Source of the DNA: Spartobacteria bacterium LR76
Lineage (GTDB): Bacteria; Verrucomicrobiota; Verrucomicrobiia; Chthoniobacterales; Terrimicrobiaceae
Length of the DNA stretch: 64,000 bases
Direction: 5' to 3'
Assembly (NCBI GenBank): GCA_003054655.1
Contig: QAYZ01000016.1
Coordinates: 682,001-746,000, forward strand
Position numbers and translations under genes: made by a program. Below, one piece after another: positions 1-64,000 of the stretch. The notes beneath the pieces were generated by a model that made no database searches, was not told the DNA's origin, and worked only from the letters and a program-made list of their open reading frames with translations. How positions within the stretch are numbered: the stretch's first letter is position 1; the number at the start of each line of letters is the position of its first letter.

Positions 1-2
1 TG

Positions 3-1172
3 GCGCTCATCGTCTCGCCCACGGCGGGCTATAGCGCCGAGACAATCCGTAGCCTCGTGGTTCCCACATGGCTTGATCCTCGCGTGGGCATGCCGTTTCG
101 AGGATGCCTTTTTGAGCGTGGCACATGGGAGGCTCAACAGGTGCAATCCCTGGTCAACTGGGCCAAGATCGACGCCTCCTTTGCTCGCCAGGGGATTTCG
201 ATGCGCCTGCATAACGCCACGACGCCCAGGGCAAAAACGATCGAGCGGATCTTCGGCGTCGAACAGGACCGCACGTCTGTTCTTCCCGGATACATCGGAC
301 GCGGCAAGGGCGATGGCCGATATGAGCGCGTCGATCGTTTTCTCCAGTCTCTCCGCAAGGCCGGGCAGCCACGCAAGGAGAACGTTGATCCTCGCGAGAT
401 GCTTTTGAGCCTGGAGGAATTCACCTCGCGTCTCCAGGAAATCATGCGGGATCTCTCGAAAGAGCCAATCAACGGCTCTCGCCATCGCGGGCGAAGCCCT
501 GAGGAGATGTGGGACGAGTCATTGTCTCAGGCGACCGTGCGCCCGCGTCAAGTCCTCCCGGCCAGCCTGGAGTATCTCCTCGCGACCAAGGAAACCGAGG
601 TCAAGGTGTCGACCGATGGCATCCTCCTCACCATAGGCCGGGAGAGGTATCAGTATTGCGCAAGCGAGCGGCTCGGCCTTCTCGTCGGGCGCAAGGTCTC
701 GGTGCGCTATGCAGGACGGGTGCCCGATCATATCATCGTTCGCGATCCGGTCGAAGATCCCAAGGGGCTGGCTCCCTTCACCGTGCCGCTCCGCCAGCGC
801 ATTCCCGCGATGTCAGCGACTCGGGAGCAGTTCAAACAAGCCCGGGCTGAGGAAAACCTCTTTATCTCGCAGCAACGCGCTCTTTATCGGCTCATCGCCC
901 CGTCGAACAATATCACCGTACAGAGGGCAGACCTCGGCACGGAATCCCTGCGGGCGGAGGGCGAAGCGATCTCCGCCGCCGAGCGAGAGTTTCAGAAGAA
1001 AGAGAGCAAGCGTCGGGAGCTATCGCCCAAGGCGGCAGAGCTGGGCCGCCGTCGTGGCCTGGATACCACGGGCCAAGACCCGGAGCGCGTAATCAGCGTG
1101 CTCGGCCCGATCGACGAGCTCAGACGCAAAATCCTTGCCCAAGAGGAAACCCAAACCGGAGCCGACGAATGA
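3..1172 (+). CDS. Mu/Tn7-type DDE transposase, C-terminal part (5' end outside window)
   Basis: The frame is open to the first base of the window, so this is the C-terminal ~390 residues of a larger protein. The segment AKTIERIFGVEQD resembles the last catalytic block of rve-type DDE integrases, where the third acidic residue lies in a K-x-x-E context. After it come a helical stretch with RGRSPEEMWDE and a beta-rich domain (about residues 170-260 of the visible part), as in the C-terminal domain of Mu-type transposases. A basic helical tail ends the protein. The stop overlaps the start of the next gene (ATGA at 1169), so it is translationally coupled to a AAA ATPase, the usual transposase/helper pairing. 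The catalytic aspartates lie outside the window, so activity cannot be judged. Confidence 0.8.
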   Translation, partial: ALIVSPTAGYSAETIRSLVVPTWLDPRVGMPFRGCLFERGTWEAQQVQSLVNWAKIDASFARQGISMRLHNATTPRAKTIERIFGVEQDRTSVLPGYIGRGKGDGRYERVDRFLQSLRKAGQPRKENVDPREMLLSLEEFTSRLQEIMRDLSKEPINGSRHRGRSPEEMWDESLSQATVRPRQVLPASLEYLLATKETEVKVSTDGILLTIGRERYQYCASERLGLLVGRKVSVRYAGRVPDHIIVRDPVEDPKGLAPFTVPLRQRIPAMSATREQFKQARAEENLFISQQRALYRLIAPSNNITVQRADLGTESLRAEGEAISAAEREFQKKESKRRELSPKAAELGRRRGLDTTGQDPERVISVLGPIDELRRKILAQEETQTGADE

Positions 1173-2734
1173 ACGAAAGTAACGCCCCCATCAATCCGCT
1201 GAACATCGCTTACAGGCTGAATCTTGTTCGGAATTTTGAGGATAAGATTGCCATGAACGGAATCGAAGCTCAGCCCGGGATTCCTGAAATGATCTGGGCT
1301 TTGCAGTGGTTCAGTGAGCCGAAGAATTTCCCGGGAGGTCTTGATCGTTTCGCCGCGGAATTCATCGAGCAGAATCAAGAGCGGCTCGGTCCGCCGGCAT
1401 TGCGCGAATGCCTCGCGGCTGGCGGAATCGACGCCATCCTCGAGGAGCGGCTCAAGGAGGTAGTCCCAAATAGCTGGATTAAATATCGGTGCCGTTGGAA
1501 GTTTCTTAGCGACCTTGCTTTTGCGGAGGTGCCTACGCCAGGTGAACTGCACAAGGATCTTGTTGATGATGCAAAGGAGGTGCTTTCCGCCTATCTGCGC
1601 CGAGCATGTCATCAACCGGGAGTGGAGTTTTTTCCGTGCTCTCCGCTCAACATCCAAAGGTTCTACGATGAGGAGGCTTTTGGATCGTCAGAAAGGCCGC
1701 TCGGAGGGTTCATCCCGTGGTACTGGCCCAATATCTGGAATGATTTGATTAGCTGGATGGACCGCCGTGCAGAATTGATTTCCTCCGAAATTGCCAAAAC
1801 TCGGGTTTCTGAAGATGTCCGGAAGTGGGTTCGTTTGTCCCGCGAAACCCGGTTGCCCGTTTGGCTCAACGGATCCTCTCGATTTGGAAAAACAGAGACG
1901 CTCAAATCGATTTCTAAAGCCCGACCTGGAGCGTTCCGCCTCGTAGATACACCCGACGATAGTTCCGTGCTGAGCTTGTGCAGGGCTATTGCAAAGGCGT
2001 TGGGAATCGATTGCGCAAACCAGACCGAGCAGGAATTGCGCATCAACATCGAAGATGTCCTGGAGTTTTCCGGGATCATGCTCCTTTTTGACGAGGCGCA
2101 TTTCATATTTGGTTCAACCTCCGGCGGGAACATCCGGCCAAAGCGCCTAGATATGGTACGTCGCCTTATCATCGACAAGGGCTATCCCGTTTGTTTCGTA
2201 TCGACACCCCAGAGCTACGGGCAGGCACGGCGGAAATTTGAGAAGGCGACCTCTTTCACATTCGAGCAACTCGATGGGCGGCTCCTTTCCCAAAACCCGA
2301 TTAACCTCCCCGAGGAGATTTCTCATGAAGAGGTCGTCGCCGTCGCGGCCATCCATATGCCGACGCTGAGCGCGGATTATCACGACTTCGTTGCCCGCCA
2401 TGCCCAGGCTGTTAAGGGGAGCATTTATTCCTATGTCCGGAGCGTCGCCAAACTGGCGGAGGTTTACAGCCAGGATGCAGGGCGCTCGCAGATCTCTCTG
2501 GCTGATATTGAATCGGCAGTTTCCGATGTGCTCCCTGCCCTTCCCCCATCCGCGCCAGCGGTACCCGTGGCTCCAGCTCCGACGAGAAAGAAGGCCACCG
2601 CCGAAACCATTTTTCATTCCAACGATCGCCGATCGGAAGAAATTCCGCCGGAATCTCGCATCCAGCGTCTGCCTGTTTTGAGTGATCAAAAGGAGACACC
2701 GGAGCGTTCTTCGCTAGCGTCCGCTGCCGCATAG
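1169..2734 (+). CDS. AAA ATPase, transposition helper (TnsC/MuB-like)
   Basis: The 521-aa protein has a P-loop NGSSRFGKTET near residue 234 and a Walker B strand IMLLFDEAH near residue 303. STPQ, about 45 residues later, resembles a sensor-1 motif. The ~200-residue N-terminal region is not a domain I recognise. The C-terminal ~80 residues are Pro/Ala-rich and probably disordered. Helpers of this class bind target DNA with ATP and activate a DDE transposase, and the 4-bp overlap with the transposase upstream supports that role. A general AAA regulator is the alternative, but the context argues against it. Codon use is less GC-rich than that of the chromosomal genes further right. Confidence 0.78.
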   Translation: MNESNAPINPLNIAYRLNLVRNFEDKIAMNGIEAQPGIPEMIWALQWFSEPKNFPGGLDRFAAEFIEQNQERLGPPALRECLAAGGIDAILEERLKEVVPNSWIKYRCRWKFLSDLAFAEVPTPGELHKDLVDDAKEVLSAYLRRACHQPGVEFFPCSPLNIQRFYDEEAFGSSERPLGGFIPWYWPNIWNDLISWMDRRAELISSEIAKTRVSEDVRKWVRLSRETRLPVWLNGSSRFGKTETLKSISKARPGAFRLVDTPDDSSVLSLCRAIAKALGIDCANQTEQELRINIEDVLEFSGIMLLFDEAHFIFGSTSGGNIRPKRLDMVRRLIIDKGYPVCFVSTPQSYGQARRKFEKATSFTFEQLDGRLLSQNPINLPEEISHEEVVAVAAIHMPTLSADYHDFVARHAQAVKGSIYSYVRSVAKLAEVYSQDAGRSQISLADIESAVSDVLPALPPSAPAVPVAPAPTRKKATAETIFHSNDRRSEEIPPESRIQRLPVLSDQKETPERSSLASAAA

Positions 2735-2764
2735 CAAAAAAGCAACACTTTCTCAGTCAGCGTC

Positions 2765-2946
2765 TTAAACCGGCCACGGGCCGGAGCTAAAGCTACGTTC
2801 GCGAAGTCCCGCAATGTGCAATCGGAGTTCGCGACAACCTAGCCCGGAATATACATCTACCGGGTTGGAGTGCATGGGCTGGCGTATGCGCCAGAGGCAC
2901 TTTTCATAGAAGGGTCATAGAGCAGCTGACGCCTACGCGTCAGTTG
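2765..2946. repeat. Cluster of inverted repeats, candidate phage intergenic/origin or packaging region
   Basis: The 418-bp gap after the ATPase gene contains at least five hairpins. CCGGCC/GGCCGG lies at 2770-2784 with a 3-nt loop. TCGCGAA/TTCGCGA, extended to TCC/GGA across one mismatch, lies at 2799-2833. CCCGG/CCGGG lies at 2843-2864 and CTGGCG/CGCCAG at 2879-2894. The strongest is a 10-bp stem with one G-T pair at 2923-2932/2937-2946, with a 4-nt loop. None has a T-tract, so they do not look like terminators. Filamentous phages carry such hairpins in the intergenic region as strand origins and packaging signal; that role here is inferred from the flanking phage genes. Confidence 0.5.
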
Positions 2947-3156
2947 ATGGGTTATCTCTCTTATCTTCCGAGCGCCAAGCTCACGGCGTTTACTATCAAT
3001 GTCGAGGAAGGCGGGCAACATGTTTGCAACATTGCATCGTGGCAGTGCGCAGGTCTGGAACAATCTGATCTCCGGTTCTGTTATGCAGATTCCTGCTATC
3101 GCTCTTTCCGTAGCCACTCCCAACCGGAGACCGTCCGTCTGGCGGTTGTGGCATGA
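2947..3156 (+). CDS. Possible small phage ORF, unrecognised
   Basis: A 69-codon frame starts at ATG 2947, right after the strong hairpin, and its stop overlaps the start of the next ORF as ATGA (3153-3156). That overlap pattern recurs throughout this phage cluster and is the only positive evidence. The predicted product has five cysteines and no recognisable domain, and no Shine-Dalgarno is evident. An overlapping alternative frame (2999-3250) is about as long. This could equally be untranslated leader between the hairpin region and the 98-aa gene. Confidence 0.25.
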   Translation: MGYLSYLPSAKLTAFTINVEEGGQHVCNIASWQCAGLEQSDLRFCYADSCYRSFRSHSQPETVRLAVVA

Positions 3157-3449
3157 TTCGTCGCGAATATCTCCGCGAAGCCAAGGCGCGCCAGCGTGCC
3201 AAGGAAAAGCGGTCTGGCGCGGTTGTTTTGACGGTCAAACTTTCCGCTGAACAGGCAGCGGTCTATTTCGCCGCCCGTGATCGTCAGAATGGCCCCCTAT
3301 CCGATTTTGCGCAACGGTGCATGGTTCGCGGTGCGATGTTCATTGCCAGTGCCGGGAATCCTCGGGGGCAAAAGCTGCGCCCGGTATCGGTCCCCTCTCC
3401 GGCCGTTTCGGTAACTGTTGACCTGTCAATGGCGGAGGTAGTGGCATGA
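3153..3449 (+). CDS. Small basic phage protein, possible DNA-binding regulator
   Basis: The 98-aa product starts with a strongly basic helix (MIRREYLREAKARQRAKEKR). A segment of about 40 residues follows (VVLTVKLSAEQAAVYFAARD) whose strand-then-helix pattern is reminiscent of ribbon-helix-helix proteins. I do not recognise the family and the regulator idea is inference. The gene overlaps its neighbours by ATGA on both sides (3153-3156 and 3446-3449), consistent with a tightly coupled early phage operon. Small genes near the origin of filamentous phages often encode repressors or replication accessory proteins. Confidence 0.5.
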   Translation: MIRREYLREAKARQRAKEKRSGAVVLTVKLSAEQAAVYFAARDRQNGPLSDFAQRCMVRGAMFIASAGNPRGQKLRPVSVPSPAVSVTVDLSMAEVVA

Positions 3450-3676
3450 GCCAGACCCGTCTGCTTCATCTAGCCTCCGGGGTTGTTCAGGGTCACCGCG
3501 TGACAATCGAGGTTGTCATGAACGAGGACGAGCCAAGGGGTTCCTTCAATCGGTTCCGGGTTTCCTTCCGTGGATTTGCAGTTCGCAAGCGTGGGATGTC
3601 TTTTGCGTTAGCTTCGGACGCCGAGCGCGTTTTCATCGATAACGTTGACGCCTTTGGGCTGGAGGTGCGTTGGTGA
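3446..3676 (+). CDS. Small phage protein, unrecognised
   Basis: The 76-aa product has alternating hydrophobic and charged residues suggesting beta strands (RVTIEVVMNEDEP, FRVSFRGFAVRK). It has no signal peptide or membrane segment. It overlaps the preceding gene by 4 bp and the following frame by GTGA (3673-3676). The family is not recognised. A compact beta fold would suit a nucleic-acid-binding accessory protein, but that is speculation. Position and coupling make it likely to be a real gene of the phage module. Confidence 0.5.
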   Translation: MSQTRLLHLASGVVQGHRVTIEVVMNEDEPRGSFNRFRVSFRGFAVRKRGMSFALASDAERVFIDNVDAFGLEVRW

Positions 3677-4224
3677 ATTCTCGCGTCGTCCGGTTGTGGC
3701 ATTCCTTTGCCGTTGGTCTTTTTCGTGCGGCTCTTGTTTTCCGTGGGCGGGGGCTTCGAGCTGAAATGCGGGAATGCGCTTTGGAGGCTGTCGCCTATCA
3801 GCGTTCTGTAGATCCAACGGTTTTTCGTTACCAATCGACCTTTGACGGCATTTTTGTCGCCCACCCCTCACTTACAGAGGGGGTGGCGACCTGCGCGGAG
3901 CGCGTAATCAGCGGGCGCGAGGGTAGCGCCCGCCGCTCCGCAAGCAACGGTCGCGTGATTTGCCGAGCAAGCGGCGTGACAGAAGAGGGCGAAAGGGCTT
4001 CTGGCGCGTCGTTTGCTGGCTCGCGATCGGGCAACGATCAAGCAGGGGTTCATGATATCGCGTCTCCGGTAGCGGCCCCGAAACCTTGCAGGGGCGGACG
4101 CGGGGCATGTTCGGTTACTCGCTCTCAATTTTTACCAGTTTCCAACGGCGTGCACTCCGTTCGGACGGCATCGGGTTCCCGGCCCGGTGTCGAGAATTTC
4201 ACCAAAAAACAAAAACATGAATGA
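3673..4224 (+). CDS. Questionable ORF running through a hairpin-rich region
   Basis: A 183-codon frame starts with GTG 3673, overlapping the upstream stop (GTGA), and ends at TGA 4222-4224, overlapping the ATG of the next gene at 4217. The first ~60 residues (to about 3860) could be protein, with a hydrophobic N-terminus. The remainder is Ser/Arg/Gly-rich with no convincing structure, and its DNA is dominated by long inverted repeats. The frame may therefore end its useful coding early, or the whole may be fortuitous. Coupling at both ends is the only argument in favour. Confidence 0.25.
   Translation: MNSRVVRLWHSFAVGLFRAALVFRGRGLRAEMRECALEAVAYQRSVDPTVFRYQSTFDGIFVAHPSLTEGVATCAERVISGREGSARRSASNGRVICRASGVTEEGERASGASFAGSRSGNDQAGVHDIASPVAAPKPCRGGRGACSVTRSQFLPVSNGVHSVRTASGSRPGVENFTKKQKHE
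3858..4102. repeat. Large nested hairpins, candidate filamentous-phage origin/packaging signal
   Basis: Three strong structures occur in 245 bp. The first is 3858-3888, with CGCC/GGCG and ACCCC/GGGGT arms around a short loop. The second is an interrupted stem with an 8-bp outer arm (GCGGAGCG 3895-3902 with CGCTCCGC 3934-3941) and an 8-bp inner arm (GCGGGCGC 3911-3918 with GCGCCCGC 3926-3933). The third nests CGCGTC/GACGCG (4059-4064, 4097-4102) around GCCCC/GGGGC (4075-4079, 4091-4095). A smaller GATCG/CGATC pair lies near 4025-4040. No T-tracts follow. Location just upstream of the coat genes and lack of good coding sequence fit an inovirus intergenic region; the function is inferred. Confidence 0.5.
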
Positions 4225-4480
4225 ACTAGCACCAATCATTGAACTGGCTATGACGCTGTTTCAAGGCGTCATGGTACTTGCCGCTGTGATCTTGGGTTTC
4301 CTTTGCGGCAGGAAGTTGCTGCGAAAGGCAGGCCTTGGAGAGTCTACCGGTCCCGCTTCGGCATGGGATCGTGTCCAGGCTTCGGAGCGCGAATGGGGAC
4401 CGATTCACAAGAGTTTTTCCCGCCAGCAATACAAGAAAAGTGGCGGGCGTAATTTCGGCGCCGGATACCCCCGCAAATAG
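4217..4480 (+). CDS. Coat-protein-like membrane protein with C-terminal extension
   Basis: The start is taken as ATG 4217, giving 87 aa. Residues 1-8 are slightly acidic. A membrane helix spans about residues 9-28 (LAMTLFQGVMVLAAVILGFL) and is followed by GRKLLRKAGLG. The segment GF-x-x-GRKL-x-x-K is shared with the 38-aa coat protein 350 bp downstream (GFVAGRKLFAKL), so the two look like paralogues. This copy adds ~50 polar residues at the C-terminus. In filamentous virions the basic C-terminus faces the DNA, so an extended copy could be a minor capsid protein. There is no cleavable signal peptide. The function is inferred from similarity and position. Confidence 0.6.
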   Translation: MNELAPIIELAMTLFQGVMVLAAVILGFLCGRKLLRKAGLGESTGPASAWDRVQASEREWGPIHKSFSRQQYKKSGGRNFGAGYPRK

Positions 4481-4525
4481 CGCCCCTCGTTTCCGCTCAT
4501 TTATTTTGACGGATCAGGCAACACA

Positions 4526-4560
4526 TTTACGCGTAAAAAACAAAGAAGAAAGGAGGTGAA
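4526..4560 (+). promoter_or_regulatory. Palindrome and strong ribosome binding site of the coat gene
   Basis: A perfect 12-bp palindrome TTTACGCGTAAA (4526-4537) is followed by an A-rich stretch and AGGAGGTGA (4551-4559). The AGGAGG core ends 9 nt before the coat ATG at 4566. This is one of the clearest Shine-Dalgarno sequences in the window and fits the need for thousands of coat copies. The palindrome may be an operator or part of a promoter; that is not established. Confidence 0.55.
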
Positions 4561-4565
4561 TACTA

Positions 4566-4682
4566 ATGGACGCAATCACTGATTTGCTCACCGATGCGAC
4601 AACGCTCTGGACCGCGATTTCGGTTCTGGCCGTCGTGGTGATCGGTTTCGTGGCCGGTCGCAAGCTCTTCGCCAAGCTGTAA
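4566..4682 (+). CDS. Major coat protein (pVIII-like) of filamentous phage
   Basis: A 38-codon gene encodes a protein with the layout of an inovirus major coat protein. The N-terminus is acidic and amphipathic (MDAITDLLTDATTLW), a single hydrophobic helix follows (AISVLAVVVIGFVAG, about residues 17-31), and the C-terminus is basic (RKLFAKL) and would contact packaged ssDNA. Support comes from the AGGAGG site 9 nt upstream and a factor-independent terminator immediately downstream, the same arrangement as gene VIII of Ff phages. No signal peptide is present, as in some inoviruses. It is short enough to be missed by gene callers. Confidence 0.75.
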   Translation: MDAITDLLTDATTLWTAISVLAVVVIGFVAGRKLFAKL

Positions 4683-4698
4683 GAGCGACAGGGTTTAA

Positions 4699-4732
4699 CA
4701 GCGGTTCCCTACTAAAAACCGCTGCAATTTTT
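4699..4732 (+). terminator. Rho-independent terminator after the coat gene
   Basis: A perfect 8-bp stem CAGCGGTT (4699-4706) / AACCGCTG (4717-4724) with a 10-nt loop is followed by CAATTTTT. It lies 16 nt after the coat stop codon and would limit transcription into the low-expression adsorption and assembly genes, as the central terminator does in Ff phages. Confidence 0.75.
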
Positions 4733-4739
4733 CCTATCT

Positions 4740-4814
4740 ATGGATTTTGTTCATTATTTCGTGGCCGGAATGCTCTTGCCGCTCTTTCTCCTTTACTGGG
4801 TTGTTCGCAATTAA
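4740..4814 (+). CDS. 24-residue membrane peptide, possible pVII/pIX-like minor coat protein
   Basis: ATG 4740 to TAA 4812-4814 encodes 24 residues: MDFVHYF, then a hydrophobic core VAGMLLPLFLLYWVV, then RN. Size, the single hydrophobic segment and location between the major coat gene and the adsorption gene match the very small minor coat proteins (pVII, pIX) that cap Ff virions. It follows the terminator closely and ends 4 nt before the adsorption-protein ATG (4819). There is no convincing Shine-Dalgarno, which lowers confidence. Confidence 0.4.
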   Translation: MDFVHYFVAGMLLPLFLLYWVVRN

Positions 4815-4818
4815 TCCT

Positions 4819-6786
4819 ATGAAGACTTTTTTCTTTTTCTTGGTGATGCTGTGCCTAGCTTTAAAGGTGAACGCCTCAGGGCCGACGTACACCTGGACGA
4901 ATGGAACGACGGTAAACGGCAAGGCGGGCTGGTTGCCTAATGGCGTCTCATTCTCTTCTGGGACAGTGACTATAAACGTTTCGGTTACGGCTACTCCGGG
5001 GTCTTATTACGTTGTCTATGAGTCAACGCTTGTTCAATCGGGGTCAACAACGGTTAGCCAGACGTTCAACAATGGCACTAGTTTTAGGACTGGCACGGGA
5101 GGCTCTTTTACTGTTCCTGCGGGGGGTAATTATACTTATAGTTTCACAACGAGCTGGAGCGCGGGGGCTGTCAGCGCGGGAGGTGGCGAAAAGACATCTG
5201 GTGAAATCACGATTGCGGTTTGGCGGCAAACGTTGAAGCTTTATTCTTCTTCTGGCGAGCTTCTGCAAACGCAGTTCTTCGAGGTCGGCGGTGATGTGTT
5301 TACTATCGTTGGTTCTGGGGGTGTTCCTGCTCTCAATATCACTGGTCCTGCCTCGATTTCGTTTGACACCACGGCACCGACACCAACGCCCACGCCTTCC
5401 CCGACTCCAGCCCCCTTAACTCTTGATCTTAACGGAACCGCAACTAAAGCCGTCTATCAGCTGTATATTGATGGTCAGTTGTACAAAGAACAAGAGGTTT
5501 CGTCGGGAAGTACGACTATCGACATTCCTCACTCGGCTGAATTTCAGGGGAAAAAGTACCTTCTTAATTTGAAAACCATAGGTTACGGCGAGGAGAATTC
5601 CGTAACCAATAAGACCATTGCGGAGGGCATTATTGAAGCTGGCGATACATACGATGACGTGGCGGTTGATGCTCAGAAATCTAATCCGCTTCCTGTGTCT
5701 TCTATTGATTCCACTGGTAATGTTACAAAAAGCAATGTCTCAGTTTCCCAAATAGAGTGGAAACCGGGTGATATCGAGACGACCTACACTTATACGGTCG
5801 GGGGCAACACGACGACTGTTGCGTATCAGGGAACCGGCTCGGAAAGTGTCACTGTTTACGAGCTTCGTGCTGCGTCCGTTCAAAATATGGCGGGACAAGA
5901 GGCTATAACGCAAGCCGTCAAGGAGAATACCGCTACAGCTTCGCAGGGTGATCAGGCTCTTGTTGATGCCATAAACGCGAACACGCAAAGCACATCCGAG
6001 GGCCTAGAGGCTCTGGCAGGTGCTATTTCTTCGCCTAGTCCCTCCCCGACTCCAGATCCTGGCTCTAGCCCGTCACCTACTCCGACTCCAGAGCCTAGCA
6101 GCGTAGAACAAGAGATTGAGGAGTTTGACACTTCGGCTTTCTCCGTTGGCGATGGCCCCGGAAATATCGCTAGCCTCAGCAATCAAGTGCAATGGACTGT
6201 TCGGATGCCCGGCAGCAATCAGCTTGTTGATTTAAATCCAATGAACCAAAGTTGGTTCGCTCCGTTGGCCTACTGGATCAGGCAAATTATATGGTGGATT
6301 CTCACTATCGTTACGATTCGCCACATTTATTTAAAGGTCCGCGAGTTGATTGACGAATTTGTTCAGGCGGCACTTGGCGCAGACATTACTCGGTTCGTTC
6401 GCAATAACACGAGTATTCTGGCTACGTTGGCTGCGAAGATTCCGGGTGCGGGTCCCTTCCTGCAGGTCATTGTTTTCTTTATTGGCAATGGTCCAATTAT
6501 TGCCGCCATTGTTCTTTTCACCGGGTTTATTGTCCTGCATTTTGCGCCTGCCGCTCTTGGCTCAACGCCTCTCGTTGGCTGGTTAATCGGGGGGCAGGGT
6601 TTTGTTGCGAATCTTGCTCAGGTGATCGTTCCCAATAGTCCCGAGCTTCATACATCTGTTTTCCTGCTCAATCAGTTTATTCCTGTGGATCACGTCCTTT
6701 CGTGTTTATTCGTTTTCCTTATTAGCGAGGTCGCGGGGGTGTTCTTTGTGGCGTCTGCTTGGTTGTGGTGGAGGTCGAAAATATGA
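4819..6786 (+). CDS. Phage adsorption/minor coat protein (pIII-like)
   Basis: ATG 4819 is preferred over a longer frame because it gives a classic signal peptide (MKTFFFFLVMLCLALKVNASG). The 655-aa protein then has Ser/Thr/Gly-rich beta-type sequence. Two proline-threonine-serine linkers follow, near residues 190-202 (PTPTPTPSPTPAP) and 405-428, which separate domains as glycine-rich linkers do in Ff pIII. The C-terminus has several hydrophobic segments (about residues 482-507, 546-580 and 625-652) and ends WWRSKI, consistent with membrane anchoring before virion release. The N-terminal domains would bind the host receptor, though no receptor can be named. It follows the coat terminator and overlaps the next gene by ATGA at 6783. 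Confidence 0.7.
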   Translation: MKTFFFFLVMLCLALKVNASGPTYTWTNGTTVNGKAGWLPNGVSFSSGTVTINVSVTATPGSYYVVYESTLVQSGSTTVSQTFNNGTSFRTGTGGSFTVPAGGNYTYSFTTSWSAGAVSAGGGEKTSGEITIAVWRQTLKLYSSSGELLQTQFFEVGGDVFTIVGSGGVPALNITGPASISFDTTAPTPTPTPSPTPAPLTLDLNGTATKAVYQLYIDGQLYKEQEVSSGSTTIDIPHSAEFQGKKYLLNLKTIGYGEENSVTNKTIAEGIIEAGDTYDDVAVDAQKSNPLPVSSIDSTGNVTKSNVSVSQIEWKPGDIETTYTYTVGGNTTTVAYQGTGSESVTVYELRAASVQNMAGQEAITQAVKENTATASQGDQALVDAINANTQSTSEGLEALAGAISSPSPSPTPDPGSSPSPTPTPEPSSVEQEIEEFDTSAFSVGDGPGNIASLSNQVQWTVRMPGSNQLVDLNPMNQSWFAPLAYWIRQIIWWILTIVTIRHIYLKVRELIDEFVQAALGADITRFVRNNTSILATLAAKIPGAGPFLQVIVFFIGNGPIIAAIVLFTGFIVLHFAPAALGSTPLVGWLIGGQGFVANLAQVIVPNSPELHTSVFLLNQFIPVDHVLSCLFVFLISEVAGVFFVASAWLWWRSKI

Positions 6787-7124
6787 GAGCTCAATTCATC
6801 AATTCCAGCGATTCCCCTGTTGAAATCGCGATCTCTGTCAACGGCGGTTCTGCGTCTCTTCTTCGGGTTCCTCCGGGTGCAGTGTTCACACTTCCCGCAC
6901 ATAGTGACGTTGGCCTCGTTGGCTCCTCCGCTGTCATTTCTACAGATAGTGCGTCCATCGTTTCGGCGGATGTCTCCGGCCTCCATTTTATCGAGGCTGA
7001 TCGAGCTGAGAGCATGGCTTTTAACGATGGGCTGACTTTGAGCAGTTCCGTTTTCGCGTTCGTCCTGGCGCTTTGGTTGTTTCGCAAGGGACTCCTTGGG
7101 CGGGGCGCGCTTGGTGAGGAATAG
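6783..7124 (+). CDS. Small phage membrane protein (pVI-like position)
   Basis: ATG 6783 overlaps the stop of the adsorption gene (ATGA). The 113-aa product has a beta-rich N-terminal ~80 residues and one hydrophobic segment near residues 83-97 (SSSVFAFVLALWLFRK), followed by a short basic tail. Length and position between the pIII-like and pI-like genes match gene VI of filamentous phages, whose product pairs with pIII at the virion end. Sequence similarity to pVI is not evident to me, so the assignment rests on gene order. The next gene begins 5 nt later. Confidence 0.5.
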   Translation: MRAQFINSSDSPVEIAISVNGGSASLLRVPPGAVFTLPAHSDVGLVGSSAVISTDSASIVSADVSGLHFIEADRAESMAFNDGLTLSSSVFAFVLALWLFRKGLLGRGALGEE

Positions 7125-7129
7125 TTGAT

Positions 7130-9142
7130 ATGTCATCAAAAGCGATTAGTGGCAGGCCGGGAGGCGGCAAATCTTATTACGCGGTTAAGCTTGTTTTACG
7201 TGCTCTTGAACGGACTGACGGCCCTGTTGTTACCAACCTGCCGTTACGTCTCGAAAATATCGTCAACTATTTCCTCAAGCGAGGCATGGACGTTGCTGTT
7301 TTTGATCGCGTTCAGCTTCTTACTGACGATCAAGTTCCGGAGTTCTGGAGGTATCGCGGTAACGGTGTTGAGCCTCTGCCGAGGGTCACAAATGACGACT
7401 ACAAGCGAGGTGTCAGGCCTGATTTCGATTCCGTTCAGCCCGGCGGGGTTACGTATTTTATCGACGAATGCCATGATTTCCTGAATTCGCGGAACTGGCA
7501 GACTACAGGTAACGCAGTTCTCTACTACATTTCGAAGCATCGGCACCTTGGCGATGACGTCTACTGGATCACGCAATCTATCAAAAACGTCGATAGTCAA
7601 TTCCGTTCCGTTACTCAGGATTACACCTACTGCCGAAACTACGCCAAAGAGAAGTTTCGAGGCTTTACGAAAGGAAAGTATTTCACCGCGACAACCTACC
7701 TCGAGCCCGTAGGAGCTGGACCGAACAAGCCCGATCCGCAGGAATCTGAAAAGTACCAGATGGAGCCGGATATAGGCGCTTGCTACTACACCTCAAAGCA
7801 GAAATTGGCTGCTGATACTGGCGAGGTGCAACGAGGCCTTTCCATCAAGTGGGTTTTCGCTGGCATTGCTGTCCTGGTTGTTCTCATTTCGCTTGCTCTT
7901 TGGCTTGGTCCGAAACTTGCCGTTGAGCATTTTACCAAACCCATTCGGGAGAAGGATCAGAGGAAGCAAGAGCTTCGGGACAAGCTCGTTTCTGGCGATG
8001 CCGGCAGGGTCGGTAATGCCAGCAAGAACGCGGAGATTAACGCCGGCGCTCCTTTGTCTACTCCTGATCTCGCGTTGCCTGTTCACGTCGTTGGTGTCCC
8101 ACTCCGTTTTTCTCCTGCCTCGGCTGTTCTTGAGAAACTCGGCCCGGATCGCAACAGCCTCCTTCCGCAGGGAACGATTTCCCCCAGCCCGGACGGCTCC
8201 GCGCTGGTTATCAGCGGTACAGATCTCCAGAGAGTTCTGTCCGTCGCCGAGGTTCTACGGCAACTGGATTTGCGGTGCGCCGTCGTCACGATTCATTGTG
8301 TGGTAGGCCGCCGGGTCAAGGCATCGGCAAACGATGTCGGATTGTTCACGTGGCTTGAAAGCATCGCTCAGGCCGATTCTTCGCGTGTTGGTGATCTTCT
8401 TTCCTCCCTCGCCTTCGATTTGCAGACCGGGCTGGCGACTGTGGGCGGGACTTGGACAGCGCGTGAAGCCCTTTCTGCCTTTTCGCAGTTCGTCTCTTCC
8501 GATTCCCGGTTTGACGTTCTTTCCTCGCCTACCCTGACCACTCTGGCCGGGCAGACAGCGGTTTTTTCCTCCGGTCGGGAAATTCCCGTCCCTGAAACAA
8601 CCGTCAACCTCGGCACAAGTCAGACGAGCGTTTCATTCAAGCGGGCCGAGTTCTCCTTGAAGGTTACGCCCACTATCGACGCTTCCGGCTCTGTTCGGTG
8701 CGCTGTTGAGCAGGAAAACTCCGACGTGCTCTCTGAGGTCCGTATCGAGGGAAATAACATCCCGACGTTATCAACTCAGAAGCTCCAGACGGTAATTACC
8801 CTGGGGAAAAGACAGGTCGCCTTTGTCGGTGGAATCAAGATTCGCACGGCCAAGGACGGAAACAGAGGGACCCCGTATCTTCGGAGAATTCCCATTCTCG
8901 GAATGGTCTTCGGTCGTCAGTCCTCCAGTGAAGAGGAAAGCGAGCTTTTTGTCATGTTGGCTGCGGAGATTTCACGCCCCGGGGAAGTCCCTGATAGGGC
9001 GGAACCTGCCCGCGTCGTTAACCCGCGTCGGTTGCCCGTTGCTGACACGTCAACACTTTCCGCCGTTGCCCCGGCGGGATCGGGAAAGAAACCCGCAAAC
9101 AAAGGGCCGAAAAACCAAAAACAGGAGAAGTCAAAAAAATGA
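7130..9142 (+). CDS. Zot/pI assembly ATPase fused to pIV-type secretin
   Basis: This uninterrupted 670-aa protein combines two assembly functions. Residues 1-235 are a Zot/pI-type P-loop domain, with GRPGGGKS at 8-15 and Walker B TYFIDECHDF at 108-117. A single membrane helix lies at about 240-262 (WVFAGIAVLVVLISLALWLG). A charged periplasmic linker leads to a secretin N-type domain (about 320-395). The secretin core (about 445-615) contains VLSSPTLTTLAGQTAVFSSG, the VTP segment, IPTLSTQ and TPYLRRIPILGMVFG, all hallmarks of the GspD/PilQ/pIV family. A Lys-rich tail follows. In Ff phages pI and pIV are separate inner- and outer-membrane proteins that meet in the periplasm. Here one chain could span the envelope. 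The stop overlaps the next ATG (9139). Confidence 0.88.
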   Translation: MSSKAISGRPGGGKSYYAVKLVLRALERTDGPVVTNLPLRLENIVNYFLKRGMDVAVFDRVQLLTDDQVPEFWRYRGNGVEPLPRVTNDDYKRGVRPDFDSVQPGGVTYFIDECHDFLNSRNWQTTGNAVLYYISKHRHLGDDVYWITQSIKNVDSQFRSVTQDYTYCRNYAKEKFRGFTKGKYFTATTYLEPVGAGPNKPDPQESEKYQMEPDIGACYYTSKQKLAADTGEVQRGLSIKWVFAGIAVLVVLISLALWLGPKLAVEHFTKPIREKDQRKQELRDKLVSGDAGRVGNASKNAEINAGAPLSTPDLALPVHVVGVPLRFSPASAVLEKLGPDRNSLLPQGTISPSPDGSALVISGTDLQRVLSVAEVLRQLDLRCAVVTIHCVVGRRVKASANDVGLFTWLESIAQADSSRVGDLLSSLAFDLQTGLATVGGTWTAREALSAFSQFVSSDSRFDVLSSPTLTTLAGQTAVFSSGREIPVPETTVNLGTSQTSVSFKRAEFSLKVTPTIDASGSVRCAVEQENSDVLSEVRIEGNNIPTLSTQKLQTVITLGKRQVAFVGGIKIRTAKDGNRGTPYLRRIPILGMVFGRQSSSEEESELFVMLAAEISRPGEVPDRAEPARVVNPRRLPVADTSTLSAVAPAGSGKKPANKGPKNQKQEKSKK

Positions 9143-9453
9143 AGATCAAAGCACTTGTGGTCGGAGACCAGACCACCCCCGGCAAGAAGGACCCTTCGAA
9201 GCTCTACCGACGGTTAACCCTTGTCGATCAAGACGACGATATCGAGGGCCGTTTGGAATCCATGTTCCAGCTCTCCATCCCGGAGGAGACCAACGAGAGG
9301 AAGAACCTCGCGGGGGCCGTCGTCAGGGTGGCAATCAAGCGTATCGAAGAATCCGACTGGCGAGGGCTCGAGTTTCGCGGCAATGTCGTCGGCATCGACG
9401 GCGTGATGAAGTTCGAGCCGCTCAAGGCGGGGCCGGGTCCGATGAAGGGCTAG
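9139..9453 (+). CDS. Phage ssDNA-binding protein (pV-like)
   Basis: The 104-aa protein is coupled by ATGA to the assembly gene and precedes the replication initiator, the usual place for the ssDNA-binding protein that coats plus strands and switches from replication to packaging. It is rich in beta-type segments and charged residues (LYRRLTLVDQDDD, VVRVAIKRIEES, WRGLEFRGNVVGI) and has no membrane segment. Size is close to the ~87-110 aa of known pV-type proteins. I do not see diagnostic motifs, so the call rests mainly on position, length and composition. Confidence 0.6.
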   Translation: MKIKALVVGDQTTPGKKDPSKLYRRLTLVDQDDDIEGRLESMFQLSIPEETNERKNLAGAVVRVAIKRIEESDWRGLEFRGNVVGIDGVMKFEPLKAGPGPMKG

Positions 9454-9457
9454 TCTC

Positions 9458-10402
9458 ATGGCGCACGCTCACGCAACCATAGCGGACAGCGGCGAAGCCG
9501 CGGCCGCTGTGGTGCGTGGGCTTGTCAATCATTCCATATTGTCACAGGACATGCCCGTTTGCGGGTTGTCCGTTTTCCGCCGGGACTGCAAAGTAGCGAA
9601 GCGAATGCAGCCCGGCATTATTGTTGGGAAATTTGGCACGGGCGGTCGCCGTGGTGTCATTCCGGGTTTTTCGGCAAAGGCTCGATATCGCTTTTTACAT
9701 GTGGTCAAAAACTGTGACGTTGATTTCAAGAGCATGCTGACACTCACCTATCCGGCGGATTTCCCTAGCGATGGGCAGACTGTGAAGCGCAAGCATTGGC
9801 GAGTTTTTAGCCAATGGCTTACGCGTCGTTTCCCTGGTATTCGCGGTTGTTGGTTCCTTGAATTTCAAAAGCGTGGTGCACCTCATTTTCACGTTCTGTT
9901 GTCGTTTGATCTGTCGGCTTATCCGATTCTTGAGCGCAGGCGTACGCGGCAGAAAGGCGGTGAAAAGTGGAGCAAGATTTATCGGACTGTCGATCTACTT
10001 GAACGTGAGGTTGCCCAACGTTGGTACGAAATAGTCAATTCTGGAGATATCAAGCATCTTCGAGCTGGTGTTGCTTGGGAAGTGATCGAGGAAAGCGAGG
10101 GCGCATTGCGCTACGCTGCCTGTCATGCATCAAAGCCTCATCAGAAGAAAGTGCCAGAGGGCTATCTGAATGTGGGTAAATTTTGGGGCTACGTTGGCGA
10201 CGTCAAAGTTGAGGAGGTCGCACGAGTCGAGATGAATGCAGAGACAATTTTCGAGCGCCTTGGTTGCGACGGGATGAGCCGCAAGGGGCGAGTGAAAAAG
10301 TACCTCTGGGACGCCGCAGAAAAATTCTCTCCAGAGGTCTTTGCTGATCGTGATCGCCGATTGAAGCAGGCTGACTTTCTAGGCGTTTTACCGGAATCTT
10401 AA
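9458..10402 (+). CDS. Rolling-circle replication initiator (HUH endonuclease)
   Basis: The 314-aa protein shows the order of motifs of HUH Rep proteins. Motif I is LTLTYPA near residues 94-100. The metal-binding HUH motif is PHFHV (His143, His145). A tyrosine-containing motif, LRYAACHASK, has Tyr219 as the candidate nucleophile. Such enzymes nick the plus-strand origin of filamentous phages and plasmids and restart rolling-circle synthesis. The gene lies 4 nt after the ssDNA-binding gene. The stop overlaps by 2 bp the stop of a convergent gene. The nick site probably lies in one of the hairpin regions near 2.8 or 3.9 kb, which is inference. Confidence 0.85.
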   Translation: MAHAHATIADSGEAAAAVVRGLVNHSILSQDMPVCGLSVFRRDCKVAKRMQPGIIVGKFGTGGRRGVIPGFSAKARYRFLHVVKNCDVDFKSMLTLTYPADFPSDGQTVKRKHWRVFSQWLTRRFPGIRGCWFLEFQKRGAPHFHVLLSFDLSAYPILERRRTRQKGGEKWSKIYRTVDLLEREVAQRWYEIVNSGDIKHLRAGVAWEVIEESEGALRYAACHASKPHQKKVPEGYLNVGKFWGYVGDVKVEEVARVEMNAETIFERLGCDGMSRKGRVKKYLWDAAEKFSPEVFADRDRRLKQADFLGVLPES

Positions 10403-10953
10403 AATTGCGGTACAGGTTTTGGTGTCGGTTTAGGTTCTATTGCTTGTGCTTCCGGTGTTTCGATGGTCAGCATCGTTCTCTGCAGCGCGATTTCCGCAGT
10501 ATTCCCGTTCGAGCATTTTAGCCTTTTTGCATGCATGGCTCCTGCCATGAACTCCTCCGCGGCTTTTGCTAATCCTGTATTTGGAGATTTCGGATTCTCG
10601 TAAGGTAGCGCCGCCCAGGTGCATCCCGGTTGCGTATTCGCTTTCAGGATTGCCGCAACCTCTTCCTCTTTCATGATTACTGACCCTTTGCGTTTTGCGA
10701 AGGTCAGCTTCACCGCTGGTCCATTGAATTCAAGGAAGTGTACCCGTATCTTCCAGTCATCGTAAAAATACGTTTTGGTGTAACCTGTGGGAAGTAAGGG
10801 GGTCTTTTTGTTCTCGTTCCTTTCCCAAGATCCTGTTTGCGGCGTTCCATATCTGGCGGTGCATTCGCCTTCATTTTCTCCAATTCGGGCGACAGCCTGA
10901 GAGCAAAGGGAAATCGAAGCGACTATTGATAAAAGAAAGGGAATTTTCCTCAT
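10399..10953 (-). CDS. Secreted protein of unknown function, possible phage-carried cargo
   Basis: The 184-aa protein starts with a signal peptide (MRKIPFLLSIVASISLCSQAVA) and ends with a Pro/Lys-rich tail (PKPTPKPVPQF). It contains four cysteines and no domain I recognise. It is the only gene on the minus strand in the first 11 kb, and its stop overlaps that of the replication gene. Base composition resembles the phage rather than the chromosomal genes to the right. A gene carried beside phage replication genes in the opposite direction is typical of cargo acting on the host envelope, for example superinfection exclusion, but nothing here demonstrates this. Confidence 0.6.
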   Translation of the reverse strand: MRKIPFLLSIVASISLCSQAVARIGENEGECTARYGTPQTGSWERNENKKTPLLPTGYTKTYFYDDWKIRVHFLEFNGPAVKLTFAKRKGSVIMKEEEVAAILKANTQPGCTWAALPYENPKSPNTGLAKAAEEFMAGAMHAKRLKCSNGNTAEIALQRTMLTIETPEAQAIEPKPTPKPVPQF

Positions 10954-11172
10954 GCAATGTTGCGCTCATTTCTAAAGAAAGATTCCGTCGAGGGCAACCA
11001 AGGAAACCGTGAACTTATTCAGTTATTGCTTCGCCTCGAAAAAAAAGCAAAAAAAGCTCTTGTAAGGTATATGTCATATATAGTTGAGAATAAGAACCTG
11101 GTCGAGGAGATTGCCTTTCGAACTTGTCCGCTTTCCCGGGTCGCCGATTCCCTCTAGCCTCTGGGTTCCGGC

Positions 11173-12024
11173 ATGCATGTGATTCTTGATGATACTTTGG
11201 ACCGTTGGATTCGGGAGACTGTGCCGGGCGGCGACCTGACCTGCCGGACGCTCGGACTCGATCAGCAACCTGGAGTGGCAACCTTTACGGCCCGTGAGGA
11301 GACCGTGCTATGCGGTTCGGAGGAAGTCGCGAGAGTCTTTGAGAAATGCGGAGCGAAGGCACGGATTCACCTGACGTCCGGACAACTGGCCCAACCCGAA
11401 GACATTCTGGTAACGGCGGAAGGTCCGGTCGGTGCGCTGCATATCGCCTGGAAGGTCTCCATCAACATTCTGGAATACGGCTCTGGGATTGCAACCCGTA
11501 CCCGGCGCTTGATCGCGACCGCACACCGTGGATCTGCCAGGGTTCGCATCGCGGCGACCTGCAAGACAGTTCCGGGTACTCGCGAGTTGAGCGCCAAGGC
11601 GGTATGGTCCAGCGGAGGCATGTTGCACCGTCTCGGCCTTTCGGAGACAATCCTGGTTTTCGACCACCACACGGCTTTCTTCCCTTCGTTCGAAGATCTG
11701 CTCCTGAGGGTTCCCGATTGGAAAAGTCGAGCTTGCGAGCGAAAGTTCATCGTCGAGGCGGCGTCCCTCGACCAGGCCGAGGCGCTTGCTGCCGCCGGAG
11801 TCGATGGCATCCAGTTTGATAAGCTGTCGGCTGACGAGTTGGCTCGCAATGTGCAACGATTGCGGGTATTGCGGCCAGGCATCCTGCTCATAGCCGCCGG
11901 TGGCGTGACGGAACATAACGCGGCCGAGTTAGCAGCTACAGGCGTGGATGTGCTGGCGACTTCGGCGGTCTACTTCGGCAAACCGGCGGATATCTCGGCG
12001 TCCATCCTTCCTCTACAGCCCTGA
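11173..12024 (+). CDS. modD: ModD, quinolinate phosphoribosyltransferase-like protein
   Basis: The 283-aa protein belongs to the nicotinate-nucleotide pyrophosphorylase fold and matches the ModD branch, with PGGDLTCRTLGL at the N-terminus, YGSGIATRTR, TCKTVPGTRELSAKA and HRLGLSETILVFDHH. NadC proteins have a different sequence after the KT-x-PG motif. ModD is usually linked to molybdenum transport or cofactor loci, but its reaction is not well established. Here it stands next to no mod transporter, although a FecCD-type importer of unknown metal lies 8 kb downstream. It is the first chromosomal gene after the phage element. Confidence 0.8.
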   Translation: MHVILDDTLDRWIRETVPGGDLTCRTLGLDQQPGVATFTAREETVLCGSEEVARVFEKCGAKARIHLTSGQLAQPEDILVTAEGPVGALHIAWKVSINILEYGSGIATRTRRLIATAHRGSARVRIAATCKTVPGTRELSAKAVWSSGGMLHRLGLSETILVFDHHTAFFPSFEDLLLRVPDWKSRACERKFIVEAASLDQAEALAAAGVDGIQFDKLSADELARNVQRLRVLRPGILLIAAGGVTEHNAAELAATGVDVLATSAVYFGKPADISASILPLQP

Positions 12025-12117
12025 AGGTACTGCAGCAGGAAACAACACACACCCTGTCGGCGGAATTACCATATCCGATCTGAAGCAGGCCGCTCAGCCC
12101 AGCCTCCCCTGCCCGAG

Positions 12118-14027
<1,910 letters not shown>

Positions 14028-14054
14028 ATATCGTGATCAACACCCATCCCTCCT

Positions 14055-14588
14055 ATGATACGCTCCTTTCTCGCTTCCGCATCCGTTCTCTGCCTTTTCG
14101 CTGCCGCTCCCCTCGCCTCGGCCGAGTCAAAATTCATCGACTTCGCCTCACTGGAGGCCTCTGCTCTCAAGGTGGAAAATGGCGCCACTGCCACCCTCGA
14201 GGACATGAATGGCTCAAAGGTGATCCAGCTCGCATTTCCTGCCAGCAAGAGCTACCCAGGTTTTGAAATTGCCGCGCCGAATGGGGAATGGAACCTCAGC
14301 AGCTCCTCAGGAGTCACCGCCGAAGTCACCAATACCAGTTCTGCAAAAATCGGCGTCTCGCTCCGGGTGGAGAATGCCGGAGATTGGAAACAATCGCCCT
14401 GGAATTCCAACGTAACGTGGCTGGCACCGGGTGCAACCGGCAGAGTGACTGTGAAATTCGGAGAATCCTTTGGCAACCCCGGGTTCGCTCTCGATCCGGC
14501 GGCTGTGACCAAGATCAAGGTGTTTGTCAATGCGCCGTCTGCCGACGGAGCCGTGACCATCAATACGATCGAAGGCTTCGACGGTTAA
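14055..14588 (+). CDS. Secreted beta-sandwich (carbohydrate-binding-like) protein
   Basis: The 177-aa protein has a signal peptide (MIRSFLASASVLCLFAAAPLASA) and a single small domain rich in beta strands and Trp/Asn/Ser. Its pattern (DMNGSKVIQLAFPAS, NTSSAKIGVSLRVENAGDW, PGATGRVTVKFG) resembles the beta-sandwich modules that accompany agarases and other glycanases. There is no catalytic domain, so it would bind rather than cleave polysaccharide. It is followed 15 nt later by a sugar transporter and faces a GH1-AraC regulator, suggesting a small glycan-uptake cluster. The family assignment is by general appearance only. Confidence 0.5.
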   Translation: MIRSFLASASVLCLFAAAPLASAESKFIDFASLEASALKVENGATATLEDMNGSKVIQLAFPASKSYPGFEIAAPNGEWNLSSSSGVTAEVTNTSSAKIGVSLRVENAGDWKQSPWNSNVTWLAPGATGRVTVKFGESFGNPGFALDPAAVTKIKVFVNAPSADGAVTINTIEGFDG

Positions 14589-14603
14589 GGTTTTCAGCTC
14601 ACA

Positions 14604-16055
14604 ATGAGCGGATCGACCATTCCCGCGGCGGCTCCGGTCGCTGCGGAGAGTGCCTCACGCATGCGCGTGGGAACCTTGAGCTATACCCGGGCGGGCCTGA
14701 TCACCCTCTTTGTCTATCTGCTGTGGGGCGACTTTTGCTTCACGCTCATGGAGACGGTGGTGCCGAGCATCATGCCGCTCAAGTTTCACGCGATCGGCGC
14801 GCCGAACTGGGTGCTGGGCCTCGTGCTCACCACCATCCCCAACCTGATGAACACGGTGATCAACCCGTTCATCAGCTTCCGCAGCGACCGCCTGCGGAGC
14901 CGCTGGGGACGGCGTATTCCCTTCCTCATGGGGGCAACACCCTTCCTCGTGGTCTTCCTCACTCTGCTCGGCTACTCGGAGCAAATCGCCAGGTGGATCT
15001 ACGCTTCGCTGCTGGGGAGCCAGGGTTCGCAGCTCACCGTAACGCTCTTCGTGATCGGCGCGTTCATGGTCTGTTTCCAGTTCTTCAATCTCTTCGTCAC
15101 ATCGGTCTACTATTACCTCTTCAACGACGTCGTGCCGGAGGCCTTTCTGGCTCGTTTCATGGCCTTGTTCCGGATGGTCGGCACGGCGGCGGGAGCGCTT
15201 TTCAATGCCTTCGTATTTCGCTACGCCGAGTCACACACCGGGCAGATCTTTCTCATCTCCGGCATCCTCTATCTCGTGGCCTTCAGCGTCATGTGCTGGC
15301 GGGTCAAGGAGGGGGAGTATCCTCCCCCGCCCCCGTTACAGGGAGATAAACAGAGTGGCTTCAAGGCGAATCTCCGCACGTATGCGGTCGAGTGCTTCTC
15401 GCACAGATTTTACTGGTACTTCTTCCTGGCCAACATGTCGTTTGCCATGACCTGGGTGAGCGGCACCTACGCCGTCCTGACAGCGACGAACATCATCAAG
15501 ATCAGCCTGGAGACCTTTGGACAAGTGGCGGGTGCGTGCGGCATTGTGAGCCTGGTTTTGCTTTATCCCGCCGGAGCCATTGCCGACAGATTCCATCCCT
15601 TGCGGGTGCTGCTGATTTCCACGGTTTTGCAGATGTGTGTCGCCCCTCTCTCGATCACCTTTCTCTTTACGCGAGGGATGATTCCGGACTCCATGGTGCT
15701 CGGAATCTACATCGGCCTGAGTGCGATCAGCCTGCCCATCGTCACCCTGCACTCCGCCTCGGAGCTGCCGATGTTCATGAAACTCCTCCCCCGGGAGCGG
15801 TATGGGCAGTTTTGCTCCGCCAATGCTTTGATCCGGTCTCTCGGCCTGATGGTGGGAGGACTGGCCTGCGGCATGTTTCTCGATGCGGTCAAAATTTTCG
15901 GCGCGACGCCGGACCAGTGCTACCGGTTTGTCCCTGTCTGGAATCTCACCTGGCTGATATCCTCCGCCGTGTTCTACGGATTGCTTTACCGGGAGTGGAA
16001 GGTTCTCGGCGGAAACTCCGGCACATACGTACCGCCCGAAGCCAGCAGGGCTTGA
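14604..16055 (+). CDS. MFS/GPH-type sugar transporter
   Basis: The 483-aa protein has about twelve hydrophobic segments and the loop FRSDRLRSRWGRRIPF, the conserved cytoplasmic loop between helices 2 and 3 of glycoside-pentoside-hexuronide and related major-facilitator symporters. Such proteins import mono- or oligosaccharides with H+ or Na+. Placement directly after a secreted carbohydrate-binding-like protein and opposite a GH1-AraC regulator suggests a beta-glucoside or related glycoside as substrate, which is inference. The start ATG 14604 follows the previous stop by 15 nt, so the two are probably cotranscribed. Confidence 0.8.
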   Translation: MSGSTIPAAAPVAAESASRMRVGTLSYTRAGLITLFVYLLWGDFCFTLMETVVPSIMPLKFHAIGAPNWVLGLVLTTIPNLMNTVINPFISFRSDRLRSRWGRRIPFLMGATPFLVVFLTLLGYSEQIARWIYASLLGSQGSQLTVTLFVIGAFMVCFQFFNLFVTSVYYYLFNDVVPEAFLARFMALFRMVGTAAGALFNAFVFRYAESHTGQIFLISGILYLVAFSVMCWRVKEGEYPPPPPLQGDKQSGFKANLRTYAVECFSHRFYWYFFLANMSFAMTWVSGTYAVLTATNIIKISLETFGQVAGACGIVSLVLLYPAGAIADRFHPLRVLLISTVLQMCVAPLSITFLFTRGMIPDSMVLGIYIGLSAISLPIVTLHSASELPMFMKLLPRERYGQFCSANALIRSLGLMVGGLACGMFLDAVKIFGATPDQCYRFVPVWNLTWLISSAVFYGLLYREWKVLGGNSGTYVPPEASRA

Positions 16056-16129
16056 GCGGACTGCAAGTAGACGGGCGGCATCGATTTTGATTCGCCAGCG
16101 CCGCCTGACGGTCCAACATTCCCTGCGTT

Positions 16130-16810
16130 ATGCATGTGGTCGTCATCAGCGGTGCGGGAATGAGCGCGGAAAGCGGTTTGCGGACGTTTCGGGACAATGA
16201 CGGACTCTGGGAGGACTACCGGGTCGAGGATGTCGCCACCCCCGAGGCCTGGCTGCGAGACCGGGCGCTGGTTCTTCGCTTCTACAATGAGCGGCGCAAG
16301 GCGCTGATGGATGCAAAGCCCAATGAAGGCCACCGCATTATCGCCGGATGGGAACGTGCCGCCAGAGTCTCGATCATCACGCAAAACGTGGACAACCTGC
16401 ATGAGGCGGCAGGTTCCTCCACTGTCCTCCACCTCCATGGCGAACTGACCAAGGCTCGGTCCACCATCGATCCCACTCTCGTGTATGAGATCGATGGCTG
16501 GGAGATCAAAGAGGGTGATGTTTGTGAAAAAGGCTCCCAGCTTCGCCCGCACATCGTCTGGTTTGGCGAAATGGTGGATGCCATTCCTGCCGCCGAGCAA
16601 GTTGCCTCGGTCGCCGATGCCATCGTTGTCGTCGGTACGTCGCTCCAGGTTTATCCTGCGGCCGGTCTGGCCTGGTGCGCGCCCAAGACCGCGCGCCACA
16701 TCCTGATCGATCCGAATCCGCCGGTCGTTCCGAAGTTTGAGGTGATCAAAGCCGGAGCCTCGGAGGGGCTGGCGAAGGCGAGCGAACTGCTTGGGCTGCC
16801 GCTTCCATGA
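16130..16810 (+). CDS. Sirtuin-type NAD-dependent protein deacylase
   Basis: The 226-aa protein contains the sirtuin NAD-binding motif VVISGAGMSAESGLRTFRD at the N-terminus, TQNVDNLHEAAG, and the catalytic histidine in HLHGEL (His103). It removes acyl groups from lysines using NAD+. The usual four zinc-binding cysteines are missing: the region after the catalytic His has only one Cys (DVCEKG). It therefore belongs to a zinc-less bacterial branch or has lost the structural site. Length is slightly below CobB. Neighbours do not suggest a specific substrate. Confidence 0.85.
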   Translation: MHVVVISGAGMSAESGLRTFRDNDGLWEDYRVEDVATPEAWLRDRALVLRFYNERRKALMDAKPNEGHRIIAGWERAARVSIITQNVDNLHEAAGSSTVLHLHGELTKARSTIDPTLVYEIDGWEIKEGDVCEKGSQLRPHIVWFGEMVDAIPAAEQVASVADAIVVVGTSLQVYPAAGLAWCAPKTARHILIDPNPPVVPKFEVIKAGASEGLAKASELLGLPLP

Positions 16811-17126
16811 CGGATCGGCCGGAAAGCACTGGCGGCTGTTTAAAATACAACACCGCTGGATACTAATTGCCCACACAGGAGAGGCAGTAACCAGACAAGC
16901 TCAGGAAGCTCTGCATGCCTTGGCGTCAAGTTTCGGTGACATTGTCATTTTTATTTTACTTTTGGCACATATCGTGCTTGTCATTTAGGCGTTCCAATTA
17001 ACCGGAACATCGCCTTGGGTGCAGGGGCATCTTCCTCTTCGGGAAGGTAGCGGCCCTGTCTTGGCTCAGAGCCGCATGGGGCGTCCATACAGGACGCTCG
17101 GTGCTGCACAACCAAACTGATGACCC
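16811..17126 (+). promoter_or_regulatory. 316-bp leader with candidate sigma-54 promoter and hairpins
   Basis: TGGCACATATCGTGCT at 16963-16978 matches the RpoN -24/-12 consensus (GG and GC correctly spaced; one mismatch in the TTGC part). It lies ~150 bp before the PEP-CTERM gene. Downstream, the leader has a GCGTCC/GGACGC hairpin (17081-17097) and GC-rich inverted repeats around 17050-17075. PEP-CTERM genes are known to be controlled by the PrsK/PrsR system with sigma-54, which makes the match plausible. No gene is seen in this gap. Confidence 0.5.
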
Positions 17127-17378
17127 ATGATCAAGGCCCGACCATCGACACTACTGTGCTGTGCGCTGATAGCAGCCATGGCTTTCCCGACTCTCCACGC
17201 GGCGGATATCATCAACTCCGATGTCCCCTTAACCATGGACACTACCGGTCAGACGTATGTTTTCAACGATGGATACGTCGCAATGTTCGGAGGAGACAAT
17301 ACCGGCACCGGTGCAAACTATAATCCGGATCCGACGCTGCAGGGAGATCCTGTCATCGGAAAACCAACGGCGCAGTGA
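17127..17378 (+). pseudogene. N-terminal fragment of PEP-CTERM protein, frameshifted
   Basis: This 83-codon frame begins with a signal peptide (MIKARPSTLLCCALIAAMAFPTLHA) and continues as a secreted beta-type protein until it runs into a stop at 17376-17378. The following frame (17375 onward) continues the same kind of sequence (VTLSITDGSKITLG). Adding one A to the run at 17360-17363 would join the two as VIGK-TNGAVTLSITDG. So the pair is one gene interrupted by a 1-nt deletion, a sequencing error or a slippage site. Without the fragment, the downstream part has no signal peptide. Confidence 0.65.
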
Positions 17379-19669
17379 CGCTCAGCATCACTGATGGTTC
17401 CAAGATAACCCTGGGGTTCCTTACCAACTCGGGCGATGGCCTCGGAGGAAGCTCCGGATGGAAGCGCATGTATATCGGCAGTGCGGCCTCGAGCGATGGC
17501 AACAAGCTGCTTGTATCGGGCCAGTCGACCGTGCTCACCGCGACGAATATCACCATGCTCTCGGTCGGTGGATATGGCTCCAATAACCTTTTTGCCGTTA
17601 CGGATGGAGCTATTGCGAGCATGGGGCGCATCGCTGCCTCCTATTTCGCGGGATCGACCAACAACATCGTCCGGGTCTCAGGCGCAGTGGTTTCCGAGAC
17701 TGATCCGGAGAAGATCGTTCGCTCCACCATTCAAACGACATCGCCGACGCTGCTGGGATATTATGGAAGCGGTGCCCGCCTTGAGGTAACGGATGGCGGG
17801 CAGTTCCTCGGAGGAAACCGCGTCTACATCGGCTTTCGTGGATCTGCCAATGATCCCAACAGCGCGGGAACCGGGGGGAGCAACTCGGCCCTGGTTTCCG
17901 GAGCCGGTTCTCTCCTAAGCGCGTACGGAGCGAACGGATTCGTATCGGTCGGCAACGCCGGAGATAACAACGCACTGCGGGTTGAACTAGGCGGCAAGGT
18001 TAGCAGTGTGGGGGCCTATATCGGCACCGGCGGCGGGGTTAACGATGGAGTGCAGAACGGCGGGAACAATACGGCAACGATCACTGGGGCCGGCTCGATC
18101 TGGGAGATCACCAATTATTACAACACGGAGACCGGCGAGGTGTCGGCTGGAGACTTCTTCGTGGGCAAGGCAGGATCAGGCAATAAATTGCAGATATTGA
18201 ACGGCGGCACGGTCTTCAATCCCAACAACATGCATATCAGCGGCAACGGGTCGCTATCCAATGGAACAACCGTTATCACGACGCAAAACAATTCCGTGAC
18301 GGTTGCCGGGGCGAACTCGGTCCTAGAAAACCAGGGAGACGTGAATGTCGGCAGCCTCCTGCTCGGTACCGGCACGGAGTCTGTGACGGCAGCGTATTCG
18401 ACCGGGACCTTGAGCGTGTTGGACCAGAGTCTCGTCATGGTTGGCTCCGTGGTCAGCGAATCTGCCATTCTCAATATCGCGCAGGGTAGTTCGGTGCAGA
18501 TCAACGGGGGATTTCTCGCGCTCTATGGGGATCTGAGTCTTGGCGATTCCTATCTTTATTCCCTGATCAGCGAAGAAAAATTCTCGATCTTTACCGAGGA
18601 GGGAAACTGGATCACAGCGACCGCCGCCGACTTTACCATCACCTATGTCGAGGAGGGCGAGGACAGCGGAAGCTCGACAGGAGGGCTTTACACGAGCCTG
18701 GGCGGATACACGATCGTTACCTCGACCTATGTCGTGCCGGAACCCGGAGTGGCTGCCCTGCTCGGGCTGGGGGCGGTGCTGATTGTCGTGCGGCTTTGGA
18801 AGAAGCCAAAGAAAGACGCCGGGCGACTCTGTGCCACCCCGAGACCGTCGCGGTCCACCCAGGGGTTTACCATGATCGAAGTGCTGATCTCGATTGGCGT
18901 GGTCGTAGTCCTGACCTCGCTCGTACTGGGGGCCAGCGGTCCTATGCTGCAAAGGGTGGCGTCGCTGCAATCGGTGAGCAATCTCCGCCAGTTCGGCCTG
19001 GCTTACGCCAGGTTTGCGTCGGATAACGACGGCAAGATCCCGCCGACGGCCTGTACTCTCAAGGACCCCTCCGACTTTGGAACCACGGCTTATGGAAAGT
19101 CCTGGGACTATTGGCTGCTCCCCTATCTCGGATACGAGATCGGAGCCGGAATCGGAAACCTGACCGAGAGCAATACGCCGAAAGGTCCCGCTGTGGAAAA
19201 GCTCTTCCTCCATGGTGCCGACAAGAACACAAGCACCAAGACCGGATCGCGCCGCACCTATGCCTCAAATGTCTATAACGCGCCGATCGTGCAACTGATC
19301 CAGGGCAACCCGATGAGGTGGATGCGTACCTCCTACCTGCAAACCCTGAGCCAGCGCATCCTGCTCACGGAGTTCCCCTACACCTCCGCGCGCATCGGGC
19401 GGTCATCGTATGCGGGCGTTACTCCCGGGCTGCAGATCTCCCTCACCGCAGGCAAGCCGGACCTGAATCCTGGCGGAAAGTTCAACTATCTCTTTGTCGA
19501 CGGTCACGTCGAGACGCTCGCCCTTGAAGACACCTACACCGCCGAGGATGACTACCAGGCAGAGCCTGGAGGGCCGAAACCTCCGCCGGGCCGGGGCAGG
19601 CTCAACCTTTGGGCAAATCCCAACGGCGAAGGATGCCCCTGCGGATGCGGCGGCACGGGAGGAGTCTAG
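17375..19669 (+). CDS. PEP-CTERM repeat protein fused in frame to a prepilin-like protein
   Basis: The first ~480 residues are Gly/Ser/Asn-rich repeats of the T5SS/PEP-CTERM-associated kind (VSGAGSLLSAYGANGFVSVG, VTVAGANSVLENQGDVNVG). They end in a PEP-CTERM sorting signal, VVPEPGVAALLGLGAVLIV, followed by RLWKK (PEP at residues 455-457). The frame continues without a stop into a prepilin N-terminal methylation motif, QGFTMIEVLISIGVVVV (Gly497), and a type II pseudopilin-like domain typical of Verrucomicrobia and Planctomycetes, ending in a Cys/Gly-rich tail. PEP-CTERM signals are normally terminal and prepilin signals N-terminal, so either the stop was lost or two genes share one frame with an internal start such as GTG in VVRLWKK. 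The upstream part is frameshifted from its signal peptide. Confidence 0.7.
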   Translation: MTLSITDGSKITLGFLTNSGDGLGGSSGWKRMYIGSAASSDGNKLLVSGQSTVLTATNITMLSVGGYGSNNLFAVTDGAIASMGRIAASYFAGSTNNIVRVSGAVVSETDPEKIVRSTIQTTSPTLLGYYGSGARLEVTDGGQFLGGNRVYIGFRGSANDPNSAGTGGSNSALVSGAGSLLSAYGANGFVSVGNAGDNNALRVELGGKVSSVGAYIGTGGGVNDGVQNGGNNTATITGAGSIWEITNYYNTETGEVSAGDFFVGKAGSGNKLQILNGGTVFNPNNMHISGNGSLSNGTTVITTQNNSVTVAGANSVLENQGDVNVGSLLLGTGTESVTAAYSTGTLSVLDQSLVMVGSVVSESAILNIAQGSSVQINGGFLALYGDLSLGDSYLYSLISEEKFSIFTEEGNWITATAADFTITYVEEGEDSGSSTGGLYTSLGGYTIVTSTYVVPEPGVAALLGLGAVLIVVRLWKKPKKDAGRLCATPRPSRSTQGFTMIEVLISIGVVVVLTSLVLGASGPMLQRVASLQSVSNLRQFGLAYARFASDNDGKIPPTACTLKDPSDFGTTAYGKSWDYWLLPYLGYEIGAGIGNLTESNTPKGPAVEKLFLHGADKNTSTKTGSRRTYASNVYNAPIVQLIQGNPMRWMRTSYLQTLSQRILLTEFPYTSARIGRSSYAGVTPGLQISLTAGKPDLNPGGKFNYLFVDGHVETLALEDTYTAEDDYQAEPGGPKPPPGRGRLNLWANPNGEGCPCGCGGTGGV

Positions 19670-19677
19670 CCATTCTT

Positions 19678-19956
19678 ATGAAAAGCAAAACCATCCGCAT
19701 CATCGGCGCCGCCGTCTGTCTCGTGATCCTTGTCGCCTTCTTCTCCAGCCGCATGGTCCTCCTCGCATCCGAGCGGGATCACAAGGCCTCGCAGGCGCTT
19801 GAGGCGGACTCCGCAATCATCATGGAGCATTGCAGCATGAAAATGAAATCCGCCCGACCGGCAGTGGACGCGAAGGTGGCTGACAATGCCACAACGAACG
19901 CCGCCCCGGCCGCCGATCACTGCGCCAACTGCTCAAAACACAAGCAAGCCCAGTGA
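19678..19956 (+). CDS. Small membrane-anchored Cys/His/Met-containing protein
   Basis: ATG 19678 gives a 92-aa protein with an N-terminal signal anchor (IRIIGAAVCLVILVAFFSSR) and a short periplasmic tail containing EHCSMKM and DHCANCSKHKQAQ. The Cys-x-x-Cys with nearby histidines and methionines suggests metal binding. It starts 8 nt after the pseudopilin stop and overlaps the substrate-binding protein gene as GTGA (19953-19956). It is therefore the first dedicated gene of the importer operon and may chaperone the transported metal or complex. The family is not recognised. Confidence 0.6.
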   Translation: MKSKTIRIIGAAVCLVILVAFFSSRMVLLASERDHKASQALEADSAIIMEHCSMKMKSARPAVDAKVADNATTNAAPAADHCANCSKHKQAQ

Positions 19957-20984
19957 TCCGTCTATACTTAGCCGCCCTGATTTCGCTTTTCCTTCCCCTG
20001 GGGGGAATTGCCTCCTCCCGGTCCGTGGTGGACGCGGCCGGGAGGCAGGTCGATCTGCCCGCCCATCTCGAGCGCGTGGCTGGCACGGCTCCCCCGCCCA
20101 CCCTGCTGGTGTACATCGTCGCGCCCGAGCTCCTGGCTTCGGTCGACACGCCCGTGGAATCTTCGTTTTTTGCTTCGGGAACGAAGTTTCTCCTCCCCGA
20201 GTTCAAGAAGCTCCCCGCCGTGGGAGGCTGGCACGGTGCGGCGCGTGGAGCGAATATGGAGTCTCTGCTGGCGCTTGATCCCCAAGTGGTCATCGCATGG
20301 CGAAATTCCTTCGTCATGGAGCCGGTCCTGCGAGCATTTGAGAAGGCCCATGTCCCGGTCATCTTCGTTGAGGAGGATCGGGTCGCGGACATTCCCGATG
20401 CGATCCGGCTCGTTGGCAAAGCGCTTGATAGAGAAGCACGTGGCAATGCGCTGGCGGACGATGCCGAGCGGCGGATCAGTCAAGTGCGCGAGAAAATCGC
20501 ACGGATTCCGGAGAACAAGCGGTCGACGGTATATTACGCGGTAGGCCCCGATGGACTCATGACGCAATTTGCCGATTCGTTTCATTACGACCCCATCCTC
20601 GTAGCCGGGGGGAAGTCCGTCTTCCCGGGAAACCAGAAGACGATGGGCGGCCTCGAGCGGGTTTCGCTGGAGGAAATCCTGGCGCGCAACCCGGAGGTGA
20701 TCATTACTCCGGATGCGGAGTTCTTTGCTGCGGTTGGGAAAGATTCCCGATGGGCGGACGTACAGGCGGTCCGTGACAAGCGGGTATATCTTGTGCCGCG
20801 TGATCCGCTGAACTTCATCGACCGTCCACCGAGTTTTATGAGGATACTCGGCGTTCAGTGGCTGGCCGATGTCCTGTATCCCGGAGGAGATGGAGACATC
20901 ATCGAGGAAACGATATCGTTCTATCGCGACTACCTGCACGTCACCATTACCGCCCCGGAGGCGAAGACCCTCCTCGGGAGATGA
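19953..20984 (+). CDS. Periplasmic substrate-binding protein of a FecCD/BtuCD-type importer
   Basis: The 343-aa product starts at GTG 19953 with a signal peptide (IRLYLAALISLFLPLGGIAS). It has the two-lobed architecture of siderophore/cobalamin-type binding proteins: VVDAAGRQVDLP at the start, LLALDPQVVIAWRN, then FPGNQKTMGGLERVSLEEILARNPEVII in the second lobe. It delivers an iron complex, cobalamin or another metal species to the permease. The family also includes molybdate binders, and modD lies 8 kb away, so molybdate cannot be excluded. It overlaps the permease gene by ATGA at 20981. Confidence 0.8.
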   Translation: MIRLYLAALISLFLPLGGIASSRSVVDAAGRQVDLPAHLERVAGTAPPPTLLVYIVAPELLASVDTPVESSFFASGTKFLLPEFKKLPAVGGWHGAARGANMESLLALDPQVVIAWRNSFVMEPVLRAFEKAHVPVIFVEEDRVADIPDAIRLVGKALDREARGNALADDAERRISQVREKIARIPENKRSTVYYAVGPDGLMTQFADSFHYDPILVAGGKSVFPGNQKTMGGLERVSLEEILARNPEVIITPDAEFFAAVGKDSRWADVQAVRDKRVYLVPRDPLNFIDRPPSFMRILGVQWLADVLYPGGDGDIIEETISFYRDYLHVTITAPEAKTLLGR

Positions 20985-21988
20985 AAGCGCGGGCGGCATG
21001 GGTGTTGCCGGGGGTTGCCGCACTGCTGGTTCTCATGGTGATCATTGCCCTGGGAGCAGGCCGCTTCGGCATTGGCTGGGTGGAGCTGGCCCAGCTCATC
21101 AGCGGCCATGCAGGCGAAGCAGACGCGTCGAGGTGGGGCAATATCTTCTTCCAGCTTCGTCTTCCCCGCATCCTCGCGGCTGCGGTGGTCGGTTCTTCCC
21201 TTGCCGTCGCGGGAGCGTCTTATCAGGCCATGTTTGCCAACCCGCTCGTCTCCCCCAACCTCTGTGGCGTGCTGGCCGGATCTTCCTTCGGAGCAGCCCT
21301 CGGGATGGTGATCAGCAACAGTTGGGTCGTCGTTCAGCTCACCACCTTCGTTTTTGGCCTGGCGGCGGTCGGCGTCGCTCTCGGAATCGCCGCCCTCTTT
21401 CGCCGGTCCTCGGACCCCATGCTGATCCTCGTGCTGGGCGGCATCGTCGCCTCGGCTTTGTTTTCCGCCCTGCTGGCCATCGTCAAATATCTCGCAGACC
21501 CCTACGACAAGCTGCCGTCCATCGTGTATTGGCTGATGGGGTCCTTCGCCTTGAGCGAATGGTCGCTGCTGGCCCGCACCGCCCTGCCGATGATCGTGGC
21601 TCTGGGCATCCTCATGGCCATGGCGGGACGTCTCAATGTCCTGAGCCTCGGCGATGAACCTGCACGCGCCCTCGGGCTTTCCGCCGGACGTCTACGGCTG
21701 GTCGCGATCCTCATGGCCACCGTGCTCAGCTCGCTCACGGTGGTCATCGGTGGAGAGATCGGCTGGATCGGCCTCATCATTCCGCATGCTGCCCGTATGC
21801 TGAGCGGGCCTGACAATCGTCTCCTGTTGCCGGCCAGCGCGCTGCTCGGTGCTGCATTCCTTGTCGGCGTTGACACGACGGCCCGGACGTTGTTTCTCTC
21901 CGAGATTCCCGTCGGTATCATCACGGCGCTCCTCGGTGTCGTGACCTTCGTCGCGGTGCTGGGCCGGGTCCGGAAAGGATGGGCGTAA
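20981..21988 (+). CDS. FecCD-family ABC transporter permease
   Basis: ATG 20981 overlaps the stop of the binding-protein gene. The 335-aa product has about ten membrane segments and the signature regions of FecCD/BtuC permeases: RLPRILAAAVVGSSLAVAG near the N-terminus and GEIGWIGLIIPHAARMLSGPD, which contacts the ATPase. It forms a dimeric inner-membrane channel for metal-chelate or cobalamin import. Its TAA stop overlaps the ATG of the ATPase gene (TAATG). Confidence 0.88.
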   Translation: MKARAAWVLPGVAALLVLMVIIALGAGRFGIGWVELAQLISGHAGEADASRWGNIFFQLRLPRILAAAVVGSSLAVAGASYQAMFANPLVSPNLCGVLAGSSFGAALGMVISNSWVVVQLTTFVFGLAAVGVALGIAALFRRSSDPMLILVLGGIVASALFSALLAIVKYLADPYDKLPSIVYWLMGSFALSEWSLLARTALPMIVALGILMAMAGRLNVLSLGDEPARALGLSAGRLRLVAILMATVLSSLTVVIGGEIGWIGLIIPHAARMLSGPDNRLLLPASALLGAAFLVGVDTTARTLFLSEIPVGIITALLGVVTFVAVLGRVRKGWA

Positions 21989-22779
21989 TGACTGCGCCTC
22001 TCGCTGCCCGGCATCTCCGGTTTGATTTTCCCGGGCGCGTCCTTTTGCGAGGCATCTCGCTCGAACTCCGGCCCGGCCGGGTCACCGCCTTGCTCGGTCC
22101 CAATGGCAGCGGAAAAAGCACGCTGCTGCGCATCCTCCTCGGACTGCTGGAGCCCGCCGCGGGCGAAGTCCGTCTGTCCGGGGAGAACATCCGGGAAATG
22201 CGCCGGGCGGATGTGGCCTGCCGTATTGCCTTTGTCCCGCAGCAGACAGCCTCCGCCTTTGCCTATACCGCCCTGGAAATGGTGCTCATGTCTTGGGAAT
22301 CCCGCCGCCCGTTCCTGGCGCAAGGCAGCGCACGGGATCGCCAGATTGCCATGGCCGCGCTCGACCAACTGGGAGCCGCAGGACTCGCCGACCGCACCTT
22401 TTCTCTCCTGAGCGGCGGAGAGCGCCAGTTGGTTTTGCTGGCCCGTGCCCTGGCTCAGGAGACGCCCATCCTGATCCTCGACGAACCGGCAACGGGCCTC
22501 GATTACGGAAACCAGATCCGGATGCTCGAAATGATCGCGGACCTGGCTCGCTCCCTCAAAAAAGCCATCCTGCAAACGACGCATGCCCCGGAGCATGCTC
22601 TGGCGTCGGCCGATGACATCATCCTGCTCAAGGAGGGCCGCATCCTGCAACGCGGCTCGCCGGAGGAGGTACTGACCGCCTCCACCCTGGCGTCGCTCTA
22701 TGATCTGCCGGTTGAGAAATTCGAGCGGTATCTGCGGAATGCCGGTTTGCTTTCCGCCGGAGAGTTCACCAGGAGTTGA
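21988..22779 (+). CDS. ABC transporter ATP-binding protein (FepC/BtuD type)
   Basis: The start is taken at ATG 21988 within TAATG; an in-frame ATG at 21979 is the alternative. The 263-aa protein has Walker A LLGPNGSGKSTL, Q-loop region FVPQQ, signature LLSGGERQLVLLARAL, Walker B ILILDEPATGLD and switch His in TTHAPEH. It powers import by the FecCD-type permease encoded just upstream. The complete binding protein-permease-ATPase set is present, so the importer appears functional. Confidence 0.9.
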   Translation: MTAPLAARHLRFDFPGRVLLRGISLELRPGRVTALLGPNGSGKSTLLRILLGLLEPAAGEVRLSGENIREMRRADVACRIAFVPQQTASAFAYTALEMVLMSWESRRPFLAQGSARDRQIAMAALDQLGAAGLADRTFSLLSGGERQLVLLARALAQETPILILDEPATGLDYGNQIRMLEMIADLARSLKKAILQTTHAPEHALASADDIILLKEGRILQRGSPEEVLTASTLASLYDLPVEKFERYLRNAGLLSAGEFTRS

Positions 22780-22810
22780 CAAAACCTCCGAGCTGCCGCT
22801 TAAGCAGAGC

Positions 22811-23443
22811 ATGCTGATTCTGGTGGGAAGTCCGAGGCGGAATGGTAACTCGGCAACGCTTGCCGAGGCGGTTGCCCAAGGGGCGCGTGCAGCGGGGCAG
22901 TCGCCGCGCATCGCGTTCATTGATGACTACATCTCGTCATTCCTTCGAGATTGCCGAAAATGCCGGAAAGCCGATGGAGAATGCTCCATCGAGGATCGAT
23001 TTCGCGAGTTGTTCTTTGAAGCCTTTCTTCCGGCTGAGGCAGTGGTCTTCTGTACGCCGATCTACTGGTATGGAGTCAGCGCTCAGACGAAGGCGTTCTT
23101 TGATCGCACCTTCTGTTACTACGCCGCCTCGTATCCGCAGTCCGGGGAAGTCGTGGCCCGGATGCAGGGAAAGCGCATCGGGCTGGTCCTTTCTTCCGAG
23201 GAAACTTATCCCGGTGCCAGTCTGGGGATCATTCACCAGATTCAGGAATATTCCCGGTATACCAACTCCGACTTCGTCGGCGTCGTGCGCGGCATAGGCA
23301 ACAGCCGCGGAGAGGTGACATCCGATCCCTGCAAGCCCCTCGCCGAGGCGGAGGCGCTAGGGCGGGAAATCCTGGGCCGGAAATTCTCCGACTACCACAT
23401 CGACACTCCCCGGGCGGGCCGGGTCTGGCCCGCCGGGAGTTGA
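22811..23443 (+). CDS. NAD(P)H-dependent FMN reductase/flavodoxin-fold protein
   Basis: ATG 22811 gives a 210-aa protein beginning with the flavin phosphate loop ILVGSPRRNGNSATLAEAV. CRKCRKADGECSIEDRF and TPIYWYGVSAQTKAFFDRTF follow, the typical layout of IsiA/ArsH-like flavin reductases. It sits 31 nt after the ABC ATPase gene, so it may reduce the imported metal complex (for example Fe(III)) or release cobalt; that link is positional. The C-terminus carries a short basic extension (DTPRAGRVWPAGS). Confidence 0.8.
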   Translation: MLILVGSPRRNGNSATLAEAVAQGARAAGQSPRIAFIDDYISSFLRDCRKCRKADGECSIEDRFRELFFEAFLPAEAVVFCTPIYWYGVSAQTKAFFDRTFCYYAASYPQSGEVVARMQGKRIGLVLSSEETYPGASLGIIHQIQEYSRYTNSDFVGVVRGIGNSRGEVTSDPCKPLAEAEALGREILGRKFSDYHIDTPRAGRVWPAGS

Positions 23444-23450
23444 TCGGCGA

Positions 23451-24797
23451 TCAGTTTCTGGTCGAGGGCGTGAGCTGCCCAGCGCGGATCACGTTCTGGA
23501 AAAACGCCGCGGAGGGTTCAAACATCCGATCCTTCGTCTTCGGGTCCATCACGGTGAGGCCGAAGTTCGGCACATAACCCTCGGTCCACTCGAAGTTGTC
23601 CACGAGCGTCCAGGCAAAGTAGCCGCGCATATCATAGCCTTCCGCATCGGCGCGGCGGACCTGATTGATGTGGTCGCGCAGGTACTTGATCTTCTTCTGC
23701 TCATTCTTCGTACCGATGCCGTTCTCCGAGATGAACATCGGCTTGTGGTAGCGGTCGCCAATCTGTTTGATCACCTGGTAGATGCCCTCGGGCTCGATCT
23801 CCCAGCCCATCTGGGTGTAGTTCGACGACTTCTCGCCCTGACCGTGGTTGAGGAAGCTGCGGATGCTGGCGTCCTGCGTGTAGTAGTAGTTGATGCCGAT
23901 GATGTCGACGACCGACTGGATCATGTCGAGATTGTCAAAGTTCTGACGGCGCATCGTGTTGTACGTGCAGAGTGTCGGGTCCTGCCAGCGGTTGGGCCGC
24001 CAGTTGGGCAGGGAATGCACGCTCATGATGACGGCGTCGGGACGCTCCTTCTTGATGATGTGGGCGGCGTCGATGAACATGTCGGCGCAGATGCGCATGG
24101 CGCGCTTGTATTTGAAAGGACTCAGGAGAATGCCCGGGGGCCAGTGTCCGGCGATCCACCCGAGTTGGAGTGCGCCGTTGGGTTCATTCTGCGGCACCCA
24201 GTAGCGGACGTAGGGTTTGAGCGCGGCGACCATCTTGGTCACGTAAACGTCCCATTCCTTCTGCACGTCGGGATGGAGGAAGTTGACCTCCCTTTTGTCG
24301 TAGCGGTTGTAAAGCCAGTCGGGGAAGGTGAAGTGCCAGAGGGTGACGATCGGCTCGATACCTGCCGCCTTCAGTTTGCGAGCCATCTCGGCGTATTGGC
24401 GGATGGCGGCTTCGTTGAACTGGCCTTTCTTCGGCTCGACGCGAGCCCACTCAATGCTGAAGCGGAAATGCGAGACGCCGATCTTCTTGAGGGCGGCCAC
24501 ATCCTTGTCGAAGTTTGTCCATGAGAAGGTGCCTGCATCGCCCTTCACGGCGGCTTTGCCCTCGTCGCCGAAGACATCCCAATCGGTGCGGAAGTAGTTT
24601 GGATCACCCTCCTTCACCCCGCGGTCTTCGTTCTGGAAGCTGCTCGTGGAGGTGCCCCACCAGAATTTGCCGGTATTAAGCGCCTTGTTGCGCGCCTCCT
24701 GATCCGGGGCGGGTTTGAACTTCGACGGCGGCGTGACGCAGCCGGTCAGGGCGAGCGCACCAATGAGGGAGGCCGCGGTGAGGAAATGGTTTTTCAT
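23451..24797 (-). CDS. GH1 beta-glucosidase, lipoprotein
   Basis: Starting at ATG 24797, the 448-aa protein has a lipoprotein signal (LIGALALTGC) and would be anchored in a membrane facing the periplasm or exterior. The mature part is a GH1 barrel with acid/base Glu in VPQNEPNGAL and nucleophile Glu in FISENGIG, plus YFAWTLVDNFEW. Both catalytic residues are intact, unlike in the GH1-AraC fusion 10 kb upstream. It would release glucose or related sugars from beta-glycosides outside the cytoplasm. Export as a lipoprotein is unusual for GH1, which is mostly cytoplasmic. Confidence 0.88.
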   Translation of the reverse strand: MKNHFLTAASLIGALALTGCVTPPSKFKPAPDQEARNKALNTGKFWWGTSTSSFQNEDRGVKEGDPNYFRTDWDVFGDEGKAAVKGDAGTFSWTNFDKDVAALKKIGVSHFRFSIEWARVEPKKGQFNEAAIRQYAEMARKLKAAGIEPIVTLWHFTFPDWLYNRYDKREVNFLHPDVQKEWDVYVTKMVAALKPYVRYWVPQNEPNGALQLGWIAGHWPPGILLSPFKYKRAMRICADMFIDAAHIIKKERPDAVIMSVHSLPNWRPNRWQDPTLCTYNTMRRQNFDNLDMIQSVVDIIGINYYYTQDASIRSFLNHGQGEKSSNYTQMGWEIEPEGIYQVIKQIGDRYHKPMFISENGIGTKNEQKKIKYLRDHINQVRRADAEGYDMRGYFAWTLVDNFEWTEGYVPNFGLTVMDPKTKDRMFEPSAAFFQNVIRAGQLTPSTRN

Positions 24798-24846
24798 GAG
24801 CAAGATGCTGGAAGAGAGACCTCTCTTGTGATAACTGCGGTATGGT

Positions 24847-25794
24847 ATGCAAGTTCATATCCGCCTGTCATTGCGAAATTCGCTCGCCGGGGCTGTTGCT
24901 CTCCTCCTTTTCGCCGGATTGACCACTGCCAGCGCCGCCCTTTATCCGGACAGCATCGAGCTGACCTCGGGCAAGACCTTGCGCGGCCTCATCGTCAAAC
25001 AGACGAGCCGTGACGTGACGATCCAGATGCCCTACGGCGAGGACACGATCAAGAATGAAGACATCGTGCGTATTCGCAATGTCGACGATGATGAGATGTG
25101 GTTTATCCGCGTGCTCACACCGGGGACCCTGCCTCCCTGGAGGGTCATCGCCAACGACCTGCGCAATCAGGACGAGATCAAGAGCTTCCAGGAGATCCCC
25201 GCCACCGCAGTCGACGGGGGGCCTTTCAAGAATGTGCCTTACAGCTCGTTTCGAGCCAATGGACAGTTGGAACTGAATATCTACGGCGATCCGGATAACC
25301 CGGCCGGCGTGGAACTCGGGATCTACGGAATCAATCGCTCCAACGCGAAGCTGCGCAAAGTCATCCGCCAGTTTCTTGGCAGCTATCTCTCCAGCGTGCC
25401 GGAGATCAAGGCGCTCTATGCCCTCGATCTCAAGAAGGACAATGCCCAGAAAGTGGGCGACCTGACCATGGAAGTCTCGCAGCCCAACTCTCCAGACTCG
25501 TACGGAGCATGGTGGCTCTCTTTCTACAACGTGAAGAAGCTGGACGAGATCCGTCTCAGCGATGCCGAGTATGCAAAACTCACCCTCCCGGTCGATGACG
25601 TGCTCGATCACAGGGGCCGCGTCAAGGTGATGGAATGGGAGGCCGCTGATATCCGGAACTCCCCCCGCGCCCGCAAGGTGCTCGAAGAGGGGCGTGTACT
25701 TTTCGGAGGGTTCTATCGCGACAAGAACGGTGTCTTCCGTCTCTCGGACGGCGGAAAGAACGGCACTCCCGCGACGCCGTCGAACCAGCCGTAG
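24847..25794 (+). CDS. Secreted protein of unknown function
   Basis: The 315-aa protein has a signal peptide (SLAGAVALLLFAGLTTASA). A short SH3-like segment follows, SIELTSGKTLRGLIVKQTSRDVTIQMPYGE, reminiscent of small beta-barrel modules found in verrucomicrobial and planctomycetal secreted proteins. The rest is mixed alpha/beta with no catalytic motif I can name. It is divergent from the GH1 lipoprotein across 49 bp and precedes trpA without obvious coupling. Confidence 0.6.
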   Translation: MQVHIRLSLRNSLAGAVALLLFAGLTTASAALYPDSIELTSGKTLRGLIVKQTSRDVTIQMPYGEDTIKNEDIVRIRNVDDDEMWFIRVLTPGTLPPWRVIANDLRNQDEIKSFQEIPATAVDGGPFKNVPYSSFRANGQLELNIYGDPDNPAGVELGIYGINRSNAKLRKVIRQFLGSYLSSVPEIKALYALDLKKDNAQKVGDLTMEVSQPNSPDSYGAWWLSFYNVKKLDEIRLSDAEYAKLTLPVDDVLDHRGRVKVMEWEAADIRNSPRARKVLEEGRVLFGGFYRDKNGVFRLSDGGKNGTPATPSNQP

Positions 25795-25878
25795 CGCATC
25801 GGCCAAATCTCATCGTTGCGAGGGAAATCGTGATTTGCTTGCCACGATTCCCCTCACCAGCCGATTCTCTCGGGTTCT

Positions 25879-26688
25879 GTGACAACGCCCAATCGTATTT
25901 CCGAACGTTTTCGTGCTCTGGCCGAGGCCGGGCAGTCTGGATTCGTCGCCTACATCACCGCAGGTGATCCCTCGCTGGCCGCGACCCTGGCTGTAGCTCG
26001 CGCCCTGGATGAAGCGGGGGTGGATATCCTGGAACTGGGCATCCCTTTCTCTGATCCGGTGGCCGACGGCCCGACCATTCAGGCCGCATCGACCCGGGCG
26101 CTGGCCAATGGAGCGACGGTCGCCAAGGTGCTGGATGTGGTGCGCGAGCTGCGCAAAACATCGCAGATGCCGGTCGTGCTCTTCACCTATCTCAACCCGG
26201 TTTATGTTTACGGGTTTGAAAACTTCCTGCGCGACGCCGTGGAAGCTGGAGCGGATGGCCTGCTGATCCTCGACCTCCCGCCCGAGGAGGCTGCTCAGAA
26301 TGCTGAGTTTGTCGTCGCCAGCGGCCTCCAGCCCATCCGGCTCATCGCGCCAACCACCCCGCCCGCCCGCATGGCCAAGATCGTCTCTGGCGGTGGAGGA
26401 TTCATTTACTACGTCTCCCGCGAAGGCGTAACCGGGGAGCAAAAGGATATCTCGGATACGATCGGCGAGCAGGTTGCGGAAATACGCCGCCATACGACGC
26501 TGCCCATTGCCGTAGGATTTGGCATTTCCTCACCCGAGCAGGCTGCTGCCGTGGCACGTCAGTCCGATGCTGTCGTGGTGGGCAGCGCCATCGTCCGCCG
26601 CATCGCCGAGCACGGCGGCGAGGAGGGGCTGGCCGCCCGCATCAAGGAATTCGTCAGCCCCCTTGTGCAGGCCGCACACACCCGCTAG
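25879..26688 (+). CDS. trpA: Tryptophan synthase alpha subunit
   Basis: The 269-aa protein, starting at GTG 25879, contains the TrpA signature LELGIPFSDPVADGPTIQAA with the catalytic aspartate and its partner Glu. IYYVSREGVTGEQ and VGFGISSPEQA form the phosphate-binding loop. It cleaves indole-3-glycerol phosphate to indole for the beta subunit in the cytoplasm. trpB is not next to it; the gene instead heads the lysine/diaminopimelate genes, 16 nt before dapF, so they may be cotranscribed. Confidence 0.95.
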   Translation: MTTPNRISERFRALAEAGQSGFVAYITAGDPSLAATLAVARALDEAGVDILELGIPFSDPVADGPTIQAASTRALANGATVAKVLDVVRELRKTSQMPVVLFTYLNPVYVYGFENFLRDAVEAGADGLLILDLPPEEAAQNAEFVVASGLQPIRLIAPTTPPARMAKIVSGGGGFIYYVSREGVTGEQKDISDTIGEQVAEIRRHTTLPIAVGFGISSPEQAAAVARQSDAVVVGSAIVRRIAEHGGEEGLAARIKEFVSPLVQAAHTR

Positions 26689-26704
26689 CTTCTCCGCGAC
26701 AGAT

Positions 26705-27514
26705 ATGCAGTTGAAATTCACCAAGATGAACGGAGCGGGCAATGATTTCGTCATGCTCGACAACCGTGATCGCTCCCTGAGCCTCGATCCGTCCCGCATC
26801 GCCCAGCTTTGCGACCGGCACCGTGGTATCGGGGCTGACGGCGTGCTCATGGTCGAACCCTCCCTCCATGGGGCCGATTTCCTGATGCGGTATTACAATG
26901 CCGATGGCGGCGAGGCCGAGATGTGCGGCAATGGCGCACGGTGTTTCGCCCGGTTTGCCACCAGCCTGCAGGCCAAGCCTGCGGATGAGGTTTCCTTTGA
27001 AACACAGGCTGGACTGATCCGCGCCCAGATCACGGATGGTCTCGTGACCATCGCGATGAGCGACCCGCATTCCCATCGCCCGCCGGAAACCCTCGACGTC
27101 GCCGGCGAGGAGATGGAAGTCCATTTCCTCAATACCGGTGTACCGCATGCCGTGGCCTTCGTGGCAGACCTTGAGGCGGTAGACGTGCGCAAGGCGGGTG
27201 CCGCACTCCGCTATCATCAGGCATTCGCGCCGAAGGGAACGAATGCGAATTTCGTCCAGACCATCGAACCCGGGCTCCTCGCGATCCGCACCTACGAGCG
27301 CGGCGTGGAGGACGAGACTCTCGCCTGCGGGACCGGCGTCTGCGCGGCCGCGCTGCTCTATCATCTCAAGTCCCAGACCCCGAGTCCGATCTCGGTCAAG
27401 GTACGCGGAGGCGACACCCTCCAGGTCGGTTTTGAAAAGATCGCGGGCAACTTCCGCAAGGTGACCCTTACCGGGCCTGCGGATTTTGTTTTCGCCGGGA
27501 CAATTACTCTCTAA
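26705..27514 (+). CDS. dapF: Diaminopimelate epimerase
   Basis: ATG 26705 gives 269 aa. Both active-site cysteines are present in the expected contexts, NADGGEAEMCGNGARC and ETLACGTGVCAA, and the N-terminal MKFTKMNGAGNDFV-type motif (here LKFTKMNGAGNDF) is clear. It interconverts LL- and meso-diaminopimelate for peptidoglycan and lysine synthesis. It is followed by dapA (14 nt) and dapB, making a compact dapFAB cluster. Confidence 0.95.
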   Translation: MQLKFTKMNGAGNDFVMLDNRDRSLSLDPSRIAQLCDRHRGIGADGVLMVEPSLHGADFLMRYYNADGGEAEMCGNGARCFARFATSLQAKPADEVSFETQAGLIRAQITDGLVTIAMSDPHSHRPPETLDVAGEEMEVHFLNTGVPHAVAFVADLEAVDVRKAGAALRYHQAFAPKGTNANFVQTIEPGLLAIRTYERGVEDETLACGTGVCAAALLYHLKSQTPSPISVKVRGGDTLQVGFEKIAGNFRKVTLTGPADFVFAGTITL

Positions 27515-27528
27515 GCTTCCCTTTTCTC

Positions 27529-28407
27529 ATGTCGTTTGCAGGCACATATACAGCGTTGGTGACGCCGTTTCGCGACGGAGCTTTTGACCAGGCCGCATTT
27601 GCGGCTTTGATCGAAGGCCAGATCCGCGGTGGCGTGGAGGGCATCGTTCCCGTGGGCACCACGGGCGAGTCGCCCACTCTCGATCATGACGAGCATAATG
27701 CCGTCATCAAAGCCGCCATCGAGATCGCCAAGGGCCGCTGCAAGGTGATCGCCGGCACGGGATCGAACAGCACCAAGGAAGCCATCGAGCTGACCGTCGA
27801 GGCCGAGCGCCTCGGCGCGGACGCGGCTCTCCTGGTCGCGCCCTACTACAACAAGCCCTCCCAGCAGGGCCTTTATCTGCACTACAAGGCGATCGCCGAG
27901 GCGGTGAAGATCCCGCTCGTGCTCTACAGCATCCCGGGCCGTTGCGGCATCGAGATCGCGGTCGACACCGTGGTGCGTCTCGCCAAGGATTTCCCCAACA
28001 TCGTCGCTATCAAGGAGGCGGGAGGTTCCGTTGAGCGCGTGAACCAGCTTCGTCAGGCCCTGCCGGATTCCTTTGAGATTCTTTCCGGGGACGATTCCCT
28101 CACCCTGCCCTTTCTCTCGGCGGGTGCGGTGGGCGTCATCAGCGTGGCTTCGAACATCATCCCACAGCAGGTCGGCGACCTCGTGCGCCATTGGCTGGCG
28201 GGACGTTCCGGCGAGGCAGCGGCAGTCCACCGCAAGTACTACCCCATTTTCAAAGATCTCTTCATCGAGCCAAATCCTGTGCCGACGAAGTACGCCCTGG
28301 CGGAACTCGGTCAGATGATGCCCGAAGTGCGCCTCCCATTGTGCGAAATGACCGACGCCAACAAGGCCAAGGTCAAGGCAACCCTTGCCGCCGTCGGCAT
28401 TCTTTAG
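27529..28407 (+). CDS. dapA: 4-hydroxy-tetrahydrodipicolinate synthase
   Basis: The 292-aa protein shows the DapA motifs VPVGTTGESPTLDHDEH, ALLVAPYYNKPSQQGLY and YSIPGRCGIEI, with the Schiff-base lysine in IVAIKEAGG. It condenses pyruvate with aspartate semialdehyde, the first committed step of lysine/diaminopimelate synthesis. The gene ends one base before the dapB ATG, indicating cotranscription. Confidence 0.96.
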   Translation: MSFAGTYTALVTPFRDGAFDQAAFAALIEGQIRGGVEGIVPVGTTGESPTLDHDEHNAVIKAAIEIAKGRCKVIAGTGSNSTKEAIELTVEAERLGADAALLVAPYYNKPSQQGLYLHYKAIAEAVKIPLVLYSIPGRCGIEIAVDTVVRLAKDFPNIVAIKEAGGSVERVNQLRQALPDSFEILSGDDSLTLPFLSAGAVGVISVASNIIPQQVGDLVRHWLAGRSGEAAAVHRKYYPIFKDLFIEPNPVPTKYALAELGQMMPEVRLPLCEMTDANKAKVKATLAAVGIL

Positions 28408-28408
28408 C

Positions 28409-29152
28409 ATGAGCGCGCTCAAGCTGATTATCAACGGTGCCAAGGGCCGCATGGGACAGGCTTTGATCCATTGCGCCGAAGCCGACCCTGAACTCGCCGT
28501 CTCCGCAGCGCTGGATCACGGCGACGATTTTGTCGGAGCTTTGGCCGATTGCGACGCGCTCATCGACTTTACCCATGCCGATGTAACCCTCGGCGTGGCG
28601 GAAGCCTGCGCCAAGGCGGGCAAGGCGCTCGTCATCGGCACCACGGGGCATTCCGATGCAGTTCGTGCTCGTATCACGGAACTCTCGAAGCTCATCCCGA
28701 TCGTTTTCGCTCCGAACTTCAGCGTGGGCGTGAATACGCTTTTCTGGCTCACCCGCAAGGCGGCGGAAATCCTCGGACCCGACTTCGACCTTGAGGTCGT
28801 CGAGATGCACCATCGCCTGAAGAAAGATTCGCCGAGCGGCACCGCCCGCCGGTTGGTGGAAATCCTCGCTGAAGCGCGGGGGCTGAGCTACGACAGCGAC
28901 GTCCGCCATGGCCGTGAAGGCATGGTCGGCGAGCGTACGTCGAAGGAAATCGGCCTCCATGCCGTGCGAGGCGGCGATGTTGTCGGCGATCACACGGTTA
29001 TTTACGCCAATGTCGGCGAACGCGTGGAACTCACCCACAAGGCTTCCAGTCGCGATACCTTTGCCAAGGGCGCATTGCGTGCCGCCAAGTGGGCCCATGG
29101 CCGAGAACCCGGCCTTTACGACATGCAGGACGTGCTCGGTCTCACCGACTAA
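28409..29152 (+). CDS. dapB: 4-hydroxy-tetrahydrodipicolinate reductase
   Basis: ATG 28409 gives 247 aa. The dinucleotide-binding loop is INGAKGRMGQAL. VIGTTGH, APNFSVGVN and the catalytic region EVVEMHHRLKKDSPSGTA are characteristic of DapB. It reduces the DapA product with NAD(P)H. The gene starts one base after dapA and is followed by folK after 7 nt. Confidence 0.96.
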   Translation: MSALKLIINGAKGRMGQALIHCAEADPELAVSAALDHGDDFVGALADCDALIDFTHADVTLGVAEACAKAGKALVIGTTGHSDAVRARITELSKLIPIVFAPNFSVGVNTLFWLTRKAAEILGPDFDLEVVEMHHRLKKDSPSGTARRLVEILAEARGLSYDSDVRHGREGMVGERTSKEIGLHAVRGGDVVGDHTVIYANVGERVELTHKASSRDTFAKGALRAAKWAHGREPGLYDMQDVLGLTD

Positions 29153-29159
29153 CCGCCTT

Positions 29160-29660
29160 ATGAGAGCAGGCATCGCCCTCGGGTCCAACATCGAGCCGCG
29201 CCTGCTTTACCTCCAGGCCGCCCGCCGGGAATTGCTCAACCTGCATGAGGGATCCCAGCCTGTCTTCGGATCGAGGGTCTTTGAAACAGCTCCTGTCGAC
29301 TGCGCTGGTGACACGGAACCATTTCTCAATGCCGTAATCGAGATTTCGACCCATCTCCCTCCGGATGAACTCCTGCGGCACCTCCTTGAGATCGAAGCCG
29401 TTCTGGGCCGTCCCAATCACCATTCTCGCAACAGCCCGCGGACCATCGATCTGGATCTCCTGTATTGTGACGGTCTGACGATGCAGAATACCGAGCTCGT
29501 TTTGCCCCATCCCCGGATCGCAGAGCGTGCGTTCGTGCTTTTGCCGCTGGCAGATATCCGTCCTCGGATGATTTTACCCGGTCATGATAGCTCCATCGTC
29601 CAGTTACTTTCCGTCGTCGATGGAAGCGGGTGCGAAGTTTATTCTGAATCAATTTATTAG
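29160..29660 (+). CDS. folK: HPPK, 6-hydroxymethyl-dihydropterin pyrophosphokinase
   Basis: ATG 29160 gives 166 aa. Family motifs are ALGSNIEPRLLYLQ, FLNAVIEI, LLEIEAVLGR and the signature RTIDLDLLYCDG, followed by LPHPRIAERAFVLLPLADI. It activates hydroxymethyl-dihydropterin for folate synthesis. It lies between dapB and panB in a tight run; its stop codon is embedded in a strong Shine-Dalgarno-like sequence, TTAGGAGGGGC (29656-29666). Confidence 0.93.
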   Translation: MRAGIALGSNIEPRLLYLQAARRELLNLHEGSQPVFGSRVFETAPVDCAGDTEPFLNAVIEISTHLPPDELLRHLLEIEAVLGRPNHHSRNSPRTIDLDLLYCDGLTMQNTELVLPHPRIAERAFVLLPLADIRPRMILPGHDSSIVQLLSVVDGSGCEVYSESIY

Positions 29661-29735
29661 GAGGGGCTTAACGGCCATTTTTACATAAATACCTTAAGAC
29701 AGAGTTTTACCGAAAAGAAGGCAGCCAATCATAAA

Positions 29736-30452
29736 TTGGCCGCCCTCACCGCCTATGACTACCCGATGGGCCGTCTCCTTGATGGCATGGGACTCGACCT
29801 GATTCTGGTCGGAGACTCTCTCGGCATGGTCGTGTTGGGACAGCCGGATACGACAGGTGTGACCATCGACCAAATGGTGCACCATACCGCCGCGGTTGGG
29901 CGAGGCGTGGAAAAGACCCTGCTCGTAGCCGATCTGAGTGCAGACGCCGCTCCCGACGCAAATACCGCCGTCGCCAACGCGAAGCGTCTGGTCGAAGCTG
30001 GAGCGAAGGCGGTGAAGGTCGAGGGCGGCATCGAGATGCTACCCGTCATTCGCGCCATTCTGGATGAGAAAATCCCGGTGCTGGGTCACCTCGGCATGCT
30101 CCCCCAGCGCGTCAAGGAAGAGGGAGGGTATCGGATCAAAGGGAAGACGGAAGACCAGGCCAGCCAACTCCTGAAGGATGCCGAGGTCCTGGCCTTGGCT
30201 GGTGTATTTGGAATTGTTCTTGAGCTGGTCACGCCTCCCGTGGCCGAGATGCTCTCCAGGGCGATTCCGGTGCCGACCATTGGAATCGGCAGCGGCGAAG
30301 GTTGCGATGGGCAGATCCTCGTCACTTACGATCTGCTTGGCATGTTCCCGTGGTTTACTCCAAAATTCGTAAAGCCCAAGGTCAACGTCGCTTCGCAGAT
30401 TGAGGCTGCGGTGAAAGAGTTCATCGACGAAGCCCGAAAGCCGAACCCTTGA
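29736..30452 (+). CDS. panB: Ketopantoate hydroxymethyltransferase, start uncertain
   Basis: The protein has the PanB signatures ALTAYDYPMGRLL, ILVGDSLGMVVLGQ, KVEGG, PVLGHLGMLPQ and GIGSGEGCDGQILVTYDLLG. It makes ketopantoate for pantothenate and CoA. From TTG 29736 the product is 238 aa and lacks the ~20 residues that usually precede the TAYD motif. The frame is open upstream to the folK stop (29658), and FTEKKAANHKLAALTAYDY reads like a normal PanB N-terminus. That stretch contains no ATG, GTG or TTG, only ATA 29685. The true start is therefore a rare codon, TTG, or altered sequence. Confidence 0.88.
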   Translation: MAALTAYDYPMGRLLDGMGLDLILVGDSLGMVVLGQPDTTGVTIDQMVHHTAAVGRGVEKTLLVADLSADAAPDANTAVANAKRLVEAGAKAVKVEGGIEMLPVIRAILDEKIPVLGHLGMLPQRVKEEGGYRIKGKTEDQASQLLKDAEVLALAGVFGIVLELVTPPVAEMLSRAIPVPTIGIGSGEGCDGQILVTYDLLGMFPWFTPKFVKPKVNVASQIEAAVKEFIDEARKPNP

Positions 30453-30487
30453 TTTTCCTTTCACCACCTAAAGCTGGTTTTCTACGT

Positions 30488-30883
30488 ATGAAAAAATCCC
30501 TGACATTGCTTTTCCTCCTGCTGCCCCTTTTCCTCCTTCGGGCGGAACTCCCGCCCTCCGCCTATGAGTCGATGCAGGCAAAGGCTCCCGAATTGATCCA
30601 GATCGAGGTGCTTCGCGTGGATGTGGAACCGGGTGAAGCGGAAAACACGCAAAAGGTGCTCGTCGTTGCCATGGTTAACGAGGTGACTCGCACGGCGACG
30701 GGCCTCAAGCCCAACGACATCGTCAACATCTCCTACATCGTGACCGATCATCCCAAGGGCTGGGTCGGGCCGGGGCAGGTTCCTGTCCTGGCGGAAAAGG
30801 ATAAATGCCCGGCTTTTTTGATCAAATCCGAAACCGGCGACTATGCGCCAGCCGCCGGTCGGATGTCGTTCAGCACCTTCTAG
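30488..30883 (+). CDS. Small secreted protein of unknown function
   Basis: ATG 30488 gives 131 aa with a signal peptide (MKKSLTLLFLLLPLFLLRA). The mature part is a single beta-rich domain (LIQIEVLRVDVEP, NTQKVLVVAMVNEVTRTATG, VNISYIVTDHPKGW) with one cysteine. I do not recognise the family. It follows panB by 35 nt and is convergent with the Old Yellow Enzyme gene, 7 bp apart. Confidence 0.6.
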   Translation: MKKSLTLLFLLLPLFLLRAELPPSAYESMQAKAPELIQIEVLRVDVEPGEAENTQKVLVVAMVNEVTRTATGLKPNDIVNISYIVTDHPKGWVGPGQVPVLAEKDKCPAFLIKSETGDYAPAAGRMSFSTF

Positions 30884-30890
30884 ATCATCG

Positions 30891-31958
30891 TCAATCGAGG
30901 GTCGGGTAATCGATATATCCCTCCCGGCCTCCGCCGTAGAAGGTTCCCGTATTAAAGGGATTCAGGGCGGCACCCTCTGCAAATCGCCGCACAAGGTCGG
31001 GATTGGAGATGAAATCCTTGCCGAAGGCGACAGCGTCGGCCTCTCCGGCAGCCAGCACCTGTTCCGCTGTCTCGAGGTTGAACTTTTCATTGGCGATATA
31101 CGAGCCGCCAAATTCCTGTTTCAGCTCGGGTCCAATGCGATTTTCACCGAGAGACTCGCGAGCGCAGAGAAAAGCGATCTTGCGGCGGCCGGTCTCCCGG
31201 GCGACATAGCCGAAGGTCTCCCGGGGGTTCGAGTCACTGATGCCGTGAGCATCTCCACGCGGCGCGAGATGGAGCCCCACCCTGCCCGGTCCCCAGACGC
31301 TGACAGCCGCATCGACAACTTCCAGCATCAGCCGGGCGCGATTCTCGATGGAGCCGCCGTATTCGTCGGTGCGGATGTTGGTGCTATCCTGAAGAAACTG
31401 ATCCAGCAGATAACCATTGGCTCCATGGATCTCGACGCCATCAAATCCGGCTCGCTGGGCATTCTCCGCTCCCTTGCGGTAGGCCTCGACGATGCCCGGG
31501 ATTTCGTCGAGCTCCAGAGCGCGCGGCGTGACAAACGGGGTGAGTGGACGGACCAGGTTTACATGACCTTCTGCCGCGATCGCACTGGGAGCCACCGGCA
31601 GATCGCCATCGAGGTAGCGCGGATCGGAGATACGTCCCACGTGCCACAACTGGCTGAGAATGATACCGCCCTCCTCGTGCACAGCCTTGGTAATGAGCTT
31701 CCAGCCCTCGACCTGTTCATCCGACCAGATGCCGGGCGTATCGGGATACCCCACCCCTTTTGGGGTCACGGAGGTGGCCTCAGTCAGGATCAAACCTGCC
31801 GTCGCACGCTGCCGATAATACTCGGCCATCATGGTGTTGGGGATGCGCCCTTCACTCGCCCGGCATCGGGTCAAGGGAGCCATGACGATACGATTGCGGA
31901 GTTGAAAATCACCGATCCGGACGGGTTCTAGGAGGCGAAGGTTCGCTGCTGTGCTCAT
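30891..31958 (-). CDS. Old Yellow Enzyme family NADH:flavin oxidoreductase (alkene reductase)
   Basis: ATG 31958 is preferred, giving 355 aa that begin with a typical OYE N-terminus (RIGDFQLRNRIVMAPLTRCRA). Further motifs are LILTEATSVTPKGVGYPDTPGIW, LSQLWHVGR, GFDGVEIHGANGYLLDQFLQD and the FMN-phosphate segment VAFGKDFISNPDL. It reduces activated C=C bonds or electrophiles using FMN. It is divergent from an ArsR-type regulator, an arrangement common for xenobiotic-inducible reductases. Confidence 0.93.
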   Translation of the reverse strand: MSTAANLRLLEPVRIGDFQLRNRIVMAPLTRCRASEGRIPNTMMAEYYRQRATAGLILTEATSVTPKGVGYPDTPGIWSDEQVEGWKLITKAVHEEGGIILSQLWHVGRISDPRYLDGDLPVAPSAIAAEGHVNLVRPLTPFVTPRALELDEIPGIVEAYRKGAENAQRAGFDGVEIHGANGYLLDQFLQDSTNIRTDEYGGSIENRARLMLEVVDAAVSVWGPGRVGLHLAPRGDAHGISDSNPRETFGYVARETGRRKIAFLCARESLGENRIGPELKQEFGGSYIANEKFNLETAEQVLAAGEADAVAFGKDFISNPDLVRRFAEGAALNPFNTGTFYGGGREGYIDYPTLD

Positions 31959-31963
31959 ATATT

Positions 31964-32004
31964 GTTCGATAACGGTCGAACTCTCTTTCGGCTTCACCCG
32001 AAAG
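31964..32004. promoter_or_regulatory. Candidate ArsR operator palindromes
   Basis: Two inverted repeats lie between the divergent OYE and ArsR genes: GTTCGA-N6-TCGAAC (31964-31981) and CTTTCGG-N6-CCGAAAG (31985-32004). Both sit where they could control both promoters. Binding by the adjacent ArsR protein is inferred from position. Confidence 0.45.
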
Positions 32005-32039
32005 TCAAATGACAATCCAGCCATTGAGCATGGGACGTT

Positions 32040-32387
32040 ATGCCATTAAGATCAGAACAGCCCATGAAGCAATACCAACATCCGGAACTGAGCAGCGTGC
32101 AGATCGCCGAGGTCCTGCAGGCCCTGGCTGATCCCTGCCGTCTCCAGATCGTGCGTCATTTGCTGGAAAGCCCTGAGCAGGAGTTTGCCTGCAACGAGTT
32201 CCCCATCGAAGGGGCCAAGGCCACCCGCTCGCATCATTTTCAAATCCTCCGAGGAGCGGGAATCATTCGTACCCGTGTGGACGGCACCAAATGCATGACG
32301 TCGCTTCGCCGGGAGGAACTGGATCAGCGGTTCCCAGGGCTTGTGCCGTTCCTGATCCAATCGACCGCTTCCCCAGCAAGCGTCTGA
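32040..32387 (+). CDS. ArsR-family transcriptional regulator
   Basis: The 115-aa protein has a winged-helix core, VLQALADPCRLQIVRHLLESP followed by recognition helix KATRSHHFQILRGAGIIRTRVDG. A shorter start at ATG 32064 is possible. The FACNEF segment supplies one Cys and KCMTSL another, which could sense electrophiles or metals. It is divergent from an OYE-type reductase and probably represses it. A strong bidirectional terminator follows. Confidence 0.85.
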   Translation: MPLRSEQPMKQYQHPELSSVQIAEVLQALADPCRLQIVRHLLESPEQEFACNEFPIEGAKATRSHHFQILRGAGIIRTRVDGTKCMTSLRREELDQRFPGLVPFLIQSTASPASV

Positions 32388-32401
32388 TCCGGGAAAAGAA
32401 A

Positions 32402-32431
32402 AAGCCCGTCAGTAATGACGGGCTTCTTCTT
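32402..32431. terminator. Bidirectional rho-independent terminator
   Basis: A perfect 10-bp stem AAGCCCGTCA (32402-32411) / TGACGGGCTT (32416-32425) with a GTAA loop has CTTCTTT on the right and a purine/A run (AAAAGAAAAAG) on the left. It can end the ArsR transcript and, on the other strand, the clpC transcript that converges on it. Confidence 0.9.
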
Positions 32432-32448
32432 TGATTGTTCGCGGGTCC

Positions 32449-34932
32449 TTAGCTGGCCGTGGCCGAGCTGGGCTCGGGAAGCGTGCCGGACTTCGGGGTG
32501 AAGACGAGCTTCTCGCCTTCACGACGCACATTCAGCGTCTCGCCGGGCTTCACGTTGCCGCGCAGGAGTTCCTCGGCCATCGGGTCTTCAAGATAACGCT
32601 CGACCGCGCGACGCATCGGGCGCGCGCCGTACATCGGATCGTAGCCCTTCTCGATGAGGAGATCCTTGGCGGATTCCTCGAGTTCGAGATGGATGTCCTT
32701 GGACTTGATGCGGGCGACCACTTTGCTGACCTCAAGATTCACGATCGTAATGAGATCGGCCTTGCTCAGCGTGTGGAAGACAATGATGTCATCCAGGCGG
32801 TTGAGAAACTCGGGTTTGAAGACGCGCTTCGTTTCCTCGAGGATCTTGCCCTGCATGGTGTCGTAGTTGTCGTCCAGCTTGGGAGCGCCAAAGCCCAGCG
32901 ACGTCTGCTTCTTGATCAACTCAGCGCCGACATTCGACGTCATGATGATGATCGTGTTGCGGAAGTCGATCTTGCGGCCCAGCGAATCCGTGATCTTGCC
33001 CTCCTCCAGGATCTGGAGCAGGAGATGCATCACGTCGGGGTGAGCCTTCTCGATCTCGTCGAAAAGCACCACGGAGTACGGGCGGCGGCGAACCGCCTCG
33101 GAGAGCTGGCCGCCCTCTTCGTAACCGACATAGCCCGGAGGCGAGCCGATGAGGCGGGAGGCGGTGAACTTCTCCATGTACTCGGACATGTCGATCTGGA
33201 TCAGCGCGTCTGCATCGCCAAACATGAACTCGGCGAGCGTACGAGCGAGGAAGGTCTTACCGACACCCGTGGGACCGAGGAAGATGAACGAACCGATCGG
33301 GCGGCGCGGGTCCTTCAGGTCGGCACGCGAACGGCGCAGGGCCTTGCTGATCGCCACGACGGCCTCGTCCTGGCCGATCACCTTGCCCTTGAGATCATTC
33401 TCCATGGTGAGGAGCTTCTGGGTCTCCTGCTGCTCCATGCGGGACAGCGGAACGCCCGTCCACTTCGACAAGACATGCATGATGTCGTCCTCGGTGACGT
33501 GGACTTCCTTCTCCTCCTTGTTCGCCCGCCATTCGGCCAGGATGCCGTCGAGGCGATCCTTGGCCTGCTTCTCGGTGTCGCGAAGCGAGGCGGCTTTTTC
33601 GAAATCCTGGGCCTTGATGGCGGCTTCCTTCTCAACGCGGATGGACTCGATCTCAGCCTCGATATCCTTGACGTTCGGCGGACGGGTCATGGCCGAGATG
33701 CGGGCGCGAGCGCCAGCCTCGTCCATCACGTCGATGGCCTTGTCCGGCAGGAAACGTCCGGTCAGGTAGCGATCGGAGAGCTTTGCCGCAAGCTCAAGAG
33801 CCTCATCGGAAATCTTCGCCTTGTGGTGCGCCTCGTACTTCGGACGGATGCCCTTGAGGATGAGGATGGTTTCATCGACCGACGGGGCCTCGACCTTCAC
33901 GGTCTGGAAGCGGCGCTCCAAGGCGGCGTCCTTTTCGATGTACTTGCGATACTCGTTCAGCGTGGTGGCACCGATGCACTGAAGCTCACCGCGGGAAAGC
34001 GCAGGCTTGATGATATTGGAAGCATCCATCGCTCCCTCGGCCGAGCCTGCACCTACAATGGTGTGCAATTCGTCGATGAAGAGGATGACGTTCTTGGTGC
34101 GGCGAATCTCGTCCATCACCGCCTTGATGCGCTCCTCAAACTGACCGCGGTACTTGGTACCAGCCACCATGAGGGCGAGATCGAGGGTGATGACTTTCTT
34201 TTCGCGCAGGATCTCCGGCACGTTGCCATTGATGATTTCTTCCGCGAGGCCCTCGGCGATAGCCGTCTTGCCAACGCCCGCCTCACCGATGAGTACGGGG
34301 TTGTTCTTGGTGCGGCGGCAGAGGATCTGGATGACGCGCTCGATCTCGTCGGCGCGGCCAATGACCGGATCGAGTTCGCCTTTCTTGGCGAGTTCGGTCA
34401 GGTCGCGGCCAAAGGCGCGAAGGGCCGGGGTCTTGCCGTCCTTTTTGGCACCGGCTTCCTGCGGTACTCCGCCGTCTTCTTCCTGCGGAGCAAAATTGGG
34501 GTCGAGTTCCTTGAGGATCTCGTTGCGGGTGCGTTCGATGTCGACCTCGAGGCTTTTGAGCACGCGGGCGGCCACGCCCTCCCCCTCGCGGAGCAGGCCG
34601 AGCAGGATGTGCTCGGTGCCAACGTACGAGTGCTGGAGCGCCTTGGCCTCCTTGCCAGCGAGGGCAAGCACCTTTTTGACGCGCGGGGTGTATGGGATAT
34701 TCCCGACCATCTTGGTCTCGGGACCGGACCCCACCTGCTTCTCAACCTCCATGCGGACGGTCTCGAGATCGAGGCCCATCTTCTGGAGGACATTGACCGC
34801 CACTCCCTGGCCGAGCTTGATCAGTCCGAGCAGCAGATGCTCAGTACCCACATAGTTGTGGTTGAACCGATCGGCTTCCTTGCGGGCGAGCGCTAATACC
34901 TGTTGCGCACGAGGAGTGAAGTTATTCATCAT
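32449..34932 (-). CDS. clpC: ClpC, Hsp100 AAA+ unfoldase
   Basis: The start is taken at ATG 34932, giving 827 aa beginning [20 protein letters not shown]. Two Clp_N repeats ([18 protein letters not shown] and [18 protein letters not shown]) are followed by AAA domain 1 (GEAGVGKTA), a middle domain with a UVR-like coiled coil ([19 protein letters not shown]), and AAA domain 2 ([11 protein letters not shown]). This is the ClpC rather than ClpA/ClpB layout. It unfolds substrates for ClpP. The start lies inside the last codons of mcsB (11-bp overlap), so the arginine kinase that marks its substrates is made with it. Confidence 0.95.
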
Positions 34933-36037
34933 TTTCGGTCGTCCCCAAGGGTTGGGTTGCGATTTTCGCGACATCCGGCTTGGGTACGACTAATAGTTTG
35001 GCTCGAATCAGTGAAGCGCGCAAGGTGTCCCTTTCATCTGCGGACATTTTTTGCACATGCGCTCCTTTTTGAAGATGAGCAGGTTGCGTCTCAATGAAGA
35101 GCTCATCCACGAGGATTCGATTTTCGTCGGGAAATAGATTCAAATCTGTTCCCAACTTGATCACGGAAAGCAGGTTAAGCGCCTCCTTTGAGCTGATGGA
35201 GTGCGCGTAGGACAAAACGCCGTAGGCGCGGCCGATCTGGTCGAGCAGCGTGACGGGCTTCTTTTGCAGGAGCAACTGGCGGGCGTTGCATTCGTGCTCG
35301 ATGATCTTTTCGATCACGTCATTGAGCCGGGAGATGATTTCCTCCTCCGCCTCGCCCAAGGTCGTCTGGTTGGAAACCTGGAACAGGTTGCCCATGGCCT
35401 CGGTCCCCTCGCCGTGCAGACCGCGTACCGCGAGGCCGATCTTGTTTACGGAATTGATGATCTTGTTCATCTGATCGCTCATGACCAGACCGGGCAGGTG
35501 CAGCATGGCGGACGCACGCATGCCGGTGCCGACATTCGACGGGCAGGCGGTGAGGTAACCGAGCTGCGGATGGAAGGCAAAGTCGAGCATCGGCTCCAGC
35601 TCGCTATCCGCCTGGTTGATCATGGAGAAGACCTTGTCGAGTTGCAGGCCGCAGCAGATCGCCTGCATGCGCAGGTGATCCTCTTCATTGATCATGAAGC
35701 TGAGGGACTGGTTGACATTCATCACCACACCGCTGCCCACGCCCTTGGCGGCATGCTCGCGGCTGATGAGATGGCGTTCGACCAGCACCTGCTTCTCCAA
35801 GGGAGAAAGGGCCTCGAGATTCTCGGTGTAGGCGTCCTCCATCTCGGGAAGCTGCTCAACCGCGCTCTTGACGATCTTGAGCACCTCGATGCGCTCGGCC
35901 TTTTTCGCCCAGCCGGGAAACGGCTTGCTGCGGAGGTTGCGAGCGAGACGGACGCGGCTGCTGACGACGATGTTGCGGTGCGGACCGTCGCCCTTCAGCC
36001 ACTCCCCGGAGTTTTCGATGATTTCAGTAAGCTTCAT
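34922..36037 (-). CDS. mcsB: McsB protein-arginine kinase
   Basis: The 371-aa protein belongs to the phosphagen kinase-related McsB family, with VVSSRVRLARNLRSKPFPGWA, MINEEDHLRMQ, CPSNVGTGMRASAMLHLPGL and RGLHGEGTEAMGNLFQVSNQ. McsB phosphorylates arginines on damaged proteins and targets them to ClpC-ClpP. In Bacillus it needs McsA, encoded immediately upstream here (4-bp overlap). No ctsR gene is seen in the cluster, so regulation differs from Firmicutes. Finding it in an apparently Gram-negative genome is notable. Confidence 0.93.
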   Translation of the reverse strand: MKLTEIIENSGEWLKGDGPHRNIVVSSRVRLARNLRSKPFPGWAKKAERIEVLKIVKSAVEQLPEMEDAYTENLEALSPLEKQVLVERHLISREHAAKGVGSGVVMNVNQSLSFMINEEDHLRMQAICCGLQLDKVFSMINQADSELEPMLDFAFHPQLGYLTACPSNVGTGMRASAMLHLPGLVMSDQMNKIINSVNKIGLAVRGLHGEGTEAMGNLFQVSNQTTLGEAEEEIISRLNDVIEKIIEHECNARQLLLQKKPVTLLDQIGRAYGVLSYAHSISSKEALNLLSVIKLGTDLNLFPDENRILVDELFIETQPAHLQKGAHVQKMSADERDTLRASLIRAKLLVVPKPDVAKIATQPLGTTENDE

Positions 36038-36525
36038 GCTTCCAATCCTGCCTCGATGCGACGGATCTGATCGCGAAGGTCTGCCGCTTTTTCATACTGC
36101 TCGGCCGCAACGGCTTCCTGGAGGCTAGATTGCAAGGTCTTGATCTTCTGGTCGATTTGCCGCGACCGCAGATAAGCCACCGGAGCTTTCCCGACATGTT
36201 CGGGGCCCTTGTGCATGTTGCGAATCATGCCCTCGAGACCCTCGGCAAAAACTTCATAGCACGTGCTGCACCCGAGCCGGCCGGTCTTCTTGAAATCGGC
36301 CTGCGTAAAGCCGCAGACGGGGCAGCGCTGGGAGGCTGGGTTTTTCTCGATTTCCTGGGCGGCGCCCATGCCCGAGAGGAGATCCGCCAAGGCGAATCCC
36401 GTGGGGTCATTGACTCCCTTGTCCTTTGAGCATGCCTCGCAAAGGTTCACCTTCTGCATCTTCCCGCCCACGATCTGGGTGAGGAAAACGGTGGCTTCCT
36501 TCTGCTGGCAAACGTCGCACTGCAT
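36034..36525 (-). CDS. mcsA: McsA, zinc-binding activator of McsB
   Basis: The 163-aa protein has four CxxC motifs (QCDVCQ, LCEACS, RCPVCG, GCSTCY) that would bind two zinc ions. A C-terminal UVR-type helical hairpin follows (LQEAVAAEQYEKAADLRDQIRR). This is the McsA architecture. McsA binds and activates the arginine kinase encoded next (ATGA overlap). It starts 2 nt after ilvE, which suggests a four-gene ilvE-mcsA-mcsB-clpC transcript. Confidence 0.92.
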   Translation of the reverse strand: MQCDVCQQKEATVFLTQIVGGKMQKVNLCEACSKDKGVNDPTGFALADLLSGMGAAQEIEKNPASQRCPVCGFTQADFKKTGRLGCSTCYEVFAEGLEGMIRNMHKGPEHVGKAPVAYLRSRQIDQKIKTLQSSLQEAVAAEQYEKAADLRDQIRRIEAGLEA

Positions 36526-36527
36526 GC

Positions 36528-37397
36528 TTAATAAATCGCCGTACCGGAGTTGGCTGTCAACTCATGGAACTTCTCAATAAACTGGAGGGTCAGCGGACCG
36601 GGTTTTCCGTTGCCGATGACGCGGGTATCGAGCTTCGTCACGGGAATGACTTCAGCCGCGGTGCCGGTGAGGAAACACTCGTCCGCCGTGTAGATGTCGT
36701 AGCGGGTCATGTTGGGTTCGCTGATCGTCACGCCGAGCTGGGCGGCGATATGGAACATCGCTTCACGTGTGACTCCCGCCAGAGCGCCGGCCGAGATCGG
36801 AGGCGTGAAGACCTGGCCGTTCTTGATGGTGAAGATGTTGTCGCCGGTACATTCGGCCACGTAGCCCTGCTCATTCAACATGAGTCCCTCACCTGCGCCA
36901 GCCTGCTGGGCTTCGATCTTGGCGAGCACGTTGTTGAGGTAGTTGAGCGACTTCACCATCGGGCTGAGTGCGCCATGCGGGATGCGGCGAGTCGCGCAGG
37001 TCACCACGGTGAGGCCGTTCTGGTACATCTCCTCAGGATACAGGGTGATCCTGGCGGCGATGATAAAGACGCTGGCCTTGGGGCAAAGAAGCGGGTTCAG
37101 GCCGAGGTCGCCCACACCGCGGGTGACCACGAGGCGCACGTAGCCGTCCTTGAGTTCATTAATACGGATGGTCTCAAGAAGAGCCTCGGTCATCTCAGCC
37201 GGGGTCATCGCAATCGTCAGACAGATGGCTTTGGCGGAATCATAGAGGCGGTCGATGTGCTCCTCCAGGCGGAAAACGCGGCCGTTATAGAAGCGAATGC
37301 CCTCGAAGACGCCATCACCATAAAGAAGACCGTGATCGAACACGGAAATCTTTGCGTCTTGCTTGTCAAGGAACTGGCCGTCCAAAAAAATCTTCAT
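36528..37397 (-). CDS. ilvE: Branched-chain amino acid aminotransferase (class IV PLP enzyme)
   Basis: ATG 37397 gives 289 aa. Fold-type IV motifs are SVFDHGLLYGDGVFEGIRFY, the PLP-lysine in VKSLNYLNNVLAKIEA, EGLMLNEQGYVAECTGDNIF and ECFLTGTAAEVIPV. The sequence fits IlvE best, though D-amino-acid transaminase or aminodeoxychorismate lyase cannot be excluded without a search. It transaminates Leu/Ile/Val. Its close linkage to mcsA suggests shared transcription rather than shared function. Confidence 0.85.
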   Translation of the reverse strand: MKIFLDGQFLDKQDAKISVFDHGLLYGDGVFEGIRFYNGRVFRLEEHIDRLYDSAKAICLTIAMTPAEMTEALLETIRINELKDGYVRLVVTRGVGDLGLNPLLCPKASVFIIAARITLYPEEMYQNGLTVVTCATRRIPHGALSPMVKSLNYLNNVLAKIEAQQAGAGEGLMLNEQGYVAECTGDNIFTIKNGQVFTPPISAGALAGVTREAMFHIAAQLGVTISEPNMTRYDIYTADECFLTGTAAEVIPVTKLDTRVIGNGKPGPLTLQFIEKFHELTANSGTAIY

Positions 37398-37486
37398 GTG
37401 AGATGCTTGCTTCAAGGGTGATTAAGGCAAGTTCGGGAGAATACGCCACGGCTCTCCCATCCCACAAGCCCGGAGGGAACAAAAGA

Positions 37487-38134
37487 TCACGTCTGGAGAA
37501 CAATTTTGCGCCAGCTCCACTCCGCGAGATGAGCGCTGAGGGACTGCTTGTCGGCAAAGTGCGTCTCGCCTCCTCTCTCCAGCAATCCGAAACCTTCTCC
37601 ATAAGCCCGGCCATTGACGACACTGGCTGCGGTGCAGACCGTGGCGATCTGCCGCCGTCCCCGCTCCAGTGCATCCTCGCGGCTGCCGTCGAGTTCATAC
37701 TTCCAGCCGACGATCAGAGCGCGGGGAAATTTCTCGGGCAGGAGCGGCAGGAGTTTGGCGGCAGGAGTGAGGCGAATGACGAGTTCCTTGAGGTCGCTTC
37801 GGATTTTGTTTGTGACCTTGCCTCCCTCCACGGAGGCAACGCGATAATCGCCCAGTGCGGCGGCGTGAAAGATGGCTGCCGGAGCGTTGGGCAGGGCGTC
37901 GAACAACACCTCCAGTGAGTCATTGGTGGTAAAGGGATAAACCCGCGCCGAGGCCGGGGCTGGATGCGTCGCCATTTCGCCCCGGAAGCAAACGACCTGA
38001 AATCCCCTCGCCGCCAAGGCATCACTCAAATAGACCCCGATCTCCCCGGTCGAGTGGTTGGTGATGCGGCGGACAGCGTCGATTGGCTCATAGGCCGGGC
38101 CGCAGGTGACAACCGCAATCGGAGAGTCTGGCAT
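37487..38134 (-). CDS. coaB: Stand-alone phosphopantothenoylcysteine synthetase domain protein (CoaB-like)
   Basis: ATG 38134 gives 215 aa. The motifs VVTCGPAYEPIDAVRRITNHSTGEIG, FHAAALGDYRV, NKIRSDLKELVIRL and VVNGRAYGEGFG-type residues match the CoaB half of Dfp. Most bacteria fuse CoaC and CoaB; here only the synthetase domain is present, so the decarboxylase must be elsewhere. It ligates cysteine to phosphopantothenate in CoA synthesis. It is divergent from the glycogen synthase-like gene. Confidence 0.8.
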   Translation of the reverse strand: MPDSPIAVVTCGPAYEPIDAVRRITNHSTGEIGVYLSDALAARGFQVVCFRGEMATHPAPASARVYPFTTNDSLEVLFDALPNAPAAIFHAAALGDYRVASVEGGKVTNKIRSDLKELVIRLTPAAKLLPLLPEKFPRALIVGWKYELDGSREDALERGRRQIATVCTAASVVNGRAYGEGFGLLERGGETHFADKQSLSAHLAEWSWRKIVLQT

Positions 38135-38186
38135 GGACTCATCGTACAGTGATGACACCGCCCCCGCAACGTGCTAGCAGACAGAT

Positions 38187-39641
38187 ATGAACATTCTCAT
38201 GGCGTCGAGTGAGTTATCGCCACTCATCCGTTCCGGCAGCCTGGCCGACACCCTGGCCAGCCTGACCAGCGAACTGCGCACCCTTGGGCATGAGGTCAGC
38301 GTCGTACTGCCCTACTACCGCGCCATCCGGGAGAACAAATCCATCAAGACGCGCAAGACCGGCGTAAAATTCTCCGTCCCGGTCGGCAGCGGCCGGTATC
38401 CCTGCGAGGTTTTCGAAACCAAGACGCCCGCCGGAGTCCAGGTCTTTCTCGTGGCTCGCGACGAGTATTTCGACCGCTCCGGCGTTTACGGCACCGACGA
38501 CCGGGACTATCAGGACAATGCCGCCCGTTTCATTTTCTTCACCAAGTGCGTGCTGGAGCTGGCCCGCCGGGCCGATCCCGCTCCGCAGGTGCTGCATCTC
38601 CATAGCTGGGAGACCGCTCTCGCCCCGGCTCTGGTACGCGATCAGCGGCTGCCCTTCCGTACGGTGCTCAGCCCTCACGGCCTGGAGTATCAGGGCAACT
38701 TCTGGAGCTTTGACTTTGGCCTGACCAATCTGCCGGGAGATTACTTTTCCGCCCAGGGGCTGGAATACTTTGGCAGCATGAACTGCCTGAAGGGCGGCAT
38801 CATCTATGCCGATGCTGTGGTGCTGCCCGGCGAGCGCTTTGTCGATGCAGCACAGACAACCGACTACGGATGCGGCCTCGATCCCGTCCTCCGCGAACAG
38901 CGTCACAAGCTGGTCGGTATTCCCTCATCCGACGACGTGCTCGACTGGAAACCGGATGCCGATACGGCCCTGGCCGCGGCCTATTCCAGGACCAAGCCTG
39001 CTGCGCGCGGCAGGAACAAGGAGGCTTTTCTCCAGACGGCCGGACTCGCACCCGGAGCCTCGGCCCGCATGATCGTGACCTTCACGGATGCCACGAAGCA
39101 GGCGGGCATCGGCAATCTGCTGGCCTCGCTCGACCGCTTGCTGGTGGATGATGTGCGCGTCGCCGTGCTGGGTGCCGTCCCTGCAGAGCTGACGATTCCG
39201 CTGGAGGTGGCGCGCCGGAAGCACGCGGGCAAGTTTGTTCACTTCGGGGAATTCGACGAGCCGCTCGCCCGCAAGGCGCTGGCGGCGGCCGACCTGTTTC
39301 TGGTTCCCGCCGCAGTGGAACCCGAGGCGACATGGCTCAAGCGCGCGATCCTGTACGGCGCGGTGCCGGTCGCCGTGCAGTGCGGCGGATTATTCCAGTA
39401 TGTCCGCGACTGGGAGCCGGGCGGCAATACCGGCAATGGCTTTGTCTTCACCCGCGAGTCCAGCGATGGCATGGTCGACATCTGCCGCCGAGCCCTGCGC
39501 ACACTGGACGATCCCGCCCAGGCGGAGACATTGCTCAACCGCAATCTCGGCACGGATTTCTCCGCCGCCACGATCGCCGCCGCTCATGTGAACCTGTACG
39601 AGCGGCTGGTCTATCCGTCGTACATCGGTCGCGCCGCCTGA
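38187..39641 (+). CDS. Divergent glycogen/starch synthase-like GT5 protein
   Basis: The 484-aa protein follows the GlgA layout: MNILMASSELSPLIRSGSLADTLASL, LHLHSWETALAPAL, SPHGLEYQGNF, GGIIYADAVVLPG and C-terminal AILYGAVPVAVQCGGL. Key positions are degraded. The KTGGLADV motif that binds ADP-glucose reads RSGSLADT, and the acceptor/catalytic FEPCGL region reads VEPEATWL. It may be a glycosyltransferase with altered donor or a non-catalytic paralogue. It precedes a class III aminotransferase by 4 nt, an uncommon partner for glycogen synthesis. Confidence 0.7.
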   Translation: MNILMASSELSPLIRSGSLADTLASLTSELRTLGHEVSVVLPYYRAIRENKSIKTRKTGVKFSVPVGSGRYPCEVFETKTPAGVQVFLVARDEYFDRSGVYGTDDRDYQDNAARFIFFTKCVLELARRADPAPQVLHLHSWETALAPALVRDQRLPFRTVLSPHGLEYQGNFWSFDFGLTNLPGDYFSAQGLEYFGSMNCLKGGIIYADAVVLPGERFVDAAQTTDYGCGLDPVLREQRHKLVGIPSSDDVLDWKPDADTALAAAYSRTKPAARGRNKEAFLQTAGLAPGASARMIVTFTDATKQAGIGNLLASLDRLLVDDVRVAVLGAVPAELTIPLEVARRKHAGKFVHFGEFDEPLARKALAAADLFLVPAAVEPEATWLKRAILYGAVPVAVQCGGLFQYVRDWEPGGNTGNGFVFTRESSDGMVDICRRALRTLDDPAQAETLLNRNLGTDFSAATIAAAHVNLYERLVYPSYIGRAA

Positions 39642-39645
39642 CGCG

Positions 39646-41031
39646 ATGCTGCCGGAAATCGTCGTCCCGCCGCCAGGGCCGCGCTCAGTCGCACTCGCGG
39701 CCAAGCTGCGGGCCTACGAGGCGCGCGGCGTGACCTTGATCGATCCGGAATTTCCCATCTTTTGGGAGCGCGCCGAGGGAGCGAATGTCTGGGATGCCGA
39801 CGGAAACCGCTACCTGGATTTCACCGGAGCCTTTGCCGTGGCGAACCTCGGCCACACCGCTCCGGCGGTGCGCGATGCGGCGATTGCCCAGGCGGGGATC
39901 ATGCTGCATGCCATGGGCGATGTGCATCCGGCCTCGCTGAAGGCGGAACTCTGCGAGGCGCTGAGCCGGATCACCTTTGAACGCTGGGGGCTGGGAGCAG
40001 GCAAAACCTTCCTGGCCAACTCCGGATCGGAAGCCATCGAGGCGGCGCTCAAGACGGCGCTGCTGCACAGCGGCAAGCCCGGAGTCATCAGCTTCACCGG
40101 GGGATATCACGGCCTGGGCTACGGGGCGCTGGAAGCCGCCGGCATTGACTATTTCCGCACGCCGTTTCGCGCGCAATCCGCCCGCTTTGGCGTGCAGCTT
40201 CCCTATCCGCATTGCTATCGGTGCCCGTTCGATTGCCGGGATGGATTCCGGCTGGAGGGGAACCCGTTCCCAAACTGCTCGACCCCGTGCCTGGAGGATC
40301 TCCGCAGCCAGATCGTGGACACCATCGAGCAGCGGGAGATCGGTTGCATCCTGGTGGAGCCGATCCAGGGACGCGGAGGAGAAATCACGCCGCCTCGCGA
40401 CTTCCTGCGCATGCTGCGGGAGATTTGCGATGAGTATAAAATCCTCCTGATCCTCGACGAGATCTACACCGGCTTTCACCGCACGGGGAAGTTCTTCGCC
40501 TGCGAGCATTTCGGGGTATTTCCCGACATCATCTGCCTCGGCAAGGCGCTGACGGGAGGATTCCCGCTCGCCGCGTGTGTGGGACGTGCGGACATCATGG
40601 ACGCATGGCCCGCCTCCACGGGTGAGGCATTGCACACGAGCACGATGCTGGGAAATCCGGTTGGCTGCGCGATGGCGCTGGCCTCGATCCGCGAGCATGA
40701 AAAGGACTCGACGGCGGCGCTGGCCCGGCGGACTGGGCGGACGTTGAGACTCGCTTTGGAATCGCTTTCCTCTCCTCACATTGGGCAGGTGCGAGGTGCG
40801 GGTTCAATGCTCGGCGTCGAGCTGATCCGAGAGGATGGCGCACCTTTTCCGCAACTCTCGGTTGCGATCATGTACCGAGGCCTGAAGGATGGCCTTATCC
40901 TGCTCGGCGGCGGCCCGGCGGGGAACGTCCTGTCGTTTTCTCCGCCCTTCGTCGTATCGGAAGACGAAATCGGTTATCTGAAGCAGAAGCTTCAGGAGTA
41001 CCTGATGTCCTTGCCCGGCTCCATCTCGTAG
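39646..41031 (+). CDS. Class III PLP-dependent aminotransferase
   Basis: The 461-aa protein has the class III signature: TFLANSGSEAIEAALKTA, SFTGGYHGLGYG, LILDEIYTGFHRTGKFF and the PLP-lysine in ICLGKALTGGFPLAA. An insertion contains a cysteine cluster (PHCYRCPFDCRDG, FPNCSTPC), seen in a subgroup of 4-aminobutyrate/diamine aminotransferases. The amino donor cannot be named. It is probably cotranscribed with the GT5 gene, and its 3' end overlaps the convergent Dabb gene by 40 bp. Confidence 0.85.
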   Translation: MLPEIVVPPPGPRSVALAAKLRAYEARGVTLIDPEFPIFWERAEGANVWDADGNRYLDFTGAFAVANLGHTAPAVRDAAIAQAGIMLHAMGDVHPASLKAELCEALSRITFERWGLGAGKTFLANSGSEAIEAALKTALLHSGKPGVISFTGGYHGLGYGALEAAGIDYFRTPFRAQSARFGVQLPYPHCYRCPFDCRDGFRLEGNPFPNCSTPCLEDLRSQIVDTIEQREIGCILVEPIQGRGGEITPPRDFLRMLREICDEYKILLILDEIYTGFHRTGKFFACEHFGVFPDIICLGKALTGGFPLAACVGRADIMDAWPASTGEALHTSTMLGNPVGCAMALASIREHEKDSTAALARRTGRTLRLALESLSSPHIGQVRGAGSMLGVELIREDGAPFPQLSVAIMYRGLKDGLILLGGGPAGNVLSFSPPFVVSEDEIGYLKQKLQEYLMSLPGSIS

Positions 41032-41309
41032 TCAAGCGCGAGGCGCTGGACGATGTGGGGCTTGATGACCTGCTCCACGAATTTCACGTGGATCGGATCG
41101 TTCATGTAGATGGCCAGTTTGTCGAGGGACTCGACCTCGACCGAAAGGAAGAACGGCCACTCCATCGACTCGTCCACCCGCTTGCCGCAGCGGAGATTGA
41201 GCACCTCGGGAATCTTGAGGAGCTGGATGCGAGTCTCGCGCATCATCCACTCGATCTTCTCCTCGTCGACTTCGGGCTTAACCTGAAAAAGGACCAGATG
41301 ATGGATCAT
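40992..41309 (-). CDS. Dabb-family stress-responsive alpha/beta-barrel protein
   Basis: The 105-aa protein starts MIHHLVLFQVKPEVDEEKI and contains a two-strand/helix repeat and a C-terminal VEQVIKPHIVQRLALDYE, matching the dimeric ferredoxin-like Dabb fold. The biochemical role of most members is unknown. It is separated from upstream nuoA by 33 bp on the same strand. Confidence 0.78.
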   Translation of the reverse strand: MIHHLVLFQVKPEVDEEKIEWMMRETRIQLLKIPEVLNLRCGKRVDESMEWPFFLSVEVESLDKLAIYMNDPIHVKFVEQVIKPHIVQRLALDYEMEPGKDIRYS

Positions 41310-41342
41310 ACGAGGAAAACGACGATGGCCAAGCCGGACGGC

Positions 41343-41717
41343 CTAGCGCCCCCACTCGAGAGCACCCTTCTTGACCGCGTAGGCGTAACCGAAGAGAAGG
41401 ATGATGACGAAGCTGAGCATGCTCCAGAAAATGAGCATGCCGTGCTGGGCGATGTAGTCGCGATAGACCACGGCCCAGGGGTACATGAAGACCACCTCGA
41501 TATCGAAAAGGATGAAAAGCATGGCCACGAGGTAGAACTTCACACTGAAACGCGGCTGCGGGCCGGGTTCTGGAATGACGCCGCACTCGTAGGCGGTGTC
41601 CTTGATCTTTGTGCGCTTCCCGGCCCGTCCCAGAGCAATGTTCAACACGAGGACAACCGTGGCAAAGCCAACGGCAACCACCACGTGGAGGAGGATCGGA
41701 AGAAAATCGATAAGCAT
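41343..41717 (-). CDS. nuoA: NADH-quinone oxidoreductase subunit A
   Basis: The 124-aa membrane protein has three hydrophobic segments and the NuoA hallmarks DTAYECGVIPEP and RFSVKFYLVAMLFILFDIEVVFMYPWA. It is a core proton-channel-adjacent subunit of respiratory complex I. No nuoB, nuoC or other complex I gene is adjacent; its neighbours are a peptidoglycan-binding protein upstream and a Dabb protein downstream. This is a split locus rather than the usual nuoA-N operon. Confidence 0.93.
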   Translation of the reverse strand: MLIDFLPILLHVVVAVGFATVVLVLNIALGRAGKRTKIKDTAYECGVIPEPGPQPRFSVKFYLVAMLFILFDIEVVFMYPWAVVYRDYIAQHGMLIFWSMLSFVIILLFGYAYAVKKGALEWGR

Positions 41718-41764
41718 CGGGCAAAAGGATTAGCGGCGACCGCCTTTCTCTGCAATCGCGAAAA

Positions 41765-42340
41765 TCAGTTGGGCATGATGTTCAGCCCCTTCAACGTATT
41801 CTCGTCAAAGCGCCCGGTCTGGCGGAATCGCGCACTCGCCTGCCAGGCTTTCAACGCGCTGACCAGGGCTGGACTGGGCGAACCGTTCACCGGGCCGTTG
41901 TAGTACCCCAGCAGGCGGAGCGTCTTCTGGGCCTGCCGGATTGTCGCGATCTGCACCTCGGGGCCGGCCATGATGTAGGGGCCACCCTTGAAGATATCCG
42001 CGATGGCCACGTATTCTGGCACAGCCTGGACGGTCGCCGGTTTGGGTTGACTGTAGGCTGGTTTTTTCGGCGGCGGTGTAGCCTGGGCAACGGGGGAAGG
42101 CACCTGGACGTGCAGCCGATCGAGGGTTTGGGGAGTGAGGTTGCCGGTGACGCGGAGGTTTTCCGCGAGCTGGTAACGCCGGATGGCGGCCGAGGTCTGA
42201 CTGCCCATCTGACCGTCGACCACGCCATTGTAATAGCCCATTTTCAACAACTTCTTTTGAACATCGGCCACCACCTGATCGGCCCTGGCGGCACCTGCCA
42301 CGAGGACCAGACAGCAAAGAACGCGGAGAAAGGCTTTCAT
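41765..42340 (-). CDS. Secreted protein with two peptidoglycan-binding-type domains
   Basis: The 191-aa protein has a signal peptide (AFLRVLCCLVLVAGAARA) and two PG_binding_1-like helical repeats: VQKKLLKMGYYNGVVDGQMG with SAAIRRYQ, and AQKTLRLLGYYNGPVNGSPS with ALKAWQ. They are joined by a Pro/Gln-rich linker. It would bind cell wall in the periplasm. No catalytic domain is present. It lies just downstream of the MMPL exporter on the same strand. Confidence 0.8.
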   Translation of the reverse strand: MKAFLRVLCCLVLVAGAARADQVVADVQKKLLKMGYYNGVVDGQMGSQTSAAIRRYQLAENLRVTGNLTPQTLDRLHVQVPSPVAQATPPPKKPAYSQPKPATVQAVPEYVAIADIFKGGPYIMAGPEVQIATIRQAQKTLRLLGYYNGPVNGSPSPALVSALKAWQASARFRQTGRFDENTLKGLNIMPN

Positions 42341-42355
42341 ATCCGTACGGCGAAT

Positions 42356-44809
42356 CTAGGCGTGTTCCGCCCGGCGGGCAAGACGGCACTCGTGCCGCAT
42401 GGCACCGGGTGCGACGAGGAGCAGGGAGAAGAGCAGACACCACAGCACTCCCACCCCGCAGATGATGCCGAGGCCGGAAAGGGCGGGATTTTGGGCCAGC
42501 ACCAGCGCGCCGAAGCCGGTGGAGGTGGTCAGTCCGCTCAAGCCGACCGCCTTGATCGTTCCCGCGAAGTTTCCATCCCCTGCCCGCGCCGCGAGGATCA
42601 GATGCGTCCCGTAATCGACCCCCACTCCCAGCATGAGCGGAAAAGCGAGCACGTTGAGCAGGTTGATGGGAACATTGAAGAGCTTCAGCGTGGCCGCCGT
42701 AGCCAGCAGGGCGGCAATGATCGAGACCATGTGCAGCAGCCACAGTGAGGCGTTGCGATAGACTAACGCGAGGATGAACGCCACCAGCACGGCGACGGCT
42801 CCGCCAAAGACGAGCAACTCCCGCTGGGCCCATGGTACGAGGCTCGCAAGGGTCTGGCTCCAGCCGGAGACCAACGCGCCATCGACATGATCGTCGATCT
42901 CCCTGGCGATCTGAAGACGATCCTCGGGGGTGAGTCCCGGCGCGACCTTCGCATAAGCAATGACGGCTGGAGATGTCGAGGACACCATGCGATCGAGCAG
43001 AAACCACCAGCGTGATTCCGGCCCCAGGTAATCCCGCCAGTTTGCGGACGAGATGTTGAGCGACTGAGACAAATCATCGACTGGCTCCAGCAGCGAGGGC
43101 GATGCGACCAATCCCGTGCGCGCCGCAGCCTGCTGGATGGCAGCCCGGGCGGATTCCGCATTCCAGGCGGCGAGCGAGCGGCGATTTTCCTCAAGTCGCG
43201 ATGGATCGAGATAGAGACCTGACGGAGAGGACCACGAGAGGATCTTTCCTTCGCTTTGCAAGCGCTTCAGCTCCCTGTCGAGCGCATGAAGTTTCTCCGC
43301 GCCGGGACCTGGCAATACCACCATCAGCGGCTCAAACGTGGCGGGAAAGCGTCGCATCATGTCGGCCAGCGTGCGCGCTGCCGGGGTGTTGCGCGGCTCC
43401 AGAGACGCCGGAGTGATGTCAAAGCGAAGCGCGCCCCACGGGAGAAAGATCACCGCCAACGCGATCAGCGCACCGCCAACGCTCGCAACTACGAGTCTGC
43501 GGGAGCGATTCCGGCAGAGGTCGGCGAACCACTTTGCCGGACCGAGGCCTGCTGTGTCCTGCACCGAATCCCGGACGAACGGGAACAGGAAAAGCGTCAT
43601 GAAAATGGCGCATAAAAACACGCCCGCCGCAACGAGAAACCCGAGCTGGGCAAAGCCCGCCGACCCGCTGAAGCTGAGCGCAAGGAAGCCGACGCCCGTC
43701 GTGAGCGCCACCCAGAGCATGCCTGGCAGACAATGGCGGATCGAACTCGCAATGGCCGCCTGACGAGGCAGGCCATCCGAGCGGGCTTGGTAAAAGTGCT
43801 GGCAGAGCAGCAGGCTGAAGTCGTCCCCCAGCCCAAACAGGATCGAGCAAAAGCTGATCGCGATGATGTTGAGCTGACCGAAGACACCGATCCCGCACAC
43901 CATCGAGATGAGCGCGGTAAAGCCGAGAATCAGGGCGATGCCAATCAGCGGAAGAATCCGGCGAAAGCCGATCCAGAACAGTCCGATGACCGTGATCATC
44001 GACACGGCCGAGGTGAGCATGATGTCGCGCTGCATGCTGTCGGCGATTTCCACCACATAGGCCGAGCGTCCGGTCACCCCGATCTCCGGACCACCAGGGC
44101 CCATGGTCTTGCTAGCCTCGCCGATGAACTGATGCACCTTCGCCATGACGGCCTGACAGGAGGCGGCGGAAAGATCGGGCTGGTTGGTGATGGCGGGAAC
44201 GATCGCCGCCGTTTCATCACTCGACACGAGGTCAAAGGCATCCGAGAGCGACACGCTTTCCCACACGGGTTTTGCGGCGGCGGTCGCGAGGCCGAGAGGG
44301 TCGTTCTCCCACTCAAAACGCGCCTTCGGTGAGCCCGAGGCCACCTGATCCGCCAGACGCGAAAACCTTTCCTCCAACGCACCTTCAGTCAGCCGATCGA
44401 GCGCGGCGCGAAAGTCCTGCGGAGGCAGGTTCAGCAGGAGCGGTGCGAGGATTTCATTGACTTGTCCCGACGCACCCGCGAGCGGCGGCGTATCGAGGAC
44501 CCGCACCACCCAGGGCTGTTTTTTCAGCAGTGCGGCAAACTCCTCGCGATACCGGTGCGCGTCATCCGGCGGCTGTTTCCAGGTCAGGAGGAAGGCGAGT
44601 TCTCGGGCCTGGGTGAAGTCGGAGTTGTAGACCTTCAGCCCCTGCACGGCAGGGCTTGAGGCCGGGAGGAGGTTCAGGATGTCGGTATCGAAGTTTTGCC
44701 GCAGTCCGAGCACGACGCCCGCCAGCAAGGCGAGCGCGATTCCCAAGGCCAGCAAAACTCCCTGCCTGCGGACGATAAAAGACGCCAGCAGGTCAGCGAG
44801 ATACTTCAT
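42356..44809 (-). CDS. MMPL/RND-superfamily exporter
   Basis: The 817-aa protein has twelve predicted membrane helices in two halves, each preceded by a large periplasmic loop. The first half carries GRSAYVVEIADSMQRDIMLTSAVSMITV and FGLGDDFSLLL; the second carries FPLMLGVGVDYGTHLILAA. These are the layout and intramembrane acidic motifs of MMPL and HpnN-type lipid exporters. It probably moves a lipid or hydrophobic compound to the outer membrane. Hopanoid genes are not nearby, so the substrate is open. Confidence 0.85.
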   Translation of the reverse strand: MKYLADLLASFIVRRQGVLLALGIALALLAGVVLGLRQNFDTDILNLLPASSPAVQGLKVYNSDFTQARELAFLLTWKQPPDDAHRYREEFAALLKKQPWVVRVLDTPPLAGASGQVNEILAPLLLNLPPQDFRAALDRLTEGALEERFSRLADQVASGSPKARFEWENDPLGLATAAAKPVWESVSLSDAFDLVSSDETAAIVPAITNQPDLSAASCQAVMAKVHQFIGEASKTMGPGGPEIGVTGRSAYVVEIADSMQRDIMLTSAVSMITVIGLFWIGFRRILPLIGIALILGFTALISMVCGIGVFGQLNIIAISFCSILFGLGDDFSLLLCQHFYQARSDGLPRQAAIASSIRHCLPGMLWVALTTGVGFLALSFSGSAGFAQLGFLVAAGVFLCAIFMTLFLFPFVRDSVQDTAGLGPAKWFADLCRNRSRRLVVASVGGALIALAVIFLPWGALRFDITPASLEPRNTPAARTLADMMRRFPATFEPLMVVLPGPGAEKLHALDRELKRLQSEGKILSWSSPSGLYLDPSRLEENRRSLAAWNAESARAAIQQAAARTGLVASPSLLEPVDDLSQSLNISSANWRDYLGPESRWWFLLDRMVSSTSPAVIAYAKVAPGLTPEDRLQIAREIDDHVDGALVSGWSQTLASLVPWAQRELLVFGGAVAVLVAFILALVYRNASLWLLHMVSIIAALLATAATLKLFNVPINLLNVLAFPLMLGVGVDYGTHLILAARAGDGNFAGTIKAVGLSGLTTSTGFGALVLAQNPALSGLGIICGVGVLWCLLFSLLLVAPGAMRHECRLARRAEHA

Positions 44810-44830
44810 GAAGCTACGGCGAAGCCGGAA

Positions 44831-45931
44831 CTAGACGTTGAAGCGGAACTCCATGACGTCGGCATCCTGGACGACGTATTCCTTGCCCTCGATACGGAGC
44901 TTGCCCGCCTCGCGAGCCTTGGCTTCCGAGCCAAGAGTGATGAGATCCTGAAAGGCGATCGTCTGCGCCGCGATGAAGCCGCGCTCGAAGTCACTGTGAA
45001 TGACGCCAGCGGCCGCCGGGGCCTTGTCACCTTCATGAATCGTCCAGGCGCGAGTTTCCTTCGGTCCCGTCGTGAAATACGTGCGGAGGCCGAGCAGATG
45101 GTAGACTGCGCGAATGAGCAGGCTCATGCCGCTGTCGGTGACACCGAGACCGGCGAGGAATTCCTTGGCTTCCTCGGGCGGCAACTCGGCGAGTTCGCTT
45201 TCAATCTGGGCGCTGATGACGACGGCCTCGCTACCCATGTGGGCGGCGGCGTACTCGCGAACGGCGCGAATAAAGGGATTGTCGGCGTCGGCCAGTTCGT
45301 TCTCGCCGACGTTGCAGGCAAAGATGGTGGGCTTGGAGCTGAGGAGGAAGAACGTCTTGAGCAGCGCGCGCTCCTCGTCGTTGAGATCGGCGGTGAGGGC
45401 TGGCTTGCCTGCGTCGAGGTGCGGGATGAGTTTTTCGCAGAGGGCGAGTTCCGCCTTGGCGGTCTTGTCGCCGGAGCGGGCACCCTTCTGGAGACGCTCG
45501 GCGCGCTTTTTCACACCCGAGATGTCGGCCAGGATCAACTCGGTCGAGATCACCTCGATGTCGCGCACGGGATCGACCGAACCCGCGACGTGGTGAATGT
45601 CTTCGCTCTCGAAGCAGCGCACGACCTGCACGATGGCGTCCACCTCGCGAATGTGGCTGAGGAATTGGTTGCCCAGCCCCTCGCCCTCGCTTGCGCCTTT
45701 GACGAGACCGGCGATGTCGACGAACTCGATGGCGGCATAGATGGTCTTTTCCGAACCGGTCAGGGCCGTGAGACGGTCGAGCCGTTCATCCGGGACGTTT
45801 ACGATGCCGACATTCGGCTCGATGGTACAAAATGGGAAATTGGCCGCCTGCGCCTTGCGGGTGCGGGTCACGGCATTGAACAGAGTGGACTTGCCCACGT
45901 TGGGCAGTCCGACGATACCAGCTTTGAGCAT
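44831..45931 (-). CDS. ychF: Redox-regulated ATPase YchF (Obg-related)
   Basis: ATG 45931 gives 366 aa. G1 is [18 protein letters not shown], and the switch region is [41 protein letters not shown] contains G3, and N-x-x-E replaces NKxD in CNVGENE, the change that gives ATP preference. The C-terminal TGS domain ends [11 protein letters not shown]. It associates with ribosomes and the stress response. It is one of the most conserved genes here. Confidence 0.96.
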
Positions 45932-45980
45932 CGGGACAGGCAATCAGATGCTCCGCCCGGAGAAAAGCAGGGAGTGTAAA

Positions 45981-48089
45981 TTATCCTGCGGCGGCATTTC
46001 CCACCCTGGCCGTGGCATCGCGCAGACGCTCGCGCCACCAGGGGTGCAGGCGATCCGCCGGGCGGGTCCAGAATTCCCGGTGCAGCCAGCGCAGCGAATC
46101 CGCGTCCCACAGGAGGGCAAACTGCTGGCGGATGTCCAGGGCGGACGGGCCGTTCTCGAGCAGCTTCTCGCGGAGTTCCTCGAGGTATTCCTCGGTTTCC
46201 TCCACCACCCTGCGGCGCTGGCGCAGGAGGGCGATGTGCACGGCATTGGCCAGCGGGTCGGTTACGGCACGGGCCACGCCGGAGTACGGGAAGTTCCAGT
46301 TGTCCTCCGCCTCCTGAGCGATCTGGCGGACTTTCTCGAGCTCGCGGGGGCATTCCTTGGGATCCTCCTCGGAGACAAAGAAGATCTTGCTCCAGATGAG
46401 GAAATCGCCCAGAGCAGGCTGGCTCGTCGCCCAGGCCAGGAACGGCGCGAGCAGCCAACCGCCCAGGATCGGGCTGAGCAGGAGAATCTCGTGCGGGGCG
46501 TAGACAATGAGCACCGCCAAGGAAATCGCTCCGAGGACGGGAGGCAGCCAGAAGATGCGGCAGCTCTCGAGTATGGTCATGCCCTTGTCATCGGTGCGGT
46601 TTTGCGAACCCCACTTGGCCTGGAGCCCGGCGAGGAGCGAAACGACGAACTGGCTGTAGTAGATCATCAATACCGGAGCCATGAGGGTGGAGATGATCGT
46701 CTCCAGGATCACGCCGAGGGTCAGCCGGAGGTAGCCGCCGAACTTCCGCGCCTTGGGCAGCGCCACGAGGTACGAGAGGATTTTCGGCAGGAAAAGGAGG
46801 ACGAACGTCGATGCCAGCAGGATCATCACCGCCCCACCCGATTGCACGACCGGATCCCCCGGCAACGCGGAGAGGACGGAGAAGCGGTGCTTCACCGCGA
46901 GGTCAAACGCCCCGACGATCAGAAAGATGAGCCAGAGCAGCGAGCCCATGTAACCCATCACACCCATCCAGATGTGGAAGCGATTGGCAAAGTCGACGCC
47001 GGGCGCGAAGAGAAACCAGAAATGCTGGAGATTGCCCATGCACCAGCGTCGGTCACGACCGAGGCTGTCGGAGAGATTCGGCGGACCTTCCTCGTAGCTG
47101 CCGGGTTCGGCATAGGCAAACCAGACGTCGTATCCGGCGCGACGCATGAGCGCGGCCTCGACGGTGTCGTGGCTGAAGATGTGGCGGCGCTTGGCGTCCT
47201 TTTCCGGCAGGTCCGGCAGATCACAATGCTCGATGAAGGGGCGCACGCGAATGATGGCGTTGTGGCCCCAGTAATTGCCGCCGAAGAGATGCCAGTAGTT
47301 CGACCCGGCGCAGAACAGCGGCGCGTAGAGCTTCGCAGCGAACTGGTACATGCGGCGGAACGGCGTGCGGCCGAGCGCGAGCTGCGGTGTGGTCTGGATC
47401 AACCCGACACGCGGGTGCTTTTCCATCATCGCCGTGAGGCGCTTGAGGATCGAACCGGTCATGACGCTGTCGGCGTCGAGCACGATCATGTAGCGGTAGC
47501 GTGCGCCCCAGCGGCGACAGAAGTCGGCCACGTTGCCGCTCTTGGCATTCCGCGGAGTGCGGCGCTTGCGGTAGAAGATGCGGCCAAAGGCGTTGAGGCG
47601 TTTGCACAGATCGAGCCACGCCATTTCCTCGTGCAGCCAGTTTTCCGGCTTGTTCGAGTCGCTGAGAATGAAGAAGTCAAAGCCCTCATTGCCGCCTGCA
47701 TCCTTGAGTCCCTGCCACATGGCCTCGATGCCGCCGAAGACACGCACGACATCTTCGTTGTAGATCGGGATGACCACGGCGGTCGGCGGCGTCGGAGCGC
47801 TCAAGTCTGCCTCGTCGATGGTGCGCGCGATCTGGGCCCGGTCTCCGCCTGCGATGGCGGTGATGAAACCAAAGACCGCCAGCCAGAAACCCGTGGCGAT
47901 CTGTTGAAAGAGCAGCAGGAACAAAACGAGCTGCACCCACTCCAGTGCGCTGATGCCTTCCGGCAGGAAGGTCTTCCAGAGCAGCCAGACGCCCAGGCCG
48001 GTCGTGGCAATGATCGCGCCGAAAAACGAGGCGCGGCGGAAGGCGACAAAGTCCGCAGTGATTTTCTCAGGTTGGAACGTCTTGCTCAC
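45981..48089 (-). CDS. opgH: Glucans biosynthesis glucosyltransferase H
   Basis: The 702-aa GT2 protein has two N-terminal membrane helices. The cytoplasmic catalytic domain follows (IPIYNEDVVRVFGGIEA, VLDADSVMTG, GHNAIIRVRPF, DRRWCMGNLQH as the Q/R-x-x-RW motif), then several C-terminal membrane helices. OpgH polymerises and exports beta-1,2-linked glucan backbones to the periplasm. The start overlaps the previous small gene by ATGA, in an opgG-X-opgH operon. Confidence 0.93.
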   Translation of the reverse strand: MSKTFQPEKITADFVAFRRASFFGAIIATTGLGVWLLWKTFLPEGISALEWVQLVLFLLLFQQIATGFWLAVFGFITAIAGGDRAQIARTIDEADLSAPTPPTAVVIPIYNEDVVRVFGGIEAMWQGLKDAGGNEGFDFFILSDSNKPENWLHEEMAWLDLCKRLNAFGRIFYRKRRTPRNAKSGNVADFCRRWGARYRYMIVLDADSVMTGSILKRLTAMMEKHPRVGLIQTTPQLALGRTPFRRMYQFAAKLYAPLFCAGSNYWHLFGGNYWGHNAIIRVRPFIEHCDLPDLPEKDAKRRHIFSHDTVEAALMRRAGYDVWFAYAEPGSYEEGPPNLSDSLGRDRRWCMGNLQHFWFLFAPGVDFANRFHIWMGVMGYMGSLLWLIFLIVGAFDLAVKHRFSVLSALPGDPVVQSGGAVMILLASTFVLLFLPKILSYLVALPKARKFGGYLRLTLGVILETIISTLMAPVLMIYYSQFVVSLLAGLQAKWGSQNRTDDKGMTILESCRIFWLPPVLGAISLAVLIVYAPHEILLLSPILGGWLLAPFLAWATSQPALGDFLIWSKIFFVSEEDPKECPRELEKVRQIAQEAEDNWNFPYSGVARAVTDPLANAVHIALLRQRRRVVEETEEYLEELREKLLENGPSALDIRQQFALLWDADSLRWLHREFWTRPADRLHPWWRERLRDATARVGNAAAG

Positions 48090-48646
48090 GAGGCGAAAAA
48101 TTGGTCGTAGGCGTAAAGCGCGGCAAAGAAGATGGCCGTCCAGAGCACGGCGGCGCGCAACAGCGGAGCCCAGGCAAACCGGTGCCAGGTCTCCTGGGCG
48201 ATGGTTTCCATCGCACCAAAGTCCATCGGGCGCGGCGTCATGCTCGACACGGCAAGGTCGGGACCGGTGCGGAAGGAGACCCTCGCCAAGGTGGCCTTGA
48301 GTTCATCCGGCACCGGGGCGTCATCGAGCACAGCGGTGGGCCAGCGGCTCACGGCATCCGTCACTCGGAGACCCACCACGCCCGTGGCGACCCGCTTGCC
48401 GACAGGGACATCGATATTGGAAAAAGCCCGGCCAAACCACTCATCCAGGCGGTCGAGCGCGATGTTCATCGTATGTTCGACGGGAGCCATCGTCGGATTC
48501 TCCGCATATTTGTGACGCGCCTCGTCCATGATCGCGATCGCGATGCGAACACGATGCTCCACGCCGCCGATATGCAGGGCGGCGAGAAAGGAGAGGAGCC
48601 TCGACAGCGCCTCGTCCCATTCGGCGGCTGATTTTACGGATTCCAC
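48086..48646 (-). CDS. Unrecognised membrane-anchored protein between opgG and opgH
   Basis: GTG 48646, inside the end of opgG (13-bp overlap), gives 186 aa; its stop overlaps the opgH start by 4 bp. The product is mainly helical (EWDEALSRLLSFLAALHIGG, VRIAIAIMDEARHKYAEN), with one C-terminal membrane helix (LLRAAVLWTAIFFAALYAYD) ending in the periplasm or membrane. I do not recognise the family. Coupling on both sides to glucan synthesis genes implies a stoichiometric partner of OpgH/OpgG, for example a regulator or scaffold. The annotated frame could be extended upstream, but that would overlap opgG much more. Confidence 0.7.
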   Translation of the reverse strand: MESVKSAAEWDEALSRLLSFLAALHIGGVEHRVRIAIAIMDEARHKYAENPTMAPVEHTMNIALDRLDEWFGRAFSNIDVPVGKRVATGVVGLRVTDAVSRWPTAVLDDAPVPDELKATLARVSFRTGPDLAVSSMTPRPMDFGAMETIAQETWHRFAWAPLLRAAVLWTAIFFAALYAYDQFFAS

Positions 48647-50148
48647 GTGTAGGTCCAGGTTTCGCTCGCCGGGTTGCCATTGACCAGCACGCGGCAGCGG
48701 AGTTCGATCGGTTTCTTGTCTCCGGTGCGCTCGGCCAGGAAGCTGACGCGCCAAGATTTTCCAAATTCGTTTCGTTCGATCTTCACGTTGGAGATGGCGG
48801 CAGCCCCATTGGGCGAGAGAACCTCGGGCACCGGCATCTCGCCTTGCTTGACCTTGTCGAGCGGCCCACCGGCAAAATCGAGGAAGATCTCGCGGCGGTT
48901 TGCCTCGTCCTGCAAGTCTACGCGGGTGGAAACGCAGCGTCCCACGGGCGGCAGTTCCGGGTTGTAGGTCATCCAGCGGAGGACATACTCAATCTCGACA
49001 GGTTCCAGCGGACGGGGTGAGACCGAGGGCGACCAGTACGCCATCACATTGTCGGCCTGGTCGTTCTGCGTCGGCTGCTGGAGCAGGGAAACAGCCCCCT
49101 GATTGAAGCCCTTGACGGGCTGGACCCAGACGCTGGGCATCTGGTGAAAGAGGGAGTTCAGGTCCTGGTAGTGGCTGAAATCGCGGTCGCGCTGCATGAG
49201 ACCGTAGCCCTTGGGGCCGGCATTGGCGAAGATATTGACCTGGGGAGACTCGATCCACGAAAGCGGACGCCAGACCCACTCGCCACTGTCGGTCTGGAAA
49301 AGCAGCCCATCCGACTTGTGCACCTCGGGGCGGAAATCGCCGAAGGTGTTGCTCGTGTTTTCGCCGAACCAGAACATGCTGATCAGCGGGGCATAGCCGA
49401 CCTTGTCCACCTTGCGGCGGAAGTACAGCCGGGCGCGCACGCGAACCCTGGTTTCCGCGCCAGGTTCAACTTCAAAGCTGTACGCGCCCGTCACGCTGCG
49501 GCTCTCCAGCAGGGCGAGCAGGGTGAACTGGGAGGAGAACGTATCCGGGCGCCGCAGCCAGAAGCTGGTAAAGACCGGCTCTTCGGCGGGCTGATCCTTG
49601 TGATCGGGGTCGATCACCAAGGCACGGGATTTTGCTCCGAGCACGAGACCCTTTGCCACCGCCTGAAAATCCGAACCGCCCAGGAAACGCAGCACCTCGT
49701 CAAGCTGCTCGGGGCGATTGATCGGGTACATCAGGCGGAAGCCCGCGTATCCGATGACGTTGAAGAACTTCAACCCCTCCAGCCGCGGGTCAAACTCGAA
49801 GGATTGCCGCGAGTAGGTCTTCTTCTGCGTTCCCTGCTTGTTGACCTCGTAGATGTCGATCTGGCGGTCGTAGACATGGCCGGGGTGAAAGAAGCGGACT
49901 TGAAACGGCAAGCCCTCCTTGCGCCAGAGGGTCTTTTCATCATTCCAGCGGATCAGCTTGTACTGGTCTGCGGTCAACTCGCGCAGGCTGCGCGGCAAGG
50001 CAGGCGATGCCGTGAGGTAGTCCTCCTGGGCCATCTTGAGGGCAGCCGCGGCGACCTGGTCAAACCCGACAGTTTCCCTTTGCCGGGAACTGATGACGAT
50101 CACAAGGAGCAGGACCGTGATCAGACCAAAGACCAGATGAATTTTCAT
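48634..50148 (-). CDS. opgG: Glucans biosynthesis protein G
   Basis: The 504-aa protein has an uncleaved or weak N-terminal signal (IHLVFGLITVLLLVIVISS) and the MdoG/OpgG fold. Conserved segments include FEFDPRLEGLKFFNVIGYAGFRLMYPIN, SFWLRRPDTFSSQFTLLALL, MFWFGENTSNTFGDFRPEVHKSDG and YWSPSVSPRPLEPVEIEY. OpgG acts in the periplasm, shaping or branching the glucan made by OpgH. It is first in the operon; a ~94-bp gap with no other gene separates it from the divergent metallo-hydrolase. Confidence 0.93.
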   Translation of the reverse strand: MKIHLVFGLITVLLLVIVISSRQRETVGFDQVAAAALKMAQEDYLTASPALPRSLRELTADQYKLIRWNDEKTLWRKEGLPFQVRFFHPGHVYDRQIDIYEVNKQGTQKKTYSRQSFEFDPRLEGLKFFNVIGYAGFRLMYPINRPEQLDEVLRFLGGSDFQAVAKGLVLGAKSRALVIDPDHKDQPAEEPVFTSFWLRRPDTFSSQFTLLALLESRSVTGAYSFEVEPGAETRVRVRARLYFRRKVDKVGYAPLISMFWFGENTSNTFGDFRPEVHKSDGLLFQTDSGEWVWRPLSWIESPQVNIFANAGPKGYGLMQRDRDFSHYQDLNSLFHQMPSVWVQPVKGFNQGAVSLLQQPTQNDQADNVMAYWSPSVSPRPLEPVEIEYVLRWMTYNPELPPVGRCVSTRVDLQDEANRREIFLDFAGGPLDKVKQGEMPVPEVLSPNGAAAISNVKIERNEFGKSWRVSFLAERTGDKKPIELRCRVLVNGNPASETWTYTWNP

Positions 50149-50242
50149 TCAGGATACGAAGGGGCGCACTATATAGCGACCACTCGCCCTGTGGCAAAGA
50201 AGTCTTGCGTCTTTTAGCAAAAAGAGCGCAAAGAGCTTTCCC

Positions 50243-50923
50243 ATGAAACTCTCCTACTACGGACATTCCTGTTTTGCGGTGGAAACGAGCGGCACGAAAC
50301 TCCTCTTCGATCCCTTTATCCGACCCAATGGCCTGGCCGCGTCGGTGGACGTTTCGAGCATCACGGCGGACTACATTCTCCTTTCGCACGGGCATTTCGA
50401 TCATGTGGCCGATGCAGTGGAACTGGCCAAACAGACCGGGGCGACGGTGATCTCGAACTTCGAGATCTATACCTGGCTCGGCCAGCAGGGCATCGAGAAG
50501 ACGCATCCGATGAACCATGGGGGAAGCTTCCTCTTTCCCTTTGGCCGGGTGAAGTTTGTCAACGCCATCCACTCCAGCGTGCTGCCCGATGGCACATACG
50601 GGGGCAATCCTGGCGGGTACGTGATCGAGAGCCCAGAGGGTGTATTTTACTACGCAGGAGACACGGCGCTGACCCTCGACATGCAGTTGATTGCGGAGGA
50701 GTTTGATCTGTCATTCGCCGTCCTGCCCATCGGGGACAACTTCACCATGGGAGCCAACGACGCAGGCCGTGCCTCGAAGCTCCTCGGGTGCAAGACGGTG
50801 GTCGGCGTGCATTACGACACCTTTCCGCCCATCAAAATCGATCACGAGAAGGCAAAAGCCACGGTTGCGAGCCATGGAGCGACCCTTCATCTCCCCGAGA
50901 TCGGGCAGACGATCGACCTGTGA
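50243..50923 (+). CDS. Metal-dependent hydrolase, metallo-beta-lactamase fold (UPF0173)
   Basis: The 226-aa protein starts MKLSYYGHSCFAVETSG and has the HxHxDH metal motif (LSHGHFDHVAD). Later come YYAGDTALTLDMQLI and VGVHYDTFPPI with further ligands. This matches the short UPF0173 hydrolase family, whose natural substrate is generally unknown. It starts a run of plus-strand genes ending at the acetylesterase. Confidence 0.88.
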   Translation: MKLSYYGHSCFAVETSGTKLLFDPFIRPNGLAASVDVSSITADYILLSHGHFDHVADAVELAKQTGATVISNFEIYTWLGQQGIEKTHPMNHGGSFLFPFGRVKFVNAIHSSVLPDGTYGGNPGGYVIESPEGVFYYAGDTALTLDMQLIAEEFDLSFAVLPIGDNFTMGANDAGRASKLLGCKTVVGVHYDTFPPIKIDHEKAKATVASHGATLHLPEIGQTIDL

Positions 50924-50965
50924 CTTTCGGTTGCATCGGCCCAGCCCGGGGTGTAGCCTGACCTT

Positions 50966-51226
50966 ATGCAACCACTCGTTCCTCTTGCCTTCGGCTTGCC
51001 GGGCGGCCCGGAATGGTTTTTTCTTATAGCCCTGGTGCTGCTTTTCTTCGGGGCCAAGAAACTTCCGGAACTCGCTCGCGGTCTGGGCCAGAGCCTCGGT
51101 GAATTCCGCAAGGCGAAGGAGGAGTTTGATAAGGAACTGCATAGCTCCGCCAACTCGGTGACCTCTGCTCCGGCCAAAGTGGAAGCCAAGCCCGCCGAAG
51201 GCACCGAGCCGCAGCAAAAGTCTTGA
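50966..51226 (+). CDS. tatA: Sec-independent translocase TatA/E
   Basis: The 86-aa protein has an N-terminal membrane helix (EWFFLIALVLLFFGAKKLPELARGLG) with the FGAKKLPEL hinge and an amphipathic helix (GQSLGEFRKAKEEFDKEL), followed by a polar tail. It forms the pore of the twin-arginine pathway. tatC is not adjacent. It lies 42 nt after the metallo-hydrolase gene. Confidence 0.92.
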   Translation: MQPLVPLAFGLPGGPEWFFLIALVLLFFGAKKLPELARGLGQSLGEFRKAKEEFDKELHSSANSVTSAPAKVEAKPAEGTEPQQKS

Positions 51227-51243
51227 TCGTTTCCTGACCAGTC

Positions 51244-52137
51244 GTGGGCCGGTTCCTGACCTGCTGCTGCCGCACCCTCGTAATCCTCTTTCTCGCGGCG
51301 GGAGCGTTGTCCGCCGCAGAGGTCAAGGTTGCGTGGTTCAATCTTGAGAACTACATCGAGCGCGACGATGGCTCCGGCCAGATCGCGAAATCCCCCGCCC
51401 GCATCGATGCGGTGGTGAAGACCGTTACGGAGCTGCGCCCCGACATCCTCGCCGTGGCGGAGATCGGCGACCGCACAACCCTCGCCGATCTGCGGGAGCG
51501 CCTGAAAGCCGCTGGATGGGAGTTCCCTGCCTCGGAGTGGGTCGCCGGGCTGGATCAGGCCCGCCATCTCGCCCTGCTCAGCCGCTACCCGATCGTCGAG
51601 CGCAATTCGCAGGATGCGCTTTATTTCACCCTGGATGGAGTGAGACACGGCATGCATCGCGGCATCCTCGATGTCACCATCGAGCTGAACCCCCGGTATC
51701 AGCTCCGCGTCCTCGGTGCGCATTTCAAGTCCCGGCGTGAGGAAAGCGCCTACGATCAGGCCGCGTTTCGGCTGGCGGAAGCCCGGGTTTTTCGCAGCTA
51801 TGTCGAAAAGATCCTTCGCTCGGCACCCGACACCAACCTCCTCGTCGCGGGAGACCTCAATGATACGAAGAATGAACCCGCCATCCGGGAGATCATCGGG
51901 ACGCCCCGGGAGCCGGGAGTACTCCGCGACATCTGGGTGAAGGATTCGCGCGGGGAAACCTGGACCCATTATTGGAAAGTCGCTGACGTCTACTCGCGAA
52001 TCGACTATCTGTTGACCAGTCCCGGACTCTCGCCGGAGATACTCTGGCGGAAATGCGGGATCGTCGATGCGTACTACTGGTCCCAGGCCAGCGACCACCG
52101 CGCCATTTACGCCGTCCTCTCGCCCGAAAACAAATGA
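51244..52137 (+). CDS. Secreted endonuclease/exonuclease/phosphatase-family protein
   Basis: The 297-aa protein starts at GTG 51244 with a signal peptide (TLVILFLAAGALSAAEV). EEP-fold motifs are VAWFNLENY, DILAVAEIGD, VLGAHFKSRR, LLVAGDLNDTKNEPA, RIDYLLTSPG and SDHRAIYAVL, which supply the usual Asn, Glu, Asp/Asn and Asp-His catalytic residues. It could hydrolyse nucleic acid or phosphodiesters outside the cytoplasm, consistent with phosphate or nucleotide scavenging. It overlaps the next gene by ATGA (52134). Confidence 0.87.
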   Translation: MGRFLTCCCRTLVILFLAAGALSAAEVKVAWFNLENYIERDDGSGQIAKSPARIDAVVKTVTELRPDILAVAEIGDRTTLADLRERLKAAGWEFPASEWVAGLDQARHLALLSRYPIVERNSQDALYFTLDGVRHGMHRGILDVTIELNPRYQLRVLGAHFKSRREESAYDQAAFRLAEARVFRSYVEKILRSAPDTNLLVAGDLNDTKNEPAIREIIGTPREPGVLRDIWVKDSRGETWTHYWKVADVYSRIDYLLTSPGLSPEILWRKCGIVDAYYWSQASDHRAIYAVLSPENK

Positions 52138-53168
52138 TCCGCCCCCTCCTGCCCCTCGTCGCCCTCTTTCTTCCCCTGGCTGCCATCGCCGACTCCGCCA
52201 GCGATTGGGCGCAGATCCTCAAACTCGACGAAGGTCCGCAAAAGAAGCTCAGCTCCATCACCGATGTGCGTCAGGAAGCTCGCAACCACCTCGTGCTTCA
52301 GCAGAAGACTCTTGAGACCTTCATCGCCAGATATCCGAATGATCCGAATGCCTTTGAGGCCCAGATGAAGCTCGCCGCAGTCCAGGCAGCTTTGGGTAAA
52401 CTCGATGAGAACCACAGCCTCGTCGAGACCGCGATCAAGTCCCTTGCCTCCCTGGAAAATTCCCCCAAAGCCAGCCCGGAACAGGCGGCCAATGCCGGGT
52501 TTCTCAAGGTGTCGCTTCAGATGCAGGATGCCGGGGGAACCGATGCGGAACGCCGGGACGCCATCATCGCAGCCGCGCAGAACTTCAACAACCGCCATCC
52601 GGGAGATCGCCGCGGCCCGCGATTGCTGGTCGAGGCGGCGACTCAGTGCGACGACGTCCCCTCCCGCAAGCGCGAACTGCTCGATCAGGCGGCACGGGAA
52701 ACCAGGGAGGCATCACTAAAGCAGCGGATCGCCGACGACCTGCATCGCCTCGACCTTCTCGGCAAGAGTCCCGCCATCAAGGTGCCCCTCCTGAAGGGCG
52801 GAGAGTTCGACCTTGCGGCATTGCGCGGCAACGTGGTGGTGCTCATTTTCTGGTCCACGGAATCCCCCCACTCCCTGCTCTGGCTGCGGGATTTTCGCAT
52901 CGCTTACGAGTCCCTGGCAAAAAATAACCTCAAGGTCGTAACGGTCGGTCTTGACCGCTCCCGCCAGTCCTATGAAAACCGCGCAAAGAGCTTTCCGCCT
53001 GAATGGATCGACTCTTACGATGCGAATGGCTGGCTCGGAGCCCTGCCGCGTTCGCTCGGGATTAATGCCCTGCCGTCGGTTTGGATTCTGGACAAGAAAG
53101 GCGTAGTCCGTACCATCAACGCGAAGTCGAGTTTCGCGAAATGGATTCGCGAGCTGCAGGCTGAGTAA
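52134..53168 (+). CDS. Secreted thioredoxin-fold (TlpA-like) protein lacking CxxC
   Basis: The 344-aa protein has a signal peptide (IRPLLPLVALFLPLAAIA). A helical ~200-residue N-terminal part is followed by a C-terminal AhpC/TlpA-like domain (LRGNVVVLIFWSTESPHSLL, NLKVVTVGLDRSRQSYENRA, SLGINALPSVWILDKKGVV). The redox CxxC is replaced by TESPHS, so disulfide chemistry is unlikely; a structural or binding role is more probable. Similar domain orders occur in secreted Bacteroidetes and Verrucomicrobia proteins. It precedes the acetylesterase by 7 nt. Confidence 0.75.
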   Translation: MIRPLLPLVALFLPLAAIADSASDWAQILKLDEGPQKKLSSITDVRQEARNHLVLQQKTLETFIARYPNDPNAFEAQMKLAAVQAALGKLDENHSLVETAIKSLASLENSPKASPEQAANAGFLKVSLQMQDAGGTDAERRDAIIAAAQNFNNRHPGDRRGPRLLVEAATQCDDVPSRKRELLDQAARETREASLKQRIADDLHRLDLLGKSPAIKVPLLKGGEFDLAALRGNVVVLIFWSTESPHSLLWLRDFRIAYESLAKNNLKVVTVGLDRSRQSYENRAKSFPPEWIDSYDANGWLGALPRSLGINALPSVWILDKKGVVRTINAKSSFAKWIRELQAE

Positions 53169-53175
53169 ATCCCAG

Positions 53176-55212
53176 ATGAAATATCCCCTACTTCCCCTAG
53201 TAGCTGCATGTCTGTTTGCCCCGGCCCTCGCCAGGGCAGATGTCACCCTCCCCGCCATCTTCTCCGAGCACATGGTGCTTGAGAAAGCCGCCAAGGTCCC
53301 GATCTGGGGCAAGGCATCACCCGGCGAGGAAGTCACCGTCAAAGTCGGAGATCAAACCGCCACGACCAAAGCCGGAGAAGACGGCGCATGGAAAGTGGCT
53401 CTTGATCTGTCCAAGTCCGGACCGGGTCCGTTTGTCGCCACGGTAAAGGGCAACAACGAGATCTCCATCCCCGATGTCGTCATCGGCGAGGTATGGGTTG
53501 CATCGGGACAATCCAACATGGAGTGGGTCCTGGATAACACGATCGACGCCCAGAAGGAGATCGCCAGCTCGGCCAATCCGATGCTGCGCCAGTTTCGCCT
53601 GAACAAGAACGCTCAGGAGAAGCCTACCAGTGAATTCGCCGGAGCATGGACCGTCGCTTCTCCGGAAACGGCGGGAAAATTCTCCGCGGTCGGGTATTAC
53701 TTCGGGAAAACCCTCCAGAACGAAATCAAGCAGCCCGTCGGCATCATCTACACCAACTGGGGTGGTACGCCGAGCGAAGCCTGGACCAGCCCCGAGGCCA
53801 TCGCCTCAGTGCCTGAGCTGCAGAAATCGCTCGAGAAGCACCAGGCTTACGCCAAGGAATTCGTCGGACTGAAGGCCCGGTTCATCGAGGATTTCAAGAA
53901 ATGGCTGGCCGACAACGATCGCGCCGACAAGCCGACCCCCGATGTCGCCGCGTTCGCGGGAGAAAAGGTCGCTGCCGACGGATGGGCTCCGGTCACTTTC
54001 CCGGCGAAGCTCACCGACGCCGAGGGGAAGCCCTTCCATGGAGCCATCTGGCTGCGCAGGGAGTTTGACATGCCCAAGACGGACAAGTCGCTCTGGATCG
54101 ACGTCGGCAATGTCGACGGGTTTGAAGCCCTTTACTGGAACGGCAAGCTGATCAAGGAAAACTCCTATGAGAACGCGCTGAGCGGTCGTCGCACCTACAG
54201 CATTCCGGCAAACGAGGTAAAGGAAGGCCGCAACGTCATGGCGATGCGCATCTATTCTCCGTCCTTTCAACCCATGGTGCAGCGCGAATTTGCGATCAAC
54301 GGAGCCAAGCCTGCCGGGCCGACCGTATCGAAGGTGGAATACTCCATGGCAGCGCCTGCCGCAGACAAGGCGGCTCCCAAGATCCCTACCCCGGCAATGT
54401 CGCCCCAGAATACAGCGACCTACCTGTACAACGGAATGATCAACCCGATCCTGTCGTACGCCATCTCCGGCGCGATCTGGTATCAGGGTGAGAGCAATGC
54501 CGGGCGCTCCTATCAGTATCGCATGGCGTTCCCTCTCATGATCACCGACTGGCGCAAGCAGTGGGGACAGGGAGATTTCCCGTTCTACTTCGTGCAACTG
54601 GCCAACTTCATGGCCAAGGACAATGCCCCGGTGGAATCCGGCTGGGCCGAGCTTCGCGAAGCCCAGAGCATGACGCTCAATCTGCCCAATACGGGGCAGG
54701 CGGTGATCATCGACGTCGGTGAGTCCGACGACATCCATCCGCGCAACAAGCTGGTGGTCGGTGAACGGCTGGCCCGTATCGCGCTCGCCCGGGACTATGG
54801 CAAGAAGGATCTCGTTTACTCGGGACCAACCTATAAGTCGATGAAGGTCGATGGCTCCAAGGTGCGGCTGAGCTTTGACCATGTCGGAGGCGGCCTTGTC
54901 GCCAACGCGGTTCCGGCGACCTACGTCAAGAAGTCGTTGACCAATGAAACTGCCCCGCTCGTGCGCAACAGCCCGTCGAGCGAGCTGGAAGGCTTCGCCA
55001 TCTGCGGCGAGGATAAGAAATGGGTCTGGGCCGACGCCAAGATCGACGGCAACGAAGTCGTCGTCTGGTCCGACAAGGTGCCCAACCCCGTCGCAGTACG
55101 CTATGGCTGGGCCAATAACCCGACCTGCAACCTCTATAACAAAGAGGGTCTGCCCGCCTCGCCGTTCCGGACGGATGACTTCACCGGCGCGACCATCAAC
55201 GGCAAATACTAG
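53176..55212 (+). CDS. Sialate O-acetylesterase-type SGNH hydrolase
   Basis: The 678-aa protein has a signal peptide (KYPLLPLVAACLFAPALARA). Motifs are LPAIFSEHMVLEKAAKVPIWG, the SGNH block I WVASGQSNMEW with the catalytic Ser, IWYQGESNAG, and the DIHPRNK block with catalytic Asp-x-x-His. A beta-sandwich insertion (about residues 265-375) resembles a carbohydrate-binding jelly roll. It removes O-acetyl groups from sialic acids or acetylated polysaccharides outside the cell, in keeping with the sugar-degrading genes elsewhere in the window. Confidence 0.9.
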   Translation: MKYPLLPLVAACLFAPALARADVTLPAIFSEHMVLEKAAKVPIWGKASPGEEVTVKVGDQTATTKAGEDGAWKVALDLSKSGPGPFVATVKGNNEISIPDVVIGEVWVASGQSNMEWVLDNTIDAQKEIASSANPMLRQFRLNKNAQEKPTSEFAGAWTVASPETAGKFSAVGYYFGKTLQNEIKQPVGIIYTNWGGTPSEAWTSPEAIASVPELQKSLEKHQAYAKEFVGLKARFIEDFKKWLADNDRADKPTPDVAAFAGEKVAADGWAPVTFPAKLTDAEGKPFHGAIWLRREFDMPKTDKSLWIDVGNVDGFEALYWNGKLIKENSYENALSGRRTYSIPANEVKEGRNVMAMRIYSPSFQPMVQREFAINGAKPAGPTVSKVEYSMAAPAADKAAPKIPTPAMSPQNTATYLYNGMINPILSYAISGAIWYQGESNAGRSYQYRMAFPLMITDWRKQWGQGDFPFYFVQLANFMAKDNAPVESGWAELREAQSMTLNLPNTGQAVIIDVGESDDIHPRNKLVVGERLARIALARDYGKKDLVYSGPTYKSMKVDGSKVRLSFDHVGGGLVANAVPATYVKKSLTNETAPLVRNSPSSELEGFAICGEDKKWVWADAKIDGNEVVVWSDKVPNPVAVRYGWANNPTCNLYNKEGLPASPFRTDDFTGATINGKY

Positions 55213-55213
55213 C

Positions 55214-55274
55214 CTGCGCTGATACGCGCAGCGTTTCCCTGAGGTGCGATATCAGGTTGTAACCCTGATATCGC
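55214..55274 (+). promoter_or_regulatory. Two perfect inverted repeats, the second touching a start codon
   Basis: CTGCGC-N6-GCGCAG (55214-55231) lies just after the acetylesterase stop. A perfect 11-bp repeat, GCGATATCAGG (55246-55256) / CCTGATATCGC (55264-55274) with a 7-nt loop, ends one base before the ATG of the small lipoprotein gene. The second occupies the place of a Shine-Dalgarno, so it may control translation or be an operator. Neither is followed by a T-tract. Confidence 0.6.
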
Positions 55275-55275
55275 C

Positions 55276-55527
55276 ATGAAACTCCTAACGGTTTCCCTCA
55301 TTAGCGGCGTCCTGCTGTCACTTTGCAGCGGATGCTTTTCCTACAAGTCCACCGGCACGCGCACGGTAGTCGTGGAAGATGTCCCCGCGACCACGACAAC
55401 ACGCACGGTCACGGTACTGCCCAGCGGGTATACCACCACGGTGGTGCGAGGCACGACGTATTACACTTATAACAATGTGTATTACCGTTCCGCGCCCGGC
55501 GGGTACGTGATCGTACCGCGTCCTTAA
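55276..55527 (+). CDS. Small Thr/Tyr-rich lipoprotein
   Basis: The 83-aa product has a lipoprotein signal (SLISGVLLSLCSGC), with the lipobox cysteine in LCSGC. A short beta-type segment rich in Thr, Val and Tyr follows (TRTVVVEDVPATTTTRTVTV, TTYYTYNNVYYRSAPGGY). The family is not recognised, though small YY-rich lipoproteins of this look are frequent in Gram-negative genomes. A perfect inverted repeat abuts the start codon. Confidence 0.7.
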   Translation: MKLLTVSLISGVLLSLCSGCFSYKSTGTRTVVVEDVPATTTTRTVTVLPSGYTTTVVRGTTYYTYNNVYYRSAPGGYVIVPRP

Positions 55528-55555
55528 TGAAACTTGAGAAGTGCGCGTGGGTCGC

Positions 55556-55963
55556 TTAACTGCGATCCACGCTGTACTTTCCGGCACCCACGAAAATCAG
55601 GCTGAAAAACAGCACGAGAAACGTGGCCGGGTGAGCCCAGTCGTCGAAACGTCCACCGTTCGTCTTGTAAAGCAACACGGTGGCGACGATGAAGTTAAAC
55701 GTCAGCAGGATCGTCGTGGGCCGAAAGAGAAAGCCCAGGATCAGCAAAACTCCGCCCAGTGTTTCCACAATGGCGGAGGAAAATCCCCAGAAACCGGGAA
55801 AGAAATTCACCCCGAGATAGCCCATCGCATGCCCGAGCTTTTGCCAGGCAGGCAAGCCGCCGGCGAGTTTGGGCCAGCCGTGCATGACCATGATCGCACC
55901 GATGCCGACGCGCATGAACAGCAGGCCGATATCACGATACTGGGACAGCCAGGTAAGAAGCAT
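55556..55963 (-). CDS. DoxX-family membrane protein
   Basis: The 135-aa protein has four hydrophobic segments and the DoxX motifs LLFMRVGIGAIMVMHGWPKL, ETLGGVLLILGFLFRPTTILL and FFSLIFVGAGKYSVD. Members are linked to quinol or thiosulfate redox and stress resistance, but the function here is unknown. It lies 54 nt downstream of ssb on the same strand. Confidence 0.85.
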   Translation of the reverse strand: MLLTWLSQYRDIGLLFMRVGIGAIMVMHGWPKLAGGLPAWQKLGHAMGYLGVNFFPGFWGFSSAIVETLGGVLLILGFLFRPTTILLTFNFIVATVLLYKTNGGRFDDWAHPATFLVLFFSLIFVGAGKYSVDRS

Positions 55964-56017
55964 GAGGATGCCTTACGCGAAACTTGGTGGATGGAAACGC
56001 TTCGGAGCGCGATTCGT

Positions 56018-56503
56018 CTAGAACGGGATATCGTCGTCCTCGGCGTCGAGCGGAGCGGGCTTGGGCGGACCCTGGCGCTGCGGTGGTGCCGCCGGGCGGC
56101 GCTGCGGCGTCGGCGACGCCGGGGGAGAGTCCATATCGTACTCCCCGCCTCCACCGCCCTGGCCACCCTGGCGCGTACCGAGCAGTTGCAATCCTTCGCC
56201 GACCACCTTTAGACGGCTGCGCTTCTGGCCGGATTGCTTATCCTCCCAGGAGTCGATGCGCAGACGGCCCTCGATAAAGATGGGCCGTCCCTTCTTGGCG
56301 TATTCTCCGGCGATTTCCGCCAGGCGTCCCCAAAGCTCCACATCGACAAAGGTCGTCTCCTCCACCTTTTCTCCGCCCTGGTTGGTGTAGGAGCGATTGA
56401 TGGCCAGACCCAAGTCGGCGACGGCGCTGCCTTTCGGGGTGTACTTGATCTCGGGATCACGAGTGACATTCCCGATCAGCATGACTTTGTTGAGACTGGC
56501 CAT
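56018..56503 (-). CDS. ssb: Single-stranded DNA-binding protein
   Basis: The 161-aa protein has an OB-fold N-terminal domain (MASLNKVMLIGNVTRDPEIK, FVDVELWGRLAEIAGEYAKKG, RLRIDSWEDKQSGQ). A Gly/Pro/Gln-rich linker follows, then the acidic tip DAEDDDIPF, which binds replication and repair partners. It follows rpsF (12 nt), a widespread gene order. rpsR, normally next, is absent here. Confidence 0.95.
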   Translation of the reverse strand: MASLNKVMLIGNVTRDPEIKYTPKGSAVADLGLAINRSYTNQGGEKVEETTFVDVELWGRLAEIAGEYAKKGRPIFIEGRLRIDSWEDKQSGQKRSRLKVVGEGLQLLGTRQGGQGGGGGEYDMDSPPASPTPQRRPAAPPQRQGPPKPAPLDAEDDDIPF

Positions 56504-56515
56504 AGGATTTTGGAG

Positions 56516-56821
56516 TTAGGCTGCTGGAGCAGCGGCCTTCTTGGACAGAACGAGATAGTTCTGGAAAGCGACGTCGTCGTCGAGCTTCAACTTGGAGCGG
56601 AGCTTGTCGATGAGGGCAGGCTCGGCCGAGAAGATGATGTTGACGAAGTAGGCGCTCTTCTGGTGGTCGTGCTCGTAGGAGAGCTCGCGGCGCTCGAGGC
56701 GCTGGACCTGTTCAATTTCAGCGCCCTCGCTCTTGAAGAGTTTCTCGATGCGATCGACGATGTCTTTGGCGGATTCCTCCTGCGTCTTCAGCGCGAGGAG
56801 AGCTTCATAGCGTTTGTTCAT
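56516..56821 (-). CDS. rpsF: 30S ribosomal protein S6
   Basis: The 101-aa protein has the S6 pattern MNKRYEALLALK, LERRELSYEHDHQKSAYFVNIIFSAEPALIDKL and a basic Ala/Lys end. It binds 16S rRNA with S18. It overlaps pth by 4 bp upstream and precedes ssb, so pth-rpsF-ssb are likely cotranscribed. Confidence 0.93.
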   Translation of the reverse strand: MNKRYEALLALKTQEESAKDIVDRIEKLFKSEGAEIEQVQRLERRELSYEHDHQKSAYFVNIIFSAEPALIDKLRSKLKLDDDVAFQNYLVLSKKAAAPAA

Positions 56822-57393
56822 ACGGTGGTTTTCTTGTTGTAAATGTTCATTGCCGCCTCGACGCCATGGGCATTGGCATATTCGACGGCATCTGCTGCTC
56901 TGCTGTAAAGATCTTCGAGCCGGGTCTTCTCCTCGGGAGTGAACTGGCCGAGCACGTGGGAGTGGAGAGCGCCGGAAGCCGAGCCGATTCCCACCCGCAG
57001 GCGGGGAACAGCTTCGGTGCCGAGGTGCATGAGCACCGACTCCAGACCATTGTGTCCGCCGGGGCTGCCCGATTTTCTCAATCTCAGATCGCCGAAGGGA
57101 AGTGCAACATCATCGATGACGACGAGCACCTCCTCAGGCGCGAGACGATAGTACCGGGCGTAGTTGCCGACAGCTTCACCGCTCAGGTTCATGAAGGTTT
57201 GAGGTTTCATGAAAATGCGGCCGCCACAGGTTGCGGTCTCTGCATCCCACTTCGGTTCGAAGCGAAACTCAGCGGCGCAGCGACGGGCGAGCTCGTCGAC
57301 GACTGCAAACCCCGCGTTGTGCCGTGTCCCCGCATACTGCCGGCCGGGATTACCCAGACCGGCGATGAGGCGGAATACAGCAGCATGCTCCAC
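56818..57393 (-). CDS. pth: Peptidyl-tRNA hydrolase
   Basis: The 191-aa protein starts at GTG 57393. Motifs are FRLIAGLGNPGRQYAGTRHNAGF with the catalytic His, FMKPQTFMNLSGEAV, VVIDDVALPFGDLRLRKSGSPGGHNGL and RVGIG. It releases peptides from tRNAs after abortive translation. It follows rplY by 15 nt and overlaps rpsF. Confidence 0.96.
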   Translation of the reverse strand: MEHAAVFRLIAGLGNPGRQYAGTRHNAGFAVVDELARRCAAEFRFEPKWDAETATCGGRIFMKPQTFMNLSGEAVGNYARYYRLAPEEVLVVIDDVALPFGDLRLRKSGSPGGHNGLESVLMHLGTEAVPRLRVGIGSASGALHSHVLGQFTPEEKTRLEDLYSRAADAVEYANAHGVEAAMNIYNKKTTV

Positions 57394-57408
57394 GCGGAGA
57401 CAGGCAGG

Positions 57409-58077
57409 TTATTTCTTGTCGCCGCCCTCGGCAGCGTCAGCCTTCTTCTCCTTGATGACCTCGGGAGCCGTCGGAGCGTCCGCAGAAGACGCGGATTCAT
57501 CCGCAACGGTCGGTTCGGAAACGAGGAAGACGGTCAGTTCGGCGTCGCCAGTCGCGGTCACACCAGCCGGGAGCTTGATGTCACGGATATGGAGAGACTC
57601 GCCGACATTGAGGTTCGACACGTCGACGGAGATGATCTCAGGGAGATTCTGCGGGAGGCAGGAGATGGCGAGCGCACGGAGGTTCTGCTGGAGCAGGCCG
57701 CCGTAGGTCTTGACGCCGATCGATTCGCCGACCGGCTCGAGGACGACTTCCGCCTCGATCTCTTCCGTCGCCGAGACAGCGTGGAAATCAACGTGGATGA
57801 CTTCACCCTTCACCGGGTGATGCTGGATTTCCTGGATGAGCGAGAGACGATTGGTCGTCTTGCCGTTTTCCTCGATCTGGAGATCGACCAGGATGTTCTC
57901 ACCGACCGCATGGGCGAGGAGCTGCTTGATCTCTTTCAGCGAAACCTCGAGGTTCGCTGGTTCGTCCTTCGCGCCATAGATGACGGCAGGCACGGCGCCG
58001 CGCGCGCGGACCTGTTTGACCGCATTGCGACCGGCTTCGACGCGCGGACGGGCGGAGAGTTTTACTTGTTTGGCCAT
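57409..58077 (-). CDS. rplY: 50S ribosomal protein L25 (Ctc type)
   Basis: The 222-aa protein has an L25 5S-rRNA-binding domain (KLSARPRVEAGRNAVKQVRA, GAVPAVIYG) followed by a TL5/Ctc C-terminal domain (IQHHPVKGEVIHVDFHAVS, LPAGVTATGDAELTVFLVSEP) and an acidic/Lys tail. It starts 5 nt after prs, the common prs-rplY-pth order of many bacteria. Confidence 0.94.
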   Translation of the reverse strand: MAKQVKLSARPRVEAGRNAVKQVRARGAVPAVIYGAKDEPANLEVSLKEIKQLLAHAVGENILVDLQIEENGKTTNRLSLIQEIQHHPVKGEVIHVDFHAVSATEEIEAEVVLEPVGESIGVKTYGGLLQQNLRALAISCLPQNLPEIISVDVSNLNVGESLHIRDIKLPAGVTATGDAELTVFLVSEPTVADESASSADAPTAPEVIKEKKADAAEGGDKK

Positions 58078-58082
58078 GTTTA

Positions 58083-59027
58083 CTAAGGGTTCTTCGGGTG
58101 TTTAATCTCAAAGAGCGAGCTCACCGATTCATCATCGTGAATGCGTCGAATGCCCTCACCGAGCAACGCAGCTACCGACAGGACCTTGACGCGGGCGTCT
58201 GAATCCGCTCGCACAGGCACGCTGTCGGTGGTGATCAACTCCTTGATTTCTGAGCTCTTCAATCGCTCAACCGCCAAATCTGTCAAGACTGCGTGAGAAA
58301 CACCAGCATAAATATTACGTGCACCGTAACTCTGCAGGATTTTTGCTGCGCCGATCAAAGTTCCCGCCGTTTCGGTGAGATCGTCGACGATCATGACGTT
58401 TTTACCCTCCACCTCACCGATGACGGTGATGGCTTCGGTCTCCGAGGCGCTCTTACGGCGCTTGACGACGATGGCGAGACCGGCGCCGAGGGTCTGGGCG
58501 TAGGCCGAGGCCATCTTCACCCCCCCTACGTCGGGCGAAACAACGACCAGATCGGTGAGGCCGAGTTCTTGCAAGTAGTTCATCATCACCGGCAAAGCGT
58601 AGAGGTGATCCACCGGGATATCGAAGAAACCCTGAAGCTGCTGGGCATGCAGGTCCATGGTCAGGACGCGATGCACGCCGGCGGCGGCGATGAGGTTGGC
58701 GACGAGCTTGGCCGTGATGGGGACGCGGGGCTGGTCCTTGCGATCCTGCCGGGCGTAGCCGAAGAACGGGATGACCACCGTGATGCGGGCGGCGCTGGCG
58801 CGCCGGGCGGCATCGACCATGATGAGGAGTTCCATCAGGTTCTGGTTCGTCGGCGGACAGGTCGGCTGGACGATGAAGACGTCGCGCCCGCGGATGTTCT
58901 CGTTGATCTTTACGAAGGTCTCTCCATCCGGAAAGGTGCTGACGGTCGCGTCGCAAAGCGGCACCCCGAGGTAGTTGCAGATATCCTGGGCAAGGCGGGG
59001 ATGGGCCGTGCCAGTGAAGATTTTCAT
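58083..59027 (-). CDS. prs: Ribose-phosphate pyrophosphokinase
   Basis: Starting at ATG 59027 gives 314 aa with the family-typical N-terminus MKIFTGTAHPRLAQDI. A GTG at 59063 preceded by AGGA would add 12 residues. Motifs are FPDGETFVKINENIRGRDVF, PFFGYARQDRKDQPR, TMDLHAQQLQGFF and the PRPP loop VMIVDDLTETAGTLIGAA. It makes PRPP for nucleotides, His and Trp. Confidence 0.96.
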   Translation of the reverse strand: MKIFTGTAHPRLAQDICNYLGVPLCDATVSTFPDGETFVKINENIRGRDVFIVQPTCPPTNQNLMELLIMVDAARRASAARITVVIPFFGYARQDRKDQPRVPITAKLVANLIAAAGVHRVLTMDLHAQQLQGFFDIPVDHLYALPVMMNYLQELGLTDLVVVSPDVGGVKMASAYAQTLGAGLAIVVKRRKSASETEAITVIGEVEGKNVMIVDDLTETAGTLIGAAKILQSYGARNIYAGVSHAVLTDLAVERLKSSEIKELITTDSVPVRADSDARVKVLSVAALLGEGIRRIHDDESVSSLFEIKHPKNP

Positions 59028-59077
59028 CTCGGGTGTGCGATCTAGCATAAATTCGGAGAACACGGCCTGATTTTCCT

Positions 59078-59908
59078 TTAGCGGGTGAGCGGCTCTGGAG
59101 TCGGCGGAGGGTTGAGCGGTATGGTTGGCTCAAGCCGTTCCTGGGCGAGCCGGCGGAGATAGGCGGCCTCCATTCCCTGGCAGCGAACGGTCAGGGAGCT
59201 GTCAATCTCGATCATCTTCTTGAACAGGAGACGGTAATACTCTCGAAGGGCGGCGCGCTTGTCCTCATCGGTCGTGGCGGCGACTGACTTCTTGTACATG
59301 GCGAGCACCTGCGGGTCCTTGTCGGCTTGCACGCGCACCTCGCGGTAGCGGACGATCAGCTCGCGGGTCTTGGACTGGGGGTTCTCCGCCACTTTGGGCA
59401 TGCTCGGGGGCACGGGGCCGGAGTCCGGGATGATGGCGTTGGGATCGGTAAAGGCCGCATCCGGCATCGGTGCCGTCGGGAGCGCCGGAGCGAGATCCTG
59501 GGTATCGAGAGGCGCGCCCCCCGCAGGTGCGGCAGCCTGTCCCTCGAGCGGGATGGTGTCGGTCGCGGCCGTCGGGGACGGCGAAGCTTCCGCTACCGGC
59601 GAAGCCTCAGGAGCGGGAGATGCCTCAGCCGAGGCGGTCGGAGAAGGTTCCGGAGTAGCGGCGGGCGCAGACTCGGGCGATGAAGCCGGGGTAGCCTCAG
59701 GACTCGCCGCGGGCGCGGACTCCGGAGAGGCGGCAGGAGTCGCCTCTGCCATGGCGGCGGGCGTGGACTCGGGAGCGGGCGTGGATGCCGCCTGCTCCGC
59801 CGGGGTTGCGGTCGGCTCGGGAGCCGCCGGGGTGGTGGCGGCTTCCTGGCAGATCGCTGCAGCACAGGAAAGCAGCAGCACGAAAAGGATGCGGAGCATG
59901 GACGACAT
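59078..59908 (-). CDS. Secreted low-complexity protein with helical C-terminal domain
   Basis: The 276-aa protein has a signal peptide (LRILFVLLLSCAAAICQ). About 95 residues of imperfect Ala/Pro/Ser/Glu repeats follow (units such as SPESAPAASPEATPA), then a charged helical C-terminal domain (SKTRELIVRYREVRVQADKD, AALREYYRLLFKKMIEIDSS). The repeat part would be an extended linker in the periplasm. The family is not recognised. It is divergent from pabB across 53 bp. Confidence 0.65.
   Translation of the reverse strand: MSSMLRILFVLLLSCAAAICQEAATTPAAPEPTATPAEQAASTPAPESTPAAMAEATPAASPESAPAASPEATPASSPESAPAATPEPSPTASAEASPAPEASPVAEASPSPTAATDTIPLEGQAAAPAGGAPLDTQDLAPALPTAPMPDAAFTDPNAIIPDSGPVPPSMPKVAENPQSKTRELIVRYREVRVQADKDPQVLAMYKKSVAATTDEDKRAALREYYRLLFKKMIEIDSSLTVRCQGMEAAYLRRLAQERLEPTIPLNPPPTPEPLTR
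59564..59758. repeat. Low-complexity Ala/Pro/Ser/Glu-coding repeat
   Basis: This stretch encodes tandem imperfect units of 6-10 residues (SPESAPAA, SPEATPAS, SPESAPAA, TPEPSPTA). Direct repeats in the DNA (for example gcgggcgcggactccgg-type segments) make length change by slippage likely between strains. Confidence 0.6.
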
Positions 59909-59961
59909 CGGGAAAACCCGGAGCTTAATCTGCGTACAAGCCGATACTCAAGAAGAAGAAC

Positions 59962-61197
59962 ATGGACGCAGCCCTCTCTTTGGGAGATTTTCTTGCCGTG
60001 GCTGTCGAAAACCCAAAAATCGAGACCCCGGACCTGATCGAGGCGGCACGCACGCTGCGCTCGAGAAGCGGTTTTGTGTGCCTCGAGGATGGCCTGCCCG
60101 GTCCTGAATCGTTTTCCCTCCTGGCGGCGGACCCCGATCTGGTGATGTCTGGAGATCTGTCAAACTGGGCCGACTTTGAGGCGGAACTCGCCCGCCGCTC
60201 CGCGCCCTCGGCCGATCTCGGCGTGCCGACCGGGGCGGCGATCGGCTGGGTCGGCTTCGATGGCAGCTTCCGCTTTGGATTTTACGAAGATCTGGCGATC
60301 CACCATCATGGACGCGGCATCTGGCTGACCAATCCGCCGACGATGGATGGCCCCGCCGAGCCGGGATTTTCGCGTCCCGAGTGGCGGCCTCGGATCAGCC
60401 GCGAGCATTTCGTCTCGATGGTGACGCGAGCCAAGGAATACATCGCGGCGGGGGATATCTATCAGGTCTGCCTGGCGCAGGCCTTCGAGTGCGAGTTCGC
60501 CGGGGACCCGTGGGGATACTATGAGTCCCTGCGCCACCACTCCCCCGCCCCCTACTCTGCCTTTCTCGATCTGGGCGGATGCCAGGTCGTCTCCGCCTCG
60601 CCCGAGTGCTTCCTGCGCATGAACGGGCGGCGCATCATCACCCGTCCGATCAAGGGCACCCGTCCCCGCCGCATGGATCAGCAGCTCGACCAGCGCAATG
60701 CCTACGACCTGCTCACCTCGCCCAAGGAAATCGCAGAGCTTGTCATGATCACGGATCTCGAGCGCAACGACCTCGGCCGGGTGTGCGACTACGGCAGCGT
60801 GTGCGTGCCGGAGCTGCTCAAGCTTGAGAGCTTTCAGCACGTGCATCACCTCGTCTCCACCGTGCAGGGCATCCTGCGCGAGGACGTGAGCCAGCCCGCC
60901 GCCCTGCGGGCGTGCTTCCCCGGAGGCTCGATTTCAGGCGCGCCCAAGAAACGCGCCCTGGAGATCATCGCGGAACTCGAGCCGCACCCGCGCGGCATCT
61001 ATACCGGCGCGATCGGCTACTTCGGATACAATGGAGAGAGTCAATTCTCCATCGCCATCCGCACGGCGGTCTTTGAAAACGGACGCGGCAGCTTTCACTC
61101 CGGTGCCGGGATCGTGGCGGATTCCGAGCCCGAGGCCGAGTGGCAGGAAACGCTCGACAAGGCGGCGACTCTCCTGCTGCCCGCACAGAAGCGCTGA
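59962..61197 (+). CDS. pabB: Aminodeoxychorismate synthase component I
   Basis: The 411-aa chorismate-binding enzyme has IAAGDIYQVCLAQAFE, SASPECFLRM and TRPIKGTRPR, where the Lys of PIKGT marks PabB rather than anthranilate synthase (PIAGT). ERNDLGRVCDYGSV, FPGGSISGAPKKRALEII and FHSGAGIVADSEPEAEW also fit. It aminates chorismate for folate synthesis with a glutaminase subunit, not encoded nearby. folK lies elsewhere in the window. Confidence 0.9.
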   Translation: MDAALSLGDFLAVAVENPKIETPDLIEAARTLRSRSGFVCLEDGLPGPESFSLLAADPDLVMSGDLSNWADFEAELARRSAPSADLGVPTGAAIGWVGFDGSFRFGFYEDLAIHHHGRGIWLTNPPTMDGPAEPGFSRPEWRPRISREHFVSMVTRAKEYIAAGDIYQVCLAQAFECEFAGDPWGYYESLRHHSPAPYSAFLDLGGCQVVSASPECFLRMNGRRIITRPIKGTRPRRMDQQLDQRNAYDLLTSPKEIAELVMITDLERNDLGRVCDYGSVCVPELLKLESFQHVHHLVSTVQGILREDVSQPAALRACFPGGSISGAPKKRALEIIAELEPHPRGIYTGAIGYFGYNGESQFSIAIRTAVFENGRGSFHSGAGIVADSEPEAEWQETLDKAATLLLPAQKR

Positions 61198-61255
61198 GCA
61201 GCGCCGCCGGGAATCGATTTGACCCACGGGCGAAGAAAAGCTACCTTCCGCCCTC

Positions 61256-61295
61256 GAGAGGACGACCTCTCCTGAACCGCACTCGGGACGGCCCG
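61256..61295 (+). promoter_or_regulatory. Guanidine-II (mini-ykkC) riboswitch
   Basis: Two hairpins with the diagnostic ACGR tetraloops lie just before the sugE-type gene. The first is GAGAGG-ACGA-CCTCTC (61256-61271), the second CGGG-ACGG-CCCG (61284-61295), with a 12-nt linker. This is the complete consensus of the guanidine-II class, in which two guanidinium ions dock the loops and free the ribosome binding site. The second hairpin ends 12 nt before the ATG at 61308. Confidence 0.85.
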
Positions 61296-61307
61296 GATCA
61301 TCATGTT

Positions 61308-61625
61308 ATGAACTGGGTATACCTTGCACTCGCGGCATTTTTTGAAATTGGCTGGGCCGTCGGCCTGAAATATAGCGACGGATTCCGGCGTCCGCTGGCC
61401 TCGACCGTCACGCTCCTCTGCCTCCTGCTGAGCATCACGCTTCTGGGCGTGGCGGCGCGCTCGCTGCCCATCGGGACGGCCTATGCGATCTGGACGGGAC
61501 TCGGCGCGGCCGGGACGTTCCTTTGCGGATCGCTGCTGCTCGGTGACACCCTGTCTCCGCTCAAGCTCGCCTGTATCTCCCTGATCCTACTCGGGGTGAT
61601 CGGCCTGAAGCTCGCTCCTCACTAG
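61308..61625 (+). CDS. gdx: SMR-family guanidinium exporter (SugE/Gdx)
   Basis: The 105-aa protein has four membrane helices and the SMR motif WVYLALAAFFEIGWAVGLKYSDGF. The essential Glu lies in helix 1 at AAFFEIGWA, and helix 3 is TAYAIWTGLGAAGTFLCGSL. The sequence is closer to SugE/Gdx than to EmrE. Placement behind a guanidine-II riboswitch strongly supports guanidinium export with proton exchange. It stands alone, after pabB and convergent with the BcsC-like gene. Confidence 0.92.
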   Translation: MNWVYLALAAFFEIGWAVGLKYSDGFRRPLASTVTLLCLLLSITLLGVAARSLPIGTAYAIWTGLGAAGTFLCGSLLLGDTLSPLKLACISLILLGVIGLKLAPH

Positions 61626-61681
61626 CGAGCACGGTTTCGGCAATCCGTCGTTGTCGCTGAGACCGGGCGGCAGCGACAGGG

Positions 61682-63799
61682 CTACTGGAAGAGGTCAAAC
61701 CCGATGAGGTCGGTGCGGAGTAGCCCCTTGCGGCGGTCGAAGAAGTAGCGGCCCCAGATGTAAATGCCGCCTTCGTTGTAATCCGCCGTGATATTGTAGT
61801 TCAGGCTGCCGCCGATCATCCAGTTGGGGTCGATGAGATAGCCGCCCTGGAGCTGGATGAGGCCGATGCCGGTGGTCGACTCTTGCGAGTCAAACTCCTG
61901 GCCGTCGTCGTCCAGCGGAAAATAGGGCGAGGCGTCCTGCGTGTTGTTCTGCACGCCCGCGCCGACGCTGCCAGCGGCGAGCCAGCGCCGTCCTTCTTCC
62001 GTGAGGAACTGGGCCTGGATGATGCCCTGCAGGAGATACTGCGGGCTGAAGTAGCCGCCGTTCCCGTAGGTAAAGTGATTCTGGTTATTGTCGAACTGCT
62101 CGTACGACAGGGCGAAGCCGATGGTGAAGTACTCGTAGCCCGGCATGTCGAGCAGGTGGGCAAAGGCTGCCGTACCGTACAGGTGGGTATTGTCCTCGAC
62201 GTTGGTGCCATCGATCGTGCCGTAACCGCCCTTGAGGTAGATCGTATTGTCTTCGCCGACGGAGTGGAAGAACTGGAGGTTGCCGCCTGTCTCCTGCACC
62301 CGGCCCCATTGGTTGCCGGTGTAGGGATCGACGATACCGACCCAGGAGAGCATGCTTTCCTTGATGGATTTGGAGTAAATCTCGCCCTGCACGTAGCCGC
62401 TGTTGCTGCGCCAGATGAGGCCGGCGCTGCCGGTCGGACGGCTCTGGAGGGGGCCGTTGATCGGCGTGGTGCCGAGTTGGATGTACCAGCTAATCCAATC
62501 CTGATACTCTAGGCGCACGTTGAACTCCCACAAGTCGTCCTCGCTCGTGGTGGGCTGGTAGTTGTAAGGAGTGTACACCGCAGGCGGGGTGCCGACCTGG
62601 GCGCCATTGGGCAGATCGCCGCTGTCGAGACTCAGGTGGGTCAACGCGGCGCTGAGCATGAACTTGTTGGCCGGGAAAACCTGCGCCTGAATGACCGGGA
62701 AGGTGATGACCTGCAACTGGCCCTCGCCCGCGGAACCCGACTTCGTGCGATACCCGAAGCCTGCGGCGACGCTGGGCTTGTTCAGGTTTTGGAGGACGGG
62801 ATAGACCTTGGCTCCGCCGGAGTCGGCAGCGGCGCGGAAGAGGTTGGCCGACATGTAGCTCTTCGCGTCATACGTGTAGTACATGTCGCGAAGGGGACCG
62901 CCCGAGCCGGAGAGCGAGTCGAGCTTGTCGTAGGCTTTGGTCTTGGAATACGCGGCGTAGGCTCCCTGAGCAGCGACACGATCGGGCGAGTTGCGGTAGA
63001 GCTTCTGGAAGAGCTCAGCCGACTGCTCGTATTGCTTGGTGTAGTAGAGATCCCACGCGACGATGATCTGCTCGTTGCGGCTCAGTGGGCGCATGGCACC
63101 GGCTTTGTTGAAATACTGGAGGCTGTCGTCGTACTGCTTGTTTTCGTAGGCCTCAGTGCCTCGCCGGGAGTAGATGTCGCCCAGCAGCGTCTTCATCTTT
63201 GGGTAGCTGTTGACGCGGAAATTGGCGATGGCTTCCGCCGAGGAAAGGTCCCCTTCCCGGAACTTGGAGAGGGCCAGGCCGTAGGCCGCCTCGCCGGAGT
63301 TGGAGTTCCACTCCAGAGCCTGGTTGAACCACATGCCGGCGGACGAATACTCGTTGCGATTGAAGTACGCCCAGCCGAGTTGCGTCGCCGTGGCGGAACT
63401 CCTGGTGGTACTCGCCTGGTTGGCGAGCTGGCTGAGCTGCGCCGTGGACAGCGTCTGCGGCATCGGTGAGGAACGCCTCACCGGGGTCGGAGTCGGCTGG
63501 GCCTTGGTCACCGGTTTCGCCACCGGGATGGCCTGGGGGATGATGTCCACCGTCTCGCCTGTCGCCTGCACGGCTGGTGCCGGCAGGTCGCTGGGAATAA
63601 ACATCGTCGGTGTCGCCGCCGCGGCGGGGGTCGGAGCCGGCGTCGGAGTGGGCGCTCCCGGCCTCACGGGAACGAAAAGGGACGGAGTGCTCGTCGGAGC
63701 CGGAGCACTGAGATCCGGCGGCGGTTGCTCACCAAAAAACGGTTGTGCGTCCGTCTTCTCGAATGCGAGAACGGAAAGGCCCAATGCAACCAGGCGCAT
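61682..63799 (-). CDS. BcsC-like outer-membrane porin with TPR repeats
   Basis: ATG 63799 gives a signal-like N-terminus (MRLVALGLSVLAF), though a GTG at 63853 is possible. The 705-aa protein has a Pro/Thr-rich segment. TPR repeats follow (AYFNRNEYSSAGMWFNQALE, GTEAYENKQYDDSLQYFNKA), then a large beta-rich C-terminal domain ending in an aromatic residue (GFDLFQ). AAGFGYRTKSGSAGEGQLQV and YFSPQYLLQGIIQAQFL resemble the C-terminal domain of BcsC. It probably exports cellulose or a related glucan. Synthase genes would lie outside the window. Confidence 0.7.
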   Translation of the reverse strand: MRLVALGLSVLAFEKTDAQPFFGEQPPPDLSAPAPTSTPSLFVPVRPGAPTPTPAPTPAAAATPTMFIPSDLPAPAVQATGETVDIIPQAIPVAKPVTKAQPTPTPVRRSSPMPQTLSTAQLSQLANQASTTRSSATATQLGWAYFNRNEYSSAGMWFNQALEWNSNSGEAAYGLALSKFREGDLSSAEAIANFRVNSYPKMKTLLGDIYSRRGTEAYENKQYDDSLQYFNKAGAMRPLSRNEQIIVAWDLYYTKQYEQSAELFQKLYRNSPDRVAAQGAYAAYSKTKAYDKLDSLSGSGGPLRDMYYTYDAKSYMSANLFRAAADSGGAKVYPVLQNLNKPSVAAGFGYRTKSGSAGEGQLQVITFPVIQAQVFPANKFMLSAALTHLSLDSGDLPNGAQVGTPPAVYTPYNYQPTTSEDDLWEFNVRLEYQDWISWYIQLGTTPINGPLQSRPTGSAGLIWRSNSGYVQGEIYSKSIKESMLSWVGIVDPYTGNQWGRVQETGGNLQFFHSVGEDNTIYLKGGYGTIDGTNVEDNTHLYGTAAFAHLLDMPGYEYFTIGFALSYEQFDNNQNHFTYGNGGYFSPQYLLQGIIQAQFLTEEGRRWLAAGSVGAGVQNNTQDASPYFPLDDDGQEFDSQESTTGIGLIQLQGGYLIDPNWMIGGSLNYNITADYNEGGIYIWGRYFFDRRKGLLRTDLIGFDLFQ

Positions 63800-63830
63800 G
63801 GCGCCTGAGGCAATGACTCCGGTGTTATAT

Positions 63831-64000
63831 CTATTTGGTCGCAAAGGACTCACGGACTGCGATCTTGGTCAGGATGGAAAGGCTGGCAGAGAAGTACGGC
63901 TCGTCCTTGGTTACCGCAGGAAGCGCACGAACTGTCAAGCTCGCTTTGGACGCGCAGGCGATGGTGTAGGCGGCTATTGCCTTCATCCCTGGCAGGGCGG
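63831..64000 (-). CDS. C-terminal fragment of an unrecognised protein (5' end outside window)
   Basis: On the minus strand an open frame enters at the window edge and ends at TAG 63833-63831. It encodes about 55 residues that read as real protein (KAIAAYTIACASKASLTVRA, YFSASLSILTKIAVRESFAT). The stop is 31 nt before the BcsC-like start, so it is probably the preceding gene of the same operon. Too little is visible to name it; a polysaccharide synthesis gene would fit the context. Confidence 0.5.
   Translation of the reverse strand, partial: ALPGMKAIAAYTIACASKASLTVRALPAVTKDEPYFSASLSILTKIAVRESFATK

What the first reader, a model, noticed from the sequence alone, without database searches (positions are those of the whole stretch)
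4566..4682. 38-residue major coat gene hidden between larger frames
The short frame has the exact charge and hydrophobicity order of a major coat protein, a consensus AGGAGG site and its own terminator. It is the key virion gene and would be missed by most gene callers, making the element look incomplete.
Basis: partly seen in the sequence, partly recalled or inferred. Interest (0 to 1): 0.62.

Follow-up and report, generated by a model that had tools for sequence, protein, structure and literature searches.

The report
Leaderless coat gene of filamentous prophage
A tiny 38-amino-acid gene in a filamentous-phage prophage of a Verrucomicrobia bacterium is real and conserved, and is almost certainly the protein that would coat the virus particle; this is a new example of a well-known kind of gene, in a prophage with some unusual neighbours.

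Summary
ORF 4566-4682 (+) encodes MDAITDLLTDATTLWTAISVLAVVVIGFVAGRKLFAKL: three acidic residues, one hydrophobic segment, three basic residues. AGGAGG lies 9 nt upstream and a terminator follows.

The same 38-codon frame is in two related prophages: G001 (89% identical; dN 0.08, dS 0.62) and G013 (68% identical, where flanking proteins are only about 50%). Each copy has its own Shine-Dalgarno and terminator; the G013 stem has a different sequence. All three copies match the PHROG family 'major coat protein' (best E 0.0014); Pfam's coat model stays below its cut-off.

Gene order is like Pf3 and Ff: coat, terminator, pIII-like, then pI (Zot) and pIV (secretin). An in-frame stop at 4557-4559 rules out a signal peptide, so the model is Pf3-like: YidC insertion without a leader. 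That step is inferred.

The prophage sits at a dif-like site. A separate Mu-like element is inserted in its left arm, so the transposase genes upstream are not part of it.

Extras: a tailed coat paralogue (4217-4480), a conserved 24-aa gene (4740-4814), and pI-pIV fused in one 670-aa frame.

Verdict: new member of a known kind.

The parts
4566..4682 (+). major coat protein gene (pVIII/Pf3-like), 38 aa, no signal peptide
4551..4556 (+). Shine-Dalgarno AGGAGG of the coat gene, conserved in G001; AAGGGGGTG in G013
   Evidence: sequence; alignments; start-region comparison
4699..4732 (+). intrinsic terminator after the coat gene (8-bp stem, T-run); same place in G001, different stem sequence in G013
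4217..4480 (+). coat paralogue, 87 aa: N-terminal 37 residues align with the coat, plus a ~49-residue charged hydrophilic tail; no SD; no homologue of it found in G013
4740..4814 (+). conserved 24-aa membrane microprotein between coat terminator and pIII-like gene (candidate minor cap protein)
4819..6786 (+). pIII-like adsorption protein: signal peptide, Pro/Thr/Ser linkers, hydrophobic C-terminal part
   Evidence: sequence and position; homologues in L024, L025 and L061; no family match
6783..7124 (+). 113-aa protein with one C-terminal TM segment, conserved in G001 and weakly in G013; candidate minor coat/assembly protein
7130..9142 (+). pI (Zot ATPase) and pIV (secretin) fused in one 670-aa frame
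9139..9453 (+). 104-aa conserved protein, candidate ssDNA-binding protein (pV role) by position
   Evidence: homologues in G001 and G013; no family match
9458..10402 (+). rolling-circle replication initiator
11068..11084 (+). right attachment repeat TATATGTCATATATAGT; left copy outside the window at G000:C11:671070-671086

Best explanation
4566-4682 is the major coat protein gene of a filamentous phage (inovirus) integrated at the dif-like site of a Verrucomicrobia bacterium. Proposed working: the gene is strongly translated from its AGGAGG site and its transcript ends at the terminator, which separates abundant coat from the scarcer products downstream (inferred from anatomy). The 38-residue protein has no leader, so, like Pf3 coat, it would be inserted by YidC with the acidic N-terminus out and the basic C-terminus in the cytoplasm (inferred; the host has yidC). 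During extrusion through the pI-pIV machine the subunits would leave the membrane and stack round the ssDNA, basic ends inward (inferred from Ff/Pf3 knowledge). Shown here: the frame, its purifying selection, its signals, its place in an inovirus gene cluster, its conservation in three prophages.
For: Same 38-codon frame in G001 (89% id) and G013 (68% id), each with SD, terminator, 24-aa gene and pIII-like gene after it. dN 0.076 / dS 0.62 and third-position bias. Charge-hydrophobic-charge order unique in the window. PHROG_1646 'major coat protein' matched by all three members, best E 0.0014, over residues 2-37 in the window copy. Pfam Phage_coatGP8 weakly, same span. Profile of coat plus paralogue finds Pf3 coat 1ifp in PDB at E 9.2, and Pf3 coat ranked first among ORFs of 19 fetched loci (E 0.71). 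Element has Zot, secretin and rolling-circle Rep. Best consensus SD of the cluster. Single helix 2-37, pLDDT 89. YidC present in the genome.
Against: No virion or protein data. Pfam score is below the curated cut-off; no phage record matches by tblastn. Similarity to Pf3 coat is marginal: 7-12 of 1000 composition-preserving decoys score as well. A tailed paralogue lies beside it in two of three elements, so the roles could be divided. Only three elements of this lineage were found.
Confidence: 0.9

Rival explanations
1. The upstream 87-aa paralogue (4217-4480) is the main coat protein and the 38-aa protein is a minor or end-cap coat protein.
For: The two are clear homologues over 37 residues, and the paralogue also has the acid-hydrophobic-basic order.
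Against: No homologue of the paralogue was found in G013, while the 38-aa gene is there. The paralogue has no SD in either genome and overlaps the preceding frame. The coat has AGGAGG and its own terminator. A ~49-residue hydrophilic tail on the DNA-facing end would be hard to pack at thousands of copies (inference).
Confidence: 0.05
2. The 38-aa protein is a minor cap protein (pVII/pIX-like) and the major coat is some other gene.
For: pVII and pIX of Ff are also short, leaderless, single-TM proteins encoded next to gene VIII (established knowledge).
Against: The SD/terminator arrangement and length fit pVIII better; a separate 24-aa conserved microprotein fits a cap role; no other acid-hydrophobic-basic ORF with an SD exists in the element.
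Confidence: 0.03
3. It is a small membrane-active protein (holin-like or type I toxin) unrelated to the virion.
For: Short single-TM proteins with a basic C-terminus are common among such proteins (established knowledge; no tool result supports it here).
Against: Fixed place just before the pIII-like gene in three inoviruses; duplication giving a tailed homologue in the same cluster; coat-family matches.
Confidence: 0.02

Closest known systems
Major coat protein of Pseudomonas phage Pf3 (NC_001418, ORF44; PDB 1ifp)
   Same: Leaderless, single TM helix, acidic N-terminus and basic C-terminus, gene directly before the large virion/adsorption protein gene.
   Different: 38 instead of 44 residues; similarity marginal (22 columns, hhalign probability 40%); host is a verrucomicrobium; Pf3 has separate pIV and pI genes, here fused.
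Ff (M13/f1/fd) pVIII and the gene VIII-terminator-gene III order
   Same: Order coat, intrinsic terminator, pIII, then pI and pIV (Ff order from established knowledge).
   Different: No signal peptide; shorter; pI and pIV are one frame.
Coat candidates of other inoviruses of the phylum (L090, L091, L095, L099)
   Same: Small single-TM proteins with a basic C-terminus upstream of Zot.
   Different: 50-79 aa, two with evident signal peptides; not alignable to this one; Zot and secretin not fused.

Membership tests
Inovirus major coat protein (pVIII-like) | short protein (30-90 aa mature) with one TM helix | tested here: met
   38 aa, one hydrophobic window; helix 2-37; criterion as in PMC6813254
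Inovirus major coat protein (pVIII-like) | acidic N-terminus, hydrophobic middle, basic C-terminus | tested here: met
   -3 / +3; order kept in all three copies
Inovirus major coat protein (pVIII-like) | lies in an inovirus gene cluster with pI ATPase, adsorption protein, Rep | tested here: met
   Zot, secretin and Rep profiles; same order in G001 and G013
Inovirus major coat protein (pVIII-like) | significant match to a curated coat family | tested here: inconclusive
   PHROG_1646 best E 0.0014, all three members; Pfam PF19199 13.6 bits, below cut-off 24.6
Inovirus major coat protein (pVIII-like) | thousands of copies in the virion | not testable with these tools
   needs virion proteomics
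Pf3-type leaderless coat | no signal peptide possible | tested here: met
   in-frame TGA at 4557-4559; only 4 extra codons possible in G013
Pf3-type leaderless coat | YidC-dependent, Sec-independent insertion | not testable with these tools
   host YidC present; pathway for Pf3 per PMC9360617
Pf3-type leaderless coat | sequence homology to Pf3 coat | tested here: inconclusive
   decoys 7-12 of 1000 equal
Inovirus (Tubulavirales) prophage | pI/Zot morphogenesis ATPase | tested here: met
   Pfam Zot E 8.6e-12, PHROG pI/Zot families
Inovirus (Tubulavirales) prophage | inovirus-like genome size | tested here: met
   about 8.1 kb between repeats in G001; in this genome 22.0 kb because of a 13.7 kb Mu-like insertion
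XerCD/dif-integrated phage | prophage flanked by copies of a dif-like core, single copy at the empty site, no own integrase | tested here: met
   17-bp repeat at both ends in G000 and G001, one copy (1 mismatch) in the empty site of G002 next to the same gene; related site found once in each of 12 genomes; no recombinase recognised in the element

The most novel reading that the evidence does not exclude
The prophage represents an undescribed lineage of filamentous phages of Verrucomicrobia with a very short leaderless coat, a duplicated coat gene whose copy gained a DNA-side tail and became a low-copy cap or packaging-signal protein, and an export machine in which the pI motor and pIV secretin are one polypeptide, which forces equal numbers of motor and channel subunits unless the chain is cut.
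Probability: 0.4. Interest if true: 0.6.

Novelty: new member of a known kind. Interest (0 to 1): 0.35.

Why it matters
It shows the element has a recognisable set of virion genes and so could make particles. It adds a conserved, leaderless coat to a phylum for which PMC6813254's main text names no example. The setting (tailed coat paralogue, 24-aa gene, fused pI-pIV) gives a compact system for asking how filamentous phages cap and export themselves.

Tried and rejected
Viral-contig scans with the Zot-secretin, Rep and coat queries found no relatives. tblastn of the coat in 50,697 phage records: none. PDB by single sequence: none. Rep-like hits in other genomes of the order (L046-L052) show no coat, Zot or pIII homologue of this lineage and were set aside. 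AlphaFold2 of the Zot-secretin fusion was too poor to use (pLDDT 43.6), so no fold search was made. Idea that the transposase/ATPase genes at 57-2734 belong to the phage: rejected, they belong to a Mu-like element with TG...CA ends and a 5-bp target duplication, absent from G001. Idea that other phylum members share the pI-pIV fusion: not seen; in L093 and L096 the two are separate neighbouring genes. Sigma-70 promoter scan gave no more sites than chance.

Full report
What is there. The frame at 4566-4682 (+) encodes 38 residues, MDAITDLLTDATTLWTAISVLAVVVIGFVAGRKLFAKL. AGGAGG precedes the ATG by 9 nt, and an in-frame TGA at 4557-4559 excludes a longer protein and hence a signal peptide. A terminator follows the stop codon at once. 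The acidic-hydrophobic-basic order with an SD is found in no other 30-60-codon ORF of the 64 kb window and in none of 150 simulated elements (criteria set after the fact).

Conservation. The Zot-secretin protein of the element has full-length relatives in two of 97 related genomes: G001 (same genus, 96%) and G013 (same family, 48-49%); both are Verrucomicrobia MAGs. In G001 the whole cluster is collinear. Its coat differs at 4 residues, with 13 of 19 substitutions at third codon positions; dN 0.076, dS 0.62. In G013 the first contig examined starts inside the pIII-like gene, so the coat region was missing. A profile of the coat and its paralogue then found it on another contig (C88, E 2e-16): MDEFTSLVTEAGTLWTAVAALAVLVIGFLAGRKLFRKL, again 38 codons, with AAGGGGGTG before it, a terminator of different stem sequence after it, then a 24-aa gene and the start of the pIII-like gene. 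Coat identity (68%) exceeds that of Zot-secretin (48%) and Rep (57%).

Identity. All three coats match PHROG_1646 'major coat protein' (best E 0.0014; residues 2-37 of the window copy). Pfam Phage_coatGP8 aligns over the same span but below its cut-off. A profile of coat plus paralogue gives Pf3 coat (1ifp) as a marginal PDB match, and Pf3 coat was the best-scoring ORF among 19 fetched loci, 18 of them Zot regions of phylum members. About 1% of composition-preserving decoys score as well, so homology to Pf3 is suggestive only. Gene order (coat, terminator, large adsorption-type protein, small protein, pI and pIV) resembles that of Pf3 and Ff. The second reading that matters is which of the two paralogues is the main coat. 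The 87-aa copy lacks an SD in both genomes, overlaps the frame before it, carries a ~49-residue tail, and no homologue of it was found in G013. The 38-aa gene is the better candidate.

Mechanism. Shown: the frame, its selection, its expression signals, its context. Inferred: high expression, YidC insertion (a YidC gene is in the genome; Pf3 coat is a YidC-only substrate, PMC9360617), N-out/C-in topology, stacking round ssDNA with the basic end inward, extrusion through the Zot-secretin protein.

Element boundaries. The prophage is flanked by TATATGTCATATATAGT at G000:C11:671070 and 693068 (window 11068), and likewise in G001. G002 has one copy (one mismatch) at the empty site beside the same nadC-like gene. 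With ACATCATATAA on the outer side of the left copy it reads as 11+6+11 bp, and the repeated 17 bp equal the centre plus one arm, as expected for XerCD integration at dif. The left part occurs once in each of 12 relatives and its reversed control never. That it is dif is inferred. In this genome a 13.7 kb Mu-like element (TG...CA ends, TCTAC duplicated) sits in the left arm of the prophage, so window 1-2855 is not inovirus DNA.

Caveats. Three elements only; no expression or virion data; the claim that gene callers miss the gene was not tested. Overall: a correct and useful observation, a new member of a known kind.

Noticed in passing
window 7130-9142 (+): pI (Zot ATPase) and pIV (secretin) are one continuous 670-aa frame, also in G001 and G013. 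Two other inoviruses found in the phylum have them as separate neighbouring genes. This would join the inner-membrane motor and the outer-membrane channel in one chain.
   Followed up: partly
window 4740-4814 (+): A 24-aa membrane microprotein (MDFVHYFVAGMLLPLFLLYWVVRN) without SD right after the coat terminator, exactly 24 codons in all three elements; in G013 its stop overlaps the pIII-like start (ATGA).
   Followed up: yes
window 4217-4480 (+): Coat paralogue with a ~49-residue basic/aromatic tail, in two of three elements.
   Followed up: partly
G000:C11:671121-684855 (window 1-2855 is its right part): Mu-like element with MuA-like (838 aa) and MuB-like genes and a tape-measure-like gene, TG...CA ends, 5-bp duplication TCTAC, inserted in the left arm of the inovirus; absent from G001.
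   Followed up: partly
window 12118-13893 (-): Glycosyl hydrolase family 1 domain fused to an AraC-type DNA-binding domain in one 591-aa frame (Pfam E 5e-139 and 7e-23), an unusual enzyme-regulator architecture.
   Followed up: no
window 61256-61625 (+): Guanidine-II riboswitch directly before a small multidrug resistance transporter gene: an ordinary guanidinium exporter arrangement.
   Followed up: no
L061 end / L025 start (G013 C88 and C30): In G013 the pIII-like gene is broken across two contigs; C30 begins with what looks like a transposase C-terminus, suggesting an insertion sequence in that gene.
   Followed up: no

Follow-up and report, generated by a model that had tools for sequence, protein, structure and literature searches.

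The window, by which we mean the whole 64-kb stretch of DNA analysed, encodes a gdx-type SMR exporter with a Guanidine-II element directly before its start codon (Table 1). The gene upstream (59962-61197) encodes a PabB-type chorismate enzyme and stops 5' of a candidate promoter. Convergent with gdx, on the minus strand at 61682-63853, is a gene whose 723-aa product carries TPR repeats as well as a BcsC C-terminal domain of cellulose export.

Table 1. Features of the gdx leader and gene, in window positions.
Feature	Position	Strand	Details and evidence
Candidate -35 box, TTGACC	61219-61224	+	Read from sequence; 17 nt before candidate -10; identical in 3/3 genus members
Candidate -10 box, TACCTT	61242-61247	+	3/6 to consensus; AAAGCTACCTTCC invariant in 3/3 genus members
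P1 hairpin, GAGAGG-ACGA-CCTCTC	61256-61271	+	6 Watson-Crick pairs; ACGA loop 61262-61265; cmscan RF01068 and covariation, 21 sequences
P1-P2 linker, 11 nt	61272-61282	+	RF01068 alignment
P2 hairpin, (T)CGGG-ACGG-CCCG(G)	61283-61296	+	4 Watson-Crick pairs and closing T-G; ACGG loop 61288-61291; cmscan RF01068 and covariation, 21 sequences
Predicted hairpin S, excludes P2	61291-61318	+	GCCCGG (61291-61296)/CTGGGT (61313-61318) and TCAT (61298-61301)/ATGA (61308-61311); loop 61302-61307; MFE core
gdx-type SMR exporter gene, 105 aa	61308-61625	+	PF00893 87.2 bits; SugE best NCBIfam match; 6wk5/6wk8 best solved relatives

The earlier note had read a Guanidine-II riboswitch from the two hairpins, and the Rfam covariance search (cmscan, Infernal) bears this out. 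RF01068 was called at 61256-61296 on the plus strand with 32.9 bits, only 0.9 bit above the gathering score of 32. It is the sole Rfam family over cut-off in the 64-kb window; the families of Guanidine-I, -III and -IV, which share the ligand and the kind of target genes (available text of PMC12186494), are not over cut-off there. Both stem-loops, with ACGA and ACGG loops, are closed by G-C pairs, as Guanidine-II requires, and the stems previously described as perfect are paired throughout, with a T-G pair closing P2. The element had been drawn to 61310 and so took in the ATG; the last aptamer position is 61296, and 11 nt separate P2 from the start codon (11-13 nt across the genus leaders). Tandem ACGR-loop hairpins (at least 6 pairs in one stem and 4 in the other, spacing 18-50 nt) occur once in the window, in none of 60 Markov-1 sequences (64 kb, one strand searched) and on neither strand of 400 kb more of the same genome.

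Each of the genus's three sequenced species has the element before gdx, with Guanidine-II scores of 32.9, 32.6 and 31.7 bits; the second is over cut-off and the third (G009) is 0.3 bit under. P1 and P2 are invariant among the three except at the outermost P2 position, in flanks that have diverged. Convincing matches were found only in these three among 26 family genomes; family-wide matches of at most 22.6 bits, the next best score, were dropped as far below the 31.7-32.9 bits of the genus members. No single-hairpin or other guanidine class was found before gdx-like genes of family relatives. With a score over cut-off, conservation in 3/3 genus members and the covariation in 21 relatives described below, the window element is, judged from sequence, a genuine Guanidine-II member and ordinary as an aptamer. 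A small leader ORF (ATG TTA TGA, 61303-61311) overlapping the gdx start is present only in the window species, is absent in G008 and G009, and was rejected as a conserved feature. One family relative (L027) has a GGAGGGACGACC...GTGTCGTCC repeat in three copies (at about 1347, 1507 and 1666), in which the GGGACGACC motif is also seen.

The assignment of the gene behind the element to SugE/Gdx, also made previously, is supported by several comparisons of the protein. It matches PF00893 far over the cut-off of 23.7 bits, and its best solved relatives (6wk5/6wk8) were found with an E-value of 1.4e-26. 6WK8 is Gdx-Clo, a guanidinium exporter whose pocket holds E13, W16, S42, Y59, W62 and K101 (PMC9000954, in the part available). 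The window protein aligns without gaps to Gdx-Clo over residues 1-102 and shares all six of these residues. Among NCBIfam models SugE (PRK11431) matches best, with 109.4 bits, which is under the model's cut-off of 126. The exporter role is predicted from sequence, as is the guanidine detoxification that the earlier note took the locus to show. These comparisons support a Gdx-type SMR exporter as the probable gene product. A recent transfer of the gene from Pseudomonadota was considered as a possible origin. The closest-ranked named relatives are from Rhodanobacter and Dyella, but in a Gdx tree of 106 rows, from which L134 was excluded for its short frame, the proteins of the three genus members cluster as a single clade next to those of two riboswitch-less family members; the branches there are long, which the program flagged. 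Also encoded in the same genome (G000) is a second SMR gene (L038/L204, C14:1471-1770; 111 bits), EmrE-like by eye, near which no guanidine riboswitch was found, and a partial third SMR match (L040, C11:1458455-1458583).

Guanidine-II is not confined to this locus. Over-cut-off matches to RF01068 were identified in 3/213 genomes of the order sample, 16/384 of the class sample and 18/387 of the phylum sample (the samples overlap), and also in a named Verrucomicrobiia genome (L084/G589). The proposal that the window would extend the range of the class to Verrucomicrobia is weaker, as the extension is not particular to this locus. It was set aside as the main novelty, since many genomes of the phylum already give matches with the public Rfam model. 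An open-access literature search found no paper naming Verrucomicrobia for Guanidine-II. Judged from sequence, these loci would add a further large environmental phylum to those in which guanidine is sensed and exported.

Neighbouring genes were examined at 38 loci, comprising all matches with E ≤0.01 from the order and phylum samples. An SMR frame lies within 600 nt at 21 of them; such a gene follows 19/20 distinct over-cut-off loci (the exception is L142) versus 2/18 below the cut-off. Five further loci of the class sample (L164-L168), read by eye, are all before an SMR frame. Among the 21 SMR-linked phylum sequences, 9/11 aptamer pairs show two-sided changes and 96.0% of cells are paired; the covariation score is 0.477 versus 0.206 when shuffled, and 0/500 shuffles scored as high. 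A model built from these 21 sequences matched 42/80 named gdx loci at E ≤1. All 42 matches are on the gene strand and about 180 nt or less upstream of the SMR start, with L052 overrunning the start by 8 nt. Of these, the best 27 (E ≤0.015) were kept and the 15 weaker ones dropped.

Several loci of these surveys have features of their own. L064 (Fibrobacterota) and L093 (a Campylobacteraceae MAG), phyla being given by record title, have Guanidine-II-like leaders with a Shine-Dalgarno (SD) sequence before gdx, and the genome of the former (G592) has two Guanidine-II-like matches. At L134 (G517; match 1501-1543, 40.1 bits) the gdx frame behind the element resembles SMR over the first ~30 residues only, as if interrupted. 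Repeated GGGCGGGACGACC-type hairpins in G587 (L144, L154, L155) give weak Guanidine-II scores of 26.7-29.3 bits and have no SMR frame after them. They resemble an intergenic repeat mimicking the aptamer and are a potential source of false positives.

TTGACC and AAAGCTACCTTCC are invariant in the three genus members, with 17 nt between the boxes, in a setting of variable adjoining positions. A promoter scan placed the candidate boxes below its threshold and did not detect them, so that the case for a promoter is one of conservation alone. The conserved boxes suggest transcription starting at the foot of P1, at about 61254.

No SD was identified in the window leader. Scored as a 4-nt piece of AAAGGAGGT at -20 to -5, a core match is absent from the leaders of all three genus members, and was found in 1/18 Guanidine-II/gdx leaders of the window's class versus 34/35 others. 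The class leaders comprise 17 from the family, order, phylum and class searches and L084, titled Verrucomicrobiia; the others comprise leaders of other classes of the phylum (8/9 with SD) and named leaders from elsewhere (26/26 with SD, 24 of them from Pseudomonadota). Fisher's p is 1e-11, a value that is overstated, as the loci are related. The 16S 3' end is intact in the window genome. SD-like 4-mers precede 60/231 long ORFs of this genome, versus 40/231 further upstream and 42/231 in shuffled sequence, and 127/643 internal ATGs; each ORF was started at its first ATG, and this blurs the signal. For comparison, E. coli has an SD-like 4-mer at 23/35 annotated starts, and at 12/21 with the same ORF caller. 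The class that holds the window's organism is, we assume, Spartobacteria. Low SD use (10 percent) is reported for Spartobacteria in the available text of PMC10783764. The SD-less leader is in keeping with a genome in which SD sites are few.

The published model for Guanidine-II is that guanidine exposes the SD (PMC12186494, PMC7544219, PMC5486947 and PMC13064478, each as far as its text was available). A platform of this kind is absent from the window leader; we regard it as belonging to the published examples and not as defining the aptamer class. Given that the leader has no SD, the textbook mechanism of SD release cannot apply unchanged.

A different platform is suggested by folding. In the predicted MFE structures of all three genus leaders P1 is kept and P2 is replaced by hairpin S, in which GCCCGG pairs with CUGGGU of codons 2-4 and the AUGA that includes the start codon is paired to UCAU. 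Predicted energies for S alone are -12.2, -11.9 and -11.2 kcal/mol versus -6.7, -6.3 and -6.7 kcal/mol for P2 alone. The arms of S are invariant in the three species, and the loop varies in sequence and, by one nt, in length. The protein (Trp3) fixes much of the CUGGG arm. When the Guanidine-II fold of P1 and P2 is forced, the predicted cost of opening positions -6 to +6 drops by 4.6, 5.8 and 5.3 kcal/mol (here and below in the order L001, L009, L010, three species that are not independent). This gain was matched by 30, 2 and 5 of 1000 leaders that were shuffled and synonymously recoded, by 25, 2 and 13 of 1000 when the leader alone was shuffled, and by 29, 2 and 14 of 200 under a stricter null in which CCCGG was fixed and the inner leader shuffled. 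We consider the gating signal moderate in two of the three leaders, and the support from these comparisons moderate overall. Start-codon gating is probably the platform in the window's genus.

Beyond the genus the predictions are uneven. The predicted opening gain is ≤1.3 kcal/mol in 12/18 class leaders. Strong gating is also predicted for L140, L168 and L131 (0, 0 and 3 of 200), and none is predicted for L136, L139 and L166 under the stricter null. A start-codon hairpin universal to the class was considered, and is not supported by the 18 leaders. A broader reading is that in Verrucomicrobiia, a class poor in SD sites, Guanidine-II riboswitches as a group have given up SD control and work, with an unchanged aptamer, through the accessibility of the start-codon region alone, via local hairpins that differ between genera; we offer this tentatively, as somewhat less likely than its opposite.

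Other explanations for the window leader were weighed against start-codon gating. An ordinary Guanidine-II switch could act by SD release if the short GGAUC at 61295-61299, next to P2, were a degenerate SD. SD exposure is the class mechanism in print (PMC12186494 and PMC5486947, in the parts available), GGAUCAU is invariant in the three genus members, and its GAUC could pair with the GAUC of the 16S 3' end. However, none of the three species has a 4-nt match to the AAAGGAGGU core at -20 to -5, SD enrichment in the genome is slight, and hairpin S accounts equally well for the invariant AUCAU. We therefore regard a degenerate SD as unlikely.

A main effect on transcript stability or early elongation, instead of translation initiation, appears less probable again. 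A 5'-terminal P1 could protect the transcript from decay, and Guanidine-III is described as also affecting RNA stability (PMC12186494, available portion), but the distance of 11 nt from P2 to the ATG suits translational control. Moreover, there is no terminator between P2 and gdx, where the 11-13 nt of the genus leaders leave no room for one; the sole terminator-like site on the plus strand is inside gdx (61500-61514). Least credible, and in our view highly improbable, is a functionless look-alike that arose by chance or decay. The score near the cut-off and the look-alike repeats with GGACGACC hairpins in relatives (L144, L154, L155, L027) would be compatible with such an origin, but invariant hairpins amid diverged flanks before gdx in 3/3 genus members, the covariation across relatives and the lack of any comparable tandem in the 60 random sequences or the 400 kb of the same genome argue against it.

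We consider it rather likely that the window element is a Guanidine-II riboswitch that turns on gdx translation by start-codon gating. The aptamer, the gene, the missing SD and the conservation of the leader can be read directly from the DNA; the steps that follow are conditional. Transcription probably begins at the base of P1. When guanidine is absent, the P2 3' arm would pair with gdx codons 2-4, and UCAU with AUGA, and hairpin S, if it forms in vivo, would bury the start codon. With guanidine bound, P1 and P2 would be stabilised through the known contact between their ACGR loops, and P2 would keep its own 3' arm, which would free the AUG. The gate would act on the start codon and not on an SD, because this leader, like most leaders of the genome, has none. 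P2 is predicted to be ~5 kcal/mol less stable than S, so that guanidine would have to act during RNA synthesis. P2 is made before its pairing partner in gdx, and thus guanidine could decide the outcome co-transcriptionally.

Like the Guanidine-II elements of E. coli gdx and Gloeobacter violaceus, the window element has two ACGR-loop hairpins joined by a short linker and lies immediately before a Gdx/SMR gene, and a translational ON switch is presumed for it as for them. In G. violaceus, the OFF state has been proposed to be a stem loop that overlaps both P2 and the ribosome binding site (PMC5486947, available text). Unlike these examples, the window leader lacks an SD, its predicted OFF hairpin buries the start codon together with codons 2-4, and its host is a member of the Verrucomicrobiota with few SD sites. 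The aptamer is of an already known kind, and the SD-less platform is the unusual part. The locus offers a compact natural test of a translational riboswitch where ribosomes do not need an SD. If start-codon gating is true, one aptamer would serve two modes of initiation, and platform prediction based on SD would miss such switches in SD-poor bacteria.

In addition to the SMR genes, the window's genome (G000) has 12 over-cut-off matches to Verru_Chthon_A (TIGR02600; L156-L163 and others), two of which are apparently pieces of one gene, and no match was found in 14 control genomes; on this basis we accept the host as a member of the Verrucomicrobiota. These Verru_Chthon_A cassette protein genes form an expanded family in G000, with products of ~1,300 aa each.
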